From the NCBI GenBank assembly GCA_958296105.1, contig OY282441.1:2439800-2503799 (forward strand): a stretch of 64,000 bases of DNA, written 5' to 3'. Both the position numbers and the translations under genes were made by a program. Positions within the stretch are counted from its first letter, which is position 1; every line of letters begins with the position of its first letter. Below, piece after piece: positions 1-64,000 of this stretch. This DNA is from an uncultured Dehalococcoidia bacterium. GTDB taxonomy: Bacteria; Chloroflexota; Dehalococcoidia; Lucifugimonadales; UBA1123. The notes below the pieces were generated by a model. That model was not told the DNA's origin and did no database searches. It saw nothing but the letters and a program-made list of their open reading frames with translations.

Positions 1-2159
1 CGAGCGGTGATGATGGATGGCACCGAGTCCGCCGTCGGGATGGCGTAGTCCATCATGCTGCCTGTGACCAGCTGCCCAGACTCGTCGTATACGCCCTCCT
101 CCGTCAGCGCCTGCCCCACGCCCTGCACCACTCCGCCGTGAACCATGCCCTCCACGATCATCGGGTTGATGACGTTTCCGACGTCGTCCACCGCCACGTA
201 CTTCTGAAGCTCGACCTCGCCCGTGTCGCCGTCGACTTCCACCACGGCGATGTGAGTGCCGAACGGCCAAGTGAAGTTCTGCGGATCGAATATGCTCACC
301 GCTTCCAGCCCCGGCTCCGTCCCTTCGGGCAGGCTCTCGTACCAGTACGCCGCCAGCGCGACCTCTTGGAAGGTCTTGGCGTTCGCGGGCGCGCCCTGCA
401 CGAAGTACTGGCCGTTCTCAGCCACCACGTCTTCGGGCGCTGCCTCCAGCAGGTTGGCGGCTATCCGCTTCGCCTTGTCCTGTATCTTCTCGATGCTCAT
501 GTGTATGGCGTTTCCGCCGCATACCGCGCTGCGCGAGCCGAACGTGCCGGTTCCCATCTGAACTTTGTCCGTGTCTCCGTGAACCACCTCCACGTCTTCC
601 ACTGCCACCCCGAGCTCTGCCGCCGCCAGCTGCGCGAACGTGGTGTCGTGTCCCTGACCGTGGCTGGATGAGCCGGTGAACACCGTCACCTTGCCGGTGG
701 GATGCACCCGCACCAGCGCGCTCTCCCACACACCCGCGCGCGCGCCGAGCGTGTACGCCACAGCAGACGGCGCCATGCCGCATATCTCCACGTAGGTAGA
801 GAGGCCGATGCCCAGATGCCTGCCCGCCTCGCGCGCCGCCGCCTGCTCGGCGCGGAAGTCTTCGTACCCCACGAGATCCAGCGCGAGGTCCAGCGCCGCC
901 TCGTAGTTGCCGCTGTCGTATATGACGGTCGTGGCGACTTCGTATCCGTCCTCGAACGGCGGAATCAGGTTCTTGCGCCTCACCTCCGCCGGGTCCATCC
1001 CGATCTCGGCGGCGTAGCGGTCCATCATCCGCTCGACCAGATACGTCGCCTCCGGCCGCCCCGCTCCGCGATAGGCGTCCACCGGCGTAGTCGTCGTGAA
1101 CACGCCCGTGACCTTGCACTGTACGCTGTCTATCTTGTACGGACCTACGAGCATCAGCCCGAACAGGTAGGTCGGAATGGCGGGGGCGAAGGTGGAGAGG
1201 TACGCGCCCATGTTCGCGTAGACGTCCGTCCGAAGCCCGCTGACGTTGCCCTCCCTGTCCCCGACGATCTCGACCTCGCCCACGTGGTCGCGCCCGTGCG
1301 TGGTGGCTAGGTAGTTCTCCTGCCTGCCCTCGATCCACTTGATCGGCCTGCCCAGATGCTTGGCGACCACCGAGGCGATGACCTCCTCGGCGTACAGGTA
1401 CAGCTTGCAGCCGAACCCGCCGCCCACGTCCGGCGCGATGACCCTGATCTGATGCTCCGGGTGACCCGTGACCAGCGCCAGCAGCAGCCGAACCAGATGC
1501 GGAATCTGCGTAGACGTATAGACAGTCAGATGGTTGGTGCCGGGGTTGAAGTCGGCGACCACGCCGCGCGGCTCCATCGGGTTGGGGATGAGACGCTGAT
1601 TGACGATGCGCTCGGTCACGCGCACATCCGCGCTCGCCGCCGCCGCGTCGAAGTCTCCGCCGCCCACCTCCCACTCGAAGGCGATGTTGTTCGGCGCGTC
1701 GTCGTGAACCTGCGCCGCTCCGTCCTGCACGCCCGCCTCCATGTCGACCACGGCATCGAGAACGTCGTAATCGACCTCGATGAGCGCCGCGCCGTCCGCC
1801 GCCGCCTGTGGGCTGGTGGCGACCACCGCCGCCACCGCATCGCCCACGCATCTCACCTTGTCCACCGCCAGCGGCGGGTGCGGCACCTCCTTGGTATCCG
1901 GCACCACCCAGCCGCAGATAAGCGAGCCGAGCTGATCCGCGAGGTCCGCGCCGGTATAGACCGCCACCACGCCATCTGCCGCCGCCGCCGCTGACGTGTC
2001 GACTCCTCTGATGCGCGCGTGCGCGTGCGGACTGCGCGCCAGCGACATGTTGAGCATCCCGACCAAGCGCACGTCGTCCACGTAGGTGCCTCTGCCGGTG
2101 ATCAGTCTGGGGTCTTCACGGCGCTTTATGCTCGCGCCAAGCACGGACTGGGTTGTCAT
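1..2159 (-). CDS. Xanthine dehydrogenase/CO dehydrogenase family large subunit, form II CoxL-like (3' end outside window)
   Basis: The minus-strand frame from the ATG at 2159 stays open to the window edge (719 codons), so the C-terminus is missing. The protein begins MTTQSVLGASIKRREDP, with the RREDPRLITGRGTYVDD opening typical of aldehyde oxidase/xanthine dehydrogenase large subunits. It should bind the molybdenum-cytosine dinucleotide cofactor and hydroxylate an organic substrate with medium and small partner subunits. The motif AYRGAGR is the form II CoxL signature; true aerobic CO dehydrogenase (form I) carries AYXCSFR instead, so CO oxidation is not implied. AGGAGG precedes the start. 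No CoxM/CoxS partners lie upstream in the window; they may lie beyond position 1. The molybdate transporter modABC nearby fits the cofactor need. Confidence 0.9.
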   Translation of the reverse strand, partial: MTTQSVLGASIKRREDPRLITGRGTYVDDVRLVGMLNMSLARSPHAHARIRGVDTSAAAAADGVVAVYTGADLADQLGSLICGWVVPDTKEVPHPPLAVDKVRCVGDAVAAVVATSPQAAADGAALIEVDYDVLDAVVDMEAGVQDGAAQVHDDAPNNIAFEWEVGGGDFDAAAASADVRVTERIVNQRLIPNPMEPRGVVADFNPGTNHLTVYTSTQIPHLVRLLLALVTGHPEHQIRVIAPDVGGGFGCKLYLYAEEVIASVVAKHLGRPIKWIEGRQENYLATTHGRDHVGEVEIVGDREGNVSGLRTDVYANMGAYLSTFAPAIPTYLFGLMLVGPYKIDSVQCKVTGVFTTTTPVDAYRGAGRPEATYLVERMMDRYAAEIGMDPAEVRRKNLIPPFEDGYEVATTVIYDSGNYEAALDLALDLVGYEDFRAEQAAAREAGRHLGIGLSTYVEICGMAPSAVAYTLGARAGVWESALVRVHPTGKVTVFTGSSSHGQGHDTTFAQLAAAELGVAVEDVEVVHGDTDKVQMGTGTFGSRSAVCGGNAIHMSIEKIQDKAKRIAANLLEAAPEDVVAENGQYFVQGAPANAKTFQEVALAAYWYESLPEGTEPGLEAVSIFDPQNFTWPFGTHIAVVEVDGDTGEVELQKYVAVDDVGNVINPMIVEGMVHGGVVQGVGQALTEEGVYDESGQLVTGSMMDYAIPTADSVPSIITA

Positions 2160-2330
2160 GTCTGTCCTCCTGCTCTCTCGAATCGCTGGGCCAGCTCATT
2201 GCCCCTGAGAAGAAGACGCTGGAAATGACGTAAAGATCCCATCCCGCGCGCCGCCTCGGAGTCAAGCGTACTGTACCTTACCCATGCGGGTTAGGCAAGG
2301 GGAGCGCAGAACGGCGCGCCGCGCGCGCTT

Positions 2331-2639
2331 TCAGCTCACGTAGCGGTCTATGTTGATGGCTCTCGCCTTGCGCGTGCAGCGGACTCTCAGCCGCTCGCCA
2401 AGCGCGAGCTTTTGGAACGTGTCCGCGTCCACCTCGATCCGCGCGCCGTTGACCACGAGGCGCAGCGCGCCGTCCTCCGCGATCTCCTTGCGCACCAGCG
2501 CGCCCTCCGTCACGTAGTACGGCGGCAGCAAGTCCAGAAGCGACCATGCCCACGCCCCGGACTGTCGGGACACGATCTTCACCACTTCCCACGCGCCCAT
2601 TACGCCGAGAGCCGTTCCACTGTTCACAGACATCTTCAT
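2331..2639 (-). CDS. Conserved-looking small protein of unknown function
   Basis: A 102-residue product if started at the ATG at 2639 (MKMSVNSGTALG); an in-frame GTG at 2735 would add 32 residues. I do not recognise the family. The C-terminal half looks like a small beta-rich domain ending with basic residues. The start is uncertain because no clear Shine-Dalgarno sequence precedes 2639; a TATTATAG stretch just upstream could be a -10 box giving a nearly leaderless transcript. It lies between the molybdopterin oxidase and the flavoprotein on the same strand. Confidence 0.55.
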   Translation of the reverse strand: MKMSVNSGTALGVMGAWEVVKIVSRQSGAWAWSLLDLLPPYYVTEGALVRKEIAEDGALRLVVNGARIEVDADTFQKLALGERLRVRCTRKARAINIDRYVS

Positions 2640-2770
2640 AATGGAGACTATAATAGCCCCCACAGCCCGCATAGGCAACGGATGCCGTCTGTCGCAGCGT
2701 GACGCTTCGGCATCGAGTTCATAGAAGCCTCCCACAGCCCCGCGCAGGCAGCGGATATTGCGCCACGCCG

Positions 2771-4261
2771 TCAGCGCGTGGCGTGCCGCGCCGCGCCCTC
2801 TCCCGCGATCTTGCCGAACACCGAGCCAGCCATCAGCCCCGATCCGCCCGGGTAGTTATGGTAGAACAGCCCGCCCACCAGCTCGCCGGCGGCGTACAGG
2901 CCCGGAATCGCCACGTCCTCCGTATCCAGAACGCGCCCTTCGCCGTCTATCTTCAGCCCGCCGAACGTGAACGTGATCCCGCACGTGACGGCGAAGCCCA
3001 GATACGGCGGCGAGTCTATCGGCAGCGCCCAGTTCGACTTGGGCGGCTCGATCCCCGCCGTACCCTTGCCGTCTAGCTCCGTGGGGTCGTAATCGCCGTC
3101 CAGCACGGCGGCGTTGAACTCCCGCACCGTGTTGATCAGCCCCTCGCGCTCGATACCCAGACCGTCCGCCAGCCCCTCTATCGTGCGCGCCTCCACCTTC
3201 GACACCTGCGGAATGTCGTACTCGTCCCTGAGCAGATGCTTCGTCTTCTGGTCGAATATCTGGAACGCCGCCATCTGCGGCTGGAACAGTATCTCCCTGC
3301 CGTACTTCGCGTAGGTGTAGTTGCGGAAGTCCGCGCCCTCGTCCACGAAGCGCCGCCCCTCCACGTTGACGACTATCCCGAACGGGTAGGAGTGCTTCTG
3401 AAACAGGTCGGCGATGTTGCGGTCTCCGCTCGGCGGCGCGTTGAGGTCCCACGCCACCGCGTGGCAGCCGCTCCAGTGGCCGAAAGACTGCGCCCCGATG
3501 TCCAGCGCCATTCTGATTCCGTCGCCCGTGTTGAACTTGGTTCCGCGCACCTTCGCCAGCTCCCAGCCCGGACCGAGGTAGCGCGTGCGCATCTCCGCGT
3601 TCGCCTCGAATCCGCCGCACGCCAGCGCCACCGCTCCGCACTCCAGATCGCGGTATCCATCGGCGTCTCGGATCGTCAGCCCCGTCACCTCGCCCTTGCG
3701 GTTCGTCCTCAGAGCGCTCGCCTTCGTCCCGTAGATGACCGTTCCGCCCTTCCGCTCCACCAGCTCGAACTGCCTGTCGGACAGCCCCTTGCCGCCGCCG
3801 ACCGCCTCCACGATCAGCCCGCCCCAGAACCTGAGAACGCCCCCGCGCCTGAACGCCTGTCTGCCATACGCCAGTATCCAGCGGACGCCCTGATCTTCGA
3901 GCCAGCGCATCGTCGGCTGAGACCTCGACACGAGCGTCTCCACCAGCTGGGGATCGGACAGCCCCTCCGTCACTCGCATCACGTCCCCGTAGAACGCGCC
4001 CTGCGTGTACGAACCCACGTCTATGGCAGACTTCTCTTCCTCCGACATCTCCGGAAGCAGCGCCAATACGTCCTCTATGCCCTCGTATGCGAACCTGAAC
4101 AGCCCGCCCGTGAAGTACGAGTTGCCGCCGCGCAGGTACTCCGGCGCCTTCTCCAAGACGAGGACGCTCGCCCCCTGCTCGATTGCCGCGAGCGCGGCGC
4201 ACAGCGCGGCGTTGCCGCCGCCGACCACAACGACGTCAGGACGCTGATTGAAGCTCAACAT
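2771..4261 (-). CDS. FAD-dependent oxidoreductase, tricarballylate dehydrogenase (TcuA)/fumarate reductase flavoprotein family
   Basis: A 496-residue flavoprotein. The N-terminus DVVVVGGGNAALCAALAA is a Rossmann FAD-binding GxGxxG fold, followed by an LEK acidic strand end and RGGNS, resembling TcuA-type proteins. The C-terminus has the second FAD contact region (GLYAAGELVGGLFYHNYPGGSGL). The family oxidises or reduces C-C bonds next to carboxylates, as in tricarballylate to cis-aconitate; the substrate here is not known. The ATG at 4261 is chosen because GGAGG lies 5 bases upstream; the longer open frame reaching 5029 runs through the modA region and is an artefact. No TcuB-like electron acceptor is adjacent. 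Confidence 0.85.
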   Translation of the reverse strand: MLSFNQRPDVVVVGGGNAALCAALAAIEQGASVLVLEKAPEYLRGGNSYFTGGLFRFAYEGIEDVLALLPEMSEEEKSAIDVGSYTQGAFYGDVMRVTEGLSDPQLVETLVSRSQPTMRWLEDQGVRWILAYGRQAFRRGGVLRFWGGLIVEAVGGGKGLSDRQFELVERKGGTVIYGTKASALRTNRKGEVTGLTIRDADGYRDLECGAVALACGGFEANAEMRTRYLGPGWELAKVRGTKFNTGDGIRMALDIGAQSFGHWSGCHAVAWDLNAPPSGDRNIADLFQKHSYPFGIVVNVEGRRFVDEGADFRNYTYAKYGREILFQPQMAAFQIFDQKTKHLLRDEYDIPQVSKVEARTIEGLADGLGIEREGLINTVREFNAAVLDGDYDPTELDGKGTAGIEPPKSNWALPIDSPPYLGFAVTCGITFTFGGLKIDGEGRVLDTEDVAIPGLYAAGELVGGLFYHNYPGGSGLMAGSVFGKIAGEGAARHATR

Positions 4262-4403
4262 ACGCCTCCGAGACAATGACTGAAAACCAGATCGCCGCGC
4301 CTCGCAAGGTACAGCATCACCCGTTGCGCTGTAAACCGAACCCGATCCAGTCTGTCCCAGTCCTGCGCGGGCGCGGCTCTCGACGTGAGCGCGCCGCGGG
4401 GAC

Positions 4404-5249
4404 ATGAATGACATGAATATGGAGAGAGTGAGCCACATGAGCCACGTAGACACCCATGCGCCTATGGCGGCGCGGCGCGGCAGAGCGTCCCCGTCTCTCG
4501 CCTTGCGCATCCTGACTCTCGCCCTCGTCACTGCCGCCATTGCCTGCGCGGATGACCCTGACGCCTCCCTGCTCGTGTTCGCCGCCGCCAGCCTCAAGGA
4601 GCCGATGACCCATCTGGCGGATCTCCACGAAGCGCGCTCCGGCGTATCCGTGAACGTCAGCTTCGGCGGATCGCTGGCGCTGGCGCGGCAGATCGAGGCT
4701 GGCGCGCCAGCCGACCTGTTCGTTTCCGCCGGATCGCCGCCGATGCGGATGCTCGTATCCGAAGGACTCGTCGCGCCCGACAGCGCCGCCATTCTGTTCG
4801 GCAACCAGCTCGTGATCGTCACCCCGCCCGGCGCCGCCCCTGTGACGTCGCTCCACTCCCTCACCGAATCCGAAGTGGAGACGGTCGCAATCGTCAACCC
4901 CGGACTCGGCCCAGCCGGGTGGTACGCCGAGAATGCGCTCCGCTCCGCCGGACTGTGGGACGCGCTGCTTCCCAAGACGATCCAGACTCCCGACGTCAGG
5001 GCAGCTCTCGCGGTTGTGTCGGCAGGCAACGCAGACGCCGCGTTCGTCTATCGCACAGACGCCATGACCGCCCCCGAGCTCGGCGTCGCCTTCGCCGTCC
5101 CCCCCGATCTCCACCCCCCAATCGAGTACGTGGCAGCCCCCATCCGCGCCTCCGACAACCCCGAATCGGCGTCGCTGATGGAGTTCCTGTCGTCTGACGA
5201 GGCGTTGGCTGTATTCGCCCGATTCGGATTTCTGATGGGCGACGAGTAG
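4404..5249 (+). CDS. modA: Molybdate ABC transporter substrate-binding lipoprotein ModA
   Basis: Periplasmic or membrane-anchored molybdate/tungstate-binding protein. The hydrophobic segment LRILTLALVTAAIAC acts as a signal peptide, and its terminal Cys makes a lipoprotein likely. The mature part starts LLVFAAASLKEPMTHLA, the ModA hallmark (AAASL), followed by FGGSLALARQIEAGAPADLFVSA and later GPAGWYAENAL. An in-frame ATG at 4437 has a better-placed GGAGAGAG and may be the true start. It is first of three genes; modB follows after 9 bases. The pathway supplies molybdenum for enzymes such as the molybdopterin oxidase at the window start. Confidence 0.92.
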   Translation: MNDMNMERVSHMSHVDTHAPMAARRGRASPSLALRILTLALVTAAIACADDPDASLLVFAAASLKEPMTHLADLHEARSGVSVNVSFGGSLALARQIEAGAPADLFVSAGSPPMRMLVSEGLVAPDSAAILFGNQLVIVTPPGAAPVTSLHSLTESEVETVAIVNPGLGPAGWYAENALRSAGLWDALLPKTIQTPDVRAALAVVSAGNADAAFVYRTDAMTAPELGVAFAVPPDLHPPIEYVAAPIRASDNPESASLMEFLSSDEALAVFARFGFLMGDE

Positions 5250-5258
5250 AATCGCTGT

Positions 5259-5924
5259 ATGCTCCAGACACTCGCCATCACGCTTCAGGTCGCCGTCGCC
5301 GCTACGCTCGTCAACCTGCCCCTCGCCCTCGCGCTCGGCTGGCTGGTGGTCAAGAAGAGAATCAGAGGAGGATTCCTGCTCGACATCCTCGCGTCTCTGC
5401 CGCTCGCGCTCCCGCCGGTGGTGATCGGGTACATGCTGCTCTTGCTGCTCGGTAGGCGCGGCCCCATCGGTCGCCTCGCCGCCGACGTACTGGGAGTCGA
5501 TATCCTGTTCACGTGGGCTGCCGCCGCCCTCGCCGCCGCCGTCATCTCGTTTCCGCTCATGGCAAGGGCGTTCATGGTCGCCATGCACGGAGTCGACGAG
5601 CGTATCGAGAGATCGGCAAGAAGTCTCGGCGCAGGCCCGCTGCGGGTGTTCTTCACCATGACGCTCCCACTCGCGTATCGCGGACTGCTCGCCGGCGTCC
5701 TGCTCGGCTTCGTGCGCGCCCTGAGCGAGTTCGGAGCGACCATAGTAGTCGCCGGCAGCATCCCGGGCAGGACGCAGACCCTCCCCCTCGCCATCTACGA
5801 GAGCGTACAGCTTGGACGTGACGAAGAGGCGCTCGCGCTCGTCGCCGTCTCGATTGCGCTGGCAGTCGCCACCATCGCCGCGCACAACTGGCTGCTGACA
5901 CTTCCCAGACGTGGAGAGACATGA
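5259..5924 (+). CDS. modB: Molybdate ABC transporter permease ModB
   Basis: A 221-residue integral membrane protein with about five or six hydrophobic segments. The permease coupling motif (EAA loop) is visible as ERSARSLGAGPLRVFFTMTLP around residues 108-128. The region ALSEFGATIVVAGSIPGRTQTLPLAIY is characteristic of ModB permeases. Its stop overlaps the modC start by four bases (ATGA), indicating translational coupling. It forms the membrane channel with ModA and ModC. Confidence 0.94.
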   Translation: MLQTLAITLQVAVAATLVNLPLALALGWLVVKKRIRGGFLLDILASLPLALPPVVIGYMLLLLLGRRGPIGRLAADVLGVDILFTWAAAALAAAVISFPLMARAFMVAMHGVDERIERSARSLGAGPLRVFFTMTLPLAYRGLLAGVLLGFVRALSEFGATIVVAGSIPGRTQTLPLAIYESVQLGRDEEALALVAVSIALAVATIAAHNWLLTLPRRGET

Positions 5925-7030
5925 TGACCGAGACCGCCCCGCAGGGTGGCGCGCCCCCATTCCTCGAATTCCGCGTCTCCAAGAGCTACGACGCATTTAC
6001 GCTGGACTGCGAAGGCGTGTTCCCGTCCGGCATTACGGCTGTGTTCGGTCCGTCCGGCAGCGGCAAGACCACGCTGCTCGACTCGATAGCCGGCATGATC
6101 TCCCCAGACTGCGGAGAGATTCGCGCAGGAGGCCGCCTCGTATACTCCTCTCGCGCCCGCGTCGATCTGCCGCCCGAAAAGCGGCGCTTCGGATACGTCT
6201 TTCAGCATGGCGCGCTCTTTCCCCAGATGAGTGTTCGCGCCAACATCTCATACGGATACAGGCTTACCCCCGAATCCGAGCGTCTGGCAGCCCCAGACGA
6301 TCTGGCAGACCTGCTCGGACTCTCCCACCTCATGGATAGAGGAGTGGCGAACCTGTCCGGCGGCGAGCGTCAGCGCGTGGCGTTGGCGCGCGCCCTCGCC
6401 ATCTCGCCCCGCCTGCTGCTGCTCGATGAGCCTCTAGCCTCGCTCGACGCCGCCTACCGCGCCTCCATCCTGCTGCACCTGAACCGAGTTTCCGAGCGGC
6501 TCGGCGTGTCGATGGTCTTCGTGTCCCATTCACTCTCGGAGGTGCTGGCGCTTGCGCCGTTCACCTATGCGCTCGACGGCGGCAGGATGATCGCCCACGG
6601 CCCCACGCCGGAGATACTGGCGCACCCGGGCGTATCGCGCATCGCAGACTACGGAACGCTGGAGAACATACTCGAAGCCGAAGTGGTGGACTCCGGAGGC
6701 TGCGAAAGCGCGTCCGCCCTGCGCGTTGGGGACGCGCTGCTGGTGGGTCCTCCCACGCTGTCACAGCCCGGCGATCTGGCATCCATATCCATCGGGGCGG
6801 GGGACATAATCCTGAGTCTGGGAGTGCCGCCCATGACCAGCGCGCGCAACGCCGTTCCCGCCGTCGTCCGCGAGCTGCGCGACGCCGGCGGCCGTGTGCT
6901 TGTCCACGTCGATCTCGGCGTTCCCCTCGTGGTGGAGGTGACCCCCGCCGCCGCCGCCGAGCTTGCCCTCCGCCCCGACCAGGACATCTATCTGGTAATC
7001 AAGTCCAACAGCATACTCGTGTTCGCGTAG
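5921..7030 (+). CDS. modC: Molybdate ABC transporter ATP-binding protein ModC with C-terminal TOBE/MOP region
   Basis: A 369-residue ABC ATPase. Walker A is GPSGSGKTT, the Q-loop lies near YVFQHGALFP, the ABC signature is LSGGERQRVALARAL, and Walker B is LLLLDEPLASLD. After the ATPase domain (about 1-235) there are roughly 130 residues with molybdate-binding-type TOBE segments (PAVVRELRDAGGRVLVHVDLG), as usual in ModC. The start ATG overlaps the modB stop. The N-terminal PQGGAPPFLEF segment is slightly longer than in many ModC proteins. Confidence 0.94.
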   Translation: MMTETAPQGGAPPFLEFRVSKSYDAFTLDCEGVFPSGITAVFGPSGSGKTTLLDSIAGMISPDCGEIRAGGRLVYSSRARVDLPPEKRRFGYVFQHGALFPQMSVRANISYGYRLTPESERLAAPDDLADLLGLSHLMDRGVANLSGGERQRVALARALAISPRLLLLDEPLASLDAAYRASILLHLNRVSERLGVSMVFVSHSLSEVLALAPFTYALDGGRMIAHGPTPEILAHPGVSRIADYGTLENILEAEVVDSGGCESASALRVGDALLVGPPTLSQPGDLASISIGAGDIILSLGVPPMTSARNAVPAVVRELRDAGGRVLVHVDLGVPLVVEVTPAAAAELALRPDQDIYLVIKSNSILVFA

Positions 7031-7040
7031 CCCCTCGAAG

Positions 7041-7991
7041 ATGAACGCACCCAAAACAGTCGTACCCCCCATCAAGTGTCAGGGCATCAAGACCAAGCTG
7101 GTTCCGTGGATACGCCAAACTGCGCCCGCCGACTTCGATGGAACGTGGATCGAACCCTTCATGGGATCCGGCGTCGTAGCGTTCAACATCCGCCCCAAGC
7201 GCGCGCTGCTGGCAGACTCCAACCCCCATCTCATACGATTCTACGAAGCCGTCGCCGAAGGCGAAGTCACGTCCGCTTCCACGCGCCGATTTCTCGAAGA
7301 AGAGGGCGCAGAGCTGCTGCGCGCAGGCGGAGAGCATTACTACGCCGTCCGAGACCGCTTCAACAGATACGGAGACCCGTTCGACTTCCTGTTCCTGAAC
7401 CGCGCCTGCTTCAACGGGCTGATCCGATTCAACCGAAAGGGCGAGTTCAACGTTCCCTTCTGCCGCAAGCCCAGCCGCTTCGCCAAGCCGTACATAACGA
7501 AGATCGCCAACCAAGTCCAAGCTGTGGCGGACATAATCCGCTTCGGAGACTATCGCTTCGAATGCCAGGACTTCGCCGCCACGATCGCATCGGCGCGAAG
7601 CGGCGACCTGATCTACTGCGACCCTCCATACATAGACCGCCACGCCGACTACTTCGGCATCTGGAATCAGGAGCGCGAAGAGCAGCTGGCGAATTCCCTG
7701 CGCTCCGCCCCATGCGATTTCATGCTCTCCACGTGGAGCGGCAACCAGTTCAGAAAGAACATATCTTTAGAGAAGCTGTGGGCAGAGTTCGACCCGCTTA
7801 CGCGAGAACACTTCTATCACGTGGGCGGCAGAGAGGACAATCGCAACCCCATGCTCGAAGCGCTGATAACGAGTTTCATCCCCGACCGCCGCCAGCTGCC
7901 CGCCGCTGCGGAGAAGCAGCTTGCGCCTTTGGAAGCTGCGCCGCCCTGTGAGACGCGCTGTGAGACGCCCTGTAAGACGGATAGAACATGA
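7041..7991 (+). CDS. D12-class (alpha) N6-adenine DNA methyltransferase
   Basis: A 316-residue Dam-like methylase. The SAM-binding motif is FMGSG (residues 40-44), with PPIKCQGIKTKLVPWI upstream in the position of the PFxWxGGK-type N-terminal motif. The catalytic motif IV DPPY is at 194-197 (IYCDPPYIDRH). Order motif I - target domain - DPPY fits the D12/alpha class. No restriction enzyme is next to it: it follows modC by 10 bases and is convergent with the glycosylase gene, so it looks like an orphan methylase or the remains of a restriction-modification system. Its target sequence cannot be read from here. Confidence 0.88.
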   Translation: MNAPKTVVPPIKCQGIKTKLVPWIRQTAPADFDGTWIEPFMGSGVVAFNIRPKRALLADSNPHLIRFYEAVAEGEVTSASTRRFLEEEGAELLRAGGEHYYAVRDRFNRYGDPFDFLFLNRACFNGLIRFNRKGEFNVPFCRKPSRFAKPYITKIANQVQAVADIIRFGDYRFECQDFAATIASARSGDLIYCDPPYIDRHADYFGIWNQEREEQLANSLRSAPCDFMLSTWSGNQFRKNISLEKLWAEFDPLTREHFYHVGGREDNRNPMLEALITSFIPDRRQLPAAAEKQLAPLEAAPPCETRCETPCKTDRT

Positions 7992-8007
7992 GAATCCTCG
8001 CAGCTCC

Positions 8008-8667
8008 CTAGACCCCCACCCTCGGGCACTCTGCCGACAGCGGACACCCCTCGCACAGCGGCTTGCTCCTGCACGTAGAATTCGCGTGGCGCACGATCAG
8101 CGCGTGGTACTCGTTGTACAGCGCGGCGTCACGCGAAAGCCGCTCGTGGAACAGCGCCTGAAACTCCCCGTACCGCGCCTCCGCCTCGTCGAAGCCCAGC
8201 CTGCCGAACACCCTGCGCGTGTAGGCATCCACCACGAACACCGGACGCCCCAGCGCGTACAGCAGAATATCGTCCGCCGTCTCCTCCCCAACGCCGTAGA
8301 CGCCCAGCAGATCCCTTCTCAGCCGCTCCGTGCCGTCCATCGACATAGATGCGATGTCGTCCCCGTACCTCTCGCAGAGGAACTCGCACAGCGCCTTCAG
8401 CTTCCTTGCCTTCGCCCTGAAGAACCCCGAGGGCCTAACCAGCTCCTCCAGCGCCTCGACTTCCAGCCCCCTGATCGCCGAAGCCGACAGCGCCCCCGCC
8501 GCCCTCAGATTGGAGATGGCTTTCTCCGCGTTGCTCCACGCCGTAGCCTGCACCAGCACCGCCCCGACCATCACCTCGAACGGCGACCGAGCGGGCCACC
8601 ACCCCTGCGCCCCGTACTGTTTCAGCAGCCTGTCATAGACATCCATCAGCAAGGGCGCGCCCCCCAT
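8008..8667 (-). CDS. Endonuclease III superfamily HhH-GPD DNA glycosylase, probably monofunctional
   Basis: A 219-residue base-excision repair protein. The helix-hairpin-helix is LLGVYGVGEETADDILL (residues 120-136) and the catalytic Asp is D147 (VVDAYTRRVF). The Lys that gives endonuclease III its AP-lyase activity is replaced by Glu (E129), so it should act as a simple glycosylase, like MagIII-type 3-methyladenine glycosylases. Four cysteines at 199, 205, 208 and 214 match an Fe-S cluster loop with a slightly short first spacing (C-x5-C-x2-C-x5-C rather than C-x6). GGAGG precedes the ATG. It converges with the methylase gene. Confidence 0.85.
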   Translation of the reverse strand: MGGAPLLMDVYDRLLKQYGAQGWWPARSPFEVMVGAVLVQATAWSNAEKAISNLRAAGALSASAIRGLEVEALEELVRPSGFFRAKARKLKALCEFLCERYGDDIASMSMDGTERLRRDLLGVYGVGEETADDILLYALGRPVFVVDAYTRRVFGRLGFDEAEARYGEFQALFHERLSRDAALYNEYHALIVRHANSTCRSKPLCEGCPLSAECPRVGV

Positions 8668-8926
8668 ATCGGCTCCTCCGTTCCCCGACCGTCACGATCA
8701 GCAGACCGCCCATCATCAGGCGAGCGCGATCGAGCCATGCTCTCGTTCCCCATTTCTAGAAAATTGCGCCTTCGCAGCTCTCTCTCCTGCGCGATGATGA
8801 GCGACATTCGCCCGGATCATACTGTAAAATCTAGTATGAACGTAGCCGATCTGCCCATCTTGCGGCGCATCTTCCTCTGGAATGCGCCCCTCGATGGGCT
8901 GACGAGGGAAAGGCCCCAGCCGACAC

Positions 8927-9766
8927 ATGCCCGGATTCGCCCGCAAACTCCACAAGTCCGCAGCCGCAAACCGCAGCCTCGTCTGCATCGGACTAGACCC
9001 CGACCCCGCCCTCATGCCCATTCCGGACATAGCCGAATTCAACCGCGCCATCATAGATGCCACGTCCGATCTCGTCTGCGCCTACAAGCCCAACTTCCCA
9101 TTCTACGAAGCTCAGGGACTGCCCGGCCTGCGCGCGCTGGAGCGTACCGTCGACCACGTAAGGAACGTCGCCCCCGATGCAGCTCTCATCGCAGACTGCA
9201 AACGCGGCGACATCGGCTCCACCAACGCCATGTACGCCAGAGCGCTGTTCGACGTCTGGGGGTTCGACGCCGCCACCGTGAACGCTTGGGGAGGCGCAGA
9301 CTCCATGGAGCCGTACCTCGAATACGAGGACCGCGGGGTCATAATCTGGTGCCGCTCGTCCAACCCTGGAGCCGCCGAGTTCCAGGACATCCCGACAGCC
9401 CTCCAAGACGGCGAGCGCGTTCCCCTGTACGAGCTGATGGCGCTCAGAGCGGCGGAGTGGAACACGCGCGGCAACGTCGGCGTCGTAGTCGGCTCCACCT
9501 ACCCCGAAGAGCTTGGCAGCGTGCGCCGCCGCTGCCCTGACATGCCCATCCTCGTACCCGGCATAGGAGCGCAGGGAGGCGACCTCGAAGCCAGCCTGCG
9601 CCAGGGCCTCGACAGACGCGCGCCCAACCTCATCATCAGCTCGTCCAGGGGGATCACCTACGCATCGTCCGACCCCGCCGACTTCGCGCCCGCCGCAAGA
9701 TCCGCCGCCGCCAGCCTCAGAGACGCCATCGAGCGCGTACTAGCCGCCGAGGGCAGAGAGTGGTGA
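8927..9766 (+). CDS. pyrF: Orotidine 5'-phosphate decarboxylase (type 2 subfamily)
   Basis: A 279-residue enzyme for the last step of UMP synthesis, OMP to UMP plus CO2. The opening LVCIGLDPDP and the catalytic DxKxxD-type motif IADCKRGDIGST identify it; the length and the CxxSNPGAAEFQ loop fit the longer subfamily found in actinobacteria and Chloroflexota. The C-terminus has the phosphate-binding region VPGIGAQGGDLE and a downstream SSSRGITYAS. The stop overlaps the GTG of the DUF951 gene by seven bases. Confidence 0.94.
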   Translation: MPGFARKLHKSAAANRSLVCIGLDPDPALMPIPDIAEFNRAIIDATSDLVCAYKPNFPFYEAQGLPGLRALERTVDHVRNVAPDAALIADCKRGDIGSTNAMYARALFDVWGFDAATVNAWGGADSMEPYLEYEDRGVIIWCRSSNPGAAEFQDIPTALQDGERVPLYELMALRAAEWNTRGNVGVVVGSTYPEELGSVRRRCPDMPILVPGIGAQGGDLEASLRQGLDRRAPNLIISSSRGITYASSDPADFAPAARSAAASLRDAIERVLAAEGREW

Positions 9767-9984
9767 TTCGACAGTACGCGCTCGGATGGGTCGTCCGTCT
9801 GCGAAAGCAACACCCCTGCGGTGGAAGCGACTGGAAGGTCGTCAGGCTCGGCGCGGACATCGGCATCAGCTGCCTCGGCTGCCAAAGGCGCATCAAGATG
9901 CCCCGTTCCGTACTGGACAAACACATCAGGATGGTCGTATCTTCTGGTGAAGCTGCCACAGCCGCAGGGCAAGACTCATGCTAA
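9760..9984 (+). CDS. DUF951 small zinc-ribbon-like protein
   Basis: A 74-residue protein with the DUF951 pattern: LRKQHPCGGSDWKVVRLGADIGISCLGC, then a basic PRSVLDKHIRMV segment. The Cys-Gly pair and the CxxC suggest a metal site. The family is widespread beside translation and nucleotide genes in Firmicutes and Chloroflexota, but I know of no established function. A GTG at 9760 or 9763 is the start; both lie inside the pyrF 3' end, so it is translationally coupled to pyrF. Confidence 0.85.
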   Translation: MVIRQYALGWVVRLRKQHPCGGSDWKVVRLGADIGISCLGCQRRIKMPRSVLDKHIRMVVSSGEAATAAGQDSC

Positions 9985-10062
9985 ACTCGCCCTTCATTCA
10001 CATTGACACTCGACGGGGCGAAACTTAGAATTGAAGCAAGTCAATCAGGAAGGGGACGGCCC

Positions 10063-10629
10063 ATGTGGGAGATGTCGATAGACAGTATCCGCGTTAGCTT
10101 GACGAACTATCAGAGGGTCGTGATTCTGAAGGTGAAGGGCAGCGACCGCTACCTGCCCATATGGATCGGCGCCAACGAGGCCGACGCCATCGCCCTCAAG
10201 CTCCAGGACCTGAGCGTGCCTCGTCCGCTGACACATGACCTGCTCGGCTCGGTCATCGCCTCGCTCGGCGCCGAGGTCAGCCACATACTGGTTTCCGACC
10301 TCAGCGACGACACCTTCTACGCCAAGATCGTCCTCTCACACAACGGCGGCCGCACCGAGATAGACTCCCGCCCATCGGACGCCATCGCCCTGGCCGTGAG
10401 AACCCAAGCGCCGATCTACGCCAACGAGTCCGTGGTGGATAAGGCGTCCGTCCGCATGGACCAGGAGACCGGAAAGGCCACCCTCACCGAGGACAGCGCC
10501 GATCAGCCGCAGGATAGGGAGCCGAGCGAAGAAGAGCTAAAGCGCCTGTCGGCGTTTACCGACTTCATAGACAGCCTCGATCTCGAAGACCTCGGCGAAG
10601 GCGACCGTCCCCAGCGCCACAGTCATTAG
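10063..10629 (+). CDS. Bifunctional nuclease (BFN/DUF151) family protein
   Basis: A 188-residue protein with the DUF151 domain: VSLTNYQRVVILKVKGSDRYLPIWIG, then EADAIALKL, and SRPSDAIALAVRTQAPIY. Plant and bacterial members have been reported as nucleases acting on RNA and DNA. The ATG at 10063 is preferred because AGGAAGGGG lies upstream; an upstream TTG at 10003 is in frame but unsupported. The C-terminal 45 residues are acidic (EEELKRLSAFTDFIDSL), resembling a UvrB/UvrC-type helical tail. Confidence 0.86.
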   Translation: MWEMSIDSIRVSLTNYQRVVILKVKGSDRYLPIWIGANEADAIALKLQDLSVPRPLTHDLLGSVIASLGAEVSHILVSDLSDDTFYAKIVLSHNGGRTEIDSRPSDAIALAVRTQAPIYANESVVDKASVRMDQETGKATLTEDSADQPQDREPSEEELKRLSAFTDFIDSLDLEDLGEGDRPQRHSH

Positions 10630-10642
10630 GCCATTGCCCGCG

Positions 10643-10704
10643 CTGGCGTCCCCACGCCACAGCCATTAGTCCACTGGGCGCGCCGGCGTTCCCCGCGCGC
10701 CCAG
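10643..10704. terminator. Two GC-rich hairpins downstream of the DUF151 gene
   Basis: GGCGT-CCCC-ACGCC (10643-10656) and CTGGGCGCG...CGCGCCCAG (10674-10704) can each form a strong stem. No T-run follows, so intrinsic termination is unproven. They separate the DUF151 gene from the atp promoter. Confidence 0.35.
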
Positions 10705-10822
10705 ACCATGGAGCTTGATCTGCCAGCCCCGTCAGCCCGGCGAGGGAAAACGGAGCTGGCGACCTCACTCCCCACTCCCGGAAAACCGCTCCTTTGCGAT
10801 TTCCTGCGCTCTTGGAAATTCG

Positions 10823-10852
10823 TTGACCCTATTTTTTCGCTTGTGATATACT
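10823..10852 (+). promoter_or_regulatory. Sigma-70-type promoter of the atp operon
   Basis: TTGACC (10823-10828) and TATACT (10847-10852) are separated by 18 bases, in an AT-rich stretch unlike its surroundings, 26 bases before the atpI start. No other gene begins here. Confidence 0.75.
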
Positions 10853-10877
10853 ACACAAGCTCCAAAGGAGACCTTCA

Positions 10878-11096
10878 ATGAGCGGTCGAAGGCTTGCCTT
10901 GACCCTCCGCCTGCTGGGCATCGGATGGTTCGTTGCCATGTGCATAGGCGGAGGCGCCGCCGGAGGGTTCTTGCTGGACCGGCAGCTGGAAACAGCCCCC
11001 GCGTTCACCCTCATCGGGTTGGCTGCGGGGATAGGTCTGGCGGTCTCTGGGATGTACCGTATGCTCATTGCGGTGCTGACGCCTCCGGAGGAGTAG
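10878..11096 (+). CDS. atpI: AtpI/AtpZ-like small membrane protein of the ATP synthase operon
   Basis: A 72-residue protein with two hydrophobic segments (LLGIGWFVAMCIGGGAAGGF and AFTLIGLAAGIGLAVSGMY), the usual build of AtpI/AtpZ, which assists assembly of the c-ring. AAAGGAGA precedes the ATG. It opens the operon as in many bacteria. Confidence 0.8.
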   Translation: MSGRRLALTLRLLGIGWFVAMCIGGGAAGGFLLDRQLETAPAFTLIGLAAGIGLAVSGMYRMLIAVLTPPEE

Positions 11097-11138
11097 CGGA
11101 CACGAGCTTGACAGACGCGAACTCAGGGGAATCGACAG

Positions 11139-12209
11139 TTGCTTCGTAGCCCAAAGGCGCTCCTAATACTGGCGATAGGGTTGGTGGTATTCGCAGTCGC
11201 GCTGCTCGGAGGAGCGCTCGGCGAGGCATTCGGACTCGGATTCCTCGGCGCGCCCCTCGCCGCCATACAGATACCCGCCGAATCGCTCACCTCGAACCCG
11301 GTCATCGGCGGCTTCAGAGTCACCAACACCATGCTCGCAACTTGGATCGCCATAGTCGCGCTCCTGATCCTCACATGGCGAGTCCGCAGCAAGCAGACCG
11401 AGATTCCCGGCAGGCTTCAGGGCATCGTCGAAGTCATCCTCGAATTCTTCCTTGGCCTCGCCGAGGGCATCGCCGGGCGAGAGCGCGGACGCCGCTTCTT
11501 CCCGCTCGTAATGACCATCTTCCTGTTCATCCTCACCGCCAACTGGCTGGGGATACTGCCCGGATTCGGCACCATAGGCCGCGTCGAAACCATCTCCGAG
11601 ATCGAACACCACCACTGCGACAAGTACGAAGACCACGACTCCCCCGAATACAAAGACTGCATATCCCACGTCTCGCACAGGAGCGTTCAGGTCTTCGAGG
11701 GTGACGGCGCGCTTGCCTACCAGCCTTTCGGCTCCGTCGGCTCCAACGTCACCATCGAAGAGTGGGAGGAGCATCCACAGCAGGGCAGGCAGGCCGGAAT
11801 ACTCGTTCCGTTCTTCCGCAGCGCCAATACGGATCTCAACACCACCCTCGCCATCGCCATCGTGGCAATGGTGATGATTCACTTCTGGGCTTTCAGCACA
11901 ATCGGCTTCGGCAGCCACATAGGCAAGTTCATAAACTTCAGGGGCGGTCCTATCGCCCTATACGTCGGCATCCTCGAGGGCATATCGGAGATAGCCAAGC
12001 TCATCAGCTTCACCTTCCGACTGTTCGGCAACATCTTCGCAGGAGAGGTGCTGTTGGCGGCGATGATCTTCATGATTCCCCTCATCGGCATAATCCCGTT
12101 CCTCGGCTTGGAGCTGTTCGTGGGAATGGTTCAAGCGTTCATCTTCTCGATGCTGACGCTCGTGTTCGCCGCGACAGCGTCCGTGGCGCACAACGGCGAT
12201 CATCACTGA
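11139..12209 (+). CDS. atpB: F1Fo ATP synthase subunit a, with a His/Cys/acid-rich insertion
   Basis: A 356-residue membrane subunit forming the proton half-channels against the c-ring. The essential Arg lies in SFTFRLFGNIFAGE. It is clearly longer than usual subunit a (about 230-270): between ILPGFGTIG (to residue 147) and LVPFFRSANTDLNTT (from 222) there is an insertion of some 70 residues containing EHHHCDKYEDHD, a second Cys and several His. The start is a TTG at 11139 after AGGGGA; no better ATG lies nearby. Second gene of the operon. Confidence 0.93.
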   Translation: MLRSPKALLILAIGLVVFAVALLGGALGEAFGLGFLGAPLAAIQIPAESLTSNPVIGGFRVTNTMLATWIAIVALLILTWRVRSKQTEIPGRLQGIVEVILEFFLGLAEGIAGRERGRRFFPLVMTIFLFILTANWLGILPGFGTIGRVETISEIEHHHCDKYEDHDSPEYKDCISHVSHRSVQVFEGDGALAYQPFGSVGSNVTIEEWEEHPQQGRQAGILVPFFRSANTDLNTTLAIAIVAMVMIHFWAFSTIGFGSHIGKFINFRGGPIALYVGILEGISEIAKLISFTFRLFGNIFAGEVLLAAMIFMIPLIGIIPFLGLELFVGMVQAFIFSMLTLVFAATASVAHNGDHH

Positions 12210-12269
12210 ACACATTCGACGACTCACACCGAAGGCCGCAAGCCTGCGGTCACAGCGTTACAGCATTGA

Positions 12270-12536
<267 letters not shown>

Positions 12537-12589
12537 GAGAGAGTCTTTCCCGATGGACTGCGAAGGCAGCCAGCCTATTCCCCCCTCTC

Positions 12590-12991
12590 CCTCGATGGGA
12601 GACGGGCAGCCAGCCTATTTTCCCCTCTTCCTCGATGGGAGCGGGCAGCCAGCCTATTTTCCCCTCTTCCTCGATGGGAGCGGGCAGCCAGCCTACCCCC
12701 TCTCCCTTGAAGGGAGAGGGCCGGGGAGAGGGCGAATAAATCGGCAATAGGCAGGTGAAGACTGGGGCCGGACAGCCAACATACCCCCTCCCTCGACCGG
12801 AGAGAGTATCCAACATGACCCCCTCCCCTTCGATGGGAGACGGGCAGCCAACATACTACCCCAATCCCTAGCTGAGAGACGGGCAGCCAACATACTACTC
12901 CCCCTCGAAGGGAGACGAACACAGCCAGCCTACCCCCTCTCCCTTGAAGGGAGAGGGTCAGGGTGAATAAATCGGCAATAGGCAGGTGAAG
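12590..12991. repeat. Intergenic repeat block between atpE and atpF, including a duplicated atpF leader
   Basis: The 457-base gap between atpE and atpF has no credible gene. It carries a 39-bp unit in tandem (phases at 12604, 12643, 12682) containing CAGCCAGCCT and a palindrome built on CCCTCTTCC/GATGGGAG. The segment at 12685-12760 (palindrome plus ATAAATCGGCAATAGGCAGG) recurs at 12922-12991, 237 bases later, where it directly precedes the atpF ATG and supplies its AGGTGAAG ribosome-binding site. Confidence 0.85.
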
Positions 12992-12993
12992 GC

Positions 12994-13497
12994 ATGGAAG
13001 CCTTGGGAATAAACATTCCGGGACTGATAACGCAGCTGATCAGCTTCGTCGCCCTCTTCGTGGTGTTGTCGGCGCTGCTGTACAAGCCCATCATTCGCGG
13101 CTTGGATCAGCGCTCCGAGCGCATACGGGAGAGCCTAGAAGCCTCTCAGCGCGCTCAGGAAGAGGCAGCCAGATCCCAGGAGGAGATGCAGGACCAGCTA
13201 GCCTCCGCCCGCGAGGAGGGACAGCAGCTCATCGCGCAGGCCAGAGAGGTCGCCGACCGCTTCCGAGAAGAGGAGCTTGCCAAAGCGCGAGCGGACATCG
13301 CCGCCGAGCGCGAGCGCGCCGAAGCCAACATCCAGCGCGAGCGCGACGCCGCCATCGAAGACCTGCGCCGCGAGTTCACCGGGCTTGCCCTCGTTGCCGC
13401 CGAGCGTGTCATACGCCGCTCCCTAGACGAGTCCGACCACAACGAGCTTATCGAACAGGTGCTGGAAGAAAGCTCCCGCGCCCCCAGCCGAAACTAG
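12994..13497 (+). CDS. atpF: F1Fo ATP synthase subunit b
   Basis: A 167-residue peripheral-stalk subunit: one N-terminal membrane helix (LITQLISFVALFVVLSALLY) followed by a long charged coiled coil (ERIRESLEASQRAQEEAARSQ onward) and a short C-terminal region that would contact subunit delta. The AGGTGAAG site before the ATG lies within the repeat described upstream. Confidence 0.93.
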   Translation: MEALGINIPGLITQLISFVALFVVLSALLYKPIIRGLDQRSERIRESLEASQRAQEEAARSQEEMQDQLASAREEGQQLIAQAREVADRFREEELAKARADIAAERERAEANIQRERDAAIEDLRREFTGLALVAAERVIRRSLDESDHNELIEQVLEESSRAPSRN

Positions 13498-13576
13498 CGA
13501 CTGTAAGAGGCTGCCAAAGGATCTTCGAAGGGTGAGGGTGAGCAGACCACTGTTCACCAGAGCGAAGGAATAACCA

Positions 13577-14116
13577 ATGCCATCAGGCGCTTCCGCCAGA
13601 AGATACGCCCAAGCCGTGTTCCAGATAGCCGCCGACAGCGGCGAGCTGGAGCGCTGGCTGGACGACCTGATACAGCTAGCCGACTCCATAACCAACGAGG
13701 AGTTCAGGCAGACACTCGCCGCGCCGCGCATCCCCTTCAGCCAGAAGGAGCGAATCGTCCGCCAGAGCTTCGGAGACTCGATCTCCCCGCTTGCGCTCAA
13801 CCTCATGCTGCTGCTCGCCAGTCGGAACCTCGTCCACCTGCTGCCCGGCATCACAGACGTGTTCCAAGATATGCTGGACGCGCATCGGGGCATCGAGCGC
13901 GCCGAGATCGTCTCCGCCGTAACGCTAACCGACTCTCAGCGCCGGCATGTGGGCGACATGCTCGCCCAGCTGTCCGGCAAAGACGTTCGGCTCACCAGCC
14001 GCATTGACCCCGAGATACTCGGCGGAATGGTAATTCGGATCGGAGACCAAGTGCTGGACGGCAGCGCCCGCTCCAGACTTCAGAACATGCACAGGGAGCT
14101 TGCCCAGCGACGCTGA
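13577..14116 (+). CDS. atpH: F1Fo ATP synthase subunit delta
   Basis: A 179-residue OSCP/delta subunit linking F1 to the peripheral stalk. The N-terminal ARRYAQAVFQIA opening and the C-terminal pattern DPEILGGMVIRIGDQVLDGS are diagnostic. It sits in the canonical order b-delta-alpha. Confidence 0.94.
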   Translation: MPSGASARRYAQAVFQIAADSGELERWLDDLIQLADSITNEEFRQTLAAPRIPFSQKERIVRQSFGDSISPLALNLMLLLASRNLVHLLPGITDVFQDMLDAHRGIERAEIVSAVTLTDSQRRHVGDMLAQLSGKDVRLTSRIDPEILGGMVIRIGDQVLDGSARSRLQNMHRELAQRR

Positions 14117-14285
14117 CAACCGCCTCCTCCCCATGATGGAAGAGGGCCAGGTTGACAATTCACCTCTCCCTTCTAGGGTAAGGGTGACCAACCAAATTGG
14201 TGACTAAACCCTGAACACACTGCCAAGACCATCAGGAAAAGCTACCACAACCCACCGAAACGGCTAATCACAGGGAGGCCCCAAA
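14117..14285 (+). repeat. Gap with degenerate palindrome between atpH and atpA
   Basis: A 169-base gap containing a degenerate member of the CCTCTCCC/AGGGTAAGGG palindrome family (about 14130-14190), then AT-richer sequence and GGGAGG just before the atpA ATG. No gene is seen. Confidence 0.55.
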
Positions 14286-15797
14286 ATGGCGGTCAGAGGA
14301 CAGGACATAGCCTCCGTAATCCGGAGCCAGATCGAGAACTGGGACCAGCAGCTCGAAGCGGTCAACGAGGGCACCGTCATCGAGGTCGGCGACGGCGTGG
14401 CGCAGGTTCATGGACTGTCCGGCGCCGCCTACACCGAGCTTCTCGAATTCGAGGGCGGCGTCATGGGAATGGCGCTCAACCTCGAAGAAGACTCCGTAGG
14501 CGCTGTCATAATGGGCGACCCGCTCGCCGTCAAAGAAGGCTCGCGCGTCCGAAGCACCAGCAGAATCGTGGAAGTCCCAGTCGGCGAATCCCTGCTCACC
14601 CGCGTCGTCAGCGCGCTCGGTCTGCCCATAGACGGCAAGGGCCCTGTCGATACGTCCGAAACCAGACCCGTGGAAGTAGTCGCGCCTGACGTCTCCACGC
14701 GCATCTCGGTCGATACCCCCGTGCAGACCGGCATCAAGGCAATAGACGCCATGATTCCCATAGGACGCGGCCAGCGCGAGCTCATCATCGGAGACCGCTC
14801 CACCGGAAAGTCCGCCATCGCGCTCGACGCCATCATCAACCAGCGCGGCGGAGATCTCATCTGCATATACGTCGCCATCGGCCAGAAGGCGAGCAAAGTA
14901 GCGCAGACGGTCGCCCTACTCGACAGCCACGGCGCTATGGAGCATACCATCGTAGTCGCCGCCAACTCCGCCGACCCCGCGCCCATGCAGTACCTCGCCC
15001 CCTACGCCGGCTGCGCCATGGCGGAGTATTTCATGGATCAGGGCAAAGACGCGCTCATCGTCTATGACGACCTCTCCAAACACGCATGGGCTTACCGCGA
15101 GATGTCGCTGCTGCTGCGCCGCCCGCCCGGACGCGAAGCCTACCCCGGAGACGTCTTCTACCTCCACAGCCGCCTGCTCGAACGCGCCGCCAAGATGGAC
15201 GACCAACACGGCGGCGGCTCCATAACCGCCCTGCCCATCATCGAAACACAGGCCGGAGACGTATCCGCATACGTGCCGACCAACGTCATATCCATCACGG
15301 ACGGCCAGATATACCTCGAAACCGAGCTGTTCAACTCCGGCATCCGCCCCGCCGTGAACGCCGGCCTGTCCGTCTCCCGCGTGGGAAGCTCCGCCCAGAC
15401 GCGGGCGATGCGCTCGGTCGCTGGCACACTGCGCTTGGACTTGGCGCAGTACCGCGAGCTAGTGACCTTCGCCCAGTTCGGCACCGCCGACCTAGACCCC
15501 GCCACGCGCCGCCAGCTCGAACGCGGTCAGCGCGCCACCGAAGTCCTCAAGCAGGGCCAGAACGTGCCGCTCCCGTTCGAAAAGCAGGTGGCGATAATCT
15601 TCGGCTTGGTCCGCGGCTTCTTGGATGACGTGGAGATAGGCCGCGTAATCGCCTTCGAGAACGCCTTCCACAGCTACATGGACGCCAGCCACCCCGAGAT
15701 CCTCTCCGCCATCCGCGCCGAGAGAACCATCAGCGACGAGACCGGCGAGTCCCTAAGCGCCGCCCTCACAGACTTCAAGGCCAGCGTGCCGTATTAG
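14286..15797 (+). CDS. atpA: F1Fo ATP synthase subunit alpha
   Basis: A 503-residue regulatory nucleotide-binding subunit. The P-loop is GDRSTGKS (residues 169-176), slightly different from the usual GDRQTGKT, and the region [18 protein letters not shown] belongs to the beta-barrel domain. The C-terminal [10 protein letters not shown]-type stretch ([20 protein letters not shown]) is conserved. Instead of atpG, the next gene is a small unknown ORF and a restriction-modification insertion. Confidence 0.96.
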
Positions 15798-15858
15798 GGG
15801 AATAGGGAGAAGGGCGGACGCCTTTCCGCGAAAAATCGGAACTGAGGAGAGAGGGCAT

Positions 15859-16074
15859 ATGCTAACGAGAGAGGACAAAGAGAAAACCGCCCGCGCGTCC
15901 GACGACTCCGACCTGTTGGAGACGCTGGTCACTTTGACAACGCTCGGAGCTCACGACTATTTTGCCTGCGACCGTCCGGACAGGCGCGATATCACCGAGA
16001 GGTTCCGCGTTACGAGGAACGAGATACTGAAACGGATGGGAGCGGCGAACGCAACGGAACACAACTCAAACTGA
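15859..16074 (+). CDS. Small charged protein of unknown function at the head of the insertion
   Basis: A 71-residue product (MLTREDKEKTARASDDSD) preceded by GAGGAGAGAGGG. It is acidic at the N-terminus and ends NATEHNSN; I do not recognise it, and no helix-turn-helix is obvious, so calling it a controller (C) protein of the restriction system would be speculation. It lies 61 bases after atpA and just before the methylase, and is probably co-transcribed with it. Confidence 0.6.
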   Translation: MLTREDKEKTARASDDSDLLETLVTLTTLGAHDYFACDRPDRRDITERFRVTRNEILKRMGAANATEHNSN

Positions 16075-16093
16075 CTTGGGGAACCAATCCAAA

Positions 16094-17305
16094 ATGCCGC
16101 AGAGCCAAAAAGCCGGCGCGGACAGGCTGGGATTCGCGGATTTCCCTCTCGAGGACAGTTTGAGCATTCTCGAGAGCGGTGACGCTTCCACTGTCGAAAA
16201 GAAGGCGGCGATGGCGTCCATAGGGCGCAAGAGAAACTCGCATCTGAAGCCCATCCTGATTAAATATACGGGAGACCGCAACCCCGAAATCGCTATGCAG
16301 GCGATTCGGGGGTTGCTTGTCTTTCGACGCGACCCTGACATTCGAGAGTATCTTGTCGCGCTTTACAACCACCCCAACGACATGATTAGGGATGTGGTTC
16401 GGCAAGAGATTCACAGCGCGGACGAAACCGAGACGCGGAGCGGCGCGCACGCCGATTCGCCCGATTTTATGAAGGATGTGGTAGTACATGGCGATGTTCA
16501 GGAAATCCTGAAGCATACGCCTGGTGAATCCGTGCATCTTACGTTCACCTCGCCGCCGTACTACAACGCGCGCGACTACTCGATTTACAAGAATTATCAA
16601 GAGTATCTCGACTTTCTCGACGGCGTCTTCTACGAAGTCCACCGGGTGACGAAAGAAGGGCGATTCTTCATACTCAACACGTCCCCGGTCATCGTCCCAC
16701 GCGCCGGTCGGAAATATGCGAGCAGGCGTTACCCTGTTCCGTTTGACCTGCACGCCAGAATCGCAAATATGGGATGGGAGTTCATAGACGACATCATCTG
16801 GGCGAAGCCAGAAAAAAGCGCCAAGAACAGAGTGGCCGGTTTCGAGGTCAACCGAAAGCCTCTGACTTACAAGGCGAACGCTCGAACCGAATACGTGATG
16901 GTCTATAGGAAAAAGTCTTACAAGCTGATTGATTGGAACTTGCGGCAATACGCGCGAGACACGATCGTCCAAAGCTTGGTGTCCGACGACTTCGAGAGGT
17001 CAAACGTCTGGAACATAGCGCCCGTGACCGACAGGGTGCATAGCGCCGTGTTCCCGTTGAGGTTGTGCGATCAGGTGATTAGCCTATACTCTTTCGTAGG
17101 GGATTTGGTGTTCGACCCGTTCGCAGGGAGCGGCACGCTCGGCAAGGCTGCGATACGGGCCGACAGACATTTCTTCCTGACCGAAATCAACGCGGATTAC
17201 ATCGCCCGCGTCAGACAGAATCTCGGCGGCGCGTTCGGATTTGACAGGACAATCAAGTTCATGGGGGCGGATGAATTCAGAGAGGAAGCTGGAAAATGCC
17301 AGTAA
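16094..17305 (+). CDS. Type II DNA methyltransferase, beta-class N4-cytosine (m4C) type, with N-terminal helical domain
   Basis: A 403-residue methylase. The catalytic motif TSPPY (about residues 152-156) precedes the SAM motif FDPFAGSGT, the order of the beta class; SPPY favours N4-cytosine methylation. An N-terminal region of about 130 residues (EKKAAMASIGRKRNSHLKPI and DRNPEIAMQAIRGLLVFRRD) resembles HEAT-like helical repeats. The ATG at 16094 has GGGGA upstream; a TTG at 16076 is also possible. It overlaps the restriction gene by 10 bases. Its sequence is visibly more AT-rich than the atp genes, indicating transfer. Confidence 0.88.
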   Translation: MPQSQKAGADRLGFADFPLEDSLSILESGDASTVEKKAAMASIGRKRNSHLKPILIKYTGDRNPEIAMQAIRGLLVFRRDPDIREYLVALYNHPNDMIRDVVRQEIHSADETETRSGAHADSPDFMKDVVVHGDVQEILKHTPGESVHLTFTSPPYYNARDYSIYKNYQEYLDFLDGVFYEVHRVTKEGRFFILNTSPVIVPRAGRKYASRRYPVPFDLHARIANMGWEFIDDIIWAKPEKSAKNRVAGFEVNRKPLTYKANARTEYVMVYRKKSYKLIDWNLRQYARDTIVQSLVSDDFERSNVWNIAPVTDRVHSAVFPLRLCDQVISLYSFVGDLVFDPFAGSGTLGKAAIRADRHFFLTEINADYIARVRQNLGGAFGFDRTIKFMGADEFREEAGKCQ

Positions 17306-18204
17306 CTCTTCGCAAAGAGACAGTCGAAGAAATCATACGGCTCGCCCTAAACGGGCGGGACCACCGCGACGTCATCGTTGACATTATAGACGCGGCGTTC
17401 GTTGATGACGCCGTTCAGTTCTTTCAGAAGGTCGTCTACGCCAAGTTCGAAACCGAGAGCATAACTTTTGACTGGTACCTCGAACATTTCTTGGACGAGG
17501 AGCTGGACAAAGGCGAATTCGCATGGAACAGCGGCCTGAATGTGAAAACCATTAACAACAAGCGCAGGACGACTAAGAAGGAAGTGGTTATCGACGAAAG
17601 CTTGGAACACTTTGACAAGTTCATTGAACTGCTTGAATCTCTGACCGATGAGGACATCAGCATTGACTTGTCCTTGACTTGGAGAGGCGTGACGGTTCAC
17701 CTAGACTTGAACGAAACAATGGTGGTAATCAACGCTCTAGCCGTCAGGCGAGCGGGCAGGCGCGGCGGGGTGTGGAGCGCGACGGGCAAACAGGTCGAAG
17801 CTCCGCTAATGGAAACCCTGTGCAGAGTGTTGGAGGTCGATCCAAAATTCTACAGTGACTCGCTGAGCGACGACGATTCGGTCCGAGAAGTGGATTACTA
17901 CTTGCTCCCGCCTGACGGCAGCCGGGCGAGGTGCGAAGTGAAGTTGATGGGGGCAGGCAATCCGGAGAGTAGCGACGGTCCGATAGCGCGAGGCAGTAGG
18001 GTCTTTGTAGCGAGCACCCTATCGGAACAAAACAAAACGGTGCTCGACAGCAATGGCATACTATGGACTCAACTGCAAATCGCCAACGGATTCTTGCGCT
18101 TTAAGGATACCCTAAGCGAATTGGGTATCCCGCACGCGAATCTTGACGAAAGCAAAGACCACGCAGAACGAATCGAGCGGGCGATTCGAGCGACGTTTGA
18201 CTGA
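17296..18204 (+). CDS. CfrBI-family type II restriction endonuclease
   Basis: A 302-residue protein. From memory of the family, the segments WNSGLNVKTINN, AVRRAGRRGGVWSATGKQVE, PLMETLC, CEVKLMGAGNPES and FVASTLSEQNKT match the CfrBI family; a profile search would confirm this. The likely PD-(D/E)xK site is D200 (REVDYYLLP) with E214-V-K216 (CEVKLMG). CfrBI is paired with an m4C methylase, consistent with the gene upstream, whose stop it overlaps. The start ATG lies inside the methylase 3' end. Cognate sequence is inferred only by family (CfrBI: CCWWGG) and may differ. Confidence 0.85.
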   Translation: MPVTLRKETVEEIIRLALNGRDHRDVIVDIIDAAFVDDAVQFFQKVVYAKFETESITFDWYLEHFLDEELDKGEFAWNSGLNVKTINNKRRTTKKEVVIDESLEHFDKFIELLESLTDEDISIDLSLTWRGVTVHLDLNETMVVINALAVRRAGRRGGVWSATGKQVEAPLMETLCRVLEVDPKFYSDSLSDDDSVREVDYYLLPPDGSRARCEVKLMGAGNPESSDGPIARGSRVFVASTLSEQNKTVLDSNGILWTQLQIANGFLRFKDTLSELGIPHANLDESKDHAERIERAIRATFD

Positions 18205-18216
18205 GGCAGGTGGAAC

Positions 18217-18651
18217 ATGATCAGCGTAAAACGACATGTCGCAGAAGACGCCCCGCCTAACGCGGAGTCCATCGCGCTCGCTAGGCTGCTGGAGCGCCAC
18301 AAGCGGGAGTACGATTTCTACCTAGAGCGCGCCAAAGCCGACGACATCCAAGACCCGAAAGACCTGCCAGCCTTTCCCAAGAAACTCGTCGGTTTCTCCC
18401 TCGCGGAGTACATACAGGCAGCTCTGGAGCTGGCTGTATACGAACGCGACGAGGATAGCGGAGTAATCGCCAGCGTTCCGGGAATACAGGGGGCTTTCAC
18501 CCAAGGCGAAAGCTACGAAGAGGCGCGGGAAAACCTCAAAGACGCCATAGAAGGCAACGTCATGATGGATCTGCAAATGGGCTGGCCTATACACGAAATC
18601 CCAGAGGTGAAGATCGAAGTTGCCGAGATTAGCTCCCCTCCCGTCGCGTGA
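18217..18651 (+). CDS. hicB: HicB-family antitoxin, copy 1, with long N-terminal extension
   Basis: A 144-residue antitoxin. The HicB fold is in the C-terminal half: VYERDEDSGVIASVPGIQGA, then GESYEEARENLKDAIEG. The first 65 residues (ESIALARLLERHKREYDFYL, DDIQDPKDLP) are an extension absent from most HicB proteins, and may be its DNA-binding or oligomerisation part. It would neutralise the HicA toxin and repress its own transcription. It starts 12 bases after the restriction gene and overlaps hicA by 32 bases. Bases 18250-18367 are nearly identical to copy 2, while the middle is diverged. Confidence 0.85.
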   Translation: MISVKRHVAEDAPPNAESIALARLLERHKREYDFYLERAKADDIQDPKDLPAFPKKLVGFSLAEYIQAALELAVYERDEDSGVIASVPGIQGAFTQGESYEEARENLKDAIEGNVMMDLQMGWPIHEIPEVKIEVAEISSPPVA

Positions 18652-18844
18652 GGTCATACGCCGCCTTCGCGCGCTGGGATTCGTAGGACCCCAGCCAGGG
18701 GGACAGCATATGAATATGTTTCATCCGCTAACCGGCCTGAAAATTCCAGTTCCCACACACGGCGGCAGGGACATCAAAGTAGGACTGATCAGAAAGATGA
18801 TAAGAGACTTGGGCATATCCAGAGAAGAATGGAATTCACTCTAG
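18620..18844 (+). CDS. hicA: HicA-family mRNA interferase toxin, copy 1
   Basis: A 74-residue HicA: MPRLAPLPSREVIRRLRALGF, the active-site His in GGQHMNMFHP, then PTHGGRDIKVGLIRKMIRDLG and ISREEW. This double-stranded-RNA-binding-like fold cleaves mRNA. The start is TTG at 18620 inside hicB, with GAGGTGAAG upstream; homologues beginning MPRLAP support it. The last bases and the next 33 form part of an exact 67-bp repeat shared with copy 2. Confidence 0.85.
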   Translation: MPRLAPLPSREVIRRLRALGFVGPQPGGQHMNMFHPLTGLKIPVPTHGGRDIKVGLIRKMIRDLGISREEWNSL

Positions 18845-18877
18845 CTCCGGCGAACAGGCAAGGATGGGATAGGCGCA
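18811..18877 (+). repeat. 67-bp direct repeat, copy 1 (hicA 3' end plus atpG-type leader)
   Basis: Identical base for base to 19703-19769. It begins GGGCATATCCAGAGAAG and ends GGGATAGGCGCA. Copy 2 carries the ribosome-binding site of atpG, so copy 1 is a displaced leader now joined to the restriction-gene fragment. Confidence 0.95.
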
Positions 18878-19074
18878 CTTTGTCGGGTACGAATGTGACT
18901 CAACTCGATCAGTACGGCATTCTATGGACGGAATTGCAAACATATAACGGTTTCTTGCGTTTTCAGGACACACTGAACGAACTTGGCATTCCGTGTGCGC
19001 AACTTGATAGGGAAGCGGATCATACAGATCGGATCGAAAGCGCAATTCAATCCTCGCTCGACCTTTTGGTTTGA
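18878..19074 (+). pseudogene. 3' fragment of a CfrBI-family restriction endonuclease gene
   Basis: The frame ending at 19074 encodes LSGTNVTQLDQYGILWTELQ and onward, matching residues 242-302 of the intact enzyme at 17296-18204 with 38 of 61 identical positions by my count. The upstream 240 residues, including the catalytic region, are absent. An open frame from 18829 runs through the hicA end and the repeated leader into this fragment, but it has no proper start. At 62% identity it is not a fresh copy of the neighbouring gene: it came from a different allele or is old. Confidence 0.85.
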
Positions 19075-19108
19075 TACCGCCCGCCCATACCCATTAGGAT
19101 AGTAAACC

Positions 19109-19543
19109 ATGACCGCATCCACACAGCATACCCGAGCGCAAGCCCCGCCGAACGCGGAGTCCGTCGCGCTCGCTAGGCTGCTGGAGCGCCACAAGCGAGA
19201 GTACGATTTCTACCTAGAGCGCGCCAAAGCCGACGACATCCAAGACCCGAAAGACCTGCCCGCCTTCCCCCAAAAGCTAATCTCGTTCTCCATGACGGAC
19301 TACGTAAACGCCGCGCTCGAAATCGCGGAGTACGAACGCGAAGAAGACGGTTCGATAACCGCCACCGTCCCCGAGCTGGAAGAAGCCTACACCTGCGGCT
19401 ATACCTACGAGGATGCGCGAATCTACCTGATGGACGTAATAGAAGGCAACATAATCATGGACTTGCAATTGGGACGCCCCATTCAGCAAATTTCCGGCGT
19501 GAAGATGAGCGTTGACGAGATTAGCTCCCCTCCCGTCGCGTGA
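19109..19543 (+). CDS. hicB: HicB-family antitoxin, copy 2
   Basis: A 144-residue protein the same length as copy 1 and exactly 892 bases downstream. The N-terminal block (ESVALARLLERHKREYDFYL through DPKDLPAFP) is almost identical to copy 1. The HicB domain (EREEDGSITATVPELEEAYT, YTYEDARIYLMDVIEG) is diverged, and the last nine codons are identical again. This mosaic suggests exchange of the toxin-binding core between conserved flanks. The ATG follows a weak GGATAG. Confidence 0.85.
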   Translation: MTASTQHTRAQAPPNAESVALARLLERHKREYDFYLERAKADDIQDPKDLPAFPQKLISFSMTDYVNAALEIAEYEREEDGSITATVPELEEAYTCGYTYEDARIYLMDVIEGNIIMDLQLGRPIQQISGVKMSVDEISSPPVA

Positions 19544-19736
19544 AATCATACGCAAAATCCAGGCGATGGGTTACGAGCGTCCGTATTCCGGAGGAAAGCA
19601 CATGCGTATGCGTCACCCACTAACAAGTCAGTCGATACGGTTTCCGACGCACGGCGGCAGGGACGTCGGGGTCGGAGTAATTAGAGCGATAGTAAGGCAA
19701 ATGGGCATATCCAGAGAAGAATGGAATTCACTCTAG
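19512..19736 (+). CDS. hicA: HicA-family mRNA interferase toxin, copy 2
   Basis: A 74-residue HicA with MTRLAPLPSREIIRKIQAMG, the His in GGKHMRMRHP, PTHGGRDVGVGVIRAIVRQMG and the same C-terminus GISREEWNSL as copy 1. The TTG start overlaps hicB copy 2 by 32 bases. The gene ends 34 bases before atpG, and the 67-bp exact repeat at 19703-19769 covers its 3' end plus the atpG leader. Confidence 0.85.
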   Translation: MTRLAPLPSREIIRKIQAMGYERPYSGGKHMRMRHPLTSQSIRFPTHGGRDVGVGVIRAIVRQMGISREEWNSL

Positions 19737-19769
19737 CTCCGGCGAACAGGCAAGGATGGGATAGGCGCA
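19703..19769 (+). repeat. 67-bp direct repeat, copy 2 (native atpG leader)
   Basis: Exact copy of 18811-18877. It includes AAGGATGGGA as the atpG ribosome-binding site; atpG starts at 19771, one base after the repeat. Confidence 0.95.
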
Positions 19770-19770
19770 G

Positions 19771-20637
19771 ATGGCAGCAAGCGTAAGACAGCTCAGACGG
19801 CGCATCCGAAGCGTCGAGAACACCGCCAAGATCACCAACGCGATGTCCATGATAGCCGCGTCCAAGATGCGCCGCGCGCAGGAAGCCGCGCTCTCCAGCC
19901 GCCCGTACTCCGACAGACTTCACGACCTGCTCGCCGACCTCGCCGCACAGCCCAAAGAGGACGAGGACAACGTTCACCCACTCCTCGACTCGCGCGAGAT
20001 CGAGCGCGTGGAGATGATTCTCATAACCCCCGACCGCGGCCTCACCGGCGGCCTCAACTCCAACATCAACCGCGCCGCCGGCCAGTTCGTATCCCCATAC
20101 GGCGACAGCGCCCGCGTCATAGCGGTGGGCAGGAAGGGGCGCGATTTTATGATCCGCTACGGCCAGAACGTCCGCGCCGTGTTCACCGACATCAGCGACC
20201 GCCCCTCCATCACGGACGTCACCCCCGTTGCCAGGCTCGCCATGGACTCCTACGCCAACCGCGAGGTGGACGCCGTTTACATCGCATACGCCAGATTCGT
20301 CAACACCACCCTTCAGCAGGCGACCATAGACCAGCTCCTGCCCGTCCAGCCCGCCGAGCTGAGACCGCAGGAGCAGGTCGGCTACATATACGAGCCAGAC
20401 CATATGCAGGTGCTGTCCGACCTCCTGCCGCGCTACGTGGAGATGCAGATATTCCACGCGCTCCTAGAAGGCATCGCAAGCGAGCAGTCCGCCAGAATGG
20501 TCGCCATGAGAAGCGCCACCGACAACGCCAACGCCATGGTCGAAGACCTGACGCTGGTGATGAACAAGGCGCGTCAAGAGTCCATCACCACCGAGCTGCT
20601 CGACATCATCGGAGGCGCCGCCGCCGTGGGAGCATGA
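19771..20637 (+). CDS. atpG: F1Fo ATP synthase subunit gamma
   Basis: A 288-residue central rotor shaft. The N-terminal RRRIRSVENTAKITNAMSMI and the C-terminal region SARMVAMRSATDNANAM are the conserved coiled-coil ends of gamma. LITPDRGLTGGLNSNI is also typical. It is cut off from atpA by about 4 kb of restriction-modification and toxin-antitoxin genes on the same strand, so its transcription must read through them or use an internal promoter that I could not identify. Confidence 0.95.
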   Translation: MAASVRQLRRRIRSVENTAKITNAMSMIAASKMRRAQEAALSSRPYSDRLHDLLADLAAQPKEDEDNVHPLLDSREIERVEMILITPDRGLTGGLNSNINRAAGQFVSPYGDSARVIAVGRKGRDFMIRYGQNVRAVFTDISDRPSITDVTPVARLAMDSYANREVDAVYIAYARFVNTTLQQATIDQLLPVQPAELRPQEQVGYIYEPDHMQVLSDLLPRYVEMQIFHALLEGIASEQSARMVAMRSATDNANAMVEDLTLVMNKARQESITTELLDIIGGAAAVGA

Positions 20638-20689
20638 GCCAACATCGAATCCCCTCAGTAGAGACACGAATTACCTGCCGCCGTAGAAG

Positions 20690-20815
20690 CATAAGCTACC
20701 ATTGGATCCCCTCTCCCTCGAAGGGAGAGGGTTAGGGTGAGGGTGACCCCTCCCAACCCATTCCAGCATCGAATCCCCTCTCGCTCGATGGGTGAGAGTG
20801 AAAACCCAAAATCCT
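20690..20815. repeat. Palindromic repeats between atpG and atpD
   Basis: The gap holds CCCCTCTCCCTCGAAGGGAG and continuing AGGG (about 20707-20731), followed by a GGGTGAGGGTGA tail, then a second, looser copy (CCCTCTCGCTCGATGGGTGAG) near 20777. No gene is seen. Confidence 0.8.
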
Positions 20816-20817
20816 GA

Positions 20818-22233
<1,416 letters not shown>

Positions 22234-22320
22234 GAGCAGCCATAGCCCCCTCTCTCGTCGAGAGAGGGGAGGACCGCTGACCACCAGCCAGCCACTAGCA
22301 CTAGCCCCAGAGACCCGAAC
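22234..22320. repeat. Short palindromic element between atpD and atpC
   Basis: CCCCTCTCTCGTCGAGAGAG continuing GGG (about 22247-22269) is a near-perfect inverted repeat of the same family seen elsewhere in the operon. Confidence 0.7.
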
Positions 22321-22758
22321 ATGGCAGATATGAGACTCGAAATCGTAACCGCCGAGCGCGTAGTCTACTCCGAAGACGTGAGCGTTCTCGTCGCCCCCGG
22401 CGACGCGGGCGAGCTTGGCATCCTCCCGAACCACGCGCCGCTGCTGACCACGCTCGCCCCCGGCGAGATGCGGGTGACCAAGGACGGCGAAGAGACCTAT
22501 ATGGCCGTCAGCGGCGGCTTCTTGGAGGTGATCGGCAACAAAGTGACCATCCTGGCCGACACCGCCGAGCAGGCCGACGAGATAGACGAAGCGCGCGCCG
22601 AATCCGCCCTCGAACGAGCGCGGGAGCGAGTCGAATCCGCCTCCTCCGACATGGACTTGGAACGCGCTCTAGCCTCCATGCGCCGCTCCGCCGCCAGACT
22701 CGGAGTCGCCCGCCGCCGCCGTCGTCGATCCCCCAGACCAGACCGGCCAGCCGGCTGA
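22321..22758 (+). CDS. atpC: F1Fo ATP synthase subunit epsilon
   Basis: A 145-residue subunit with the N-terminal beta-sandwich (LEIVTAERVVYSEDVSVLVA, ELGILPNHAPLLTTL) and a C-terminal helical pair that can inhibit rotation. It ends with an unusual Arg-rich tail, ARRRRRRSPRPDRPAG. It closes the operon and is convergent with rex. Confidence 0.93.
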   Translation: MADMRLEIVTAERVVYSEDVSVLVAPGDAGELGILPNHAPLLTTLAPGEMRVTKDGEETYMAVSGGFLEVIGNKVTILADTAEQADEIDEARAESALERARERVESASSDMDLERALASMRRSAARLGVARRRRRRSPRPDRPAG

Positions 22759-22943
22759 GCGCTCGCCTCTGCGAGCTAGTTCTCCCGTTCGCGGGCGAAA
22801 CGATTGGGAGAGCGCATTGAATACGCCTCGCCCTCCGACTTGCGGGAGAGCGCGAAGGCGGCTGGCCCGAAGATGACGACCGCTACCGCTTCATAAGCCG
22901 CACACGATACGGCTGCGCGCGAAGCCCGCCGCCCTTGCAGCCC
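22759..22943. terminator. Structured gap between convergent atpC and rex
   Basis: The 185 bases hold small perfect hairpins, GCTCGC-CTCT-GCGAGC (from about 22761) and CCCG-TTCG-CGGG (22784-22795) inside a larger CTCCC...GGGAG pairing. There is no T-run, so a terminator role is only likely by position. Confidence 0.35.
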
Positions 22944-23579
22944 CTATCTCTCGTTCTTCAGATAGAACGTCATAGACTGAAGCGAAAGCACCGGGTCTAT
23001 GTTCCTGACCACCACCCCCCTGGGCACGTATGGCGCTACGGGCGCGTAGTTCAGTATCCCCTTGATGCCGCTCTCGACCAGCCTGTCGATAACCGTCTGG
23101 GCTTGCGCCGCCGGCACTGCCACTATGCCGATGGACACGCCCACCTCGTTGACCACGTAAGGCAGGTGGCTCATGGGACGCACAGCCAGATCGCCCACCG
23201 CCGTTCCAACTTGGTTCTCCGAGCTGTCGAACGCCGCCACGATCGTGAACCCCTCCGGCGCGAACCCAGTGTAGTTGATGATCGCTCGGCCCAGCCGCCC
23301 GACTCCCACCAGACACGCCCGCCACTCGCCCGTGAGTCCCAATATCTCCCGAAGCTCTTCGAGCAAGAACTGGATGCTGTATCCGCGCCCCTGCTTGCCG
23401 AACCTGCCGAAGTAGCTCAGATCCTTCCGTATCTGCGCTGGGGTCATTTGCAGCCGTTCCCCCAGCTGCTGCGAGCTGACCACGTTCATACCCTCTCGCT
23501 CCAGCTGAGTCAGCGCGCGCACGTACAGCGGAAGTCGCAGCACCACCACCTCGGGAACTTCGGGTTGCATCACGTTCAT
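22944..23579 (-). CDS. rex: Redox-sensing transcriptional repressor Rex
   Basis: A 211-residue NADH/NAD+-responsive repressor. The N-terminal winged helix contains SSQQLGERLQMTPAQIRKDL and FGRFGKQGRGY, the DNA-recognition part of Rex. The Rossmann half has LVGVGRLGRAI and the domain-swap C-terminal helix (LSLQSMTFYLKNER). The ATG at 23579 is preferred over the longer open frame to 23684, since that would run through the promoter. A Rex-type operator overlaps its own -35 box. The neighbouring ATP synthase and citrate synthase operons are plausible targets. Confidence 0.93.
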   Translation of the reverse strand: MNVMQPEVPEVVVLRLPLYVRALTQLEREGMNVVSSQQLGERLQMTPAQIRKDLSYFGRFGKQGRGYSIQFLLEELREILGLTGEWRACLVGVGRLGRAIINYTGFAPEGFTIVAAFDSSENQVGTAVGDLAVRPMSHLPYVVNEVGVSIGIVAVPAAQAQTVIDRLVESGIKGILNYAPVAPYVPRGVVVRNIDPVLSLQSMTFYLKNER

Positions 23580-23652
23580 CTGGGCATCCGACCTTTCAAC
23601 CAGAACACGCCTTCTTCCGTGAGGGCGTGAGGGGAGAGCGGGGGCTTCACAC

Positions 23653-23695
23653 AGTATACCGCTTTGCCGGGCAATTGTGAACAATGTAACACAAT
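23653..23695 (-). promoter_or_regulatory. rex promoter with overlapping Rex operator
   Basis: On the minus strand TTCACA (23681-23676) and TATACT (23658-23653) are 17 bases apart. The plus-strand sequence at 23675-23694 is TTGTGAACAATGTAACACAA, an inverted repeat TTGTG-N10-CACAA (extending to ATTGTG...CACAAT) close to the known Rex consensus TTGTGAA-N4-TTCACAA. It covers the -35 box, so Rex binding would block the promoter. Confidence 0.75.
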
Positions 23696-23792
23696 GCCTA
23701 GTCTCTCCCGCCTATGCCGGACATGCGCCTGCCCAGCGCGATAATTCCTGAAACCCCAATCATGTATCACAGCCGCAGATGATCGAGATTTC

Positions 23793-23821
23793 TTGACACC
23801 ATAAATGCCCGATGCTAGAAT
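23793..23821 (+). promoter_or_regulatory. Sigma-70 promoter of the citrate synthase gene
   Basis: TTGACA (23793-23798) and TAGAAT (23816-23821) are separated by 17 bases, a near-consensus promoter 123 bases before the start codon. Confidence 0.8.
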
Positions 23822-23828
23822 TTGCGTG

Positions 23829-23943
23829 CTTTTTCGGGGTGGCACAGGATGAGGAAACCCAATCCTGCGCCCGTCATGGTAGCCACTCGTGGCGTGCATC
23901 AGCCCCTTAGACAGCAGTTCCAAAGGGCTTGGGAGGATACGAT
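23829..23943 (+). promoter_or_regulatory. Structured 5' leader of the citrate synthase mRNA
   Basis: The roughly 115-base untranslated leader can form three hairpins: GGC-CAGGAT/ATCCTG-GCC (about 23840-23872), GCCA-CTCG-TGGC (about 23882-23893), and AGCCCCTT...AAGGGCTT (about 23901-23930), the last ending just before the GGGAGG ribosome-binding site. I match it to no known riboswitch. Confidence 0.4.
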
Positions 23944-25083
23944 ATGACGGAACAGAGGGTCCAGCTTCATCGCGGCCTTCGGGAAGTGTACATAGACAGG
24001 ACCCGTTCCAGCTTCATTGACGGCGACATCGGCAAACTGCTGTATCGCGGATACGACATCCACGATCTCGCCGAAAAGTCCAACTTCGAAGAGACCGCCT
24101 ATCTGGTGATGAACGGCGCTCTGCCGACGCAGGCTCAGCTCGACGCCTTCGACGCCGAGCTGAAAGCCAGCCGCGCCCTTCCCGGTGAAATCCTAGACGT
24201 CATCCGACTGACCCGCAGCTCCCACCCGATGGACGTGTTGCGCACTGCGGTTTCGGCCCTCTCCGCATACGACCCCGAAACCGAAGACAACTCAGTCGAA
24301 GCCACGCTGCGAAAGGGCATTCGCCTCACCGCGCAGGCCCCCACGATAGTCGCTGCTCACGCCCGCATCAGGGACGGCAGCGAGGCGCTCGACCCCGACC
24401 CCAGCCTCGATCACGCCGCCAACTTCCTGTACATGCTCTTCGGTGAGAAGCCCAGCGAGGAAGACGCCTCGCTCATAGACAAGGATTTCGTTCTCCACGC
24501 CGAGCATGGCATCAACGCATCCGCTTTCGGCGCGCGCGTCGCTGCCTCCACCCAGGCCGATCTGCACTGCGCCGTCACCACCGGCATATCCGTCCTCAAA
24601 GGCCCGTCGCACGGCGGCGCGGCCGAAGAGGTGATGAAGATGACCCAGGAGATCGGCACTGAGGAGAACGCCGAGAACTACGTCCGCGAGCGCCTGCGCT
24701 CCGGAGGACGAATCATGGGCTTCGGACACCGCGTTTACAAGGCGCTCGACCCCAGATCCGTGCATCTTCAGGACGACGCCAGAGAACTCGGCGAGCGCAA
24801 GGGCGAACCCAAGTGGTTCCAGATACTCCAATCCGTCATCGAGGTCATGGAACCGTACAGACGGCGCGGCATCTACCAGAACGTCGACTTCTTCTCGGGA
24901 GCCATCTACTACCTGCTCGACATCCCAGACGACCTGTTCATCTCCATATTCGCCATGGGCCGCGTGCCGGGATGGACCGCGCAGGTCATCGAGCAGTTCC
25001 AGAACAACATCCTCCTCAGACCCAGGCTCCTCTACACCGGCCCCATGGACGTCGAATACGTCCCGATAGAACAGCGAGGATAG
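23944..25083 (+). CDS. gltA: Citrate synthase (citrate/2-methylcitrate synthase family)
   Basis: A 379-residue enzyme condensing oxaloacetate with acetyl-CoA. The catalytic His, His and Asp are visible in HAEHGINAS, GFGHRVYK and QNVDFFSG. The protein is of the short (about 380-residue) Gram-positive/archaeal type rather than the long NADH-regulated type. The ATG at 23944 is chosen because GGGAGG lies 7-12 bases upstream. Propionyl-CoA use (2-methylcitrate synthase) cannot be excluded from sequence. Confidence 0.93.
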   Translation: MTEQRVQLHRGLREVYIDRTRSSFIDGDIGKLLYRGYDIHDLAEKSNFEETAYLVMNGALPTQAQLDAFDAELKASRALPGEILDVIRLTRSSHPMDVLRTAVSALSAYDPETEDNSVEATLRKGIRLTAQAPTIVAAHARIRDGSEALDPDPSLDHAANFLYMLFGEKPSEEDASLIDKDFVLHAEHGINASAFGARVAASTQADLHCAVTTGISVLKGPSHGGAAEEVMKMTQEIGTEENAENYVRERLRSGGRIMGFGHRVYKALDPRSVHLQDDARELGERKGEPKWFQILQSVIEVMEPYRRRGIYQNVDFFSGAIYYLLDIPDDLFISIFAMGRVPGWTAQVIEQFQNNILLRPRLLYTGPMDVEYVPIEQRG

Positions 25084-25128
25084 CCTGCGCGCGTCATCGA
25101 GTCAGCCGTAACCCGGAAGGACTGCCAA

Positions 25129-25332
25129 TTGAGCGACGAGACAGCAGCGGAAACCGATTGCATGCACCACTGGGTGATCGACCAGCCCAACGGACCCACC
25201 AGCATGGGGACCTGTAAGATATGCGGCCTCTCTCAGGAGTTCAAGAACTCCATCCAAGGCTCCGGCTGGGACAGGGACGGCAGCAGAAGAAGAGCCGCCC
25301 GACAGCGCCAGCAGCAGCAACGCCGAGCCTGA
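25129..25332 (+). CDS. Small zinc-ribbon-like protein of unknown function
   Basis: A 67-residue product from a TTG start with GGAAGGA upstream. It has DCMHHWVIDQPNGPTSMGTC followed by KICG, so Cys-x-His-His and CxxC could bind zinc, and ends with a Gln/Arg-rich tail. Similar small proteins with a PNGPTS-type core occur in Actinobacteria and Chloroflexota as far as I recall; their role is unknown. It probably shares the citrate synthase transcript. Confidence 0.7.
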   Translation: MSDETAAETDCMHHWVIDQPNGPTSMGTCKICGLSQEFKNSIQGSGWDRDGSRRRAARQRQQQQRRA

Positions 25333-25455
25333 CCACACCAGCCGTTCCTCATACCCACCACTCCGAAAACGGATCTGCGTTCTTGGGAGCGCGGCGGTCA
25401 CACCCGCATCTCGTCATGCTAGGTACTCTGCGTGACACCTGAAAGAAGGCGTATG

Positions 25456-25497
25456 GGCAGTGGAGCCGGCTGTAAGCTCACAACTCCACCGCCTTTT
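25456..25497 (+). terminator. Intrinsic terminator after the citrate synthase operon
   Basis: GGC(A)GTGGAG pairs with CTCCAC(C)GCC around an inner GAGC/GCTC stem, and TTTT follows directly. Confidence 0.6.
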
Positions 25498-25567
25498 GGA
25501 CCTGCTTTCGAGTGTCCGAGCAGCTGTGTCGGCATACGCGATTCTTCGTCACTCAGACGGCGCTTAG

Positions 25568-26782
25568 ATGCTGGAGAAGACTGATCCGTTCACCGTCGGC
25601 CTCGCGGGGATATCCTCGCAGACCGAAGCCGAGCGCGAAATCCGTAGCCGAATAGCCGCCGAAGGGCGCATCCCGTTCATCGAATTCATGCGCCTCGCCC
25701 TCTACCACCCGGACGGCTACTACGCCCGCCACAGTCGTATCGGCGCGCGCGGCGACTACTTCACCAGCCCCGCGGCTCACCCCGCTTTCGGAGCGCTGAT
25801 CGCCGTCCAGCTAGAAGCCATGTGGCGCTCGCTAGGACGCCCCCGCCCGTTCTGGGCGGTGGAGGCAGGCGCGGGCGATGGCGTCCTCGCCGCCGATGTC
25901 CTAGCCTTTTGCGATACCCAGCTGCCCGAGCTCCGCCAGTCGCTGCGATACCTAGCCATCGACCGATCCCCGCAGCCCGCAGCCCGCGGCGCCGCCTCGT
26001 CGATCCGCGCGAGCGCGATCCCCCTGTCCGGCGTCATCGGCTGCATCCTCTCCAACGAGCTGCTGGACGCCTTCCCCGTCCACCGATTCCGAATAGCGCG
26101 CGGACGTCCAGCCGAAATCTACGTGTCGCTCGACGAAGACGGAACGTTCGCCGAAACCCTCGGTCCACCATCCGCCGCCGCGCTTCGTCACGCGCTGGAC
26201 AGTCTGCCCCCCGGGCTTCCCGACGGATTTCAAGGGGAATTCAGCCCCGACCTGCGCCGCTGGATCGCGTCCGCATCCAACGCCCTGAGTCGCGGCTACG
26301 TCCTGACCATCGACTACGGCGGCGAGGCACAAGACCTGTACACCCCGCGCAGGTCGGGCGGCACGCTCCAGACCCACTATCGCCACACCGCCGGCGGCAG
26401 CCCGTACCAGCGAATCGGCAGGCAGGACATAACCGCCCACGTAAACTTCACCGCACTGGTCGAGGACGGAAGGCGCGCTGGACTGCGGCCCATATTCCTC
26501 ACCACTCAGGCAGAGTTCCTGGCATCGCTCGGATTTGGTCGCATGGAAGAGTCCATCATGGCGGCGGACATCGACAGGCGCGCCAAGACCGCCAGCCTGC
26601 GCTCCATGCGCCTACTCACTCAGCCCCGCGGACTCGGCGGCTTTCGCGTCCTCGTGCAGGACAGGAACACAGGCATCACCTCGTCCTCGCGCATCGTCCC
26701 CAGCTCGGAGGCAGCGTCTGGCGTCGCCGCCCCGATGCAGGACACCGAGCGCCTGCCTGCGTTTGGATCCCCTCACTCCTGA
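25568..26782 (+). CDS. MidA/NDUFAF7-like SAM-dependent methyltransferase (DUF185)
   Basis: A 404-residue methyltransferase. The N-terminal FIEFMRLALYHPDGYYAR and GARGDYFTSPAAHPAFG, then the SAM motif VEAGAGDGVLAADV, are diagnostic of the MidA/NDUFAF7 family; the mitochondrial member dimethylates an Arg in complex I. The ILSNELLDAFPVHRF motif follows. The C-terminal 40 residues (from about NTGITSSSRIVPSS) are low in conservation. The gene converges with trmI and overlaps it by ten bases. Confidence 0.88.
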   Translation: MLEKTDPFTVGLAGISSQTEAEREIRSRIAAEGRIPFIEFMRLALYHPDGYYARHSRIGARGDYFTSPAAHPAFGALIAVQLEAMWRSLGRPRPFWAVEAGAGDGVLAADVLAFCDTQLPELRQSLRYLAIDRSPQPAARGAASSIRASAIPLSGVIGCILSNELLDAFPVHRFRIARGRPAEIYVSLDEDGTFAETLGPPSAAALRHALDSLPPGLPDGFQGEFSPDLRRWIASASNALSRGYVLTIDYGGEAQDLYTPRRSGGTLQTHYRHTAGGSPYQRIGRQDITAHVNFTALVEDGRRAGLRPIFLTTQAEFLASLGFGRMEESIMAADIDRRAKTASLRSMRLLTQPRGLGGFRVLVQDRNTGITSSSRIVPSSEAASGVAAPMQDTERLPAFGSPHS

Positions 26783-27606
26783 GCCTGCGCCTCCCTCGCC
26801 TCCGTCCGCCGCGCGGTGATGATGAACCCCGTGTGACCGACCATTCGGTGAGAAGGTCTTACGCTGCGCCCGCTCACGTTCCACTGGCGCATCATAATCT
26901 CCATCGTCTCGATCATGCCGAACGTCCGCTGCGCGCGCAGAGATCGCACCAGCTCTTCCACCTGCGGAACCGTGGGTACGAACCCGAAGAACAGCCCGCC
27001 CGCCGCCAGTCGCTCCGATGCGTGCGGGACGACGTGCCACGGCTCTGGCAGGTCCAGGACTACCCTGTCCAGATCGTCCTCCTCGAACCCCTCGTACACG
27101 TCGCCGATCTTCATTTCGAGATTGTCCCAGCGCTCGAAGTACCGCGCGATGTTCGCCTGCGCCTGATCTATCATGTCCTGTCGCAGGTCGTATGTGTAGA
27201 CGCGCCCCTCGTCTCCGACGGCGCGAAGCAGGAACATCGTCACCGCGCCGGATCCCGCGCCCGCCTCCAGCACCCGCGCCCCGCTGAAGATATCCGCGTA
27301 CACCAGCAGCGCGCCCAGGTCCTTCGGATACATCACCGTAGCCAGTCGCGGCATTCGCAGCGTCAGATCCGACAGCGTCGGACGCAGCGCCATCAGCCTG
27401 TGTCCTCTGCTCGTCGTCACCCAGCAGCCTTCCGCCCGTCCGATCAGGTCCGCCGCCGCGCAGTTCCCGGTGTGCGACTCGAACCGCGCCCCGTCCGTGA
27501 GCTGAAACATGTAGCTTCGCCCCCGTCGGTCGAGCAGCTGTATGTACTCGCCCTCCCTGAAGGGGCCGCGCCGCCGGATCGTCGAATTCGTCTCGGAGTC
27601 GTCCAT
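26773..27606 (-). CDS. trmI: tRNA (adenine-N1)-methyltransferase TrmI
   Basis: A 277-residue enzyme modifying A58 of tRNA to m1A. An N-terminal beta domain (FREGEYIQLLDRRGRSYMFQ) precedes the Rossmann methyltransferase domain with VLEAGAGSGAVTMFLL (motif I), YDLRQDMIDQA and the motif IV region VVLDLPEPWHVVP. The ATG at 27606 has GGAGG upstream; the open frame upstream of it is the peroxiredoxin tail in another frame. It is the last gene of the gcv-peroxiredoxin run. Confidence 0.93.
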   Translation of the reverse strand: MDDSETNSTIRRRGPFREGEYIQLLDRRGRSYMFQLTDGARFESHTGNCAAADLIGRAEGCWVTTSRGHRLMALRPTLSDLTLRMPRLATVMYPKDLGALLVYADIFSGARVLEAGAGSGAVTMFLLRAVGDEGRVYTYDLRQDMIDQAQANIARYFERWDNLEMKIGDVYEGFEEDDLDRVVLDLPEPWHVVPHASERLAAGGLFFGFVPTVPQVEELVRSLRAQRTFGMIETMEIMMRQWNVSGRSVRPSHRMVGHTGFIITARRTEAREAQAQE

Positions 27607-27650
27607 AGAACCTCCACGCCGCCGTGGGGAGCGGGCGTTATCGGACGGCG

Positions 27651-28118
27651 TCAGCCCTCCCCCAGCTTCTTCAGCTCGGCGAGGATGTCGCGCGGGTCCA
27701 CGTCGCCCGCCGCCGCGTAGGTCTGCTTGAACCTGATGACACCTTCCTTGTCGATGATTATCACCGCCCTGAAAGGCGCCCCCAGATTTTCGTTGAGAAT
27801 CCCGAGACTCTCGCACACCGCGCCGTGAGGCCAGTAGTCCGCCAAGAGCGGGTAGGGGATGGACCCCAGCGACGAGGCGAACGCCACCTGAGTCGGACGG
27901 GAGTCGCAGCTAACGCCCAGAACCTGAGCGCCGGCCTCCTCGAACGATGCGTTGTGAATCCGCATCGAGGAGACCTGATGCGTTCAACCGCCGGTGAACG
28001 AGAAGATGTGAAACGACAGTATGACGTTCTTCTTCCCTCGGTAGTCGCTCAGCGTTATCGGTTTTCCGTTGTGCGCCGGCAGCGTAAAATCCGGCGCAGT
28101 CTGACCTACTTCTGACAT
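27651..28118 (-). CDS. Peroxiredoxin with in-frame TGA at the peroxidatic cysteine: predicted selenoprotein
   Basis: Read through the TGA at 27986-27984, one frame encodes a 155-residue AhpC/TSA-family protein. It starts MSEVGQTAPDFTLPAHNGKP, reaches LSFHIFSFTGG, then U45, THQVSSMRIHNASFEEAGAQ, and ends ILAELKKLGEG. U45 sits exactly where peroxiredoxins carry the attacking Cys (TxxC), and homology continues in frame on both sides, so read-through as selenocysteine is more likely than a disabled gene. The ATG at 28118 has GGAGAAG upstream. The Pro of the PxxxTxxC motif is Ile. It should reduce peroxides with a selenol; it is 26 bases behind gcvPB. Confirmation needs selA/B/C/D elsewhere in the genome. 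Confidence 0.85.
27936..27982 (-). promoter_or_regulatory. Candidate bacterial SECIS element downstream of the peroxiredoxin UGA
   Basis: On the minus strand, 27972-27961 pairs with 27951-27936 (12 base pairs with one 4-base bulge) around the 9-base loop GATTCACAA. The loop begins with G and starts 23 bases after the TGA, within the usual range for bacterial SECIS. An alternative shorter hairpin, CGCATC/GATGCG (27982-27961), has AGGTCT in its loop, as in the E. coli fdhF SECIS, but lies unusually near the UGA. Confidence 0.55.
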
Positions 28119-28144
28119 GATTGGCTTCTCCATGATTTGACTTG

Positions 28145-29638
28145 CTATTCGCTCCCCCGCCGCCACCTCAGATCCGGCCTGCGCGCCGCGCGCGCCTCGT
28201 CCAGCCTCGTGTTCGGCGTATTGTGCGGCGCGTCGTGGAGCAGATCCGGGTCTTCAGCCGCCTCTTTCGCTATCGTCTTCATAACCTCTATGAAGAAATC
28301 CAGCGTCTCCTTCGATTCTGTCTCCGTCGGCTCGATCATCAGCGCCTCGTCCACGATCAGCGGAAAGTACATCGTGGGCGGATGGATGCCGTAGTCTATC
28401 AGCCGCTTCGCCACGTCCAGCGCGCGCGCTCCATGCTCGCGCCGAAGGCTGGACGCTGAGAATACCACCTCGTGCATACACGAGCGATCATACGGCAGAT
28501 CGTAGAAGCCGCGAAGCTGGCTGAGGACGTAGTTGGCGTTGATCACCGCATCCTCGCTGATCTGCGGGATGCCCTCTCTGCCGAGCGTGCGGATGTACGC
28601 CCACGCCCGCGCCAGCGCTCCGAAGTTGCCGTGGAACGCCCCCATGCGCCCGATGGTCTTTGGCGGCCTCTTCAACGAGAATCTTTCGTCCCCGCCCCCG
28701 TCTCTCTCGCCCCGCTCCGCAATCGGCGTGGGCAGATAGTCCACCAGCCGAGGCCCCGCTATCACCGGCCCCGCCCCCGGGCCTCCCCCGCCGTGCGGCT
28801 GCGTGAACGTCTTGTGAAGGTTCGAGTGAATCACGTCGAAGCCCAGATCCCCGAACTTTACCCTGCCCACTATCGCGTTCAGGTTGGCGCCGTCTCCGTA
28901 GACTATCCCTCCGGCGTCTCGCACGATCCGCGTCACGTCCAAGATGTTCGTATCGAACAGCCCGAGCGTGCTGGGCAGCGTGATCATCAGCCCCGCAAGA
29001 TTGTCGTCCACAGAGTCGCGGAGCGCGTCCAGATCGGTATTGCCGTTCGAGTCTGACGGCAGCGATACCACCTCGAAGCCCGCCATCGCCGCGGAAGCCG
29101 GATTCGTTCCGTGCGCCGAGTCCGGTATCAGAACATTCTTGCGCCCGTCGTCTCCGCGCTCTAGGTGGTAGGCGCGAGCCATCAGCATCCCCGCCAGCTC
29201 CCCGTCAGCCCCCGCCATTGGCGCGAGCGAGCATCCCGCCATCCCCGTAATCTCGTTCAGATACTCTTGCAGCTCCCACAGCAGCTTTATTGCGCCCTGC
29301 GCCGTCCCCTCTGGCTGAAGCGGGTGAATATCCGAGAAGCCCGGCAAGGACGCGATCTCGTCGTTCAGCTTCGGGTTGTACTTCATCGTGCAGCTGCCGA
29401 GCGGGTAGAAGTTGTGGTCTATCGAGAAGTTGAGCTGGCTGATCTGCGAGAAGTAGCGGACGATCTCCCCCTCCGACACTTCGGGCAGTTCGAGGTCGTC
29501 GCGCAGCATCGAGCCATCCGGCAGATCGGATTCGGGAACATCCAGACGCGGCAGCGTCGTGCCCAGCCTCCCCGGCCTGCTGCGATCCATCAGCAGCAGC
29601 CGACGCTCGCTCTCGTTCCTTTCGAAGAGTGTGGTCAT
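28145..29638 (-). CDS. gcvPB: Glycine dehydrogenase (decarboxylating) subunit 2
   Basis: A 497-residue PLP-dependent P-protein half. The PLP Lys is K276 in HSNLHKTFTQPHGGGGPG. FYPLGSCTMKYNPK and SAHGTNPASAAMAG are conserved family stretches. With GcvPA it decarboxylates glycine and passes the aminomethyl group to the lipoyl arm of GcvH. The ATG overlaps the gcvPA stop by four bases. The selenoprotein gene follows directly. Confidence 0.95.
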   Translation of the reverse strand: MTTLFERNESERRLLLMDRSRPGRLGTTLPRLDVPESDLPDGSMLRDDLELPEVSEGEIVRYFSQISQLNFSIDHNFYPLGSCTMKYNPKLNDEIASLPGFSDIHPLQPEGTAQGAIKLLWELQEYLNEITGMAGCSLAPMAGADGELAGMLMARAYHLERGDDGRKNVLIPDSAHGTNPASAAMAGFEVVSLPSDSNGNTDLDALRDSVDDNLAGLMITLPSTLGLFDTNILDVTRIVRDAGGIVYGDGANLNAIVGRVKFGDLGFDVIHSNLHKTFTQPHGGGGPGAGPVIAGPRLVDYLPTPIAERGERDGGGDERFSLKRPPKTIGRMGAFHGNFGALARAWAYIRTLGREGIPQISEDAVINANYVLSQLRGFYDLPYDRSCMHEVVFSASSLRREHGARALDVAKRLIDYGIHPPTMYFPLIVDEALMIEPTETESKETLDFFIEVMKTIAKEAAEDPDLLHDAPHNTPNTRLDEARAARRPDLRWRRGSE

Positions 29639-30966
29639 CCTCCGCCTCCGAACTCCCCGAGCGCCTTTGCAAAAGACTCTATCTCTTCTCGGCTGTTCAT
29701 CTCCGTCACGCACACCAGCATCCCGTTCTCCACCGAGCCGCTTACGTCTAGGCCGCCGATTATCCTGAGATTCAGCAGACGCTCGTTTATCTCCGAGGGC
29801 GGCAGTGGACACTCCACGACGAACTCTTGGAAGAACGTACCGCGCATCGGCAGCGAGTAGCCGGGTATGCCTTCGATCAGACTCGCCGCGTAGTGCGCCT
29901 TGTGGTAGCACAGCTCGGCGATGCGCCTCAGCCCTCGCCTGCCGAACGAGGCCGCGTAAACCGTGGACATCAGCGCGATCAGCGCCACCGCCGTGCATAT
30001 GTTGGAAGTGGCGCGCTCCCGCCTTATGTGCTGCTCTCTGGTCTGGAGCGTCAGCACGTATGCCTCTCTGCCTCGCGTGTCCACCGTCCTGCCGACTATC
30101 CTGCCCGGCATCTGCCTAACGTAGGCGCGCTTGCACGCGAACAGCCCCACGTATGGGCCGCCGAACGCGGGCGCGACTCCGAGCGCCTGCCCCTCGCCCA
30201 CGACTATATCCGCGCCGTAGTCGGCTGGCGGCTTGAACATTCCCAGAGAGACGGGATCCACGCTCACTATCAGCAGCGCGCCGCTCTCGCGCGCCAGCTT
30301 GCTCAGCCTGTCGAGGTCTTCCATATAGCCGAAGAAGTTGGGCTGCTGAACTATCACGCACGCCGTCCCGTCTTCGATTCGCGTGTCGGACGCGCTGATC
30401 GTGTCCACCGCCAAGCCCGGCGCCTGAGTATAAGTGTCCAGCACCTCGCGGTACAGCGGCGATGCCGAGTCCACTATCGCCACGCGCTCGCGCCTCGTAA
30501 TTCGCGCCGCCATCAGCGCCGCCTCCGCCATCGAGGTGGAGCCGTCGTACATCCCCAGGTTGGCAACGTCCATCCCCGTGAGCTGGCAGATCATGCTCTG
30601 GAACTCGAACGCCGTCTGAAGCGTACCCTGCGACACCTCCGGCTGATACGGAGTGTACGCCGTCATATACTCGCTGCGGCTCGCAATCTGGCGCACCACC
30701 GCCGGGACGTGATGCCGATACGATCCCGCGCCCAGGAAGCAGGCGTACTCGCCCGGAACGCAGTTGGTCGCCGCAAGCTCCGCAGCGTACCTGCCTAGCT
30801 CCAGCTCGTCCAAGCCGCGCGGCAGATCGAGGTCGTAGTTCAGGTAGCCGTCTGGAACGTCTGCGAACAGCTCGTCCACCGAATCCACGCCGATAGCGTC
30901 GAGCATCGCCCGCCTGTCGGCGTCCGTGTTGGGGACATATGGAGACTGAAACGAATCACTGACCAT
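29635..30966 (-). CDS. gcvPA: Glycine dehydrogenase (decarboxylating) subunit 1
   Basis: A 443-residue P-protein N-terminal half, recognisable by FLGAGSYRHHVPAVV, TAYTPYQPEVSQGTLQ and YDGSTSMAEAALMA. It forms an alpha2beta2 enzyme with GcvPB. Its ATG at 30966 is preceded by GGAAGG lying inside the first unit of a tandem repeat that fills the gap to gcvH. Confidence 0.95.
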   Translation of the reverse strand: MVSDSFQSPYVPNTDADRRAMLDAIGVDSVDELFADVPDGYLNYDLDLPRGLDELELGRYAAELAATNCVPGEYACFLGAGSYRHHVPAVVRQIASRSEYMTAYTPYQPEVSQGTLQTAFEFQSMICQLTGMDVANLGMYDGSTSMAEAALMAARITRRERVAIVDSASPLYREVLDTYTQAPGLAVDTISASDTRIEDGTACVIVQQPNFFGYMEDLDRLSKLARESGALLIVSVDPVSLGMFKPPADYGADIVVGEGQALGVAPAFGGPYVGLFACKRAYVRQMPGRIVGRTVDTRGREAYVLTLQTREQHIRRERATSNICTAVALIALMSTVYAASFGRRGLRRIAELCYHKAHYAASLIEGIPGYSLPMRGTFFQEFVVECPLPPSEINERLLNLRIIGGLDVSGSVENGMLVCVTEMNSREEIESFAKALGEFGGGG

Positions 30967-31200
30967 CAGAGCAACCTTCCAACCCCCTCCCTAGATGAGA
31001 GAGGACAGAGCAACCTTGCCAGCCCCTCTCCCAGATGAGAGAGGGCAGGTGTAGAGCAACCTTCCAGCTTTCCCCTTCCTAGATGGGAGAATGCAAGAGC
31101 AACCTTCTAGACCCGCCCCCCTCTCCCTAGATGGGAGAATGCAAGAGCAACCTGCCACCTGCCCTCTCCCTAGACAGGAGAGGGCAGGTGTGAGGGTGAA
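30967..31200. repeat. Repeat block between gcvH and gcvPA: multiplied gcvPA leader
   Basis: Five imperfect units start with AGAGCAACCT (phases near 31052, 31095 and 31142 and two earlier at 30967 and 31006, spacing 39-47 bases). Each contains a CCCTCTCCC-type palindrome. The unit touching gcvPA gives that gene its ribosome-binding site (GGAAGGTTGCTCTG on the minus strand), so the repeat is a multiplied leader. No gene is seen. Confidence 0.85.
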
Positions 31201-31216
31201 AAATCCAAGAACTGCG

Positions 31217-31603
31217 CTACGCCTCAGCATCGAGGAATGCGGTGTAGTCAGCCGCGCTCATCAGCCCATCCATCTCGGACGAGTCCGAGACCTCCACGCG
31301 CAGCATCCAGCCATCGCCGTATGGACTGTCGTTCACCAGCTCGGGGCTGTCCGTCAGCGCCTCGTTGCGCTCCAAGACCCTACCGCTCACTGGCGAGTAC
31401 AGATCGGACACCGCCTTGACCGACTCGATCTCGCCCATCTTCTCGAACTGGACGACGTCTTCGCCCACATCGGGAAGCTCTACGAACACCACGTCGCCGA
31501 GGTTGTCCTGCGCGAAGTGGGTGATTCCCACCGTAGCCGCGCCTGAGCCGTCCGACCGCGCCCACTCGTGTTCTCTGGAATACTTGAGTCCTTCGGGATT
31601 CAT
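31217..31603 (-). CDS. gcvH: Glycine cleavage system H protein
   Basis: A 128-residue lipoyl carrier. The lipoylated Lys is K63 in GEIESVKAVSDLYSPVSG. YSREHEWARSDG opens the domain as usual. The ATG at 31603 overlaps the gcvT stop by four bases and has CGGAGAA upstream, which decides it over an in-frame start at 31642 lying inside gcvT. Confidence 0.95.
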   Translation of the reverse strand: MNPEGLKYSREHEWARSDGSGAATVGITHFAQDNLGDVVFVELPDVGEDVVQFEKMGEIESVKAVSDLYSPVSGRVLERNEALTDSPELVNDSPYGDGWMLRVEVSDSSEMDGLMSAADYTAFLDAEA

Positions 31604-32697
31604 CGCGTTCTCCGACGGTAGAAAGGCAGGGGAACTGTCCACACTTCGACCGGGCGACCCCGAATCTCCACATCGAGAAGGGTCTCCGGCTCCGAGTGCA
31701 CCGTAGGAACATATCCCATACCTATGTTCAAGTCAAGCGTGGGAGACGGTCCCCCGGAGGTAACCAAGCCGATGGCCCATTCGCCATCTAATATCTTGTA
31801 TCCGGGCCGCGCGATTCCCCTGCCTGACACCCGAAACCCCGTCAGCCTGCGCTCGTGGGGCCATTCCAGACGCAGCTGGCGCAGCTCTTCGCCCGCCAGA
31901 TAGCCCTCTCTGTCCGGCTCCACGAACCTGCCCAGCCGCGCCTCGTATGGATTCGTGGAAGTGTCTATGTCGTTTCCGTACAGCGGCAGTCCGGCTTCCA
32001 GCCGTAAGACGTCCCTCGCGCCCAGCCCGCACGCCTTCGCGCCCAGCTCCATCAGAGACTCCCACAGCGCCGCCGCCCTCTCGCTCGGCAGCATGATCTC
32101 GAAGCCGTCCTCGCCCGTGTAGCCAGTGCGCGCCAGGAACGCATCCGCGCCCGACACGGCGGCGTTCACGGCGCGGAACGGGCGCACTCTGGATAGATCC
32201 CTGTCCGTCAGCCGCTGAAGCGTCTCCGCCGCGCTCGGCCCCTGGCAGGCGATCATCGCCACGTCTTCGGTGACGTTTGCTATACTGACGTCTTCGCCCG
32301 AATGTTCGCGCAGCCAATCCAGAACCGTGTCCGTGTTCGATGCGTTGGGTATCAGCAAGAAGCGATCTTCGGCGCGCCGATAGATTATGCAGTCGTCGAT
32401 GATGCCGCCGCGCTCGTCGCATATCAGGTTGTAGCGCGCGCGTCCGGTGCGGATGCGATGCGGGTCCACACTCAGCACGGCATTCAGCAGCCCGAGCGCG
32501 CCCCCTCCCCCGATCTCGATTCTGCCCATGTGCGACACGTCGAACAGCCCCGCCCCGCCGCGAACCGCCCGCGTCTCGTCGATGATGCTTCCGTAGCGCG
32601 TGGGCATCTCCCACCCCGCGAACGGAGCGAACCGCGCGCCAAGCGCGGCGTGCGCGGCATACAGAGGAGTATGGCGAAGTGTGGCATCGTGAGTCAT
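31600..32697 (-). CDS. gcvT: Glycine cleavage system T protein (aminomethyltransferase)
   Basis: A 365-residue folate-dependent enzyme moving the methylene group from GcvH to tetrahydrofolate. It shows RHTPLYAAHAALGARFAPFAGWEMP, VSHMGRIEIGG, and LARTGYTGEDGFEI, all conserved. The ATG at 32697 has GGGAGAA upstream. It is the first gene of the gcvT-H-PA-PB-peroxiredoxin-trmI series. Confidence 0.95.
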   Translation of the reverse strand: MTHDATLRHTPLYAAHAALGARFAPFAGWEMPTRYGSIIDETRAVRGGAGLFDVSHMGRIEIGGGGALGLLNAVLSVDPHRIRTGRARYNLICDERGGIIDDCIIYRRAEDRFLLIPNASNTDTVLDWLREHSGEDVSIANVTEDVAMIACQGPSAAETLQRLTDRDLSRVRPFRAVNAAVSGADAFLARTGYTGEDGFEIMLPSERAAALWESLMELGAKACGLGARDVLRLEAGLPLYGNDIDTSTNPYEARLGRFVEPDREGYLAGEELRQLRLEWPHERRLTGFRVSGRGIARPGYKILDGEWAIGLVTSGGPSPTLDLNIGMGYVPTVHSEPETLLDVEIRGRPVEVWTVPLPFYRRRTR

Positions 32698-32719
32698 GGA
32701 TTCTCCCAATCTTACTGAC

Positions 32720-32747
32720 AGTTTACATTCCCGTGTCAGCCAGTCAA
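32720..32747 (-). promoter_or_regulatory. Promoter of the gcv operon
   Basis: Minus-strand TTGACT (32747-32742) and TAAACT (32725-32720), spacer 16. The leader to the gcvT start is only about 15-20 bases, leaving no room for a glycine riboswitch, and none is seen. Confidence 0.6.
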
Positions 32748-32836
32748 GGGGATGGGAGAGTTTGCAAGAGCGCAATTCTGAGGAGTTTCGAGTTTGCGCT
32801 CGGAAGCCACCCCGCGCCACTCGACATTCCAGCAGC

Positions 32837-33730
32837 CTACAGCTGCCTCAGACGCGGGTCTATGCGATCTCGCAGCCAGTCCCCAAGAAAGTTGAGAGAC
32901 ATCACCATCAGGAAGATCGTGATTCCCGGATAGACCGAGATCCACCAGGCATCTCTCAGGTAGTCCCGTCCGTCCGCGATCATCGACCCTAGCGTGGGAG
33001 TCGGCGGCGGAATGCCTGCCCCCAGAAAGCTCAGGGACGCCTCCGCCAGCACCAGCTGCCCCGCGCGCAGAGTCGCCACCACGACCACCGTGTTCGTGAC
33101 CCCCGGGAGAAGGTGTTTGATCAGGATGCGCGGCGTGGACGCTCCCGCCACCCTCGCCAGCGATACGTAGTCCCTCTCGCGCAGCGTCAGCACCTCCGCC
33201 CTGATGTAGCGCACGTAGCTAGACCACACCAGCAGAGCCAGAAGCCCCATGATCGTCCACACCCCCTGCCCGACCACCGCCGCGATCAGCAGCGCAATCA
33301 TCAGGAACGGGAACGCGAACCATATATCCACGATCCGCATGATCACTTCATCGAGAATGCCGCCGAAGTAGCCCGCGATCAGGCCTAGAAGAGTGCCGAC
33401 CACGGTGCCTGTCACCAGAGCGACCACCGCCACCATCAGCGACACCCGCGAGCCGTGCGCCACGCGGCTGAACACGTCCCTGCCCACGTGGTCGCTGCCG
33501 AAGACGTGATTCGCGCTTCCGCCCTCCGCGCCCAGCGGCGGCGCCAGCCGCTCGCGCAAGTTCCCCGCTAGCGGATCGTGCCTCGATATGACGGGCGCTA
33601 ATATCGCCATCAGCACCAAGACGACTAGCACGACTACCGGAACCACAGGCCAGCGCATCAGGAAATCCCGCGTGCGCAAGACGTGTCCCAAGACGCCCGT
33701 CGGCGGCGGACGCAGCGCTTCTATGGTCAT
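32837..33730 (-). CDS. ABC transporter permease, DppC/OppC type
   Basis: A 297-residue membrane protein with an N-terminal helix (VVPVVVLVVLVLMAILAPVI), the extracytoplasmic DPLAGNLRERLAPPL stretch and VFGSDHVGRDVFSRVAHGSR, which mark the DppC/OppC family. The EAA loop is ARVAGASTPRILIKHLLPG. The ATG overlaps the upstream permease stop by four bases. The substrate cannot be fixed; peptides, nickel or small organic solutes are family possibilities. Confidence 0.9.
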   Translation of the reverse strand: MTIEALRPPPTGVLGHVLRTRDFLMRWPVVPVVVLVVLVLMAILAPVISRHDPLAGNLRERLAPPLGAEGGSANHVFGSDHVGRDVFSRVAHGSRVSLMVAVVALVTGTVVGTLLGLIAGYFGGILDEVIMRIVDIWFAFPFLMIALLIAAVVGQGVWTIMGLLALLVWSSYVRYIRAEVLTLRERDYVSLARVAGASTPRILIKHLLPGVTNTVVVVATLRAGQLVLAEASLSFLGAGIPPPTPTLGSMIADGRDYLRDAWWISVYPGITIFLMVMSLNFLGDWLRDRIDPRLRQL

Positions 33731-34662
33731 GAGTACCTGATCCGCGGGTCCAGCAGACCGTACATGATATCCACTATGAAGTTGGCGATTATGAACAGCA
33801 CCGTGAAGATGAGGACTATCGCCACGATCACGTTGATGTTGTTCGTGGCTACCGCCTGAACCGCGTACTGCCCGATCCCAGGCCACGCGAACACCGCCTC
33901 GACCAGGACCGACCCTGTGATGAACCCGGCAAGCACCAGCGCGGTGGCGGTCAGCGGTATGAGCGATGCGTTGCGAAAGGCGTGCTTCCAGATTATCGTC
34001 CTGTACGGCACACCCTTGGCCCTAGCCAGCTTGACGTACTCCGAATCCAGCACTTCCAGCATCGCCGAGCGCGTGAAGCGCAGATAGCCCGCGGCCGGCA
34101 GCCACGCCAAGACCACCGCAGGCATGATGTAGTTCCGCACCGCGAAACCCTCGCCCATCCCCGCGGCCGGCAGCCAGTCCAGCCACACCGTGAACAGCAT
34201 GATAGCCAGTATGCCCGCCCAGAAGGTGGGCACCGCCTGCCCGAACAGCGCGAATCCCCTCGACAGGTAATCCCAGAAGGAAGCCCTGTTGATCGCGGAG
34301 ACGACGCCCAGAGGAATGCCTATGACGGTCGCCACCACCCACGAAACGAGTCCCAGCTTTGCGGACGGCCCTATCTTCTCGGTCAGCTTGGGCAGCACCG
34401 GCTTGTCGTCGTGCAGGTCCTTGCCGAAGTCACCCTGCATCATGGCGATGGTCCAGTAGAAGAACTGCACTGGCACCGGCTTGTCCAGATGCAGCTCCTT
34501 TCCGAGCCGCTCCCAAGTCTCGGACGACATCCCATATCCGGCCTGTCCGATCAGCGTGTACCTCGGGTCCGCCAGCCCTCTGGATAGGCCAAACACCAGC
34601 ATGGACGCCGCCGCGACCGCCAAGAGTGACGTGATCATGCGCCGGATGATGAAAGTGGTCAA
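33727..34662 (-). CDS. ABC transporter permease, DppB/OppB type
   Basis: A 311-residue membrane protein opening with FIIRRMITSLLAVAAASMLVF, then a helix series and the EAA loop KLARAKGVPYRTIIWKHAFR. FAWPGIGQYAVQAV is characteristic of the family. It pairs with the DppC-type gene downstream. No ATP-binding subunit genes are in the window, so these must be elsewhere. Confidence 0.9.
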   Translation of the reverse strand: MTTFIIRRMITSLLAVAAASMLVFGLSRGLADPRYTLIGQAGYGMSSETWERLGKELHLDKPVPVQFFYWTIAMMQGDFGKDLHDDKPVLPKLTEKIGPSAKLGLVSWVVATVIGIPLGVVSAINRASFWDYLSRGFALFGQAVPTFWAGILAIMLFTVWLDWLPAAGMGEGFAVRNYIMPAVVLAWLPAAGYLRFTRSAMLEVLDSEYVKLARAKGVPYRTIIWKHAFRNASLIPLTATALVLAGFITGSVLVEAVFAWPGIGQYAVQAVATNNINVIVAIVLIFTVLFIIANFIVDIMYGLLDPRIRYS

Positions 34663-34755
34663 AGTAGCTGCCGCCAGTCCATAGCTGTTTGCTCCTGCGT
34701 CAGTTGGGCAGGACTCTCGATCCTGCCCAACCGTCTTGGCTTGCCGTATTTCGGC

Positions 34756-36729
34756 TTACTGAAGCAACCTTGCGTCCTCGAAGCTCCTCAGCCCGCCGAT
34801 CTTGTTCCACTGGAACGGCCTCATGTCGTCCCACACCACCGTCTGCGGATCGTACATCGCCCCGTCAGGGAAGCGCACGATGCCCGAGAACAGCTGCCAG
34901 TAGTGGTTGAAGTCGTGCTGCTCCAGCCCCAGCTGGATCACCGCCTCCGGCTCGGACGTGCGCTGTTTCGTGGTGTAGATTCGGGAGTGAGTGGGCGTCT
35001 CGATGCCCACGCCGAAGCCGCCTGGGTAGTTGTGAGAAGTGAAGCTCCACTCCATCGGCCAGATGCCCATTCCGGGGCAGCAGCCGCTGTAGATGTTGAT
35101 GCTCGTCCTCGCCACGATGCCCGGCCTGTGCTGCGCGTAGTAGTCGGTGCGGTCGAACTGCGCCGTGCAGCCCAGATCCTGCCACATCACGCCCACGGCG
35201 TCCCAGACCTCCACTCCAACGCCGCTCGGCCCCGTCCACACTATCGGCGTCAGCCCGTCGCAGTTGGCGTGACCAGCGCCCTCCAGCCGCGCCCTTGCCG
35301 CATCGGGATCGTAGGGTATCGCCCACCTGTCCTTGTACTGGAGATAGAGCGGATCATCCGTCGACATGTGGCCCACCGGGAATCCCCAGCCCAGATCGCT
35401 CAGCACCGTCTCGGCGATCAGGTCGCGGTCTATCGACTGCGACAGCGCCCAGCGCACCTCTCTCGACCGCTGCATGGATGGGGTGTTCTCGTCGTAAGTG
35501 GTTCCGTTTTCGTATGGGTCTCCCACCCATGGGATAGAAGTGTCTCTGTTCCTGTCCAGAGGCTCGCCCGTCTTGGCGTGGACGTTCTCCCAGTAGTTGC
35601 CGCCGAAGCCGAGGTTGATCTGACCCTGTATCAGCTCGGGCGCCAGCTTGAAGCCGGAGTTGATCATGGCAGGCATGTCTTTCAATCCGATCTGCGCGCC
35701 GTGCGCCTGACCAGACTCCAGCATCGCCCTTCTGGTCGTCCCCTCGGAAACGGACAGAATGCTAACGCGCGCGATGTTGGACGTCTTGCGCCAGTGGTCG
35801 GGAACAGCTATCAGCCGAATCTCCTCGCCCTGCGTCCACTTCTGAACCTCGAACGGCCCTGTGGTGATGGGCACGTTCTCGGACATCCACTCCTGCCCTC
35901 TGCTCTCGAAGGCGTTCTTCGACATGGTTTCCACGCCCTCTTGGAGGTCCGTGAACTCCATCATCAGCGTGTAGCCGCCGTATCCCGCCCAGTTGAAGCG
36001 CACGTTGTAGCGGTCTAGCGCCTCCGCGTTCGCCAGATCGAATATCTGCACGCCCGTATCGTGCTTGGACTCGGGGTTGGTGTTCGTGTTGATCAGGTTG
36101 AAGTACCACGCCACATCGTCCGCCGTAAGCTCCCCGAAGTCTTGGTGGAACTGCACGCCCTCCTGCAGCTTGAAGTCGCTGTAGGAGGCGTCGTCCGCCA
36201 GCTCCCAGCTCTCGACCAGCCACGGAGTGAGGCCGATGGCTCCAGAGTCGTCGCGCGCGGTGGCGAACAGAGCTTCGCCCACGCTCGCGCCCACCAGCTG
36301 CGAGCAAGCCGTACACGAGGGACCCCAGCCCGAAACCGGCGAGAACGCGCTTATCGCGCCGTTGAACGTGCCGGCCGGAACGATCCGCTCCATCATAGCC
36401 ATTTCAGCCGGAGAGGGAGTAGCGATCACCACGGTCTCTTTGATCTGAGTGATCGGCTTCTCTACGATGACTTCCCGGATCTCCTGCTTCACCACCTCCA
36501 CAGGCCGCTCGACGATGACCTCTCTGATGACCTCCTTCTCGACCACCACAGGCTTCTCGACCTCGACGACCACCTCCTTCTCGACCACCACCTGTTTGGG
36601 AACTTCCCTGACCACCTCTTTGATGACCGTCTCGCCCGGAACCTCCACCTCCACGATCTCCCTTCCACAGGAGACCGCCGCCAAGGACAGGATCAGCGCA
36701 AGCGCGGCCAAGTAGTAAATCTTCTTCAT
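34756..36729 (-). CDS. ABC transporter solute-binding lipoprotein (SBP family 5) with long Val/Glu/Lys linker
   Basis: A 657-residue extracytoplasmic binding protein. The lipobox is LAAVSC at about residue 22. Residues about 25-100 are a low-complexity linker of repeated VVVEKEV, REVIVE and VEKPV units, which would extend as a rod between membrane and binding domain. The family 5 body follows: LTPWLVESWELADDAS, FHQDFGELTADDVAWYFN, and the late GGFGVGIETPTH region. The ATG at 36729 has GGAGAG upstream and the signal peptide directly after it, so the longer frame is rejected. It heads the permease genes. Confidence 0.9.
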   Translation of the reverse strand: MKKIYYLAALALILSLAAVSCGREIVEVEVPGETVIKEVVREVPKQVVVEKEVVVEVEKPVVVEKEVIREVIVERPVEVVKQEIREVIVEKPITQIKETVVIATPSPAEMAMMERIVPAGTFNGAISAFSPVSGWGPSCTACSQLVGASVGEALFATARDDSGAIGLTPWLVESWELADDASYSDFKLQEGVQFHQDFGELTADDVAWYFNLINTNTNPESKHDTGVQIFDLANAEALDRYNVRFNWAGYGGYTLMMEFTDLQEGVETMSKNAFESRGQEWMSENVPITTGPFEVQKWTQGEEIRLIAVPDHWRKTSNIARVSILSVSEGTTRRAMLESGQAHGAQIGLKDMPAMINSGFKLAPELIQGQINLGFGGNYWENVHAKTGEPLDRNRDTSIPWVGDPYENGTTYDENTPSMQRSREVRWALSQSIDRDLIAETVLSDLGWGFPVGHMSTDDPLYLQYKDRWAIPYDPDAARARLEGAGHANCDGLTPIVWTGPSGVGVEVWDAVGVMWQDLGCTAQFDRTDYYAQHRPGIVARTSINIYSGCCPGMGIWPMEWSFTSHNYPGGFGVGIETPTHSRIYTTKQRTSEPEAVIQLGLEQHDFNHYWQLFSGIVRFPDGAMYDPQTVVWDDMRPFQWNKIGGLRSFEDARLLQ

Positions 36730-37248
36730 GAGTCTCTCCAGTGACCGGAAGCTGAGGCTCCGGACTGCTCTCCAACCGTCCGATCTCGATACGACCGCCT
36801 CCCCCTGCGGGAGCGGGCAGGCACGATTGCGACTTCCATATCCGCCTCCGCTCTCCGCGCCATGAACACGCGGAAAGCGTCTAGGACGATGGCTCAGACC
36901 ACAAAACCATGCCACAGCCCAGACTATACCACACATGTCAAATTCAAGTAAGAAACCGAAATGACGATTTCGCGCGCCCCAATCACCGCGAGCGTACGCC
37001 CTGCCGCAAATTCGCCATATAGTGCAAGCACCTCGAAAGACAGTTGCAGCCGAATATGCCCGCAAATCCGCAGCAGCGCCCCGCAAAAGTTCAGTAGCAC
37101 TCAATCGAGCCATTATCTGATATACTTTGGGAGGATATCGCGGCTCTGCGTGAAATGCCGCGACACATTACAGCCAAGACCCCGCGCAGCAGCGCCTTTT
37201 GTGCATCTACGCAGACGGAGGTCTTGTAGTAGTACGAACGGGCGGGCG
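36730..37248. promoter_or_regulatory. Divergent intergenic region between the solute-binding protein and ftsH, with candidate promoters
   Basis: This 519-base gap has no gene that I can support. On the minus strand TGGTATAGT (extended -10 element TATAGT at 36928-36923) could start the transporter operon. On the plus strand TATACT at 37121-37126 (TGATATACTTTGGGAGG) could serve ftsH, without a convincing -35 box. The open frame running from 36961 into ftsH is an upstream extension with no family match. Confidence 0.4.
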
Positions 37249-39078
37249 ATGCGCAAGACCCTGATCTACCTACTTATCATCGTGGCCATTACGGCCATTG
37301 TCCTCACACTGTTCTCCAACGCCACAGGCGACGCGCGAGACATCTCTATAAACGAGGTGGTTTCGATGGCGGCGCGCGGCAACATAGACGTGCTTGAAGT
37401 CAAGGGAGACACCCTGACCATCACCACCACGTCCGGAGACACCTACACCTCTCGCAAAGAGAGCGGCTCCTCGGTCATGGAGATCCTCCAGCGCGCCGAC
37501 ATAGATATGGTGAACCCCAGCTTCCAGCTGGAGGTGAGAGGGTCCGGAGGTCTGTCGTCACTGTTCGGCATACTCATCCAGTTCCTGCCCCTCATCTTCT
37601 TCGGCGCCATCCTGCTGTTCATGATGCGCCAGGCGCAGGGCAACACCAACCAGACTTTCAGCTTCGGGCGCAGCCGCGCGCGCATGTTCATGGGAAACAG
37701 CCCGCAGGTCAGCTTCTCGGACGTCGCCGGAGTCGAGGAGGCCAAGGAGGAGCTTCAGGAGGTCGTCGAATTCCTCAAGTTCCCAGAACGCTTCTTGGCG
37801 CTGGGCGCGAAGATCCCCAAGGGAGTCCTTCTCGTAGGCCCGCCCGGAACCGGCAAGACGCTCATGGCGCGAGCCGTCGCCGGAGAGGCCGGCGTGCCAT
37901 TCTTCAGCATATCCGGCTCCGAGTTCGTGGAGATGTTCGTCGGAGTCGGCGCCAGCCGAGTGCGCGACCTGTTCGACCAAGCCAAGCGAAACTCGCCCTG
38001 CATAGTGTTCGTGGACGAGATAGACGCCGTTGGCCGTCACCGCGGAGCCGGTCTCGGAGGAGGACACGACGAGCGCGAGCAGACGCTCAATCAGATACTC
38101 GTCGAGATGGACGGATTCGACACCGGAACCAACGTCATCGTCATGGCAGCCACCAACCGCCCGGACATCCTCGACCCCGCACTACTTCGCCCCGGCAGGT
38201 TCGACCGCCGCGTCATTCTCGACAACCCCGATCTTCGCGGTCGCAAGGCGATACTCGACGTCCACTCGACCGGCAAGCCGCTCAACGAGGACGTGGACCT
38301 GGAGCGCGTCGCCCGCCAGACCGTCGGCTTCAGCGGAGCCGACCTAGCCAACCTCGTGAACGAGGCCGCCCTGCTCGCGGCGCGGCGCACCAAGACGCTC
38401 ATCGGCTCGTCCGAGTTCTCCGAGAGCATAGACCGCGTCACCGCCGGACCCGAGCGCCGCAGCCGCGTCATAAGCCAGCATGAAAAGGAAGTCACCGCCT
38501 ACCACGAGGCAGGACACGCCTTGGTAGCCCATGTCCTGCCGGACGCCGACCCCGTAGCCAAAGTCACCATAATAGCGCGCGGACAGGCCGGCGGATACAC
38601 CAAGACAGTCCCCGAGGAGGATAGAAACCTCGTCACCAGCGGCCAGCTGGAGGCGCGCTTGGCCATGGCCATGGGCGGCCGAGCCGCTGAGGAGCTGGTG
38701 TTCGGAGAGATCACCACCGGCGCCAGCAACGACCTCGAGCAGGCAACCAACATAGCGCGCACCATGGTCACCAGATTCGGCATGAGCAAGAAGCTAGGCC
38801 CGCGCACCTTCGGCAAGCGTGAGGAGATGGTGTTCCTCGGACGCGAGATCTCCGAGCAGCGCGACTACTCCGACAGCGTCGCCGAGCAGATAGACGACGA
38901 GGTGTACTCGCTCATAGACGGCGCGTACCAGACCGCTATGCGGATTCTCGAGGAGCATAAGGCCAAGCTGGAGCATATCTCCAACTACCTCATCGAAAAC
39001 GAGACCATCGAAGAAGAGCAGGTCGTCGACATCTTCGACGCCCCCCTAGACGCCCAGCCCGCCCCCGCAGCGGACTGA
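37249..39078 (+). CDS. ftsH: ATP-dependent zinc metalloprotease FtsH
   Basis: A 609-residue membrane-anchored AAA+ protease degrading damaged and regulatory membrane proteins. Two membrane helices (residues 5-22 and about 103-125) flank a small extracytoplasmic domain. The AAA module has Walker A GPPGTGKT (197-204), Walker [10 protein letters not shown], and the [21 protein letters not shown]. The protease zinc motif HEAGH is at 419-423. The ATG at 37249 directly precedes the first helix, which decides the start. The C-terminus ends in a Pro/Ala-rich tail. Confidence 0.95.
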
Positions 39079-39494
39079 CTGATCAGCCTCAGCCTTCAGG
39101 ACGCCAAAGAGCGGGCAGCAGTGGCGAATTAGAAGGCTGCGTTTTGTGCGGCGATGGCGCGATGCCATCGCCGCAATCAATTTAGGCGTTAGGCAGAACG
39201 TCAAAGGGTTTCGTCGACAGGAACGAGCTGCCAGCCTCTCGTCTCCAAATATCCAAGTCTCGGCTATGGCGATTCGCCGACGAGATTTAGCGCGGCGGCG
39301 TGATTCTTCCGTAATCGGTCGCGGCTGGACGTGTGACTGGCGATTACGTTTTACAACCAGATCTGCACAGCCTGATAGGCCGCTGCGTGGAATCGGAGGA
39401 CTGACCGCCGACGTCGGGAGCGGCCCTCGACCGCTCCCGACAGGCTGCCCCGACTTGACCCGACTGGCCACCGGCTCACCGGCTCGTTGGCAGC
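39079..39494. terminator. Convergent gap with two perfect hairpins
   Basis: The 416 bases between ftsH and the LLM oxidoreductase gene hold GCGGCGATGGC/GCCATCGCCGC (39148-39174, 11-bp stem, 5-base loop) and GTCGGGAGCGG/CCGCTCCCGAC (39413-39441, 11-bp stem, 7-base loop). The first could end ftsH transcripts and the second the opposite ones. Neither is followed by a T-run. The rest shows no gene. Confidence 0.45.
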
Positions 39495-40352
39495 TTACCC
39501 CTCCGCCGCCTCCTTGAACCGCCGTATCGCCTCTATATGTCCCTGCGGCGAGTCTATCCCCGCGTTCATCGTGTTGATCGACATGTGCGTCGCGCCCAGC
39601 TCTCGCCACGCCTCCACCGTCTGCCGCCAGTCGTCGTTGCGGATCGAAGCCCAGCTCTCGATTCCGATAGACGCGGGATCGCGCCCCGCCGCCTCCGCCT
39701 GCTCCTTCATGCTCGCCACCAGCGCCCTTCCCCTCTCGTCCGGAGCGAACAGCGGGAACCAGCCGTCGCCCATCGTCGCCACCCGCCTCAGCGTCTGCGC
39801 CGCCGCCCCGCCGAACCATATCGGAATCGGCTGTTGGACGGGGAGCGGATTCAGCCCCGCGTCCGTAACCGTGTGCCAGCGCCCCTCGTAGCTGATCAGA
39901 TCGTTCGTCCACAGCTTGCGCATCAGGTCTATCTGCTCCTCTGAGCGCCGCCCGCGATTGTGGAAGTCTTCCCCAAGCGCCTCGTACTCGACCGCGTTCC
40001 AGCCGATGCCGATTCCCAGCCGCAGCCTGCCGCCGCTCAGCACGTCCACCGCCGCGGCCTGCTTCGCCACCAGCGCGGTCTGGCGCTGCGGCAAGATTAT
40101 CACCGCCGTAGCCAGCTCGATCCTGCTCGTGTGGCCAGCGAGGTAGCCGAACAGCACGAAAGGCTCGTGGAATGCGTCCGTGTGCCTGTACGCCCCGCTC
40201 CAGCCCGGACGCGACCCCGCGTTCGCTCCCAGCACGTGATCGAACGCGATTATATGGTTGTACCCCATATCCTCCGCTGCTTGGGCGTACTCGCGCACTG
40301 CCCCAGGGTCGCTGCCTATCTCCGTCTGTGGAAACACCACTCCCAGTTTCAT
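39495..40352 (-). CDS. LLM class F420-dependent oxidoreductase
   Basis: A 285-residue luciferase-like TIM-barrel flavin/F420 enzyme: MKLGVVFPQTEIGSDPGAVR, AEDMGYNHIIAFDHVLGAN, LSGGRLRLGIGIGWNAVEYE and PVQQPIPIWFGGAA. The pattern fits the TIGR03619-type subfamily, abundant in actinobacteria and SAR202-like Chloroflexota. Substrate unknown. The ATG at 40352 has GGAGCG upstream. It is transcribed divergently from the amidohydrolase. Confidence 0.88.
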   Translation of the reverse strand: MKLGVVFPQTEIGSDPGAVREYAQAAEDMGYNHIIAFDHVLGANAGSRPGWSGAYRHTDAFHEPFVLFGYLAGHTSRIELATAVIILPQRQTALVAKQAAAVDVLSGGRLRLGIGIGWNAVEYEALGEDFHNRGRRSEEQIDLMRKLWTNDLISYEGRWHTVTDAGLNPLPVQQPIPIWFGGAAAQTLRRVATMGDGWFPLFAPDERGRALVASMKEQAEAAGRDPASIGIESWASIRNDDWRQTVEAWRELGATHMSINTMNAGIDSPQGHIEAIRRFKEAAEG

Positions 40353-40387
40353 CTCTGACGCTCCTCTCATGGATGTTGGATATGTCA

Positions 40388-40410
40388 TAGTGTACTATAA
40401 TTATCGTGCG
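40388..40410. promoter_or_regulatory. AT-rich divergent promoter region (candidate -10 boxes)
   Basis: TATAAT on the plus strand (40396-40401) and TATAGT on the minus strand (40399-40394) overlap in an otherwise GC-rich 244-base gap between two divergent genes. No well-spaced -35 box was found for either. Confidence 0.3.
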
Positions 40411-40596
40411 CCCATGCCCTTGCTGGACGCCCACAGTCCATCACTTGCAGGCAATCGCTTACAGGCTTGGACGCTGGCGAACGGTTTTCGGGCGCGCTCT
40501 TGGCAGAGGGATATCTGGAGAGATCCGCCCCTATGCCGCACCCATCTTCCCAACCCCGAAAATCTCGACTGCGGCAGTTCAGAGCGCGGAGGTCCA

Positions 40597-42027
40597 TTGC
40601 CAGACTACGATCTCATACTGACGGGCGGCATCGTCCTCGACCCCCGCAACTCCTTCGAGGGCTGCGCTGACATCGGCATAAAAGACGGCATCATCGAGCG
40701 GGTCGAGCCTGAGCTAGACCCCGCGAGGGCGGACGACGTCATAGACGTCTCCGGCCTCTGGGCGATGCCCGGTCAGATAGACACCCACGCCCACGTCGCA
40801 GGACTCGCCAGAAACTGGGACCCTGCCATCGGCTACGGTATGCTGGCGCGCGCCGGCACTACCACGGTCCTAGACATGGGCGGCACAGGCCCCTCGCTCA
40901 TAGACGGCATCAAGAGACGCGGGGCAGGACTCAACGTCGCCGGCAACTTCGCCATGATCCCCGGCCTCACCATACCCGCAAGGCCGCCGTCTCCCGCCGC
41001 TCTGCGCGACATCGTGAGCGCCGCGCTCGCGCAGGGCTGCTTTGGACTCAAGATACTCGGCGGCTACCACCCCTTCACGCCCGAAGTCACGTCCAACATA
41101 ATCGCAGAAGCCAACTCCCAGCGCGCCTACGTCGCCTTCCATCTCGGCACGACCGACACCGGCAGCCAGCTCGAAGGCGTCAGGGAGATTCCGAGCCTTG
41201 TCGGGAGCGGCAGGCTGCACGTCTGCCACGTCAACAGCTACTGCCGCGGCGTCATCGAGGAGGCGCAGTCCGAATGCCGCGAGGCGCTGGACATACTGGA
41301 AGGCATGGGAAACGGCGTAGTCTCTGAGGCTTACCACGCCATCCAGAACGGCACCACAGGCCGCTGCGACGAGGAGGGCAGCGTTATTGCCGACGTCCCC
41401 CGAAACTGCCTGCGCCTGCGCGGATACGATACGACCTACGAGGGGATGCGCCGCGCCATCATGGACGGCTACGGATCGGTCGTGGCGCAGAAGGGCGGCC
41501 AGATATACTACGCCCGCCGCCGCGAAGCGCTGGCTCTGTTCGACGAGGCGCGCAGCAACGTAGGCATGAGCTTCCCAGTCAATCTTCCCGCCTCGGCGTT
41601 CTCCTTGACGACTGCCAAGAACGGCGCAGACGAGTTCATAGTGGATGCGGTCAGCACAGACGGAGGCTCGCACCCGCGCAACGTGGCTGTTCAGACCACC
41701 ATGTCCCTCGTGGAGTTCGGCGCGATGACGCCGCTGGAGATGGCAGCGAAGCTGTCTTACAACCCCGCGCGCATGATGGGACTGCTGAACAAGGGACACT
41801 TCACCCCCGGCGCGGACGCCGATATAACCGTTCTCGACCCTCAGCGCAATCAGCCGGTGATGAGCTTGGTCGCAGGCGACCTTATCATGCACCGCGGCAG
41901 ACCCGTCGGAAGCGGCGGAACGCTGCTCGTAGCGCCCGGCGGAGAAGCGGCAGCCAGAAACAGCGGCCTCCCCTATCAGGTAGTCGACCTGTCCGAGAGC
42001 AAGCTGTACGAGGGATACACCCGCTGA
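40597..42027 (+). CDS. Amidohydrolase superfamily metal-dependent hydrolase
   Basis: A 476-residue enzyme with the amidohydrolase layout: N-terminal small beta domain (YDLILTGGIVLDPRN), then GLWAMPGQIDTHAHVAG with the HxH metal ligands, and a C-terminal beta segment (TPGADADITVLDPQR). A second ligand region may be FHLGTTDTGS and HVCHVN. It resembles dihydroorotase/N-acyl-D-amino-acid deacylase proteins, but the substrate is not clear. The TTG at 40597 is chosen because GGAGG lies upstream and the domain begins five codons later; the longer frame to 40258 overlaps the divergent gene. Confidence 0.8.
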   Translation: MPDYDLILTGGIVLDPRNSFEGCADIGIKDGIIERVEPELDPARADDVIDVSGLWAMPGQIDTHAHVAGLARNWDPAIGYGMLARAGTTTVLDMGGTGPSLIDGIKRRGAGLNVAGNFAMIPGLTIPARPPSPAALRDIVSAALAQGCFGLKILGGYHPFTPEVTSNIIAEANSQRAYVAFHLGTTDTGSQLEGVREIPSLVGSGRLHVCHVNSYCRGVIEEAQSECREALDILEGMGNGVVSEAYHAIQNGTTGRCDEEGSVIADVPRNCLRLRGYDTTYEGMRRAIMDGYGSVVAQKGGQIYYARRREALALFDEARSNVGMSFPVNLPASAFSLTTAKNGADEFIVDAVSTDGGSHPRNVAVQTTMSLVEFGAMTPLEMAAKLSYNPARMMGLLNKGHFTPGADADITVLDPQRNQPVMSLVAGDLIMHRGRPVGSGGTLLVAPGGEAAARNSGLPYQVVDLSESKLYEGYTR

Positions 42028-42230
42028 CGTTGGCGCTAGCCTCTCAGCGAGGGCGGGTGTATTTGCCGAGCTAACGGCGCTGACGTTGGCGCTAGCCTCT
42101 CAGCAAGGGCGGGTGTATTCGCCGAGCTAACGGCGCTGACGTTGGCGCTAGCCTCTCAGCGATGGCGGGTGTATTCGCCGCGCTAACGGCGCTGACGTTG
42201 GCGCTAGCCTCTCAGCGATGGCGGCAGCAT
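42022..42230. repeat. 56-bp tandem repeat between convergent genes
   Basis: Copies begin at 42022, 42078, 42134 and 42190 with CGCTGACGTTGGCGCTAGCC, period 56. The first overlaps the amidohydrolase stop; the partial fourth covers the last codons of the Trm112-like gene (42204 onward). So the unit seems to have grown from that gene's 3' end and filled the gap. Confidence 0.95.
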
Positions 42231-42380
42231 GTTGGGGATCGTGTCCTCTATCGGGTAGACTTCCCCGCACTCGCGGCAGCGCAGACTGCCCGCGACTATC
42301 TCGTCCCCATCCTGAGCGGTCACACTCAAATCCAGGCTGCCCTTGCACATTGGGCAGACCAGTATCTCCATCAGATCCAT
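42204..42380 (-). CDS. Trm112-family small zinc protein
   Basis: A 58-residue protein with MEILVCPMCKGSLDLSV and LRCRECGEVYPIEDTIPNML, the two CxxC pairs of the Trm112/UPF0434 family, whose eukaryotic members activate methyltransferases. The second ATG (42380) has GGAAG at a proper distance; the first (42386) would be too close. The last codons PPSLRG lie in the 56-bp repeat. Confidence 0.85.
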   Translation of the reverse strand: MDLMEILVCPMCKGSLDLSVTAQDGDEIVAGSLRCRECGEVYPIEDTIPNMLPPSLRG

Positions 42381-42397
42381 CCGCATTCTTCCAAACC

Positions 42398-42895
42398 TCA
42401 GCGCAGCGCCATCTCGAACAGCGTCTTGAGCAGGTCGGCAAGTAGAAACACGATCACACCCAAGATCACCACCATATTGTAACCCGAAAGCGCCCTCGCC
42501 ACCCGCTGAAGCGCTCCGCTCGGCTCGTCTGGACGCTCACGGTACGCATCCAGAAGCGCGGCGCGACTGCGCCGCCTGCGCGCCAGCACGAACATCCACA
42601 CGCTCAGCGCCACCTTGACCCCCAGAACCCCCACGTATGCCGCGCCGGTGACGCCTGCGCTCAGACGGTCGAACGTCAGGCTTATGCCCGTAACCAGAAC
42701 CAGAAAGAAGCACACGTCCACCAGCACCCTGAACTCCGCGGCTGCGCGCTGGTTCACCAGCCGCCCGGACTCGTTCCCCCCGCGAACCGCCGGCCTCAGC
42801 ACCAGCAGGTAGAAGATGCTCCCGCCAACCCACGCCGCGGACGCCGTCAGGTGAATCCACCTGACCACCAGCAGGAACACGTCATTAGCCGTCAA
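42398..42895 (-). CDS. CopD-like integral membrane protein
   Basis: A 165-residue protein with four hydrophobic segments. The first, VVRWIHLTASAAWVGGSIFY followed by LLVLRP, resembles the CopD copper-resistance domain with a membrane His. A basic patch (ARRRRSRAALLDAY) lies between helices 3 and 4. Start TTG at 42895 with GAGG upstream. Function in copper or haem handling is only suggested by family. Confidence 0.7.
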   Translation of the reverse strand: MTANDVFLLVVRWIHLTASAAWVGGSIFYLLVLRPAVRGGNESGRLVNQRAAAEFRVLVDVCFFLVLVTGISLTFDRLSAGVTGAAYVGVLGVKVALSVWMFVLARRRRSRAALLDAYRERPDEPSGALQRVARALSGYNMVVILGVIVFLLADLLKTLFEMALR

Positions 42896-42962
42896 CAGCC
42901 CAACCTCAGCTACAGACTGCCCAGCGGCGGACCACTTCTAGGCGGGACGACTGGCCACTGGA

Positions 42963-43667
42963 CTAAAGAACCTCGCGCACCAGCTCTTCCAGCTTCTCCA
43001 CGTTCAGAGCGCCTACCCACGTTCTTCTTATATTGTGGTCTCTGTCGATGAACACCGTTGTCGGAAAGCCGGACACCCTGTAATCCTTCACGATGTCCCC
43101 GAAGACGCCGTCCCTCTCGTCCGCGCCCAGCGCATAGTTGACGTCCAGACGCTCGACGAACTTTTGGCCATCCTCCGCAGTGTCCAGCCCCAGCAGCTGC
43201 ACCCCGATGAACTGCACCCCATCGGGCTTGAACCTCTGGTACGCCTCCTCGAAATCCGGCATCTCCGCCACGCACGGAGGGCAGGACGGGAACCAGAAGT
43301 TCAGCACCACCGGCTGCCCCTCGAACTGCGACAGGCTTATCACCTCTCCCGCCGCGTGTTCGTCGTTGGCGAACAGCGCCAGCTCGAATTCGGGCGCAGG
43401 CCGCATATCCCCCCCGACAGGCTCGACGCCCTGCCCCGAAGTCGCTTCATCGACCGCGCCGCCCCCGCACGATGCCGCCAGAACGAGCAGGCCAACCAGC
43501 GCCGCCGCGATTCCGCCACGATTGACGCGAAGTCTCCCCGCCCCTTGACGAGAGAGAGGACGAGAAAGGGCTGGGATGAAGATGATCTGTCGTCCAGGCC
43601 GCGCCGTTCGCGCCCGTTCGCCGTGCCGCAAATCCGCCGTGGCGATAGCCTGTCGAAGGACGGCCAT
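42963..43667 (-). CDS. TlpA-like thioredoxin-fold lipoprotein
   Basis: The mature part is a membrane-anchored thiol reductase: lipobox LVLAASC, then PAPEFELALFANDEHAAGEV, the active site SCPPC in NFWFPSCPPCVAEMPDFEEA, and the cis-Pro region SGFPTTVFIDRD. The start is uncertain: the ATG at 43667 sits two bases past the glyS stop and would give a 50-residue stretch before the lipobox; no closer ATG/GTG/TTG exists apart from a TTG 15 codons on. It is coupled to glyS and may serve cytochrome maturation. Confidence 0.8.
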   Translation of the reverse strand: MAVLRQAIATADLRHGERARTARPGRQIIFIPALSRPLSRQGAGRLRVNRGGIAAALVGLLVLAASCGGGAVDEATSGQGVEPVGGDMRPAPEFELALFANDEHAAGEVISLSQFEGQPVVLNFWFPSCPPCVAEMPDFEEAYQRFKPDGVQFIGVQLLGLDTAEDGQKFVERLDVNYALGADERDGVFGDIVKDYRVSGFPTTVFIDRDHNIRRTWVGALNVEKLEELVREVL

Positions 43668-43668
43668 T

Positions 43669-45006
43669 TTACGAAAGCCTAGCCGCAAGCTCCGCAGGCA
43701 GGCTGTCTATCCCCACGCGGGTCTGTCGCATCGTGTCTCGATCTCGGATCGTGACGGCGCGGTCGTCCAGCGTGTCGAAGTCCACGGTCACGCACAGCGG
43801 CGTCCCGACCTCGTCCTGCCGCCTGTACCGTCTTCCGATACTCTGAGTGTCGTCGTACTGCACGAAGCCTCTGATCAGCCCCGAACGCTGCACCTTCTCG
43901 AACACCTCTCGCGCGGTCGGCGCCAGCCGCTCGTTTCTGGAAAGCGGCAGGACAGCGACCTTCACCGGCGCGATCTCCGGATGCAGCTTCAGCACCGTCC
44001 GAGTCTCCGTCTTGCCGGACGCCGTCGCAGCTTCTTCCTCAGTGTAGGCGTCTACGAGGAAAGTCATCACCGCGCGGTCCACTCCGGCCGAAGGCTCGAT
44101 CACGTATGGCGTTATGTGCCGATTGTTCGCTTGGTCGAAGTACGTCAGGCTCTTCCCGCTGGATTCCGTATGCGCCTTGAGGTCGAAGTCCGTCCTGTTG
44201 GCGATACCCTGAATCTCTCCCCAGCCCCAGGGATAGAGGTACTCCACGTCGTAAGTGGCTTTGGCGTAGTGCGACAACTCATCCTGCTCGTGCTGCCTGA
44301 CGCGAATTCGGCTCGGATCCACGCCCAGACCCGTGTACCATCCGACGCACTCCTCGATCCATCTCTGATGGGCTTCCTCGTCCTCGCCCGGCGCTACGAA
44401 GTACTCGATCTCCATCATCTCGAACTCGCGGGTGCGGAAGATGAAGTTTCCCGTAGTGATCTCGTTTCTGAAGGCCTTGCCCACTTGGGCAATCCCAAAC
44501 GGCAGACGCTTTCGCGTAGCGGTCAGCACGTTGTCGAAGTTGACGAAGATACCCTGAGCCGTCTCCGGTCGCAGATACGCCTCTGAGGCTTGGCTTTCCA
44601 CCGGCCCGATCGACGTCTTGAACATGAGGTTGAACTGGCGCGCCTCGCTCAGATCTCCGCCGCAATCGGGGCAGCCTTCCCCTTCGACGTGGTCTTCCCG
44701 AAACCTGCGGCGGCACTCGCGGCACTCGACCAGCGGATCGTGGAAGCCTGCCACGTGACCGCTGGCCCTCCATACGTCAGGGTGCATCAGGATCGCCGCG
44801 TCCAGCCCCACGATGTCGTCGCGACCCCAAACGAACGTCCGCCACCAAGAGTCTTTGACGTTCTTCTTCAGCTCGATTCCCAGCGGCCCATAGTCCCACG
44901 TGCTGGCGAGACCTCCATAGATCTCGCTGCTCTGGAATATGAAGCCTCTGCGCTTGCAAAGCGAGACGATCTTTTCCAAGTCGACATGGGATGCTTTCTC
45001 TGCCAT
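43669..45006 (-). CDS. glyS: Glycyl-tRNA synthetase (alpha2 type)
   Basis: A 445-residue class II synthetase. Motif 2 is around GKAFRNEITTGNFIFRTREFEM and motif 3 around PYVIEPSAGVDRAVM. The N-terminal FIFQSSEIYGGLASTWDYGPLG is diagnostic. A zinc-binding insertion is visible as CRECRRRF...CPDCGG. The C-terminal anticodon domain begins at KVAVLPLSRNE. No T-box is seen upstream. It is single-chain, unlike the GlyQ/GlyS tetramer of E. coli. Confidence 0.95.
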   Translation of the reverse strand: MAEKASHVDLEKIVSLCKRRGFIFQSSEIYGGLASTWDYGPLGIELKKNVKDSWWRTFVWGRDDIVGLDAAILMHPDVWRASGHVAGFHDPLVECRECRRRFREDHVEGEGCPDCGGDLSEARQFNLMFKTSIGPVESQASEAYLRPETAQGIFVNFDNVLTATRKRLPFGIAQVGKAFRNEITTGNFIFRTREFEMMEIEYFVAPGEDEEAHQRWIEECVGWYTGLGVDPSRIRVRQHEQDELSHYAKATYDVEYLYPWGWGEIQGIANRTDFDLKAHTESSGKSLTYFDQANNRHITPYVIEPSAGVDRAVMTFLVDAYTEEEAATASGKTETRTVLKLHPEIAPVKVAVLPLSRNERLAPTAREVFEKVQRSGLIRGFVQYDDTQSIGRRYRRQDEVGTPLCVTVDFDTLDDRAVTIRDRDTMRQTRVGIDSLPAELAARLS

Positions 45007-45219
45007 TGCTGCCCCTACGAATTGAGAATGGTCAATTGAGGATAGAGGGTCGAACCAGCGCGAAGCAAGTGACGCGCCGAGTAGGTGGGAGAGCCCTCTG
45101 GCCCGCTGGCTTGGGCTGATGGCAGCGTACTCGGCTGTCCGACGCGTCGGTAAGAGTTCTTGTACGCTCTTGTACGCAGGTATCCCGTGTGTCTGCCCGC
45201 GAGCGCCAGCCGCGTCAGC
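45007..45219. other. Gap between glyS and the coiled-coil array
   Basis: 213 bases with no convincing gene, tRNA or T-box. A GGTTCGACCC-like string on the minus strand near 45050 looks like a tRNA TΨC arm, but no cloverleaf can be built around it. Confidence 0.4.
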
Positions 45220-45489
45220 TCAGCGCGACGCCCGTTCGAACAGCGCCTCTCTCAACCCATCGAGCAGCCCTTCCAGCCTGGCCTGCCGCTGTTCCAGCCC
45301 ACCCATGCGCTCATCCAGCTGGGTGAATCGCGCGTCCTGCTGAGCGAAGCGCGCGTCCTGTTGAGCGAAGCGCTCGTCCATCCGCGTTTCCATCCGCTCG
45401 ATTCGTCTGAGAACTATCTGAAACATCGTCAGCATCGTACCTCCCAGCGCGATGCCTACGGCGACAATAGCTATCATCTCAGGAGTCAT
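45220..45489 (-). CDS. Membrane coiled-coil protein, paralogue 1 of 4
   Basis: An 89-residue protein: N-terminal helix MTPEMIAIVAVGIALGGTML, then METRMDERFAQQDARFAQQD, TQLDERMGGLEQRQARLEGL and a conserved end LREALFERASR. The repeated unit here is seven residues (DARFAQQ), shorter than in the others. Function unknown; the layout is a membrane anchor plus an oligomerising stalk. The ATG follows GAGGAGAAG. First of four tandem copies read toward glyS. Confidence 0.8.
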   Translation of the reverse strand: MTPEMIAIVAVGIALGGTMLTMFQIVLRRIERMETRMDERFAQQDARFAQQDARFTQLDERMGGLEQRQARLEGLLDGLREALFERASR

Positions 45490-45656
45490 GGATCGACTTC
45501 TCCTCGATCAGATTGTGGCACACGGCTTGCGGCGGGCGTTTTCGAGGATATACTCTCAAGGGTTTCAGCGCTGTTTCATCACAGTGGCGGGCGGTCATGC
45601 GGCGGCATCATGCCGATGCCCGAAGTCATCCCCGTCGTCATCGAGCATCATTGATC

Positions 45657-46004
45657 TCAGCGCCGCACCCGTTCGAAAAGCGCCTCCCTCAACCCATCGA
45701 GCAGCCCTTCCAGCCTGGCCTGTCGCTGTTCCAGCCCACCCATGCGCTCATCCAACTGGGTGAAGCGCGCGTCCTGTCGAGCGAAGCGCTCGTCGATGCG
45801 CGCGTCCTGTTGAGCGAAGCGCTCGTTAATACGCGCGTCCTGCTGAGCGAAGCGCTCGTCGATGCGCGCGTCCTGTTGAGCGAAGCGCTCGTCCATCCGC
45901 GTTTCCAGCCGCTCGATTCGTCTGAGAACTATCTGAAACATGGTCAGCATCGTGCCTCCCAGCGCGATGCCTACGGCGATAATGGCTATCATCTCAGGAG
46001 TCAT
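45657..46004 (-). CDS. Membrane coiled-coil protein, paralogue 2 of 4
   Basis: A 115-residue paralogue with the same N-terminal helix and C-terminal LREALFERVRR. Its stalk has four 11-residue units of the form DERFAQQDARI (one NERFAQQDARI, one DERFARQDARF), the largest number in the array. An 11-residue (hendecad) period is compatible with a near-straight coiled coil. GAGGAGAAG precedes the ATG at 46004. Confidence 0.8.
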   Translation of the reverse strand: MTPEMIAIIAVGIALGGTMLTMFQIVLRRIERLETRMDERFAQQDARIDERFAQQDARINERFAQQDARIDERFARQDARFTQLDERMGGLEQRQARLEGLLDGLREALFERVRR

Positions 46005-46169
46005 GGATCGCTTCTCCTCGATCCGATTGTAGCACACGGCTTGCGGCGGGTGTTTTCGAGAATATACTCCAAGGGCTTCAGCACTGTTTCGTCACAGTGG
46101 CGGGCGATCATGCGGCGGCATCATGGCGATGCCCGAAGTCATCCCCGTAGTCATAGAGCATCACTGATC

Positions 46170-46484
46170 TCAGCGCCGCACCCGTTCGAAAAGCGCCTCC
46201 CTCAACCCATCGAGCAGCCCTTCCAGCCTAGCCTGTCGCTGTTCCAGCCCACCCATGCGCTCATCCAGCTGAGTGAATCGCGCGTCCTGTCGAGCGAAGC
46301 GTTCGTCGATGCGCGCGTCCTGCTGAGCGAAGCGTTCGTCGATGCGCGCATCCTGTTGAGCGAAGCGCTCGTCCACCCGCGTTTCCAGCCGCTCGATTCG
46401 TCTGAGAACTATCTGAAACATGGTCAGCATCGTGCCTCCCAGCGCGATGCCTACGGCGATAATGGCTATCATCTCAGGAGTCAT
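46170..46484 (-). CDS. Membrane coiled-coil protein, paralogue 3 of 4
   Basis: A 104-residue paralogue with three DERFAxQDARx units between LETRV and TQLDERMGG. N- and C-terminal parts and the upstream region (GAGGAGAATTCGATCC) match the other copies almost exactly, so only the stalk length differs. Confidence 0.8.
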   Translation of the reverse strand: MTPEMIAIIAVGIALGGTMLTMFQIVLRRIERLETRVDERFAQQDARIDERFAQQDARIDERFARQDARFTQLDERMGGLEQRQARLEGLLDGLREALFERVRR

Positions 46485-46652
46485 GGATCGAATTCTCCTC
46501 GATCAGATTGTGGCACACGGCTTGCGGCGGGTATTTTCGAGGATATACTCCCGAGGGTTTCAGCGCTGTTTCATCACAGTGGCGGGCGGTCATGCGGCGG
46601 CATCATAGCGATGTCCGACAGTCATCCCCGTAGTCATAGAGCATCACTGCTC

Positions 46653-46922
46653 TCAGCGCCGCACTCGTTCGAACAGCGCCTCCCTCAACCCATCGAGCAG
46701 TCCTTCCAGCATGGCCTGCCGCTGTTCCAGCCCGCCCATGCGCTCATCCAGCTGAGTGAATCGCGCATCCTGCTGAGCAAAGCGCTCGTCCTGTTGGGCG
46801 AAGCGCTCGTCCATCCGCGTTTCCAGCCGCTCGATGCGTCTGAGAACTATCTGAAACATCGTCAGCATCGTGCCTCCCAGCGCGATGCCTACGGCGATAA
46901 TAGCTATCATCTCAGGAGTCAT
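46653..46922 (-). CDS. Membrane coiled-coil protein, paralogue 4 of 4
   Basis: An 89-residue paralogue: METRMDERFAQQDERFAQQD, then TQLDERMGG and LREALFERVRR. The ATG at 46922 is favoured by GAGGAGAAG and by identity with the other copies; an open extension to 46997 is not shared by them. It is first in the direction of transcription. Confidence 0.8.
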   Translation of the reverse strand: MTPEMIAIIAVGIALGGTMLTMFQIVLRRIERLETRMDERFAQQDERFAQQDARFTQLDERMGGLEQRQAMLEGLLDGLREALFERVRR

Positions 46923-47082
46923 GGATCGACTTCTCCTCGATCCGATTTTACCACACAGCTTGCGAGGGCGAACTCTATCCGGTTCCGATCTTCGCACAGG
47001 GCGCGCTTGGGTTCCATCGGCTGCGCAATGCGTATGACATGCTCGAAGAGCCTGCGCCTGCGCTCATGTCCAATTCTCGAGC

Positions 47083-49986
47083 TTACAGCGCGTCCGCCAG
47101 CACCTCTGCCAGATGCCGCGCGCGCTTGCCCGTGCCGTGGGCTATCTGCTGGCGGCAGGAGACGCCCTCGGCCACTACTGCGAAATCGCCCCTCTGTTCG
47201 CGGATGGCGGGGAACAGGCTCATCTCGCCTATCTGCATGGATATGTCGTAATGCTCCGCCTCGTATCCGAAGCTGCCCGCCATGCCGCAGCAGCCGGAAG
47301 TTATCTCCGTCGTCTCGCAGCCTTCGATGGCTTTCAGCACGTTCATCGCCGCTCCGGTCCCGACCAGCGCCTTCTGGTGACAGTGACCGTGCAGCATGAC
47401 CCTGTCCGGCAGCTTGGATCCGTCCAGCTCGATCTCCGCCCCCTGCGACATGGCGTACTCTACGAACTGCTCCACCAGCATCGTGTTGGCGGCTATGGCC
47501 TTCGCCTTCGAGGCGTTCACGCCGCTGAGATCGGTGTAGTCGTCTGCGAAGCTGAGGATGCAGCTGGGTTCGATGCCGACCAGCTTCGCGCCTGACTCGA
47601 CGTAGCCGTGCAGACGCTCCACGTTGAAGCGCGCGTTCGCCCGCGCCCTGTCCATCATGCCCTTCGAGAGCATCGGGCGGCCGCAGCACCTGACTTTGGG
47701 AACGATCACCTGATAGCCGAGCGCCTCGATCACCTTGACGGCTGCCCTTCCAAGCTCGGGGTGGTTGTAGTTGGTGAACGTGTCCGGGAATAGGACGGCC
47801 GCGCCGCGCCGGTTGGCAGACTCCGGCGAGCCGCCCCGCGCCCTGAACCACTGCTCGAACGTCTGGCTGGCGAACGGCGGCAGCTCGCGGCGGCGGTCGA
47901 TGCCCAAGTTGGCCTCGATCATGCGCCGCGCCGCGGGCAGCCTGTTCATCCAGTTGGATACGGGGGCGAAGAACGCGCCGATCCTGCTGACCGTGGCGAT
48001 GTTGCCGAATAGCTGGCTGCGCGCCGAATAGCCGTTCGCCTTGTGGTACTGGTTCAGGAACTCGTACTTCAGCTTCGCCATGTCCACGTTGGAAGGACAC
48101 TCCGCGGCGCAGCCCTTGCACTCCAGGCACAGATCGAGAACGTCGTAGAGCCGCTTCTCGCCGAGCGCGCCGGCGGGCAGCGCGCCGGACATCGCCGCCC
48201 TCAGTGCGTTGGCTCTGCCGCGCGTGGAATGCTCCTCCTCGCGCGTGACCATGTAGGACGGGCACATCGTGCCGCCCAGCGTCTTGCGGCACGCGCCCTG
48301 TCCGTTGCACATCTCGATGCCGTGCGCGAAGCTGCCCTCCTGCGCGAAGGCGAATCCGGTATTCAGCCGCGCCGGGCTGTACTCCGGGCCGATTCGCAGG
48401 TTCTCCGTCATGGGCTGGGCGTCGACGATCTTGCCCGGGTTCATAATCGAGTCGGGGTCGAAGGCGCGCTTGACTTCGCGGAACGCTCCGTACAGCCGCT
48501 CGCCGAACATCTTGCGGTTGAACCAGCTTCGGACGAGTCCGTCCCCGTGTTCGCCGCTCATGGAGCCGCCGTACTCCATCACCAGATCGCCGACCTCCTC
48601 GGCGATGGATACCATGCGCTCGACTCCCTCGCTGTCCTTCAGGTTTATGAGCGGTCGGATGTGCAGACAGCCCACGCTGGCGTGGCCATAGTATCCCGCC
48701 TGCGTGCCGTTGGACGTCACGATATCATCGAACTTGCGAACGAAGTCGGGCAGATGCTCGGGGGCGACGGCGCAGTCCTCCACGAACGGCAGCGGCTTGG
48801 CGTCTCCGGGAACGTTCATCATCAGGCCCAGCCCCGCCTTGCGAACGTCCCATACCTTCGCCTGATCCTGCGGGCGCGTCAGCTTGAGGAAGGCGTATCC
48901 AAGACCCCTGCGCGCGAACGAATCCTCCAGATGATCCATCTTGGAGATCACCTCGCCCTCGGAGTCGCCCGCGATCTCGATGGCAAGCAGGGCCTCGGGG
49001 TCGCCGTCTATGAAGTCGGTGATGCGCGAGTAGGCGAGGTTCGACTTGGCCTGTCTGATGATCATGGATCCGATAAGCTCGACGGCGGCGGGCTGAAGCT
49101 CCAGAGCTACTATGGTGGCGTCCATGGACTCTATGAGATCGTTGCAGTGCAGCACGCCCAGCCCGGTGACCTTGGGCCTTGGAACCAGCTTCAGCTTGGC
49201 TTCGGTGATCGTTACGAGCGTACCCTCGGATCCGACCACGAAGCGCGCCATGTCGAAGCCCATGCCGCCGACGAACTCGTCCAGATTGTAGCCGGAGACG
49301 CGGCGCTGGATCTTCGGGTAGCGCGCTATGATCTCGTCTCGGTTGGCATCGCCTATCTCGAACAGGCGACGGTAGATGTCGCCTTCCAGCCCCTCGCCGC
49401 GCATCCGCGCTTCGAGCTGAGAGCCGTCCAGCGCGCCGAAGCGCGTGGGCTTGCCGTTGGAAAGCACAACGTCCAGCTCGTGAACGTTGTCGACCGTCTT
49501 GCCCCACATGATGGAGTGCGCGCCGCAGGAGTTGTTGCCCAGCGCGCCGCCGACGTTGCCCCTGTTGGAAGTCGAAGGGTCCGGCGCGAACAGCAGGCCG
49601 CTGTCCCGTATCTGCTGGTTGAGAACGTCCAGCACTATGCCGGGCTGCGCGCGAACCCACTGCTCTTCGCGGTTCAGCTCGACCACGCTGTTCATGTACT
49701 TGGAGAAGTCCATGACGATCGAGTGTCCTACGGTCTGACCGCCGAGGCTGGTGCCGCCGCCCCTTGGAAGGACGGATACGCCATGCCTGTTCGCGGTTTC
49801 GACTACGGCGATCACGTCTTCCGCGCTGCGCGGGATGACCACGCCCACCGGCTCGATCTCGTAGATGCTCGCGTCCGTGGAGTAGAGTACGCGGCTCATC
49901 TTGTCGAATCTGACTTCACCCGATACCAGCCGATTTAGCTCCTCGACCATCTCCCTAGTATCTGATTCGGTCGCCTGAGCTGCCAT
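47083..49986 (-). CDS. FAD-linked oxidase / 4Fe-4S / CCG-domain fusion dehydrogenase
   Basis: A 967-residue protein joining a GlcD-type flavin domain (PRGGGTSLGGQTVGHSIVMD, near residues 75-95) and its C-terminal cap to a ferredoxin-like region (CLECKGCAAECPSNVDMAKL) and GlpC-type CCG domains (RCCGRPMLSKG, GCCGMAGSFGYEAEHYD). This architecture matches bacterial D-lactate/D-2-hydroxyglutarate dehydrogenases such as YdiJ, passing electrons from a 2-hydroxyacid to the membrane pool. The substrate is not determined. One of the longest genes in the window, with no fused or adjacent partner. Confidence 0.88.
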   Translation of the reverse strand: MAAQATESDTREMVEELNRLVSGEVRFDKMSRVLYSTDASIYEIEPVGVVIPRSAEDVIAVVETANRHGVSVLPRGGGTSLGGQTVGHSIVMDFSKYMNSVVELNREEQWVRAQPGIVLDVLNQQIRDSGLLFAPDPSTSNRGNVGGALGNNSCGAHSIMWGKTVDNVHELDVVLSNGKPTRFGALDGSQLEARMRGEGLEGDIYRRLFEIGDANRDEIIARYPKIQRRVSGYNLDEFVGGMGFDMARFVVGSEGTLVTITEAKLKLVPRPKVTGLGVLHCNDLIESMDATIVALELQPAAVELIGSMIIRQAKSNLAYSRITDFIDGDPEALLAIEIAGDSEGEVISKMDHLEDSFARRGLGYAFLKLTRPQDQAKVWDVRKAGLGLMMNVPGDAKPLPFVEDCAVAPEHLPDFVRKFDDIVTSNGTQAGYYGHASVGCLHIRPLINLKDSEGVERMVSIAEEVGDLVMEYGGSMSGEHGDGLVRSWFNRKMFGERLYGAFREVKRAFDPDSIMNPGKIVDAQPMTENLRIGPEYSPARLNTGFAFAQEGSFAHGIEMCNGQGACRKTLGGTMCPSYMVTREEEHSTRGRANALRAAMSGALPAGALGEKRLYDVLDLCLECKGCAAECPSNVDMAKLKYEFLNQYHKANGYSARSQLFGNIATVSRIGAFFAPVSNWMNRLPAARRMIEANLGIDRRRELPPFASQTFEQWFRARGGSPESANRRGAAVLFPDTFTNYNHPELGRAAVKVIEALGYQVIVPKVRCCGRPMLSKGMMDRARANARFNVERLHGYVESGAKLVGIEPSCILSFADDYTDLSGVNASKAKAIAANTMLVEQFVEYAMSQGAEIELDGSKLPDRVMLHGHCHQKALVGTGAAMNVLKAIEGCETTEITSGCCGMAGSFGYEAEHYDISMQIGEMSLFPAIREQRGDFAVVAEGVSCRQQIAHGTGKRARHLAEVLADAL

Positions 49987-50087
49987 TCGCTTCCCCCTGC
50001 CATCTGATTGGGCGCCGACTTACGGGCGGAAGGCGCGCTCAGAGTATGATACGGGTTGGAAGTGAATAAAGAGAAGCCAGCCAAAAC

Positions 50088-50113
50088 AGAAAACTGCGGA
50101 AGCGCAGTTTTCT
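50088..50113 (-). terminator. Intrinsic terminator of the GreA-like gene
   Basis: Minus strand AGAAAACTGCG-CTTC-CGCAGTTTTCT, an 11-bp perfect stem with a 4-base loop followed by GTTTTGG, 61 bases past the stop. Confidence 0.75.
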
Positions 50114-50173
50114 AGGGGTGAAGGGAGGGGTGGGAGTAAGAGACGCCCCGCGCAAAGACGACGAGGCGGAGGT

Positions 50174-50977
50174 TCAGGAGATGGTGATTATCCTGTACCT
50201 CGCCGCTCCCCTGGGGGTTTCGACGCCCACCTCGTGGCCGGCTGCCCTGCCGAGCAGCGCCTTGCCTATGGGCGAAACGTCCGATATCTTGCGATCCAAG
50301 GGGCTGGCCTCCGAGGCGCTGACCACCGTGTAGGTTGCCCTGCGCCCGGATGCCATCTCCTGAACGTCGACGACGGTGCCGAGTTTGACGGTCAGAGATC
50401 GGCTGGGGTCGTTGGCGTCGATCACCACGGCGCTGTTGAGGATGAACTCGATGTCCCTTATTCGGGATACGACTCTGCCCTGATCCTCTCGGGCGGCTTC
50501 GAGCGGCGCGTTTTCTCGGACGTCCTTGTCCGCCGCCGCCTTCTGTATGGCGTCAGAAAGCTGTGGGAGGCGACTCTTGAGATCACGCAGCTCGTTGACC
50601 AGCTGCTCGTGACCCTCGGCAGTCAGCTGTGTCTGTGTCTCCTCCTGCACGACGCCCTGTCCGGAACGGGTCTTGGGCTTGCGCGCCCTCACGTGCTGGG
50701 CGAGTCTGACTTCGATTATCCCCTTCTTGAACGCAAAGGTCAGGAACTTTCTCACCTCCTGGAGCCTTGCGGCTGCTTGGGGTCTCGTTCCTGTCCCTGC
50801 GACGCTGTCCGCGTAGTCGCCGATGACCGATGGGGATATGTCGGCGATAATCCGATTGGGGCCGCACCAGCTTACGAATCGCTGAAGCTCGTGCGTTTCG
50901 TCTTTGTTGTCCCCCTTCTTCTGTGAAACATATTCGCCAACGGTCTGAAGGAGGGTGGCATGTCTATTAGGTTCCAC
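50174..50977 (-). CDS. GreA/GreB-family transcription factor with an integrase-like N-terminal domain
   Basis: A 267-residue protein. Residues about 115-267 are a Gre factor: coiled coil with the acidic tip DKDVRENAPLEAAREDQ (the D and E needed to activate RNA polymerase backtrack cleavage are kept), then the C-terminal FKBP-like domain ending VSPIGKALLGRAAGHEV. Residues 1-100 (ELQRFVSWCGPNRIIADISP, PQAAARLQEVRKFLTFAFKK) resemble the SAM-like core-binding domain of tyrosine recombinases, without any catalytic domain. GTG start at 50977 with AGAGG upstream. Confidence 0.82.
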   Translation of the reverse strand: MEPNRHATLLQTVGEYVSQKKGDNKDETHELQRFVSWCGPNRIIADISPSVIGDYADSVAGTGTRPQAAARLQEVRKFLTFAFKKGIIEVRLAQHVRARKPKTRSGQGVVQEETQTQLTAEGHEQLVNELRDLKSRLPQLSDAIQKAAADKDVRENAPLEAAREDQGRVVSRIRDIEFILNSAVVIDANDPSRSLTVKLGTVVDVQEMASGRRATYTVVSASEASPLDRKISDVSPIGKALLGRAAGHEVGVETPRGAARYRIITIS

Positions 50978-51011
50978 AGTCGGCTACCTCTCACACAAAG
51001 GTTACGTGGCA

Positions 51012-51040
51012 ATGGTACGCAAAACCCAAAGGCATGTCAA
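51012..51040 (-). promoter_or_regulatory. Promoter of the GreA-like gene
   Basis: Minus strand TTGACA (51040-51035), 17-base spacer, TACCAT (51017-51012). Confidence 0.65.
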
Positions 51041-51090
51041 ACGGCGCTCGTGATTTCGTGAATCCACCGTCTGCCTGCGCCTCCGGGCCG

Positions 51091-51546
51091 TTATGTGGCG
51101 ACCGATTCCATGTTGAGACCGTACTCTTCTTTCCTGAAACCCAGGCTGATGAACGTCTCCATCTTTCTTACGCCTTCTATCTGCCCTACGCTTCGCCTCA
51201 GAAACTCGCTCAGAGTGTCCAGCGACTTTAGGGTCGCCCATGCGAAGATGTCGAAGGATCCTGTGGTCACCGATACCCACGATATCTCATTCATCGCAGC
51301 TAGAGCGTCGGAAACGTAGTCTATCTTATCGGCATCGACCTGAAGGCCGATCAGCACCTGCGAATCGTATCCGATCTTGCGCGCGTCCGGCACCGCGACT
51401 ACCTTGATGAAGCCGCCCTGCATCAGTCTCTTGAGCCGCCTGCGCACGGTCTCCTCGCTGACGCCGACTTTCCTAGCTATCCCGGCGTTGGTCGAGGTTC
51501 CATCTCTCTGGAGATAAGTTGCGATTCTTATGTCGAGCCTATCCAT
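51091..51546 (-). CDS. Lrp/AsnC-family transcriptional regulator
   Basis: A 151-residue regulator: N-terminal helix-turn-helix (NAGIARKVGVSEETVRRRLKRL) and a C-terminal RAM ligand-binding domain (VLIGLQVDADKIDYVSDALA, VSVTTGSFDIFAWATLKSL). The ATG at 51546 follows GGAGGGG. It is divergent from the ABM-GMC-RACo-like genes, which it may control. A TTGACA at 51611-51606 (minus) may be its -35 box, with a 19-base spacer to TAGTGT. Confidence 0.9.
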   Translation of the reverse strand: MDRLDIRIATYLQRDGTSTNAGIARKVGVSEETVRRRLKRLMQGGFIKVVAVPDARKIGYDSQVLIGLQVDADKIDYVSDALAAMNEISWVSVTTGSFDIFAWATLKSLDTLSEFLRRSVGQIEGVRKMETFISLGFRKEEYGLNMESVAT

Positions 51547-51755
51547 CAGTCCCACCCCTCCAGTTGAATTTTTCACTCAAACACTACCGAAACGCGCTGT
51601 TTTTTGTCAAAAGTGCGTTTCACACATCCATATTGCGTCCCAAGTGGGGGACGAGACCTCGCCACAGCCTCGTTTTTCACTCTCGACGCTTCATAGTAAC
51701 ATATTTCACAATGGTCGGCGAAATCCGCCCAAGCGGGATAACGCCCTTTGCGCGA

Positions 51756-51784
51756 TTGACCGACCTCAGCGCCACTGCTAAACT
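51756..51784 (+). promoter_or_regulatory. Promoter of the ABM-GMC gene group
   Basis: TTGACC (51756-51761), 17-base spacer, TAAACT (51779-51784), 40 bases before the ABM gene. Confidence 0.65.
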
Positions 51785-51823
51785 CGCCTCCACCGAGGCG
51801 CCAACATCACGGAGGAGGGGGCG

Positions 51824-52108
51824 ATGATCGGAGTGCTGACTCACCACTGGGCGAAGCCGGACGTATTCCAGCGGGCGCGAAGGCTCCTGGACGGCAACGG
51901 AGAGGCTCAGAGCGGACACCCCGGCTTCCTGAGCCACCAGACCCTCCTGTCCAGAGAGGACCCAGCCAAGATCACCACTCTGGTCATGTGGGAAAGCAGC
52001 GAGATATATGACTCGTGGCGAGCGAGCCCGGCGCGCGCTGCGGCGATGGCGGGGGCGGATGAGCTGTGGTCGCGCCCGGCGGAGTCCGAACGCTTCGACG
52101 TGGCATGA
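51824..52108 (+). CDS. Antibiotic biosynthesis monooxygenase (ABM) domain protein
   Basis: A 94-residue single-domain alpha/beta ferredoxin-like fold. MIGVLTHHWAKPDVFQRARR, GHPGFLSHQTLLSRED and LVMWESSEIYDSWRASP follow the ABM pattern, including the W-x-S helix. Members act on small aromatics or haem, or have no known substrate. GGAGGAGGGGG precedes the ATG. It heads a same-strand group. Confidence 0.75.
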   Translation: MIGVLTHHWAKPDVFQRARRLLDGNGEAQSGHPGFLSHQTLLSREDPAKITTLVMWESSEIYDSWRASPARAAAMAGADELWSRPAESERFDVA

Positions 52109-52141
52109 CTGGCTCTGACAGAGAACAGGGGAGCTGTTGGA

Positions 52142-53719
52142 ATGGCGGGTTACGACTACATCATCGTTGGCGCCGGCTCGGCTGGCGCGATTCTCGCAAG
52201 CCGACTGACGGAAGATCCAGATTGCAATGTCTTGCTCATCGAAGCCGGCCCCGACTTCCACGATCTCGACTCCATGCCGGACGACGTCAAGTACGGCTAC
52301 GGCAATGGGCGCACGGGAAGGAACATACTCGACTGGGTCAGGACGGATCACCGATGGCACTTCGTAGCCAAGGCGACCGAACAGGCAAGACCCATGCTCG
52401 TGCCGAGGGGCAAGACCACAGGCGGCTCCTCGGCGGTCAACGCGCAGATATTCCTGCGCGGCGCGCCCGAAGACTACGACGACTGGGCATCCTGGGGCAA
52501 CGACGAATGGGGCTTCCAGAAGCTGATACCCGCGTTCAGGCGAATGGAGACCGATACCGACTTCTCTGACGATTTCCACGGCGGAGACGGCCCGACCATC
52601 GTCAGGCGGTACACCCCCGAAGAGTGGCTGCCAGATCAGCGCGCGTGGTACGAAGCCGCGCGCGGATACGGGTTCGCCGACTGCCCCGACCACAACGACC
52701 CGGACTCGACAGGGGTCGGCCCCTGCCCCTTCAACAACCCGAACCGCATACGCTGGAGTACCAACATCGGCTACCTGCGCCCGGCGCGAGAGAGGCCGAA
52801 CCTCACCATCAGACCGCGCGCGCTCACCCGCCGCGTGGTGTTCGAGGGCAGCCGAGCGCTGGGAGTGGAGGTCGAGATCGGCGGAGAGATGCAGACACTC
52901 TTCGCAGACGAGATCATTCTGTCCGCCGGCGCGATCGGCTCTCCGCACCTGCTGATGCTCTCCGGCGTAGGCCCTGCGGATCACCTTCACAAGATGGGCG
53001 TTCGCGTGGCGCTCGACTCGCCCGGAGTCGGCAAGAACCTCAGAGACCATCCACAGGTACAGGCGCTCTGGAGAACGCGAGACGGCTTCGAGCAGGATAT
53101 ACTGTCCCCGCGCCTTCAGTTCGTGCTGCGGTACACCGCAGAGGGTTCGGCTCTCCGCAACGACATGCTCATCCATCCGACCTCTCACGCGACAGACGCC
53201 ACGTACTACACCGATCCCGGGACGGACCTGGTGGGCGTGGGGATGACCGCGTGCATCTACCTTGCCGAGTCATCGGGCGAGATGCTGCTGAGAGCCGCCG
53301 ACCCGCGCATACAGCCCTATCTGGACTACAACCTGCTGGACACGGAGTTCGACCGCAGGCGTCTGCGCGAGGCGGTTCGCATCTGCATGGATCTGGCAGG
53401 CACGGAACCCCTCTCGGACTTCATGGGCGAGCGGCTCAGGCCGGCCGACCGCGATCTGGAGTCCGACGACGCGCTGGATGACTGGATGATGCGGAAGGTC
53501 TCCACCAGCCACCACATATCCAGCACCTGCAAGATGGGGCCGGACTCCGACCCGATGGCTGTGGTCGATCAGTACGCGCGCGTGCGAGGACTGGACGGAC
53601 TGCGAATCGCCGACGCCTCCATCATGCCAGACTGCATACGCGCCAACACCAACGCAACGTCCATGCTCATTGGCGAGAGGGTGGCGGAGCTCATTCGAGG
53701 GGAGGGAAAACAAGAGTGA
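52142..53719 (+). CDS. GMC-family FAD oxidoreductase (choline dehydrogenase-like)
   Basis: A 525-residue flavoprotein alcohol oxidase/dehydrogenase. The N-terminal YIIVGAGSAGAILASRL binds FAD; GKTTGGSSAVNAQIFLRG and SAGAIGSPHLLMLSGVGPAD are the GMC signatures. The catalytic His and Asn lie in STSHHISSTCKMG and NTNATSMLIGERV. Substrate not determined; the ABM and hydroxyacid dehydrogenase neighbours suggest a catabolic route. Confidence 0.92.
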   Translation: MAGYDYIIVGAGSAGAILASRLTEDPDCNVLLIEAGPDFHDLDSMPDDVKYGYGNGRTGRNILDWVRTDHRWHFVAKATEQARPMLVPRGKTTGGSSAVNAQIFLRGAPEDYDDWASWGNDEWGFQKLIPAFRRMETDTDFSDDFHGGDGPTIVRRYTPEEWLPDQRAWYEAARGYGFADCPDHNDPDSTGVGPCPFNNPNRIRWSTNIGYLRPARERPNLTIRPRALTRRVVFEGSRALGVEVEIGGEMQTLFADEIILSAGAIGSPHLLMLSGVGPADHLHKMGVRVALDSPGVGKNLRDHPQVQALWRTRDGFEQDILSPRLQFVLRYTAEGSALRNDMLIHPTSHATDATYYTDPGTDLVGVGMTACIYLAESSGEMLLRAADPRIQPYLDYNLLDTEFDRRRLREAVRICMDLAGTEPLSDFMGERLRPADRDLESDDALDDWMMRKVSTSHHISSTCKMGPDSDPMAVVDQYARVRGLDGLRIADASIMPDCIRANTNATSMLIGERVAELIRGEGKQE

Positions 53720-53931
53720 GGAGCGAGACCTGCCTTCCGACCACCTCATGGTTCTTGGCAGACGAGGCGGGCAAGCCTCTGGGCCAGATCCGCAGGCGCG
53801 GCATTCCGTCGGTGGGAACGTCCATCGAGGGCGAGGCGCGCCTCGCCGCCGCCGTCGTAGTCTCGTTCCAAGAGCTGCGCCCCTCCTGCGCCATGCGCCG
53901 CTTCAAGGTCGTAGTATCGGTGGAGCCGTAG
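53716..53931 (+). CDS. Small protein of unknown function
   Basis: A 71-residue product from a GTG that overlaps the GMC stop by four bases. It contains EAGKPLGQIRRRGIPSVGTS and AAVVVSFQELRPSC; I recognise no family. It fills an otherwise empty 260-base gap between two same-strand genes, which with the overlap suggests it is real, but support is modest. Confidence 0.45.
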   Translation: MRSETCLPTTSWFLADEAGKPLGQIRRRGIPSVGTSIEGEARLAAAVVVSFQELRPSCAMRRFKVVVSVEP

Positions 53932-53979
53932 CCGCCCGCGCTCCTGTCGCCTATCCCCCAGCCTTGCTAGAATAGCCGC

Positions 53980-55593
53980 ATGTCTCCTCTGCACCATCAA
54001 GGCCAGACCATAGCCCTCTCTCGTGAGCGGACGCTCTTCGACTACGCGGACAGCCTGAAGGTGCGCGTCCCCACCTCGTGCGCGCGCACAGGCGAGTGCC
54101 ACGAGTGCATCGTGGAGATCAGGCGGGGGATGGATGCGCTCACTCCGCCCACAGGCGCGGAGACGTTCCTGCGCGACAACTACCGACTCGCCTGCCAAGC
54201 CCGCGTGAGCGACGCGGACGCAGACATCGAGTTCGCCGTTCTGCGTCGACAGCCGCGAATCCTGACACACTCGATCCGAAGGAACGTCGAGCCGGACCCA
54301 CAGGTCACACGGCAGGGAGACGGCGTATATCGGGGCGGCGCGCGCATCGACGCCTACAGGGGGCGCATCTACGGGCTGGCGGTGGACATCGGCACCACTA
54401 CGGTGGCGATGAATCTGGTGGATCTCGAATCCGGCGATATACTTCACACCGCCTCGTTCGAGAACCCTCAGCGCTTCGGCGGCAGCGACATCATGCACCG
54501 CATCTCATACGACGGCGGAGAGCATCACGGCGAGCTTCGTCAGGTCATGCTCTCGGCGATCAACTTCGAGATCGGCGACATGGCGCGCAGTCTGGGCTTC
54601 CACCGTCGCCGCGTCTACGACGTGGTCGCAGTGGGCAACTCCACGATGCGAGACATCTTCTTCGGTATAGACGTTCAGCCGATTGGGGAGAAGCCGTACA
54701 GATCGGCAATCGAAACGGAGATGCGAGAGGGCGCGCGACAGACTACGGCGCTCGTCTCCACAGCGCGCGAGATGGGGCTGAGGGTATTCCCCGACGCCCA
54801 TGTGTACGGCGGCCCGCTGATAGGCAGCCACGTGGGAGCGGACGTGGCGGCAGACCTGCTCGCGGTGGGCATGGACGAGCGGGACGATCCGGCTATGCTG
54901 GTGGACGTGGGGACGAACACCGAAGTGGTGGTCGGCAGTCGCCACAGGATGCTGGCGGCGTCCTGCCCGGCCGGGCCTGCGTTCGAGGGCGGACAGATCG
55001 CCTACGGAATGCCCGGATACGACGGCGCGGTGGAGTCTGTCCGAATCGAAGACGGCGTCGCGCTCTGCCGCACCATAGGCGACGCGCCCGCGCAGGGCAT
55101 ATGCGGCTCCGGCATCATAGACCTGCTGGCGGAGCTGCGCCGAACCCGCGCGATGAACGAGCTCGGGGCGTTCGCGGACGGCTCCAGCGAGTTCGTGTTC
55201 GACCCCGAACGGCGCATGTCGCTCTCTCGCGCGGACATATCCGCGCTCGCGCAGGCGAAATCCGCCAACTACTCCGGGCAGCTCATCGCGCTGCGGAGAT
55301 ACGGTCTGCCGATAGGCGACGTCTCCAAGATGTATCTCGCCGGCGGTTTCGCCAACTACGTGGACGTGGATAACGCGCTCGCAGTCGGGTTCATCGCCAA
55401 CGTTCCGCCGCGCAGAATCGTCAAAGTGGGCAACGCCGCGCTGGAGGGGGCTACTATAATGCTGGTCTCCGGCGAGATGCGCCGCCGAGTGGAGCGGCTG
55501 GCAGCGACCATAGAACACGTGGAGCTGGAGACGACGCCAGACTTCTTCGATATATTCGTGGAAGGGTGCATGTTCAAGCCGATGGAGATGTAG
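53980..55593 (+). CDS. Ferredoxin-ASKHA protein, RACo-like corrinoid activation factor family (DUF4445)
   Basis: A 537-residue protein. The N-terminal 2Fe-2S domain has CARTGECHECIVEIRRG and a fourth Cys in YRLACQARV. The rest is an actin-like ATPase fold: GLAVDIGTTTVAMNLVDLES (phosphate 1), VAVGNSTMRDIFFGI, and VDVGTNTEVVVGS (phosphate 2), ending LAGGFANYVDVDNALAVG. RACo proteins use ATP to reduce Co(II) in corrinoid methyl-carriers. No corrinoid protein or methyltransferase gene is in the window, so its partner is unknown. Confidence 0.85.
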   Translation: MSPLHHQGQTIALSRERTLFDYADSLKVRVPTSCARTGECHECIVEIRRGMDALTPPTGAETFLRDNYRLACQARVSDADADIEFAVLRRQPRILTHSIRRNVEPDPQVTRQGDGVYRGGARIDAYRGRIYGLAVDIGTTTVAMNLVDLESGDILHTASFENPQRFGGSDIMHRISYDGGEHHGELRQVMLSAINFEIGDMARSLGFHRRRVYDVVAVGNSTMRDIFFGIDVQPIGEKPYRSAIETEMREGARQTTALVSTAREMGLRVFPDAHVYGGPLIGSHVGADVAADLLAVGMDERDDPAMLVDVGTNTEVVVGSRHRMLAASCPAGPAFEGGQIAYGMPGYDGAVESVRIEDGVALCRTIGDAPAQGICGSGIIDLLAELRRTRAMNELGAFADGSSEFVFDPERRMSLSRADISALAQAKSANYSGQLIALRRYGLPIGDVSKMYLAGGFANYVDVDNALAVGFIANVPPRRIVKVGNAALEGATIMLVSGEMRRRVERLAATIEHVELETTPDFFDIFVEGCMFKPMEM

Positions 55594-55606
55594 CGGGAGA
55601 TAGAGA

Positions 55607-56623
55607 GTGGCGAAATTCAAGGTGCTGATAACCGATCACGTATGGCCCACGACCGCGCCGGAGGAGGCGGTTCTGCGCGAGGAGGCGGACGCCGAGGCGA
55701 TAGTCGCGCCCAACGGAGACGAGGATACGCTGGTCTCGCTCGCCGCGGACGCGGACGCGATCATGACGTGCTTCGCGCAGGTGACGCCCAGCGTGCTGAG
55801 GGCGGCGCCCAAGTGCGTGGTCGTGGGACGCTTCGGCGTCGGCGTGGACAACATCGCCGTGGACACCGCCACCGAGCTGGGCATGGCGGTAACATACGTC
55901 CCGGACTACTGCGTGGATGAGGTGTCCGACCACGTCATGGCGCTGCTGCTGACGTGGAACCGCCGCGTGGCGCTGTTCGACAGCTCGGTCAAGAACGATG
56001 GCTGGGGCAGCGTTCCCCTCACCATGCGCATGATGCGGCTCAGGGGAAAGACGCTCGGCGTCATCGGATTCGGGCGAATCGGGCAGGCAGTGGCGCAAAA
56101 GGCGCTGGCTTTCGGCTTCAGGGTTCTGGCGTTCGACCCGTACATGACCGCCGAGCAGTGCGCGCTGAGGGGCGCGCGCAAGGTGAACGAGGTGGACGAG
56201 CTCCTAGGCGCGTCCGACTTCGTTACGCTGCACTCGCCGCTGAACCCGCAGACGCAAGACATGATCGGCGCGAGGGAGCTGGCGCTGATGAGGCCCGAGG
56301 CGCTGCTGATCAACTGCGCTCGCGGCCCCCTGATAGACGAGGACGCGCTCTACTCCGCGCTGTCGAGCGCCTCCATAGCCGCCGCCGCGCTGGACGTGAT
56401 GGCAGACGACCACCCCGCCAGCGATCACCCGCTGCTTGCGCTGGACAACATCATCGTCACGCCGCACGTAGCCTTCTTCAGCCAGGAAGCCACTCTGGAG
56501 CTGGAACAGCGCGCCGCGCGCGAAGTGGCATACGTTCTGACTGGCAGGATGCCGGACAATCTGGTGAACCATGCGGTCTTGGAACACCCCAACCCGAGGC
56601 ATGGGCTGGCTCGAAGACGCTAA
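55607..56623 (+). CDS. D-isomer-specific 2-hydroxyacid dehydrogenase (CtBP-like)
   Basis: A 338-residue NAD(P)-dependent enzyme. The nucleotide motif is [16 protein letters not shown]; the catalytic Arg is in [12 protein letters not shown] and His in [12 protein letters not shown]. The usual Glu of the third catalytic position (EEP) appears as Asp in DVMADDHP, a conservative but uncommon change. GTG start at 55607 with GGGAGA upstream, 13 bases after the RACo-like gene. It converges with the macrodomain gene, overlapping by four bases. Confidence 0.88.
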
Positions 56624-57153
56624 GGGCGGTGAAAGACTCTCGACACTTCCCGCTCGTAGATCTCGTAGTCCGAAGCCGAGAACGCGACGAACGTCACGAC
56701 GGCAATCGAGGGATGCGCTTCGAGCGACCGAGCGACCTCCCTGACCGCGATCCGAGCCGCGCGCGCCTTCGGGAAGCGGTAAACCCCCGTGCTTATGGCA
56801 GGGAACGCGACGGTCTCCAAGCCGTGTTCGACAGCAAGCCCCATGGATCTGCGGTAGCAAGACGCCAGGAGCGCGTCTTCATCGAGGTCGCCGCCGCGCC
56901 ACACCGGCCCCACGGTGTGTATGACGCGCTTGGCTGGCAGGTCGTAGGCGCGAGTGATCTTGGCGTCACCCGTGCGGCAGCCGCCGAGCGCGCGGCACTC
57001 TTCGAGCAGGCGGGGGCCGGCGGCTCTGTGGATCGCGCCATCCACTCCGTAGCCGCCGAGCAGCGACTCGTTCGCCGCGTTGACTATGGCATCCACCGCC
57101 AGAGTGGTGATGTCGCCCTGAAAGATGTCCATGCGGTCTGCTGTGCTGGGCAT
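56620..57153 (-). CDS. Macrodomain protein, O-acetyl-ADP-ribose deacetylase type
   Basis: A 177-residue macrodomain: [27 protein letters not shown], with [13 protein letters not shown] and [11 protein letters not shown], all lining the ADP-ribose pocket as in YmdB/MacroD. It should remove ADP-ribose esters or O-acetyl groups. The first seven residues may be dispensable because a second ATG precedes DIFQGD. Confidence 0.92.
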
Positions 57154-57236
57154 TGCGGTATCGGACGCTCCTTCGTTCGGATACGTTCTTGCAGAGAAGG
57201 CTAAACAGGACGAGGAAGCCTGTCAACCGACTCCGC

Positions 57237-57242
57237 TATAAT
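57237..57242 (+). promoter_or_regulatory. Candidate -10 box upstream of the YbaK gene
   Basis: A consensus TATAAT 37 bases before the start codon; no clear -35 box. Confidence 0.35.
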
Positions 57243-57279
57243 AGCACTCGCATATACTTTCACCACACGGAGGCGTCTC

Positions 57280-57780
57280 ATGTCCACACCCGATCAGATC
57301 GAACGGCAGGTCGTCCAGCAGCTGCAAGCGCTCGGCGTCGTCTACGAAAAATTCGAGATCGACCCGGATTTCGCAGACACCGCCGCGTTCTGCGAGAAGT
57401 ACGGGTTTCCGATGGAGAAGTCGGGAAACACCATAGTGGTGGCGTCCAAGCGCGGCAAGAAGAAGCATTGCGCGTGCATCGTGGCAGCCACGGACAGGCT
57501 GGACGTGAACAAGCGCGTCAAGGGGCTGATGGAGGTGTCTCGCGCCTCGTTCGCGGGCGCGGACGAGACGATGGAGCTGACCGGCATGATGATAGGCGGG
57601 GTGACGCCCTTCGGCTTGCCGTCAGACCTGCCCGTATACGCGGACGCCAAGCTGAGCGAGCTGGACTACGTGATACTCGGCGGCGGAAGCAGATCGTCGA
57701 AGCTCAAGCTGGCGCCGTCCGAGCTGGACAAGCTGCCCAATCTGAAGTTCATCGAGCGCCTTTCGATGCCGCCGAGGTAG
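57280..57780 (+). CDS. YbaK/ProX-family aminoacyl-tRNA deacylase
   Basis: A 166-residue trans-editing protein that would hydrolyse mischarged tRNA. IVVASKRGKKKHCACIVAAT and LDVNKRVKGLMEV (the catalytic Lys region), then TGMMIGGVTPFGLP and VILGGGSRSSKLKL, are the YbaK pattern. ACGGAGG precedes the ATG. Specificity among Cys-, Ala- or Ser-mischarged tRNA cannot be read. Confidence 0.9.
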   Translation: MSTPDQIERQVVQQLQALGVVYEKFEIDPDFADTAAFCEKYGFPMEKSGNTIVVASKRGKKKHCACIVAATDRLDVNKRVKGLMEVSRASFAGADETMELTGMMIGGVTPFGLPSDLPVYADAKLSELDYVILGGGSRSSKLKLAPSELDKLPNLKFIERLSMPPR

Positions 57781-57790
57781 CGGAGCGTCT

Positions 57791-58360
57791 TCAGAAGGGT
57801 ATCCCCCACAGCGCGTACCAGTTTTCCAGCTTCCGCTCCATGGGTATCTTCTCCTCGCGCATGATCTCGCCCAGACGCATTTCGGCGGCGTAGTCACGCT
57901 CCCTGTCGCCTGTCGGGATGAAGGGGTAGAACCTGCCCTGCTTGTAGCTGTACAGCCAGTACGCCGGCCTGCGTTGATACTCGAACCCGAAGACGGCGGC
58001 GAGCATACGGTCTGCGAAGCCGTGATCCATGATCGTCTCGCTGACCGTGTGGACTGTGCTGACGAGGTCTTCGAAGTCGGGGTCGTCCAGCACCACCCAG
58101 CGGGTGCCGAAATCGTCGTCCGTCACTCGGAAGCGCGTTCCGGTGGCTCTGCCGCTCACGTTCAGCAGGTCTCTTATCTCAGAATCGAGGCTGTCGAAGT
58201 AGGTTGACTCGACAGGGTTCATCACCACCCCAGCCATGCCTGCGCTCTTGATGTCAGTTCTGCCTTCGAGGCTGTAGGCGGCGGCGATTATGGAGAAGAA
58301 CTCCTCCCTCTTCGGAGGTTTTATCTTGGTGTGGCCGAAGATAGCGCTGAAGATTCCCAG
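57791..58360 (-). CDS. pspAB: PspA-associated protein PspAB, apparent CTG start
   Basis: The first ATG of the frame (58237) gives only 148 residues and cuts into the domain. The frame is open further up, and the residues GIFSAIFGHTKIKPPKREEFF follow a CTG at 58360 that has GGAGGGGG seven bases upstream. From there the product is 189 residues, the family's usual length, with an N-terminus like the MGxxDxxFGRTK of PspAB. The core GTRWVVLDDPDFEDLVSTVH, YKQGRFYPFIP and the C-terminal ENWYALWGIP match as I recall them. It lies 54 bases behind htpX, as PspAB does in Actinobacteria and Chloroflexota, implying a membrane-stress role. Confidence 0.8.
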   Translation of the reverse strand: MGIFSAIFGHTKIKPPKREEFFSIIAAAYSLEGRTDIKSAGMAGVVMNPVESTYFDSLDSEIRDLLNVSGRATGTRFRVTDDDFGTRWVVLDDPDFEDLVSTVHTVSETIMDHGFADRMLAAVFGFEYQRRPAYWLYSYKQGRFYPFIPTGDRERDYAAEMRLGEIMREEKIPMERKLENWYALWGIPF

Positions 58361-58414
58361 TTCGATTCCCCCTCCGTCACGAGTCGGCCTGCGCTGGTCG
58401 CCCCGCGCTGTTCG

Positions 58415-59356
58415 CTATGCCCTGAACGGCGTGCCGCGCTCCAGCTCGCGCTGGAGATTCTGAAGCCGCTCTATCCGCTTCTCCGTCGGCGGGTGGCTGG
58501 AGAACAGCCTTGCGATGTCGTTCCCCCTCAGCGCAGGCGCGAACATGAACGCGCTGGCGTGGCGAACCTCGCGCAGATCCCGGTCGGGTATGCGGTACAT
58601 GTCGCTGCTGATCTTGGCAAGGGCGGAGGCGAGCTGCATGGGCGCGCCGGTGATTATCGCGCCGCCTCGATCCGCCGCCAGCTCCCTGTATCTCGAAAGC
58701 GCCATGACCAGCATCTGCGCCAAGAAGTATATGACTATCGTGCCGATGTACACCGCAATCATTACCAGCACGAACTGGCCGCCGCCCTCCTCGCGGTCGT
58801 CGCCGCCCCCGCCGAAGCCACCGAACAGGCTCATCCAGAACAGCATCTGCATCAGGTATCCTGCCATTATGACTATCAGGCTCGCCCACGTCATTACGGC
58901 AACGTCTCGGTTCTTCACGTGCATCAGCTCATGGCCCAGCACGGCTTCGATTTCGCGCTCGTTGAGGCGATGCAAGAGGCCGCGCGTGACCGCCACCACC
59001 GCGTTCTTTGGGCTGCGCCCTGTGGCGAATGCGTTGGGAACGTGCGTATCCATTATGGCGATCTTCTTGGGCTTGGGCAGGTCTGCCATCTGGCACAGCC
59101 GCTCCACCGTGCCGTGAAGCCAGGGCTCCTCCTGCTCGGAGACCTCGCGCGCGCCGGTGGACATCAGCACCAGCTTATCCGACATGAAATACTGGATCAG
59201 CACGCCTACGACGGCTATGCCCAAGACGAACAAGGGCGATATGCCCGCCCAGAGCAGCAGGCCCATGAAGACTACCCACAGGCCAGCCAGCATGAACATG
59301 GTGAACGCCATGCGAAACGTCAGCCCCGTATCGCGGCCATAACTTCGCTGCCTCAT
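58415..59356 (-). CDS. htpX: Zinc metalloprotease HtpX homologue
   Basis: A 313-residue membrane protease for misfolded membrane proteins. Two N-terminal membrane helices follow MRQRSYGRDTGLTFRM; the zinc motif HELMH is at 142-146, with a later Glu in SRYRELAADRGGA. Two further hydrophobic segments lie between them, separated by a Gly-rich loop (FGGFGGGGDDREEGGG). The ATG at 59356 is preferred to that at 59398 because homologues start M-x-x-x-x-YGRD. Upstream is a 26-bp tandem repeat. Confidence 0.93.
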   Translation of the reverse strand: MRQRSYGRDTGLTFRMAFTMFMLAGLWVVFMGLLLWAGISPLFVLGIAVVGVLIQYFMSDKLVLMSTGAREVSEQEEPWLHGTVERLCQMADLPKPKKIAIMDTHVPNAFATGRSPKNAVVAVTRGLLHRLNEREIEAVLGHELMHVKNRDVAVMTWASLIVIMAGYLMQMLFWMSLFGGFGGGGDDREEGGGQFVLVMIAVYIGTIVIYFLAQMLVMALSRYRELAADRGGAIITGAPMQLASALAKISSDMYRIPDRDLREVRHASAFMFAPALRGNDIARLFSSHPPTEKRIERLQNLQRELERGTPFRA

Positions 59357-59493
59357 ATCTTTTGCAAACTCCTCACTGCTGATGATGAGGGGCGACATAT
59401 GCGCCCCTGTCTGTTACAACGCCCATCCTGCCGAAAAGTTGCCTTCTCGGATGCGCCGCCGCAGACAGGCGCGAACGCGCTGGCGGTGTCGCG

Positions 59494-59625
59494 GCGCAAG
59501 CCGCACTGTCGACAGTATGGCGTAAGCCGCGCTGTCGAGAGTATGGCGCAAGCCGCGCTGTCGAGAGTATGGCGCAAGCCGCTTTGTCGATACTATGACG
59601 CAAGCCGCGCTGTCGCTGTCGAGAG
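59494..59625. repeat. 26-bp tandem repeat, five copies, upstream of htpX
   Basis: GCGCAAGCCGC-type starts at 59494, 59520, 59546, 59572 and 59598, each followed by GCTGTCGAGAGTAT-like sequence. No spacers, so it is not a CRISPR array. It occupies the gap (59357-59692) between the VOC gene stop and htpX; the rest of the gap holds no gene. Confidence 0.95.
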
Positions 59626-59692
59626 TATAGAGTATGGAGAGACCGCTCGGCTTCGGATCTTACGGCTGTCGTCGTATCTGCTTTCGACCGTC

Positions 59693-60088
59693 TCAGCCGG
59701 GCGGCTGAACCAGCTCTATCAGCACGTCGTCAGGCCCCTCGATGTACGCCAGCCGCGCCCCGCCTGAGACTTCAGTTAGCGGAAGCGCCACGCGGACGCC
59801 CGCCGCTTCCAGACGCGCGAGATCGGCTGCGAGGTCTTCCACGTCGAAGCCGAAGTGTTCGAGTCCCAGCCTGTTCAGCTCCGCGCTCGCCCGCTCGTCC
59901 GAAGAGCCGGGCGGCTGCGATGATATGTTGAGCCGTACAGGGCTGCCCATGTCCATGCTTATGGTCACTGTGCCGGGCATGACCTCGCGCTCTGAGACCT
60001 TGACCGCCCCAAAATGCTCCGCGTACCAGTCCGCAGACGCAGAGGGGTTCGCCGATCGTATATGCACGTGGTTTATCAGATATGCCAT
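59693..60088 (-). CDS. VOC (glyoxalase/dioxygenase-fold) family protein
   Basis: A 131-residue protein with paired beta-alpha-beta-beta-beta modules: LINHVHIRSANPSASADWY, then LGLEHFGFDVEDLAADLARL and AYIEGPDDVLIELVQ. The His of NHVHI and the Glu of IELVQ are in metal-ligand positions. Function within the superfamily unknown. The ATG at 60088 has GGGAGG upstream. Confidence 0.85.
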   Translation of the reverse strand: MAYLINHVHIRSANPSASADWYAEHFGAVKVSEREVMPGTVTISMDMGSPVRLNISSQPPGSSDERASAELNRLGLEHFGFDVEDLAADLARLEAAGVRVALPLTEVSGGARLAYIEGPDDVLIELVQPPG

Positions 60089-60235
60089 TGGCTTTCCTCC
60101 CAAGTTCGGACTGTCTCCCTGTCTCCATCGAAGTATAACAGGTCGAAGTGGATGACTTTGACTCACTGGCTCGATTCATCCCCGCCGCTGATCTGCCCTT
60201 CGGCGAGTTGGCCATCTTCTCGTTCGCCTAGCCGC

Positions 60236-60790
60236 CTACTCGAATATCTCTCTGACTGCCATGCGCCAGCCGGGAACGACATCTTGGACTTCCAGAACGT
60301 CGTCTTCCGTTAGCGTGACGATGTTCGCAGCCGAGCGATAGATCTTCGCCGAGCGATTGCGCGGGTTTACCGCGATGACAGCCTGCGCTCCGGCATCGAG
60401 CCAGTCTGCGATCTTCTCCACCACCTCCGCGCAGCGGTCGTTTGGGGATATCACCTCCACGGCGAGGTCCGGAGCCCCGGGGAAGTAGCCCGGCGCGTCT
60501 CTTGCCGCGTCCGCCCTTTCGCTCCGAACGAAAGCGGCGTCCGGAGCGCGAACGTGGTCGGGGTCTGACCCGAGGATGAAGCCCGTCTCGGCGGCGTAGA
60601 CTCTGCCCAGCCCGTTGGCTCTTACGTGTACGCGGAGGGAAGACCCTATGGACATCGCGCATTCCCCATGGAAGTGGCTCGCGGGCGACATCTTTCTAAG
60701 CTCCCCTCTCACCAGCTCGTATCGGAAGCCGTCTTCCGGCATGTCGAGAAGCTCGCCCGCCGTCATAGGCAGAGTCTTCATCGCAATCAT
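60236..60790 (-). CDS. Uma2-family PD-(D/E)xK nuclease-like protein, copy A
   Basis: A 184-residue Uma2 (DUF820) protein: LLDMPEDGFRYELVRGELRK, VRAPDAAFVRSER and PDLAVEVISPNDR supply the nuclease-fold Glu, Asp and Glu. The family is common in Cyanobacteria and Chloroflexota, with no settled role. GGAGG precedes the ATG. It is a near-identical tandem copy of the gene 620 bases downstream in coordinates. Confidence 0.85.
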   Translation of the reverse strand: MIAMKTLPMTAGELLDMPEDGFRYELVRGELRKMSPASHFHGECAMSIGSSLRVHVRANGLGRVYAAETGFILGSDPDHVRAPDAAFVRSERADAARDAPGYFPGAPDLAVEVISPNDRCAEVVEKIADWLDAGAQAVIAVNPRNRSAKIYRSAANIVTLTEDDVLEVQDVVPGWRMAVREIFE

Positions 60791-60855
60791 GGCTGTCCTC
60801 CTATCCGAAGCTCTCGGCGTTGTCCTGCGCCGCATCTTCTCGTTCGCCTAGCCGC

Positions 60856-61410
60856 CTACTCGAATATCTCTCTGACTGCCATGCGCCAGCCGGGAACGAC
60901 ATCTTGGACTTTCAGAACGTCGTCTTCCGTTAGCGTGACGATGTCCGCAGCCGAGCGATAGATCTTCGCCGAGCGATTGCGCGGGTTTGCCACGATGACA
61001 GCCTGCGCTCCGGCATCGAGCCAGTCTGCGACCTTCTCCACCACCTCCGCGTAGCGGTCGTTTGGGGATATCACCTCCACGGCGAGGTCCGGAGCCCCGG
61101 GGAAGTAGCCCGGCGCGTCTCTTGCCGCGTCCGCCCTTTCGCTCCGAACGAAAGCGGCGTCCGGAGCGCGAACGTGGTCGGGGTCTGACCCGAGGATGAA
61201 GCCCGTCTCTGCGGCGTAGGTTTTGCCCAAGCGGTTCGTCTTCACGTGCGCGCCGAGAGATATGCCTATGGACATCGCGCATTCCCCTTGGAAGTGGCTT
61301 GCGGGCGACGTCTTTCTAAGCTCCCCTCTCACCAGCTCGTATCGGAAGCCGTCTTCCGGCATGTCGAGAAGCTCGCCCGCCGTCATGGGCAGAGTTTTCG
61401 CCGTGATCAT
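60856..61410 (-). CDS. Uma2-family PD-(D/E)xK nuclease-like protein, copy B
   Basis: A 184-residue paralogue of copy A with only scattered changes, for example SLGAHVKTNRLGKTYAAE in place of SLRVHVRANGLGRVYAAE. The duplicated unit (60213-60832 and 60833-61450) includes the last codons of the epimerase gene; the intact epimerase is next to copy B, so copy B is probably in the original position. Confidence 0.85.
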   Translation of the reverse strand: MITAKTLPMTAGELLDMPEDGFRYELVRGELRKTSPASHFQGECAMSIGISLGAHVKTNRLGKTYAAETGFILGSDPDHVRAPDAAFVRSERADAARDAPGYFPGAPDLAVEVISPNDRYAEVVEKVADWLDAGAQAVIVANPRNRSAKIYRSAADIVTLTEDDVLKVQDVVPGWRMAVREIFE

Positions 61411-61420
61411 GGCTGTCCTC

Positions 61421-62197
61421 CTATCTGAAGTCTTCGGCGTTGTCCTGCGGGGTATAGCCTAGAACTTCCCAGGCTCGGGGAGTGTCGTAGATCTTCCACG
61501 TGTTGGCTGATGCGCCGAAGAAGATGTCGCAGCCAACGCCTTCCACTTCGATGCAGCGGTCGACCATCGTCACGAGGTCGCGGCTGCTCAGCCAGCTTAC
61601 GAAGCTGCGCGCGTCCGAGCCGGGGCGGTCTTCGACGCTCATGGTTCCCAGTCGAATGCAGATGACCGTCATTCCGTACTCTTCGGCGTAGTACTTGCCG
61701 AGCGCCTCGCCGAATATCTTGCTGGCGGCGTAGGGTCCGTCCGGGCGCGTGGGCATCTCGTGGGTCACGAGCGGCGTATCGCTGGGATCGAGTCCGTCGT
61801 ACTCGCCCTCGGCAATCGAGCGCCATGGCTCGTCGCGCTCGTAGAATCCGTTTACGTGCATCGAGCTGAAGAACACCACGCGCGCCGCCCCGCCCTGACG
61901 CGCCGCCTCGAATACGTTCGCGCTGGCGCTCACGTTGTCAGGCAGAAGCAGGTCCCACCAGATGTCTGGCGTGTGTCTCGGCTCTGCGGCAAGGTGGACT
62001 ACGGTATCCACCCCCTGAAAGGCGGGCAAGACGGCATCGAAGTCGGTCAGGTCGGCAGTGAGTGAGCGGAAACCGTCCACGTCAACGTCCACGCGGTCCG
62101 TGCCGGAGAGATCGTACTTCTCCCCCAGTACATTGCGCAGGAAGGCTGCGATCCGTCCGGCCGCGCCCGTCAGCAGAACTTTCTGTCTCGTTGGCAT
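61421..62197 (-). CDS. NAD-dependent epimerase/dehydratase (extended SDR)
   Basis: A 258-residue protein with LLTGAAGRIAAFL (NAD loop), LAAEPRHTPD, the Ser of FFSSMHVNG, and the YAASK catalytic Tyr/Lys. It resembles the uronate dehydrogenase/UDP-glucose epimerase branch of short-chain dehydrogenases. The ATG at 62197 has AGGAGAC upstream. Substrate unknown. Confidence 0.87.
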   Translation of the reverse strand: MPTRQKVLLTGAAGRIAAFLRNVLGEKYDLSGTDRVDVDVDGFRSLTADLTDFDAVLPAFQGVDTVVHLAAEPRHTPDIWWDLLLPDNVSASANVFEAARQGGAARVVFFSSMHVNGFYERDEPWRSIAEGEYDGLDPSDTPLVTHEMPTRPDGPYAASKIFGEALGKYYAEEYGMTVICIRLGTMSVEDRPGSDARSFVSWLSSRDLVTMVDRCIEVEGVGCDIFFGASANTWKIYDTPRAWEVLGYTPQDNAEDFR

Positions 62198-62384
62198 GAT
62201 GTCTCCTTGTGACATGACAGATGACATGACAGGCCCAGCCCCTTGCTCTCGCTTCGAGGAATGCCGATCCGAAACTGAACATGAACCCCCGCCCTCGGCC
62301 GTCGTTCGCGCCCATGGCGGTCGCGGCTGCGATGGTTTGGCGCGCCGCCCTGCGTCGATCCCCGCAGGTCGAGATGAAACGGCG

Positions 62385-63512
62385 TCAGCTCAGCGTCCGC
62401 TCGAACACGTAGCGGCCCACGTCCCTGTTCTCTTGGAAATCGAACTCGGACAGGTCGCCATTGAAGCCGATGATCGGGATATCCCGCTCGTGGGCGGAGG
62501 CGTGCGAGCGCAGGCTGTGGCCCGCGCCTGTGTCGTTCCAGGACCCCTCCAGCTCCTTGGGACCAAAGACGGTTTCGGCGTCTCCCGTCACCACGAGGTC
62601 CCCGATTCTGTCGTAGTTTAGGCGCAGATCGGACGCCGCCTCCTCTCTGGCGTAGACACGCTCGACGCCCGGCGTCTCTTCCAGTATCCGAGCCGCCCTG
62701 TCCATACTGCCGTACTGCCCCGCGCGCATGTAGATGAACATGCAGCCGCCCAGGTTGTTGTGGTGGACAACGTACCGGTCCTTGATGATCGGCACCGCCT
62801 CGGCTCCGATGCCGCGCCGCGCCAGCACGTCGGACAGGTCGATCATCGCAGTCTTGGAGCTCATGCCGTGGTCGGCGGTGAGGAACAGCGTGACGTCTGG
62901 GTTGGCGTCCACCAGCTCCCCTATCGCGTCGTCCAAGATGGTGATGTGCCGCTGAGACTCCGGCTCCTCTGGCGCGTAGGTGTGCATGGCGAAGTCCGTA
63001 GTCGAGATGTAGACCAGATCCGCCGGCTCTCGCTTCATCGCGTGCGCCGCCGCGCGAATAGTCCAGCCGTTGACGTCCATCGAGTAGATGGGCGGCGGCT
63101 CGCCCACGCCGTCCACGACCCAGTCGAGCGGCTGCTCCGACGAAATGGCAGTGGACGCGCCATCGGACAGCAGCGTCCGCAGCTTGTCTTTGGAGGTGGA
63201 GAGAATAGACCTCGCCCCCAGTCGCTCCGCCCTCTGGAACATCGTCTCCGACAGGATGTACTTCCCAGATTCCATGTAGATGTCCTCGCCGGTCTCGCGC
63301 TCCATTCGGTAGTTGGAGCTGATCCCATGCTCGGACGGGTAGCGCCCCGTGACGATGGACACGTTGTTGACGTTGGTCACAGACGGCATCATGGATTTGC
63401 CCACAGTGTAGAATCCGTGCCGCGCCAGCGCCATCAGGTTCGGCGCTTCGCACGCTTGCAGATACTCGGGATCGAGTCCGTCCACAGTGATGATTACTGT
63501 CGTTCGCGGCAT
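62385..63512 (-). CDS. Alkaline phosphatase superfamily hydrolase, phosphonoacetate hydrolase (PhnA)-like
   Basis: A 375-residue metal-dependent hydrolase. The first Asp ligand is in VIITVDGLDPEYL, and the nucleophilic Thr in MMPSVTNVNNVSIVTGRYPS. Further ligands are in STTDFAMHTYAPEEP and LTADHGMSSKT. The TNxNNxSIVTGRxPSxHGI pattern is the PhnA/nucleotide pyrophosphatase one, so it may cleave a C-P bond or a phosphodiester. No other phosphonate gene is nearby. It is followed by an EVE-domain gene on the same strand. Confidence 0.82.
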   Translation of the reverse strand: MPRTTVIITVDGLDPEYLQACEAPNLMALARHGFYTVGKSMMPSVTNVNNVSIVTGRYPSEHGISSNYRMERETGEDIYMESGKYILSETMFQRAERLGARSILSTSKDKLRTLLSDGASTAISSEQPLDWVVDGVGEPPPIYSMDVNGWTIRAAAHAMKREPADLVYISTTDFAMHTYAPEEPESQRHITILDDAIGELVDANPDVTLFLTADHGMSSKTAMIDLSDVLARRGIGAEAVPIIKDRYVVHHNNLGGCMFIYMRAGQYGSMDRAARILEETPGVERVYAREEAASDLRLNYDRIGDLVVTGDAETVFGPKELEGSWNDTGAGHSLRSHASAHERDIPIIGFNGDLSEFDFQENRDVGRYVFERTLS

Positions 63513-63545
63513 GATTGGACACCACCGAGTGAGCTTTCGACTGAC

Positions 63546-64000
63546 CTAGAGAAGATGCGCGCCGCCCTGCTGTTTGCGCGCTTCGATGCGCTTCATCTCG
63601 CCTTCGATGAGGCGAAAATCCTTCTGCGGCAGCAGGTGAAGGCGGTCGAAGAATGCCAGCGGCCAGTCCTCCGGCGCCCAGCGCCTCACGTAGTCCAGCC
63701 TCGGAGCGAGCAGGAGCGCGTCTATGTAATCAGGCTCTTCCAAGACTATGTCCGGTCTGAGCTTGACCCGAAACGGAAAGCGTTCGCCGCAGACCGGCGA
63801 CCTGAACACCGGCGAGTCGTCTTCGAAGGAGTACGTGGTTATCGTCGCGGTGGCAGGCCATTTGCGGATGCCAGTAACGTAGAAGACGACCCTGTCGTTG
63901 GGAGACATGCGCTCTGCGCGCCGCTTGAATCTGCGCCCCATCCCGAACAGCGAAACTCCGATCTCACTGATGATCTCGTAGTTCTCGGGAGTCTCGACGA
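63546..64000 (-). CDS. EVE-domain protein (5' end outside window)
   Basis: The minus-strand frame is open to the window edge; beyond the first internal ATG (63941) it continues as VETPENYEIISEIGVSLFG, the usual start of EVE domains, which recognise modified bases. The core ERMSPNDRVVFYVTGIRKW and the C-terminal PEDWPLAFFDRLHLLPQKDF agree. About ten to twenty residues are missing at the N-terminus. Confidence 0.82.
   Translation of the reverse strand, partial: VETPENYEIISEIGVSLFGMGRRFKRRAERMSPNDRVVFYVTGIRKWPATATITTYSFEDDSPVFRSPVCGERFPFRVKLRPDIVLEEPDYIDALLLAPRLDYVRRWAPEDWPLAFFDRLHLLPQKDFRLIEGEMKRIEARKQQGGAHLL

Follow-up and report, generated by a model that had tools for sequence, protein, structure and literature searches.

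Previous work has described Gre transcript cleavage factors and recombinase core-binding domains, as well as Gre paralogues that do not cleave and other Gre proteins with N-terminal extensions. To our knowledge, cleavage factors have been regarded as bare two-domain proteins, with the secondary channel as their only route to the polymerase. E. coli GreA binds polymerase through its C-terminal domain, while its residues D41 and E44 act on the catalytic Mg2+ (PMC7527559). Gfh1 of Thermus and Rv3788 of M. tuberculosis are non-cleaving Gre paralogues that compete at the secondary channel (PMC4598747). Here we describe a Dehalococcoidia Gre protein that carries a tyrosine-recombinase core-binding-like domain at its N-terminus, and its relationship to the ordinary-shaped GreA of the same genome.

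The fused gre gene, identified from its ORF, Pfam domains and orthologues, lies at 50174..50977 of the window, by which we mean the whole 64,000-nucleotide stretch of DNA analyzed. It is on the minus strand, as are all features of this gene given below, and encodes 267 amino acids from a GTG start. The ORF is conserved across relatives and is therefore not a chance reading frame; W37, Y55, F78 and L79 are invariant in 20 relatives. A Shine-Dalgarno-like GAGAGGT read from the sequence (50986..50992) lies 8 nt 5' of the GTG, and a sigma-70-like promoter, TTGACA-17-TACCAT (51012..51040), is a candidate by consensus match only. A 12-bp intrinsic-terminator-like hairpin follows the gene (50087..50114), which suggests a monocistronic unit. 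The upstream neighbor encodes an AsnC/Lrp-type regulator and the downstream neighbor a 967-residue FAD-linked oxidase with iron-sulfur domains (47083-49986; 4Fe-4S and cysteine-rich CCG domains), which is syntenic with fused gre in eight SAR202-type loci. Elsewhere in the window, 45307-46812 holds three blocks of tandem repeats of 21 and 33 bases (unit GCGCGCGTCCTGTTGAGCGAAGCG...), through which a long plus-strand ORF reads.

Residues 117-267 of the fused protein form a complete Gre module. The coiled coil spans residues 117-185 (50423..50629; Pfam GreA_GreB_N, E 4e-16), and the C-terminal globular domain, with an invariant S-x-x-SPxG, spans residues 196-267 (50177..50392; Pfam GreA_GreB, E 5e-19); their scores of 59.4 and 68.5 bits exceed the Pfam gathering scores of 24.5 and 26.9 bits, respectively. 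With E. coli GreA as the reference for tip positions, the tip KDVREN aligns without gaps to GDLKEN, so that D152-V-R-E155 (50513..50524) is the equivalent of D41/E44, with D152 at D41 and E155 at E44. The Gre coiled coil with an acidic tip, as originally predicted, is thus present. Among 101 fused sequences, the acid pair is D..E in 100 and D..D in one, with D41 kept in all. N45 and the C-terminal S121, S124 and G127 are likewise conserved in 100% of the fused set, and P125 in 99%. E. coli E47-Y48 is replaced by P-L, and the protein misses the GreA equivalog cut-offs of NCBIfam NF001263 (128.4 against 145) and TIGR01462 (121.2 against 139).

The region preceding the Gre module is assigned to a tyrosine-recombinase core-binding (SAM-like) domain at residues 3-99 (50681..50971), based on models, profile and structure match. 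The AlphaFold2 model of the full protein, built with 20 relatives, has four helices followed by a linker of low confidence and then the Gre coiled coil, and the N-terminal domain modeled alone with 84 relatives reached a pTM of 0.70. The predicted helices cover residues 9-19, 25-38, 49-60 and 65-84, and residues 102-114 (50636..50674), with pLDDT below 50, are a probable flexible linker to Gre. VIA-align matched modeled residues 3-99 to the integrase core-binding domain 3nrw (Z 13.2), lambda Int 1z1b (Z 11.8, 2.4 Å over 98 residues) and XerA (Z 8.9), a Z of about 12-13 being marginal by itself for helical bundles. In a Foldseek comparison of the lone-domain model with PDB, nearly all of the leading matches were integrase core-binding domains, with weak E-values (best 0.012) at a probability of 1.00. 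When the 84-relative profile was compared with ORFs lacking Gre, only Xer recombinases of the class matched, with a best E of 4.9e-9. Hhalign against recombinases gave a probability of 94.6 with a template of only six recombinase sequences, and the NCBIfam XerC/XerD model matched residues 29-132 weakly (E 0.003). The 84-row profile was needed to reveal this relation: a single-sequence Pfam scan of residues 1-105 gave no match, and the 20-row profile found only a weak integrase match among PDB sequences (2kj5, E 0.23). Thioredoxin matches to the N-terminus (E 0.04-0.6) were ruled out by the all-helical model and the integrase matches.

We regard the homology of this modeled domain to recombinase core-binding domains as settled, because the structure matches are unanimous and the profile match to Xer proteins is independent of them. 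The original prediction had likened about 100 N-terminal residues to the core-binding domain of tyrosine integrases, and both HMM and structure prediction of residues 1-105 agree with it. Its view that the catalytic domain is missing also holds; no R-H-R-Y domain is found in the ORF, the remainder of which is all Gre. The domain has a median net charge of +6, of which the core contributes +1 and the tail +5. The tail carries a conserved HxRxRK motif, here HVRARK at residues 95-100 (50678..50695); across the 84 relatives the residue is basic in 99% at R97, 88% at R99 and 96% at K100, and the R76 position is K or R in 100%.

The extension is general in the class but not in the phylum. Scanning 84,980 species genomes by pattern, we obtained 21 fused loci, all from Chloroflexota except one on a short contig labeled Actinomycetes. 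That copy (L015) is close to the Dehalococcoidia ones and sits on a 3.7-kb, high-coverage contig, which is probably misbinned. Counting full-length matches in a sample of 400 Chloroflexota genomes, we found the fusion in 52 of 54 Dehalococcoidia (including SAR202 and the window's own genome) and in 18 further families, the remaining Chloroflexota matching the Gre part only. The possibility that the extension is general in Chloroflexota GreA therefore applies at class level only, since most Chloroflexota GreA lack it. Fused loci with named records are mostly from Dehalococcoidia or SAR202, some being labeled only as Chloroflexi. On the tree the fused rows fall largely together (34 rows starred), yet two to three label changes are needed; a single origin of the fusion appears likely from these sequences. 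In six complete single-contig genomes (G007, G020, G048, G030, G039 and G106) the fused gene is the sole Gre, and so must supply any Gre activity there. Each has 19-30 reductive-dehalogenase matches, which fits Dehalococcoides and Dehalogenimonas. In three other class members (G210, G408 and G433) the Gre C-terminal domain was not detected, and G210, at 95% completeness, has no Gre in the full-length-match survey either, which suggests that some lineages of the class have lost all Gre factors.

An ordinary-shaped GreA is also encoded in the window's genome (G000:C1:127607-128077), but its tip is degenerate, reading GGAVDN (ASGGAVDNAEY). The gene immediately downstream of it, which is taken as lysS, encodes a class II (D,K,N) aminoacyl-tRNA synthetase. 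Of the 80 ordinary greA copies in fusion-bearing genomes for which the downstream sequence is long enough, 66 are followed by lysS; none of 100 fused genes is lysS-linked. A D/E-x-x-E tip is found in 0 of 66 lysS-linked greA genes beside a fusion versus 17 of 19 in fusion-free genomes, counts that are not independent and reduce to six independent pairs on the best tree and one on well-supported branches. In fusion-free genomes, in a set drawn by Pfam score, the ordinary Gre is D..E or E..E in 27 of 27. Within the class, ordinary tips are GGTVDN, GGTxNN, SSTxNN and similar, usually with G or S at position 41 and D or N at position 44. The coiled coil and the C-terminal, RNA polymerase-docking motif of the ordinary paralogue are still conserved. 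Outside the class, the ordinary paralogue of fusion-bearing genomes is mostly D..D and may not be inactive, since D..D is still two acids. One exception is L234, an ordinary D..E copy beside a fused gene in an assembly with 8% contamination and five or six Gre paralogues (G193). Another is the third Gre paralogue of family f76 genomes (L282, L285 and L287), whose tip has an insertion of one residue and reads NDPSEN or NDPAEN. Where both genes exist, the sequences keep the catalytic acid pair on the fused paralogue and have lost it from the ordinary one.

Our favored interpretation, which we consider probable from these sequences and models, is that the fused protein is the working transcript-cleavage factor of the class, with an N-terminal domain that binds nucleic acid, and that the ordinary greA product is deficient in cleavage and acts as a competitor or regulator. 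Conservation of both the acid pair and the C-terminal domain makes cleavage by the fused protein likely. The coiled coil would enter the RNA polymerase secondary channel and bring its Asp/Glu pair up to the catalytic Mg2+, leading to cleavage of backtracked RNA, with the C-terminal domain docked outside the channel. The core-binding domain, on its linker of about 13 residues, would sit near the channel mouth. Nucleic-acid binding there is suggested by the basic character of the domain and the conservation of R76, R97, R99 and K100 as basic residues; the ligand would most likely be duplex DNA, bound non-specifically or weakly, and such binding could lengthen residence on the elongating polymerase or create a preference for particular complexes. 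The original idea that a Gre factor with its own DNA-binding part targets RNA polymerase is plausible on this basis. The lysS-linked GreA, having kept its docking motif and lost its cleavage acids, would also act at the secondary channel, probably competing with the fused factor or tuning it, plausibly in the manner of Gfh1 or Rv3788; some genomes no longer have it. A more specific proposal, which we offer tentatively and at rather less than even likelihood, is a two-part system specific to these bacteria, in which cleavage has shifted to a DNA-tethered Gre that holds the elongating polymerase and its template together while the lysS-linked GreA, the ancestral one, has turned into a cleavage-dead antagonist. 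If so, the ratio of fused to ordinary protein would set how easily stalled polymerases are rescued.

The N-terminal domain could instead have lost DNA binding and be a protein-protein module on an otherwise ordinary GreA. It might, for instance, give GreA one more anchoring point, either on a surface of RNA polymerase specific to Chloroflexota or on some other factor. Core-binding folds could be used for such contacts as well, the catalytic domain that gives recombinases their specificity is missing, the most conserved positions include the hydrophobic core residues W37, Y55, F78 and L79, and the charge is mainly in a tail that could be an ordinary linker. However, the fold matches domains that contact DNA, nothing outside the recombinases matches it better, and the basic tail and R76 are conserved over 84 diverse relatives, so we consider a purely protein-contacting role unlikely, if still a serious competitor to nucleic-acid binding.

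An improbable alternative concerns the ordinary paralogue, which might also cleave, using D..D or other tip residues, with the fused protein acting on special templates only. The mostly D..D tips outside the class and the conserved coiled coil and C-terminal motif would suit such a division of labor, but the usual G/S and D/N at positions 41 and 44 within the class do not, nor does the retention of the fused gene alone in several complete genomes. Finally, the recombinase descent of the N-terminal domain might point to a regulator borne by a mobile element or phage, with the integrase domain acting at attachment sites. This is extremely unlikely; the fusion is near-universal in the class, its rows are largely grouped on the tree, metabolic neighbors are conserved in SAR202-type loci, and no integrase gene was found among the neighbors common to fused loci. 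On distribution and neighborhood we reject a mobile-element origin of the fused gene.

In the literature searched, which mostly comprised papers outside subscription, we found no description of a fusion between a recombinase core-binding domain and Gre, nor of its class-wide fixation or of lysS-linked greA genes that have lost the acid pair. The annotation of greA in genomes of this class may point to the wrong gene, because the class uses the recombinase-domain Gre while the textbook greA has lost its catalytic pair. The fusion is also a natural experiment on whether tethering to DNA aids rescue of backtracked polymerase, for which the reductive-dehalogenase-rich genomes that keep only the fused gene are a clean system.

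Compared with known systems, the fused protein resembles E. coli GreA (TIGR01462/NF001263) in its coiled coil, D41/E44 tip and C-terminal SxxSPxG, and is 36-37% identical to GreA and Gfh1 over the aligned region. It differs in the extra N-terminal core-binding domain and linker, and in its tip, DKDxRENAPL versus GDLxENAEY. Lambda Int, XerC/D and XerA match its N-terminal domain in fold and profile; unlike these tyrosine recombinases, it has no catalytic domain and is joined to a Gre factor. The NCBIfam families NF011309 (906 positions) and NF004969, "transcript cleavage factor/unknown domain fusion protein", also have Gre at the C-terminus, but their extensions are several hundred residues long. 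Alignment of these models to the window protein is confined to Gre or its vicinity, and so gives no evidence of kinship between the extensions. For the ordinary-shaped paralogue, Gfh1 and Rv3788 are the precedent for how it may work, its activity being suggested by analogy. Those proteins keep acidic tip residues, whereas the class paralogue lacks the acid at position 41, and in Dehalococcoidia, unlike with Gfh1 and Rv3788, it is the degenerate copy that occupies the classical greA-lysS locus.
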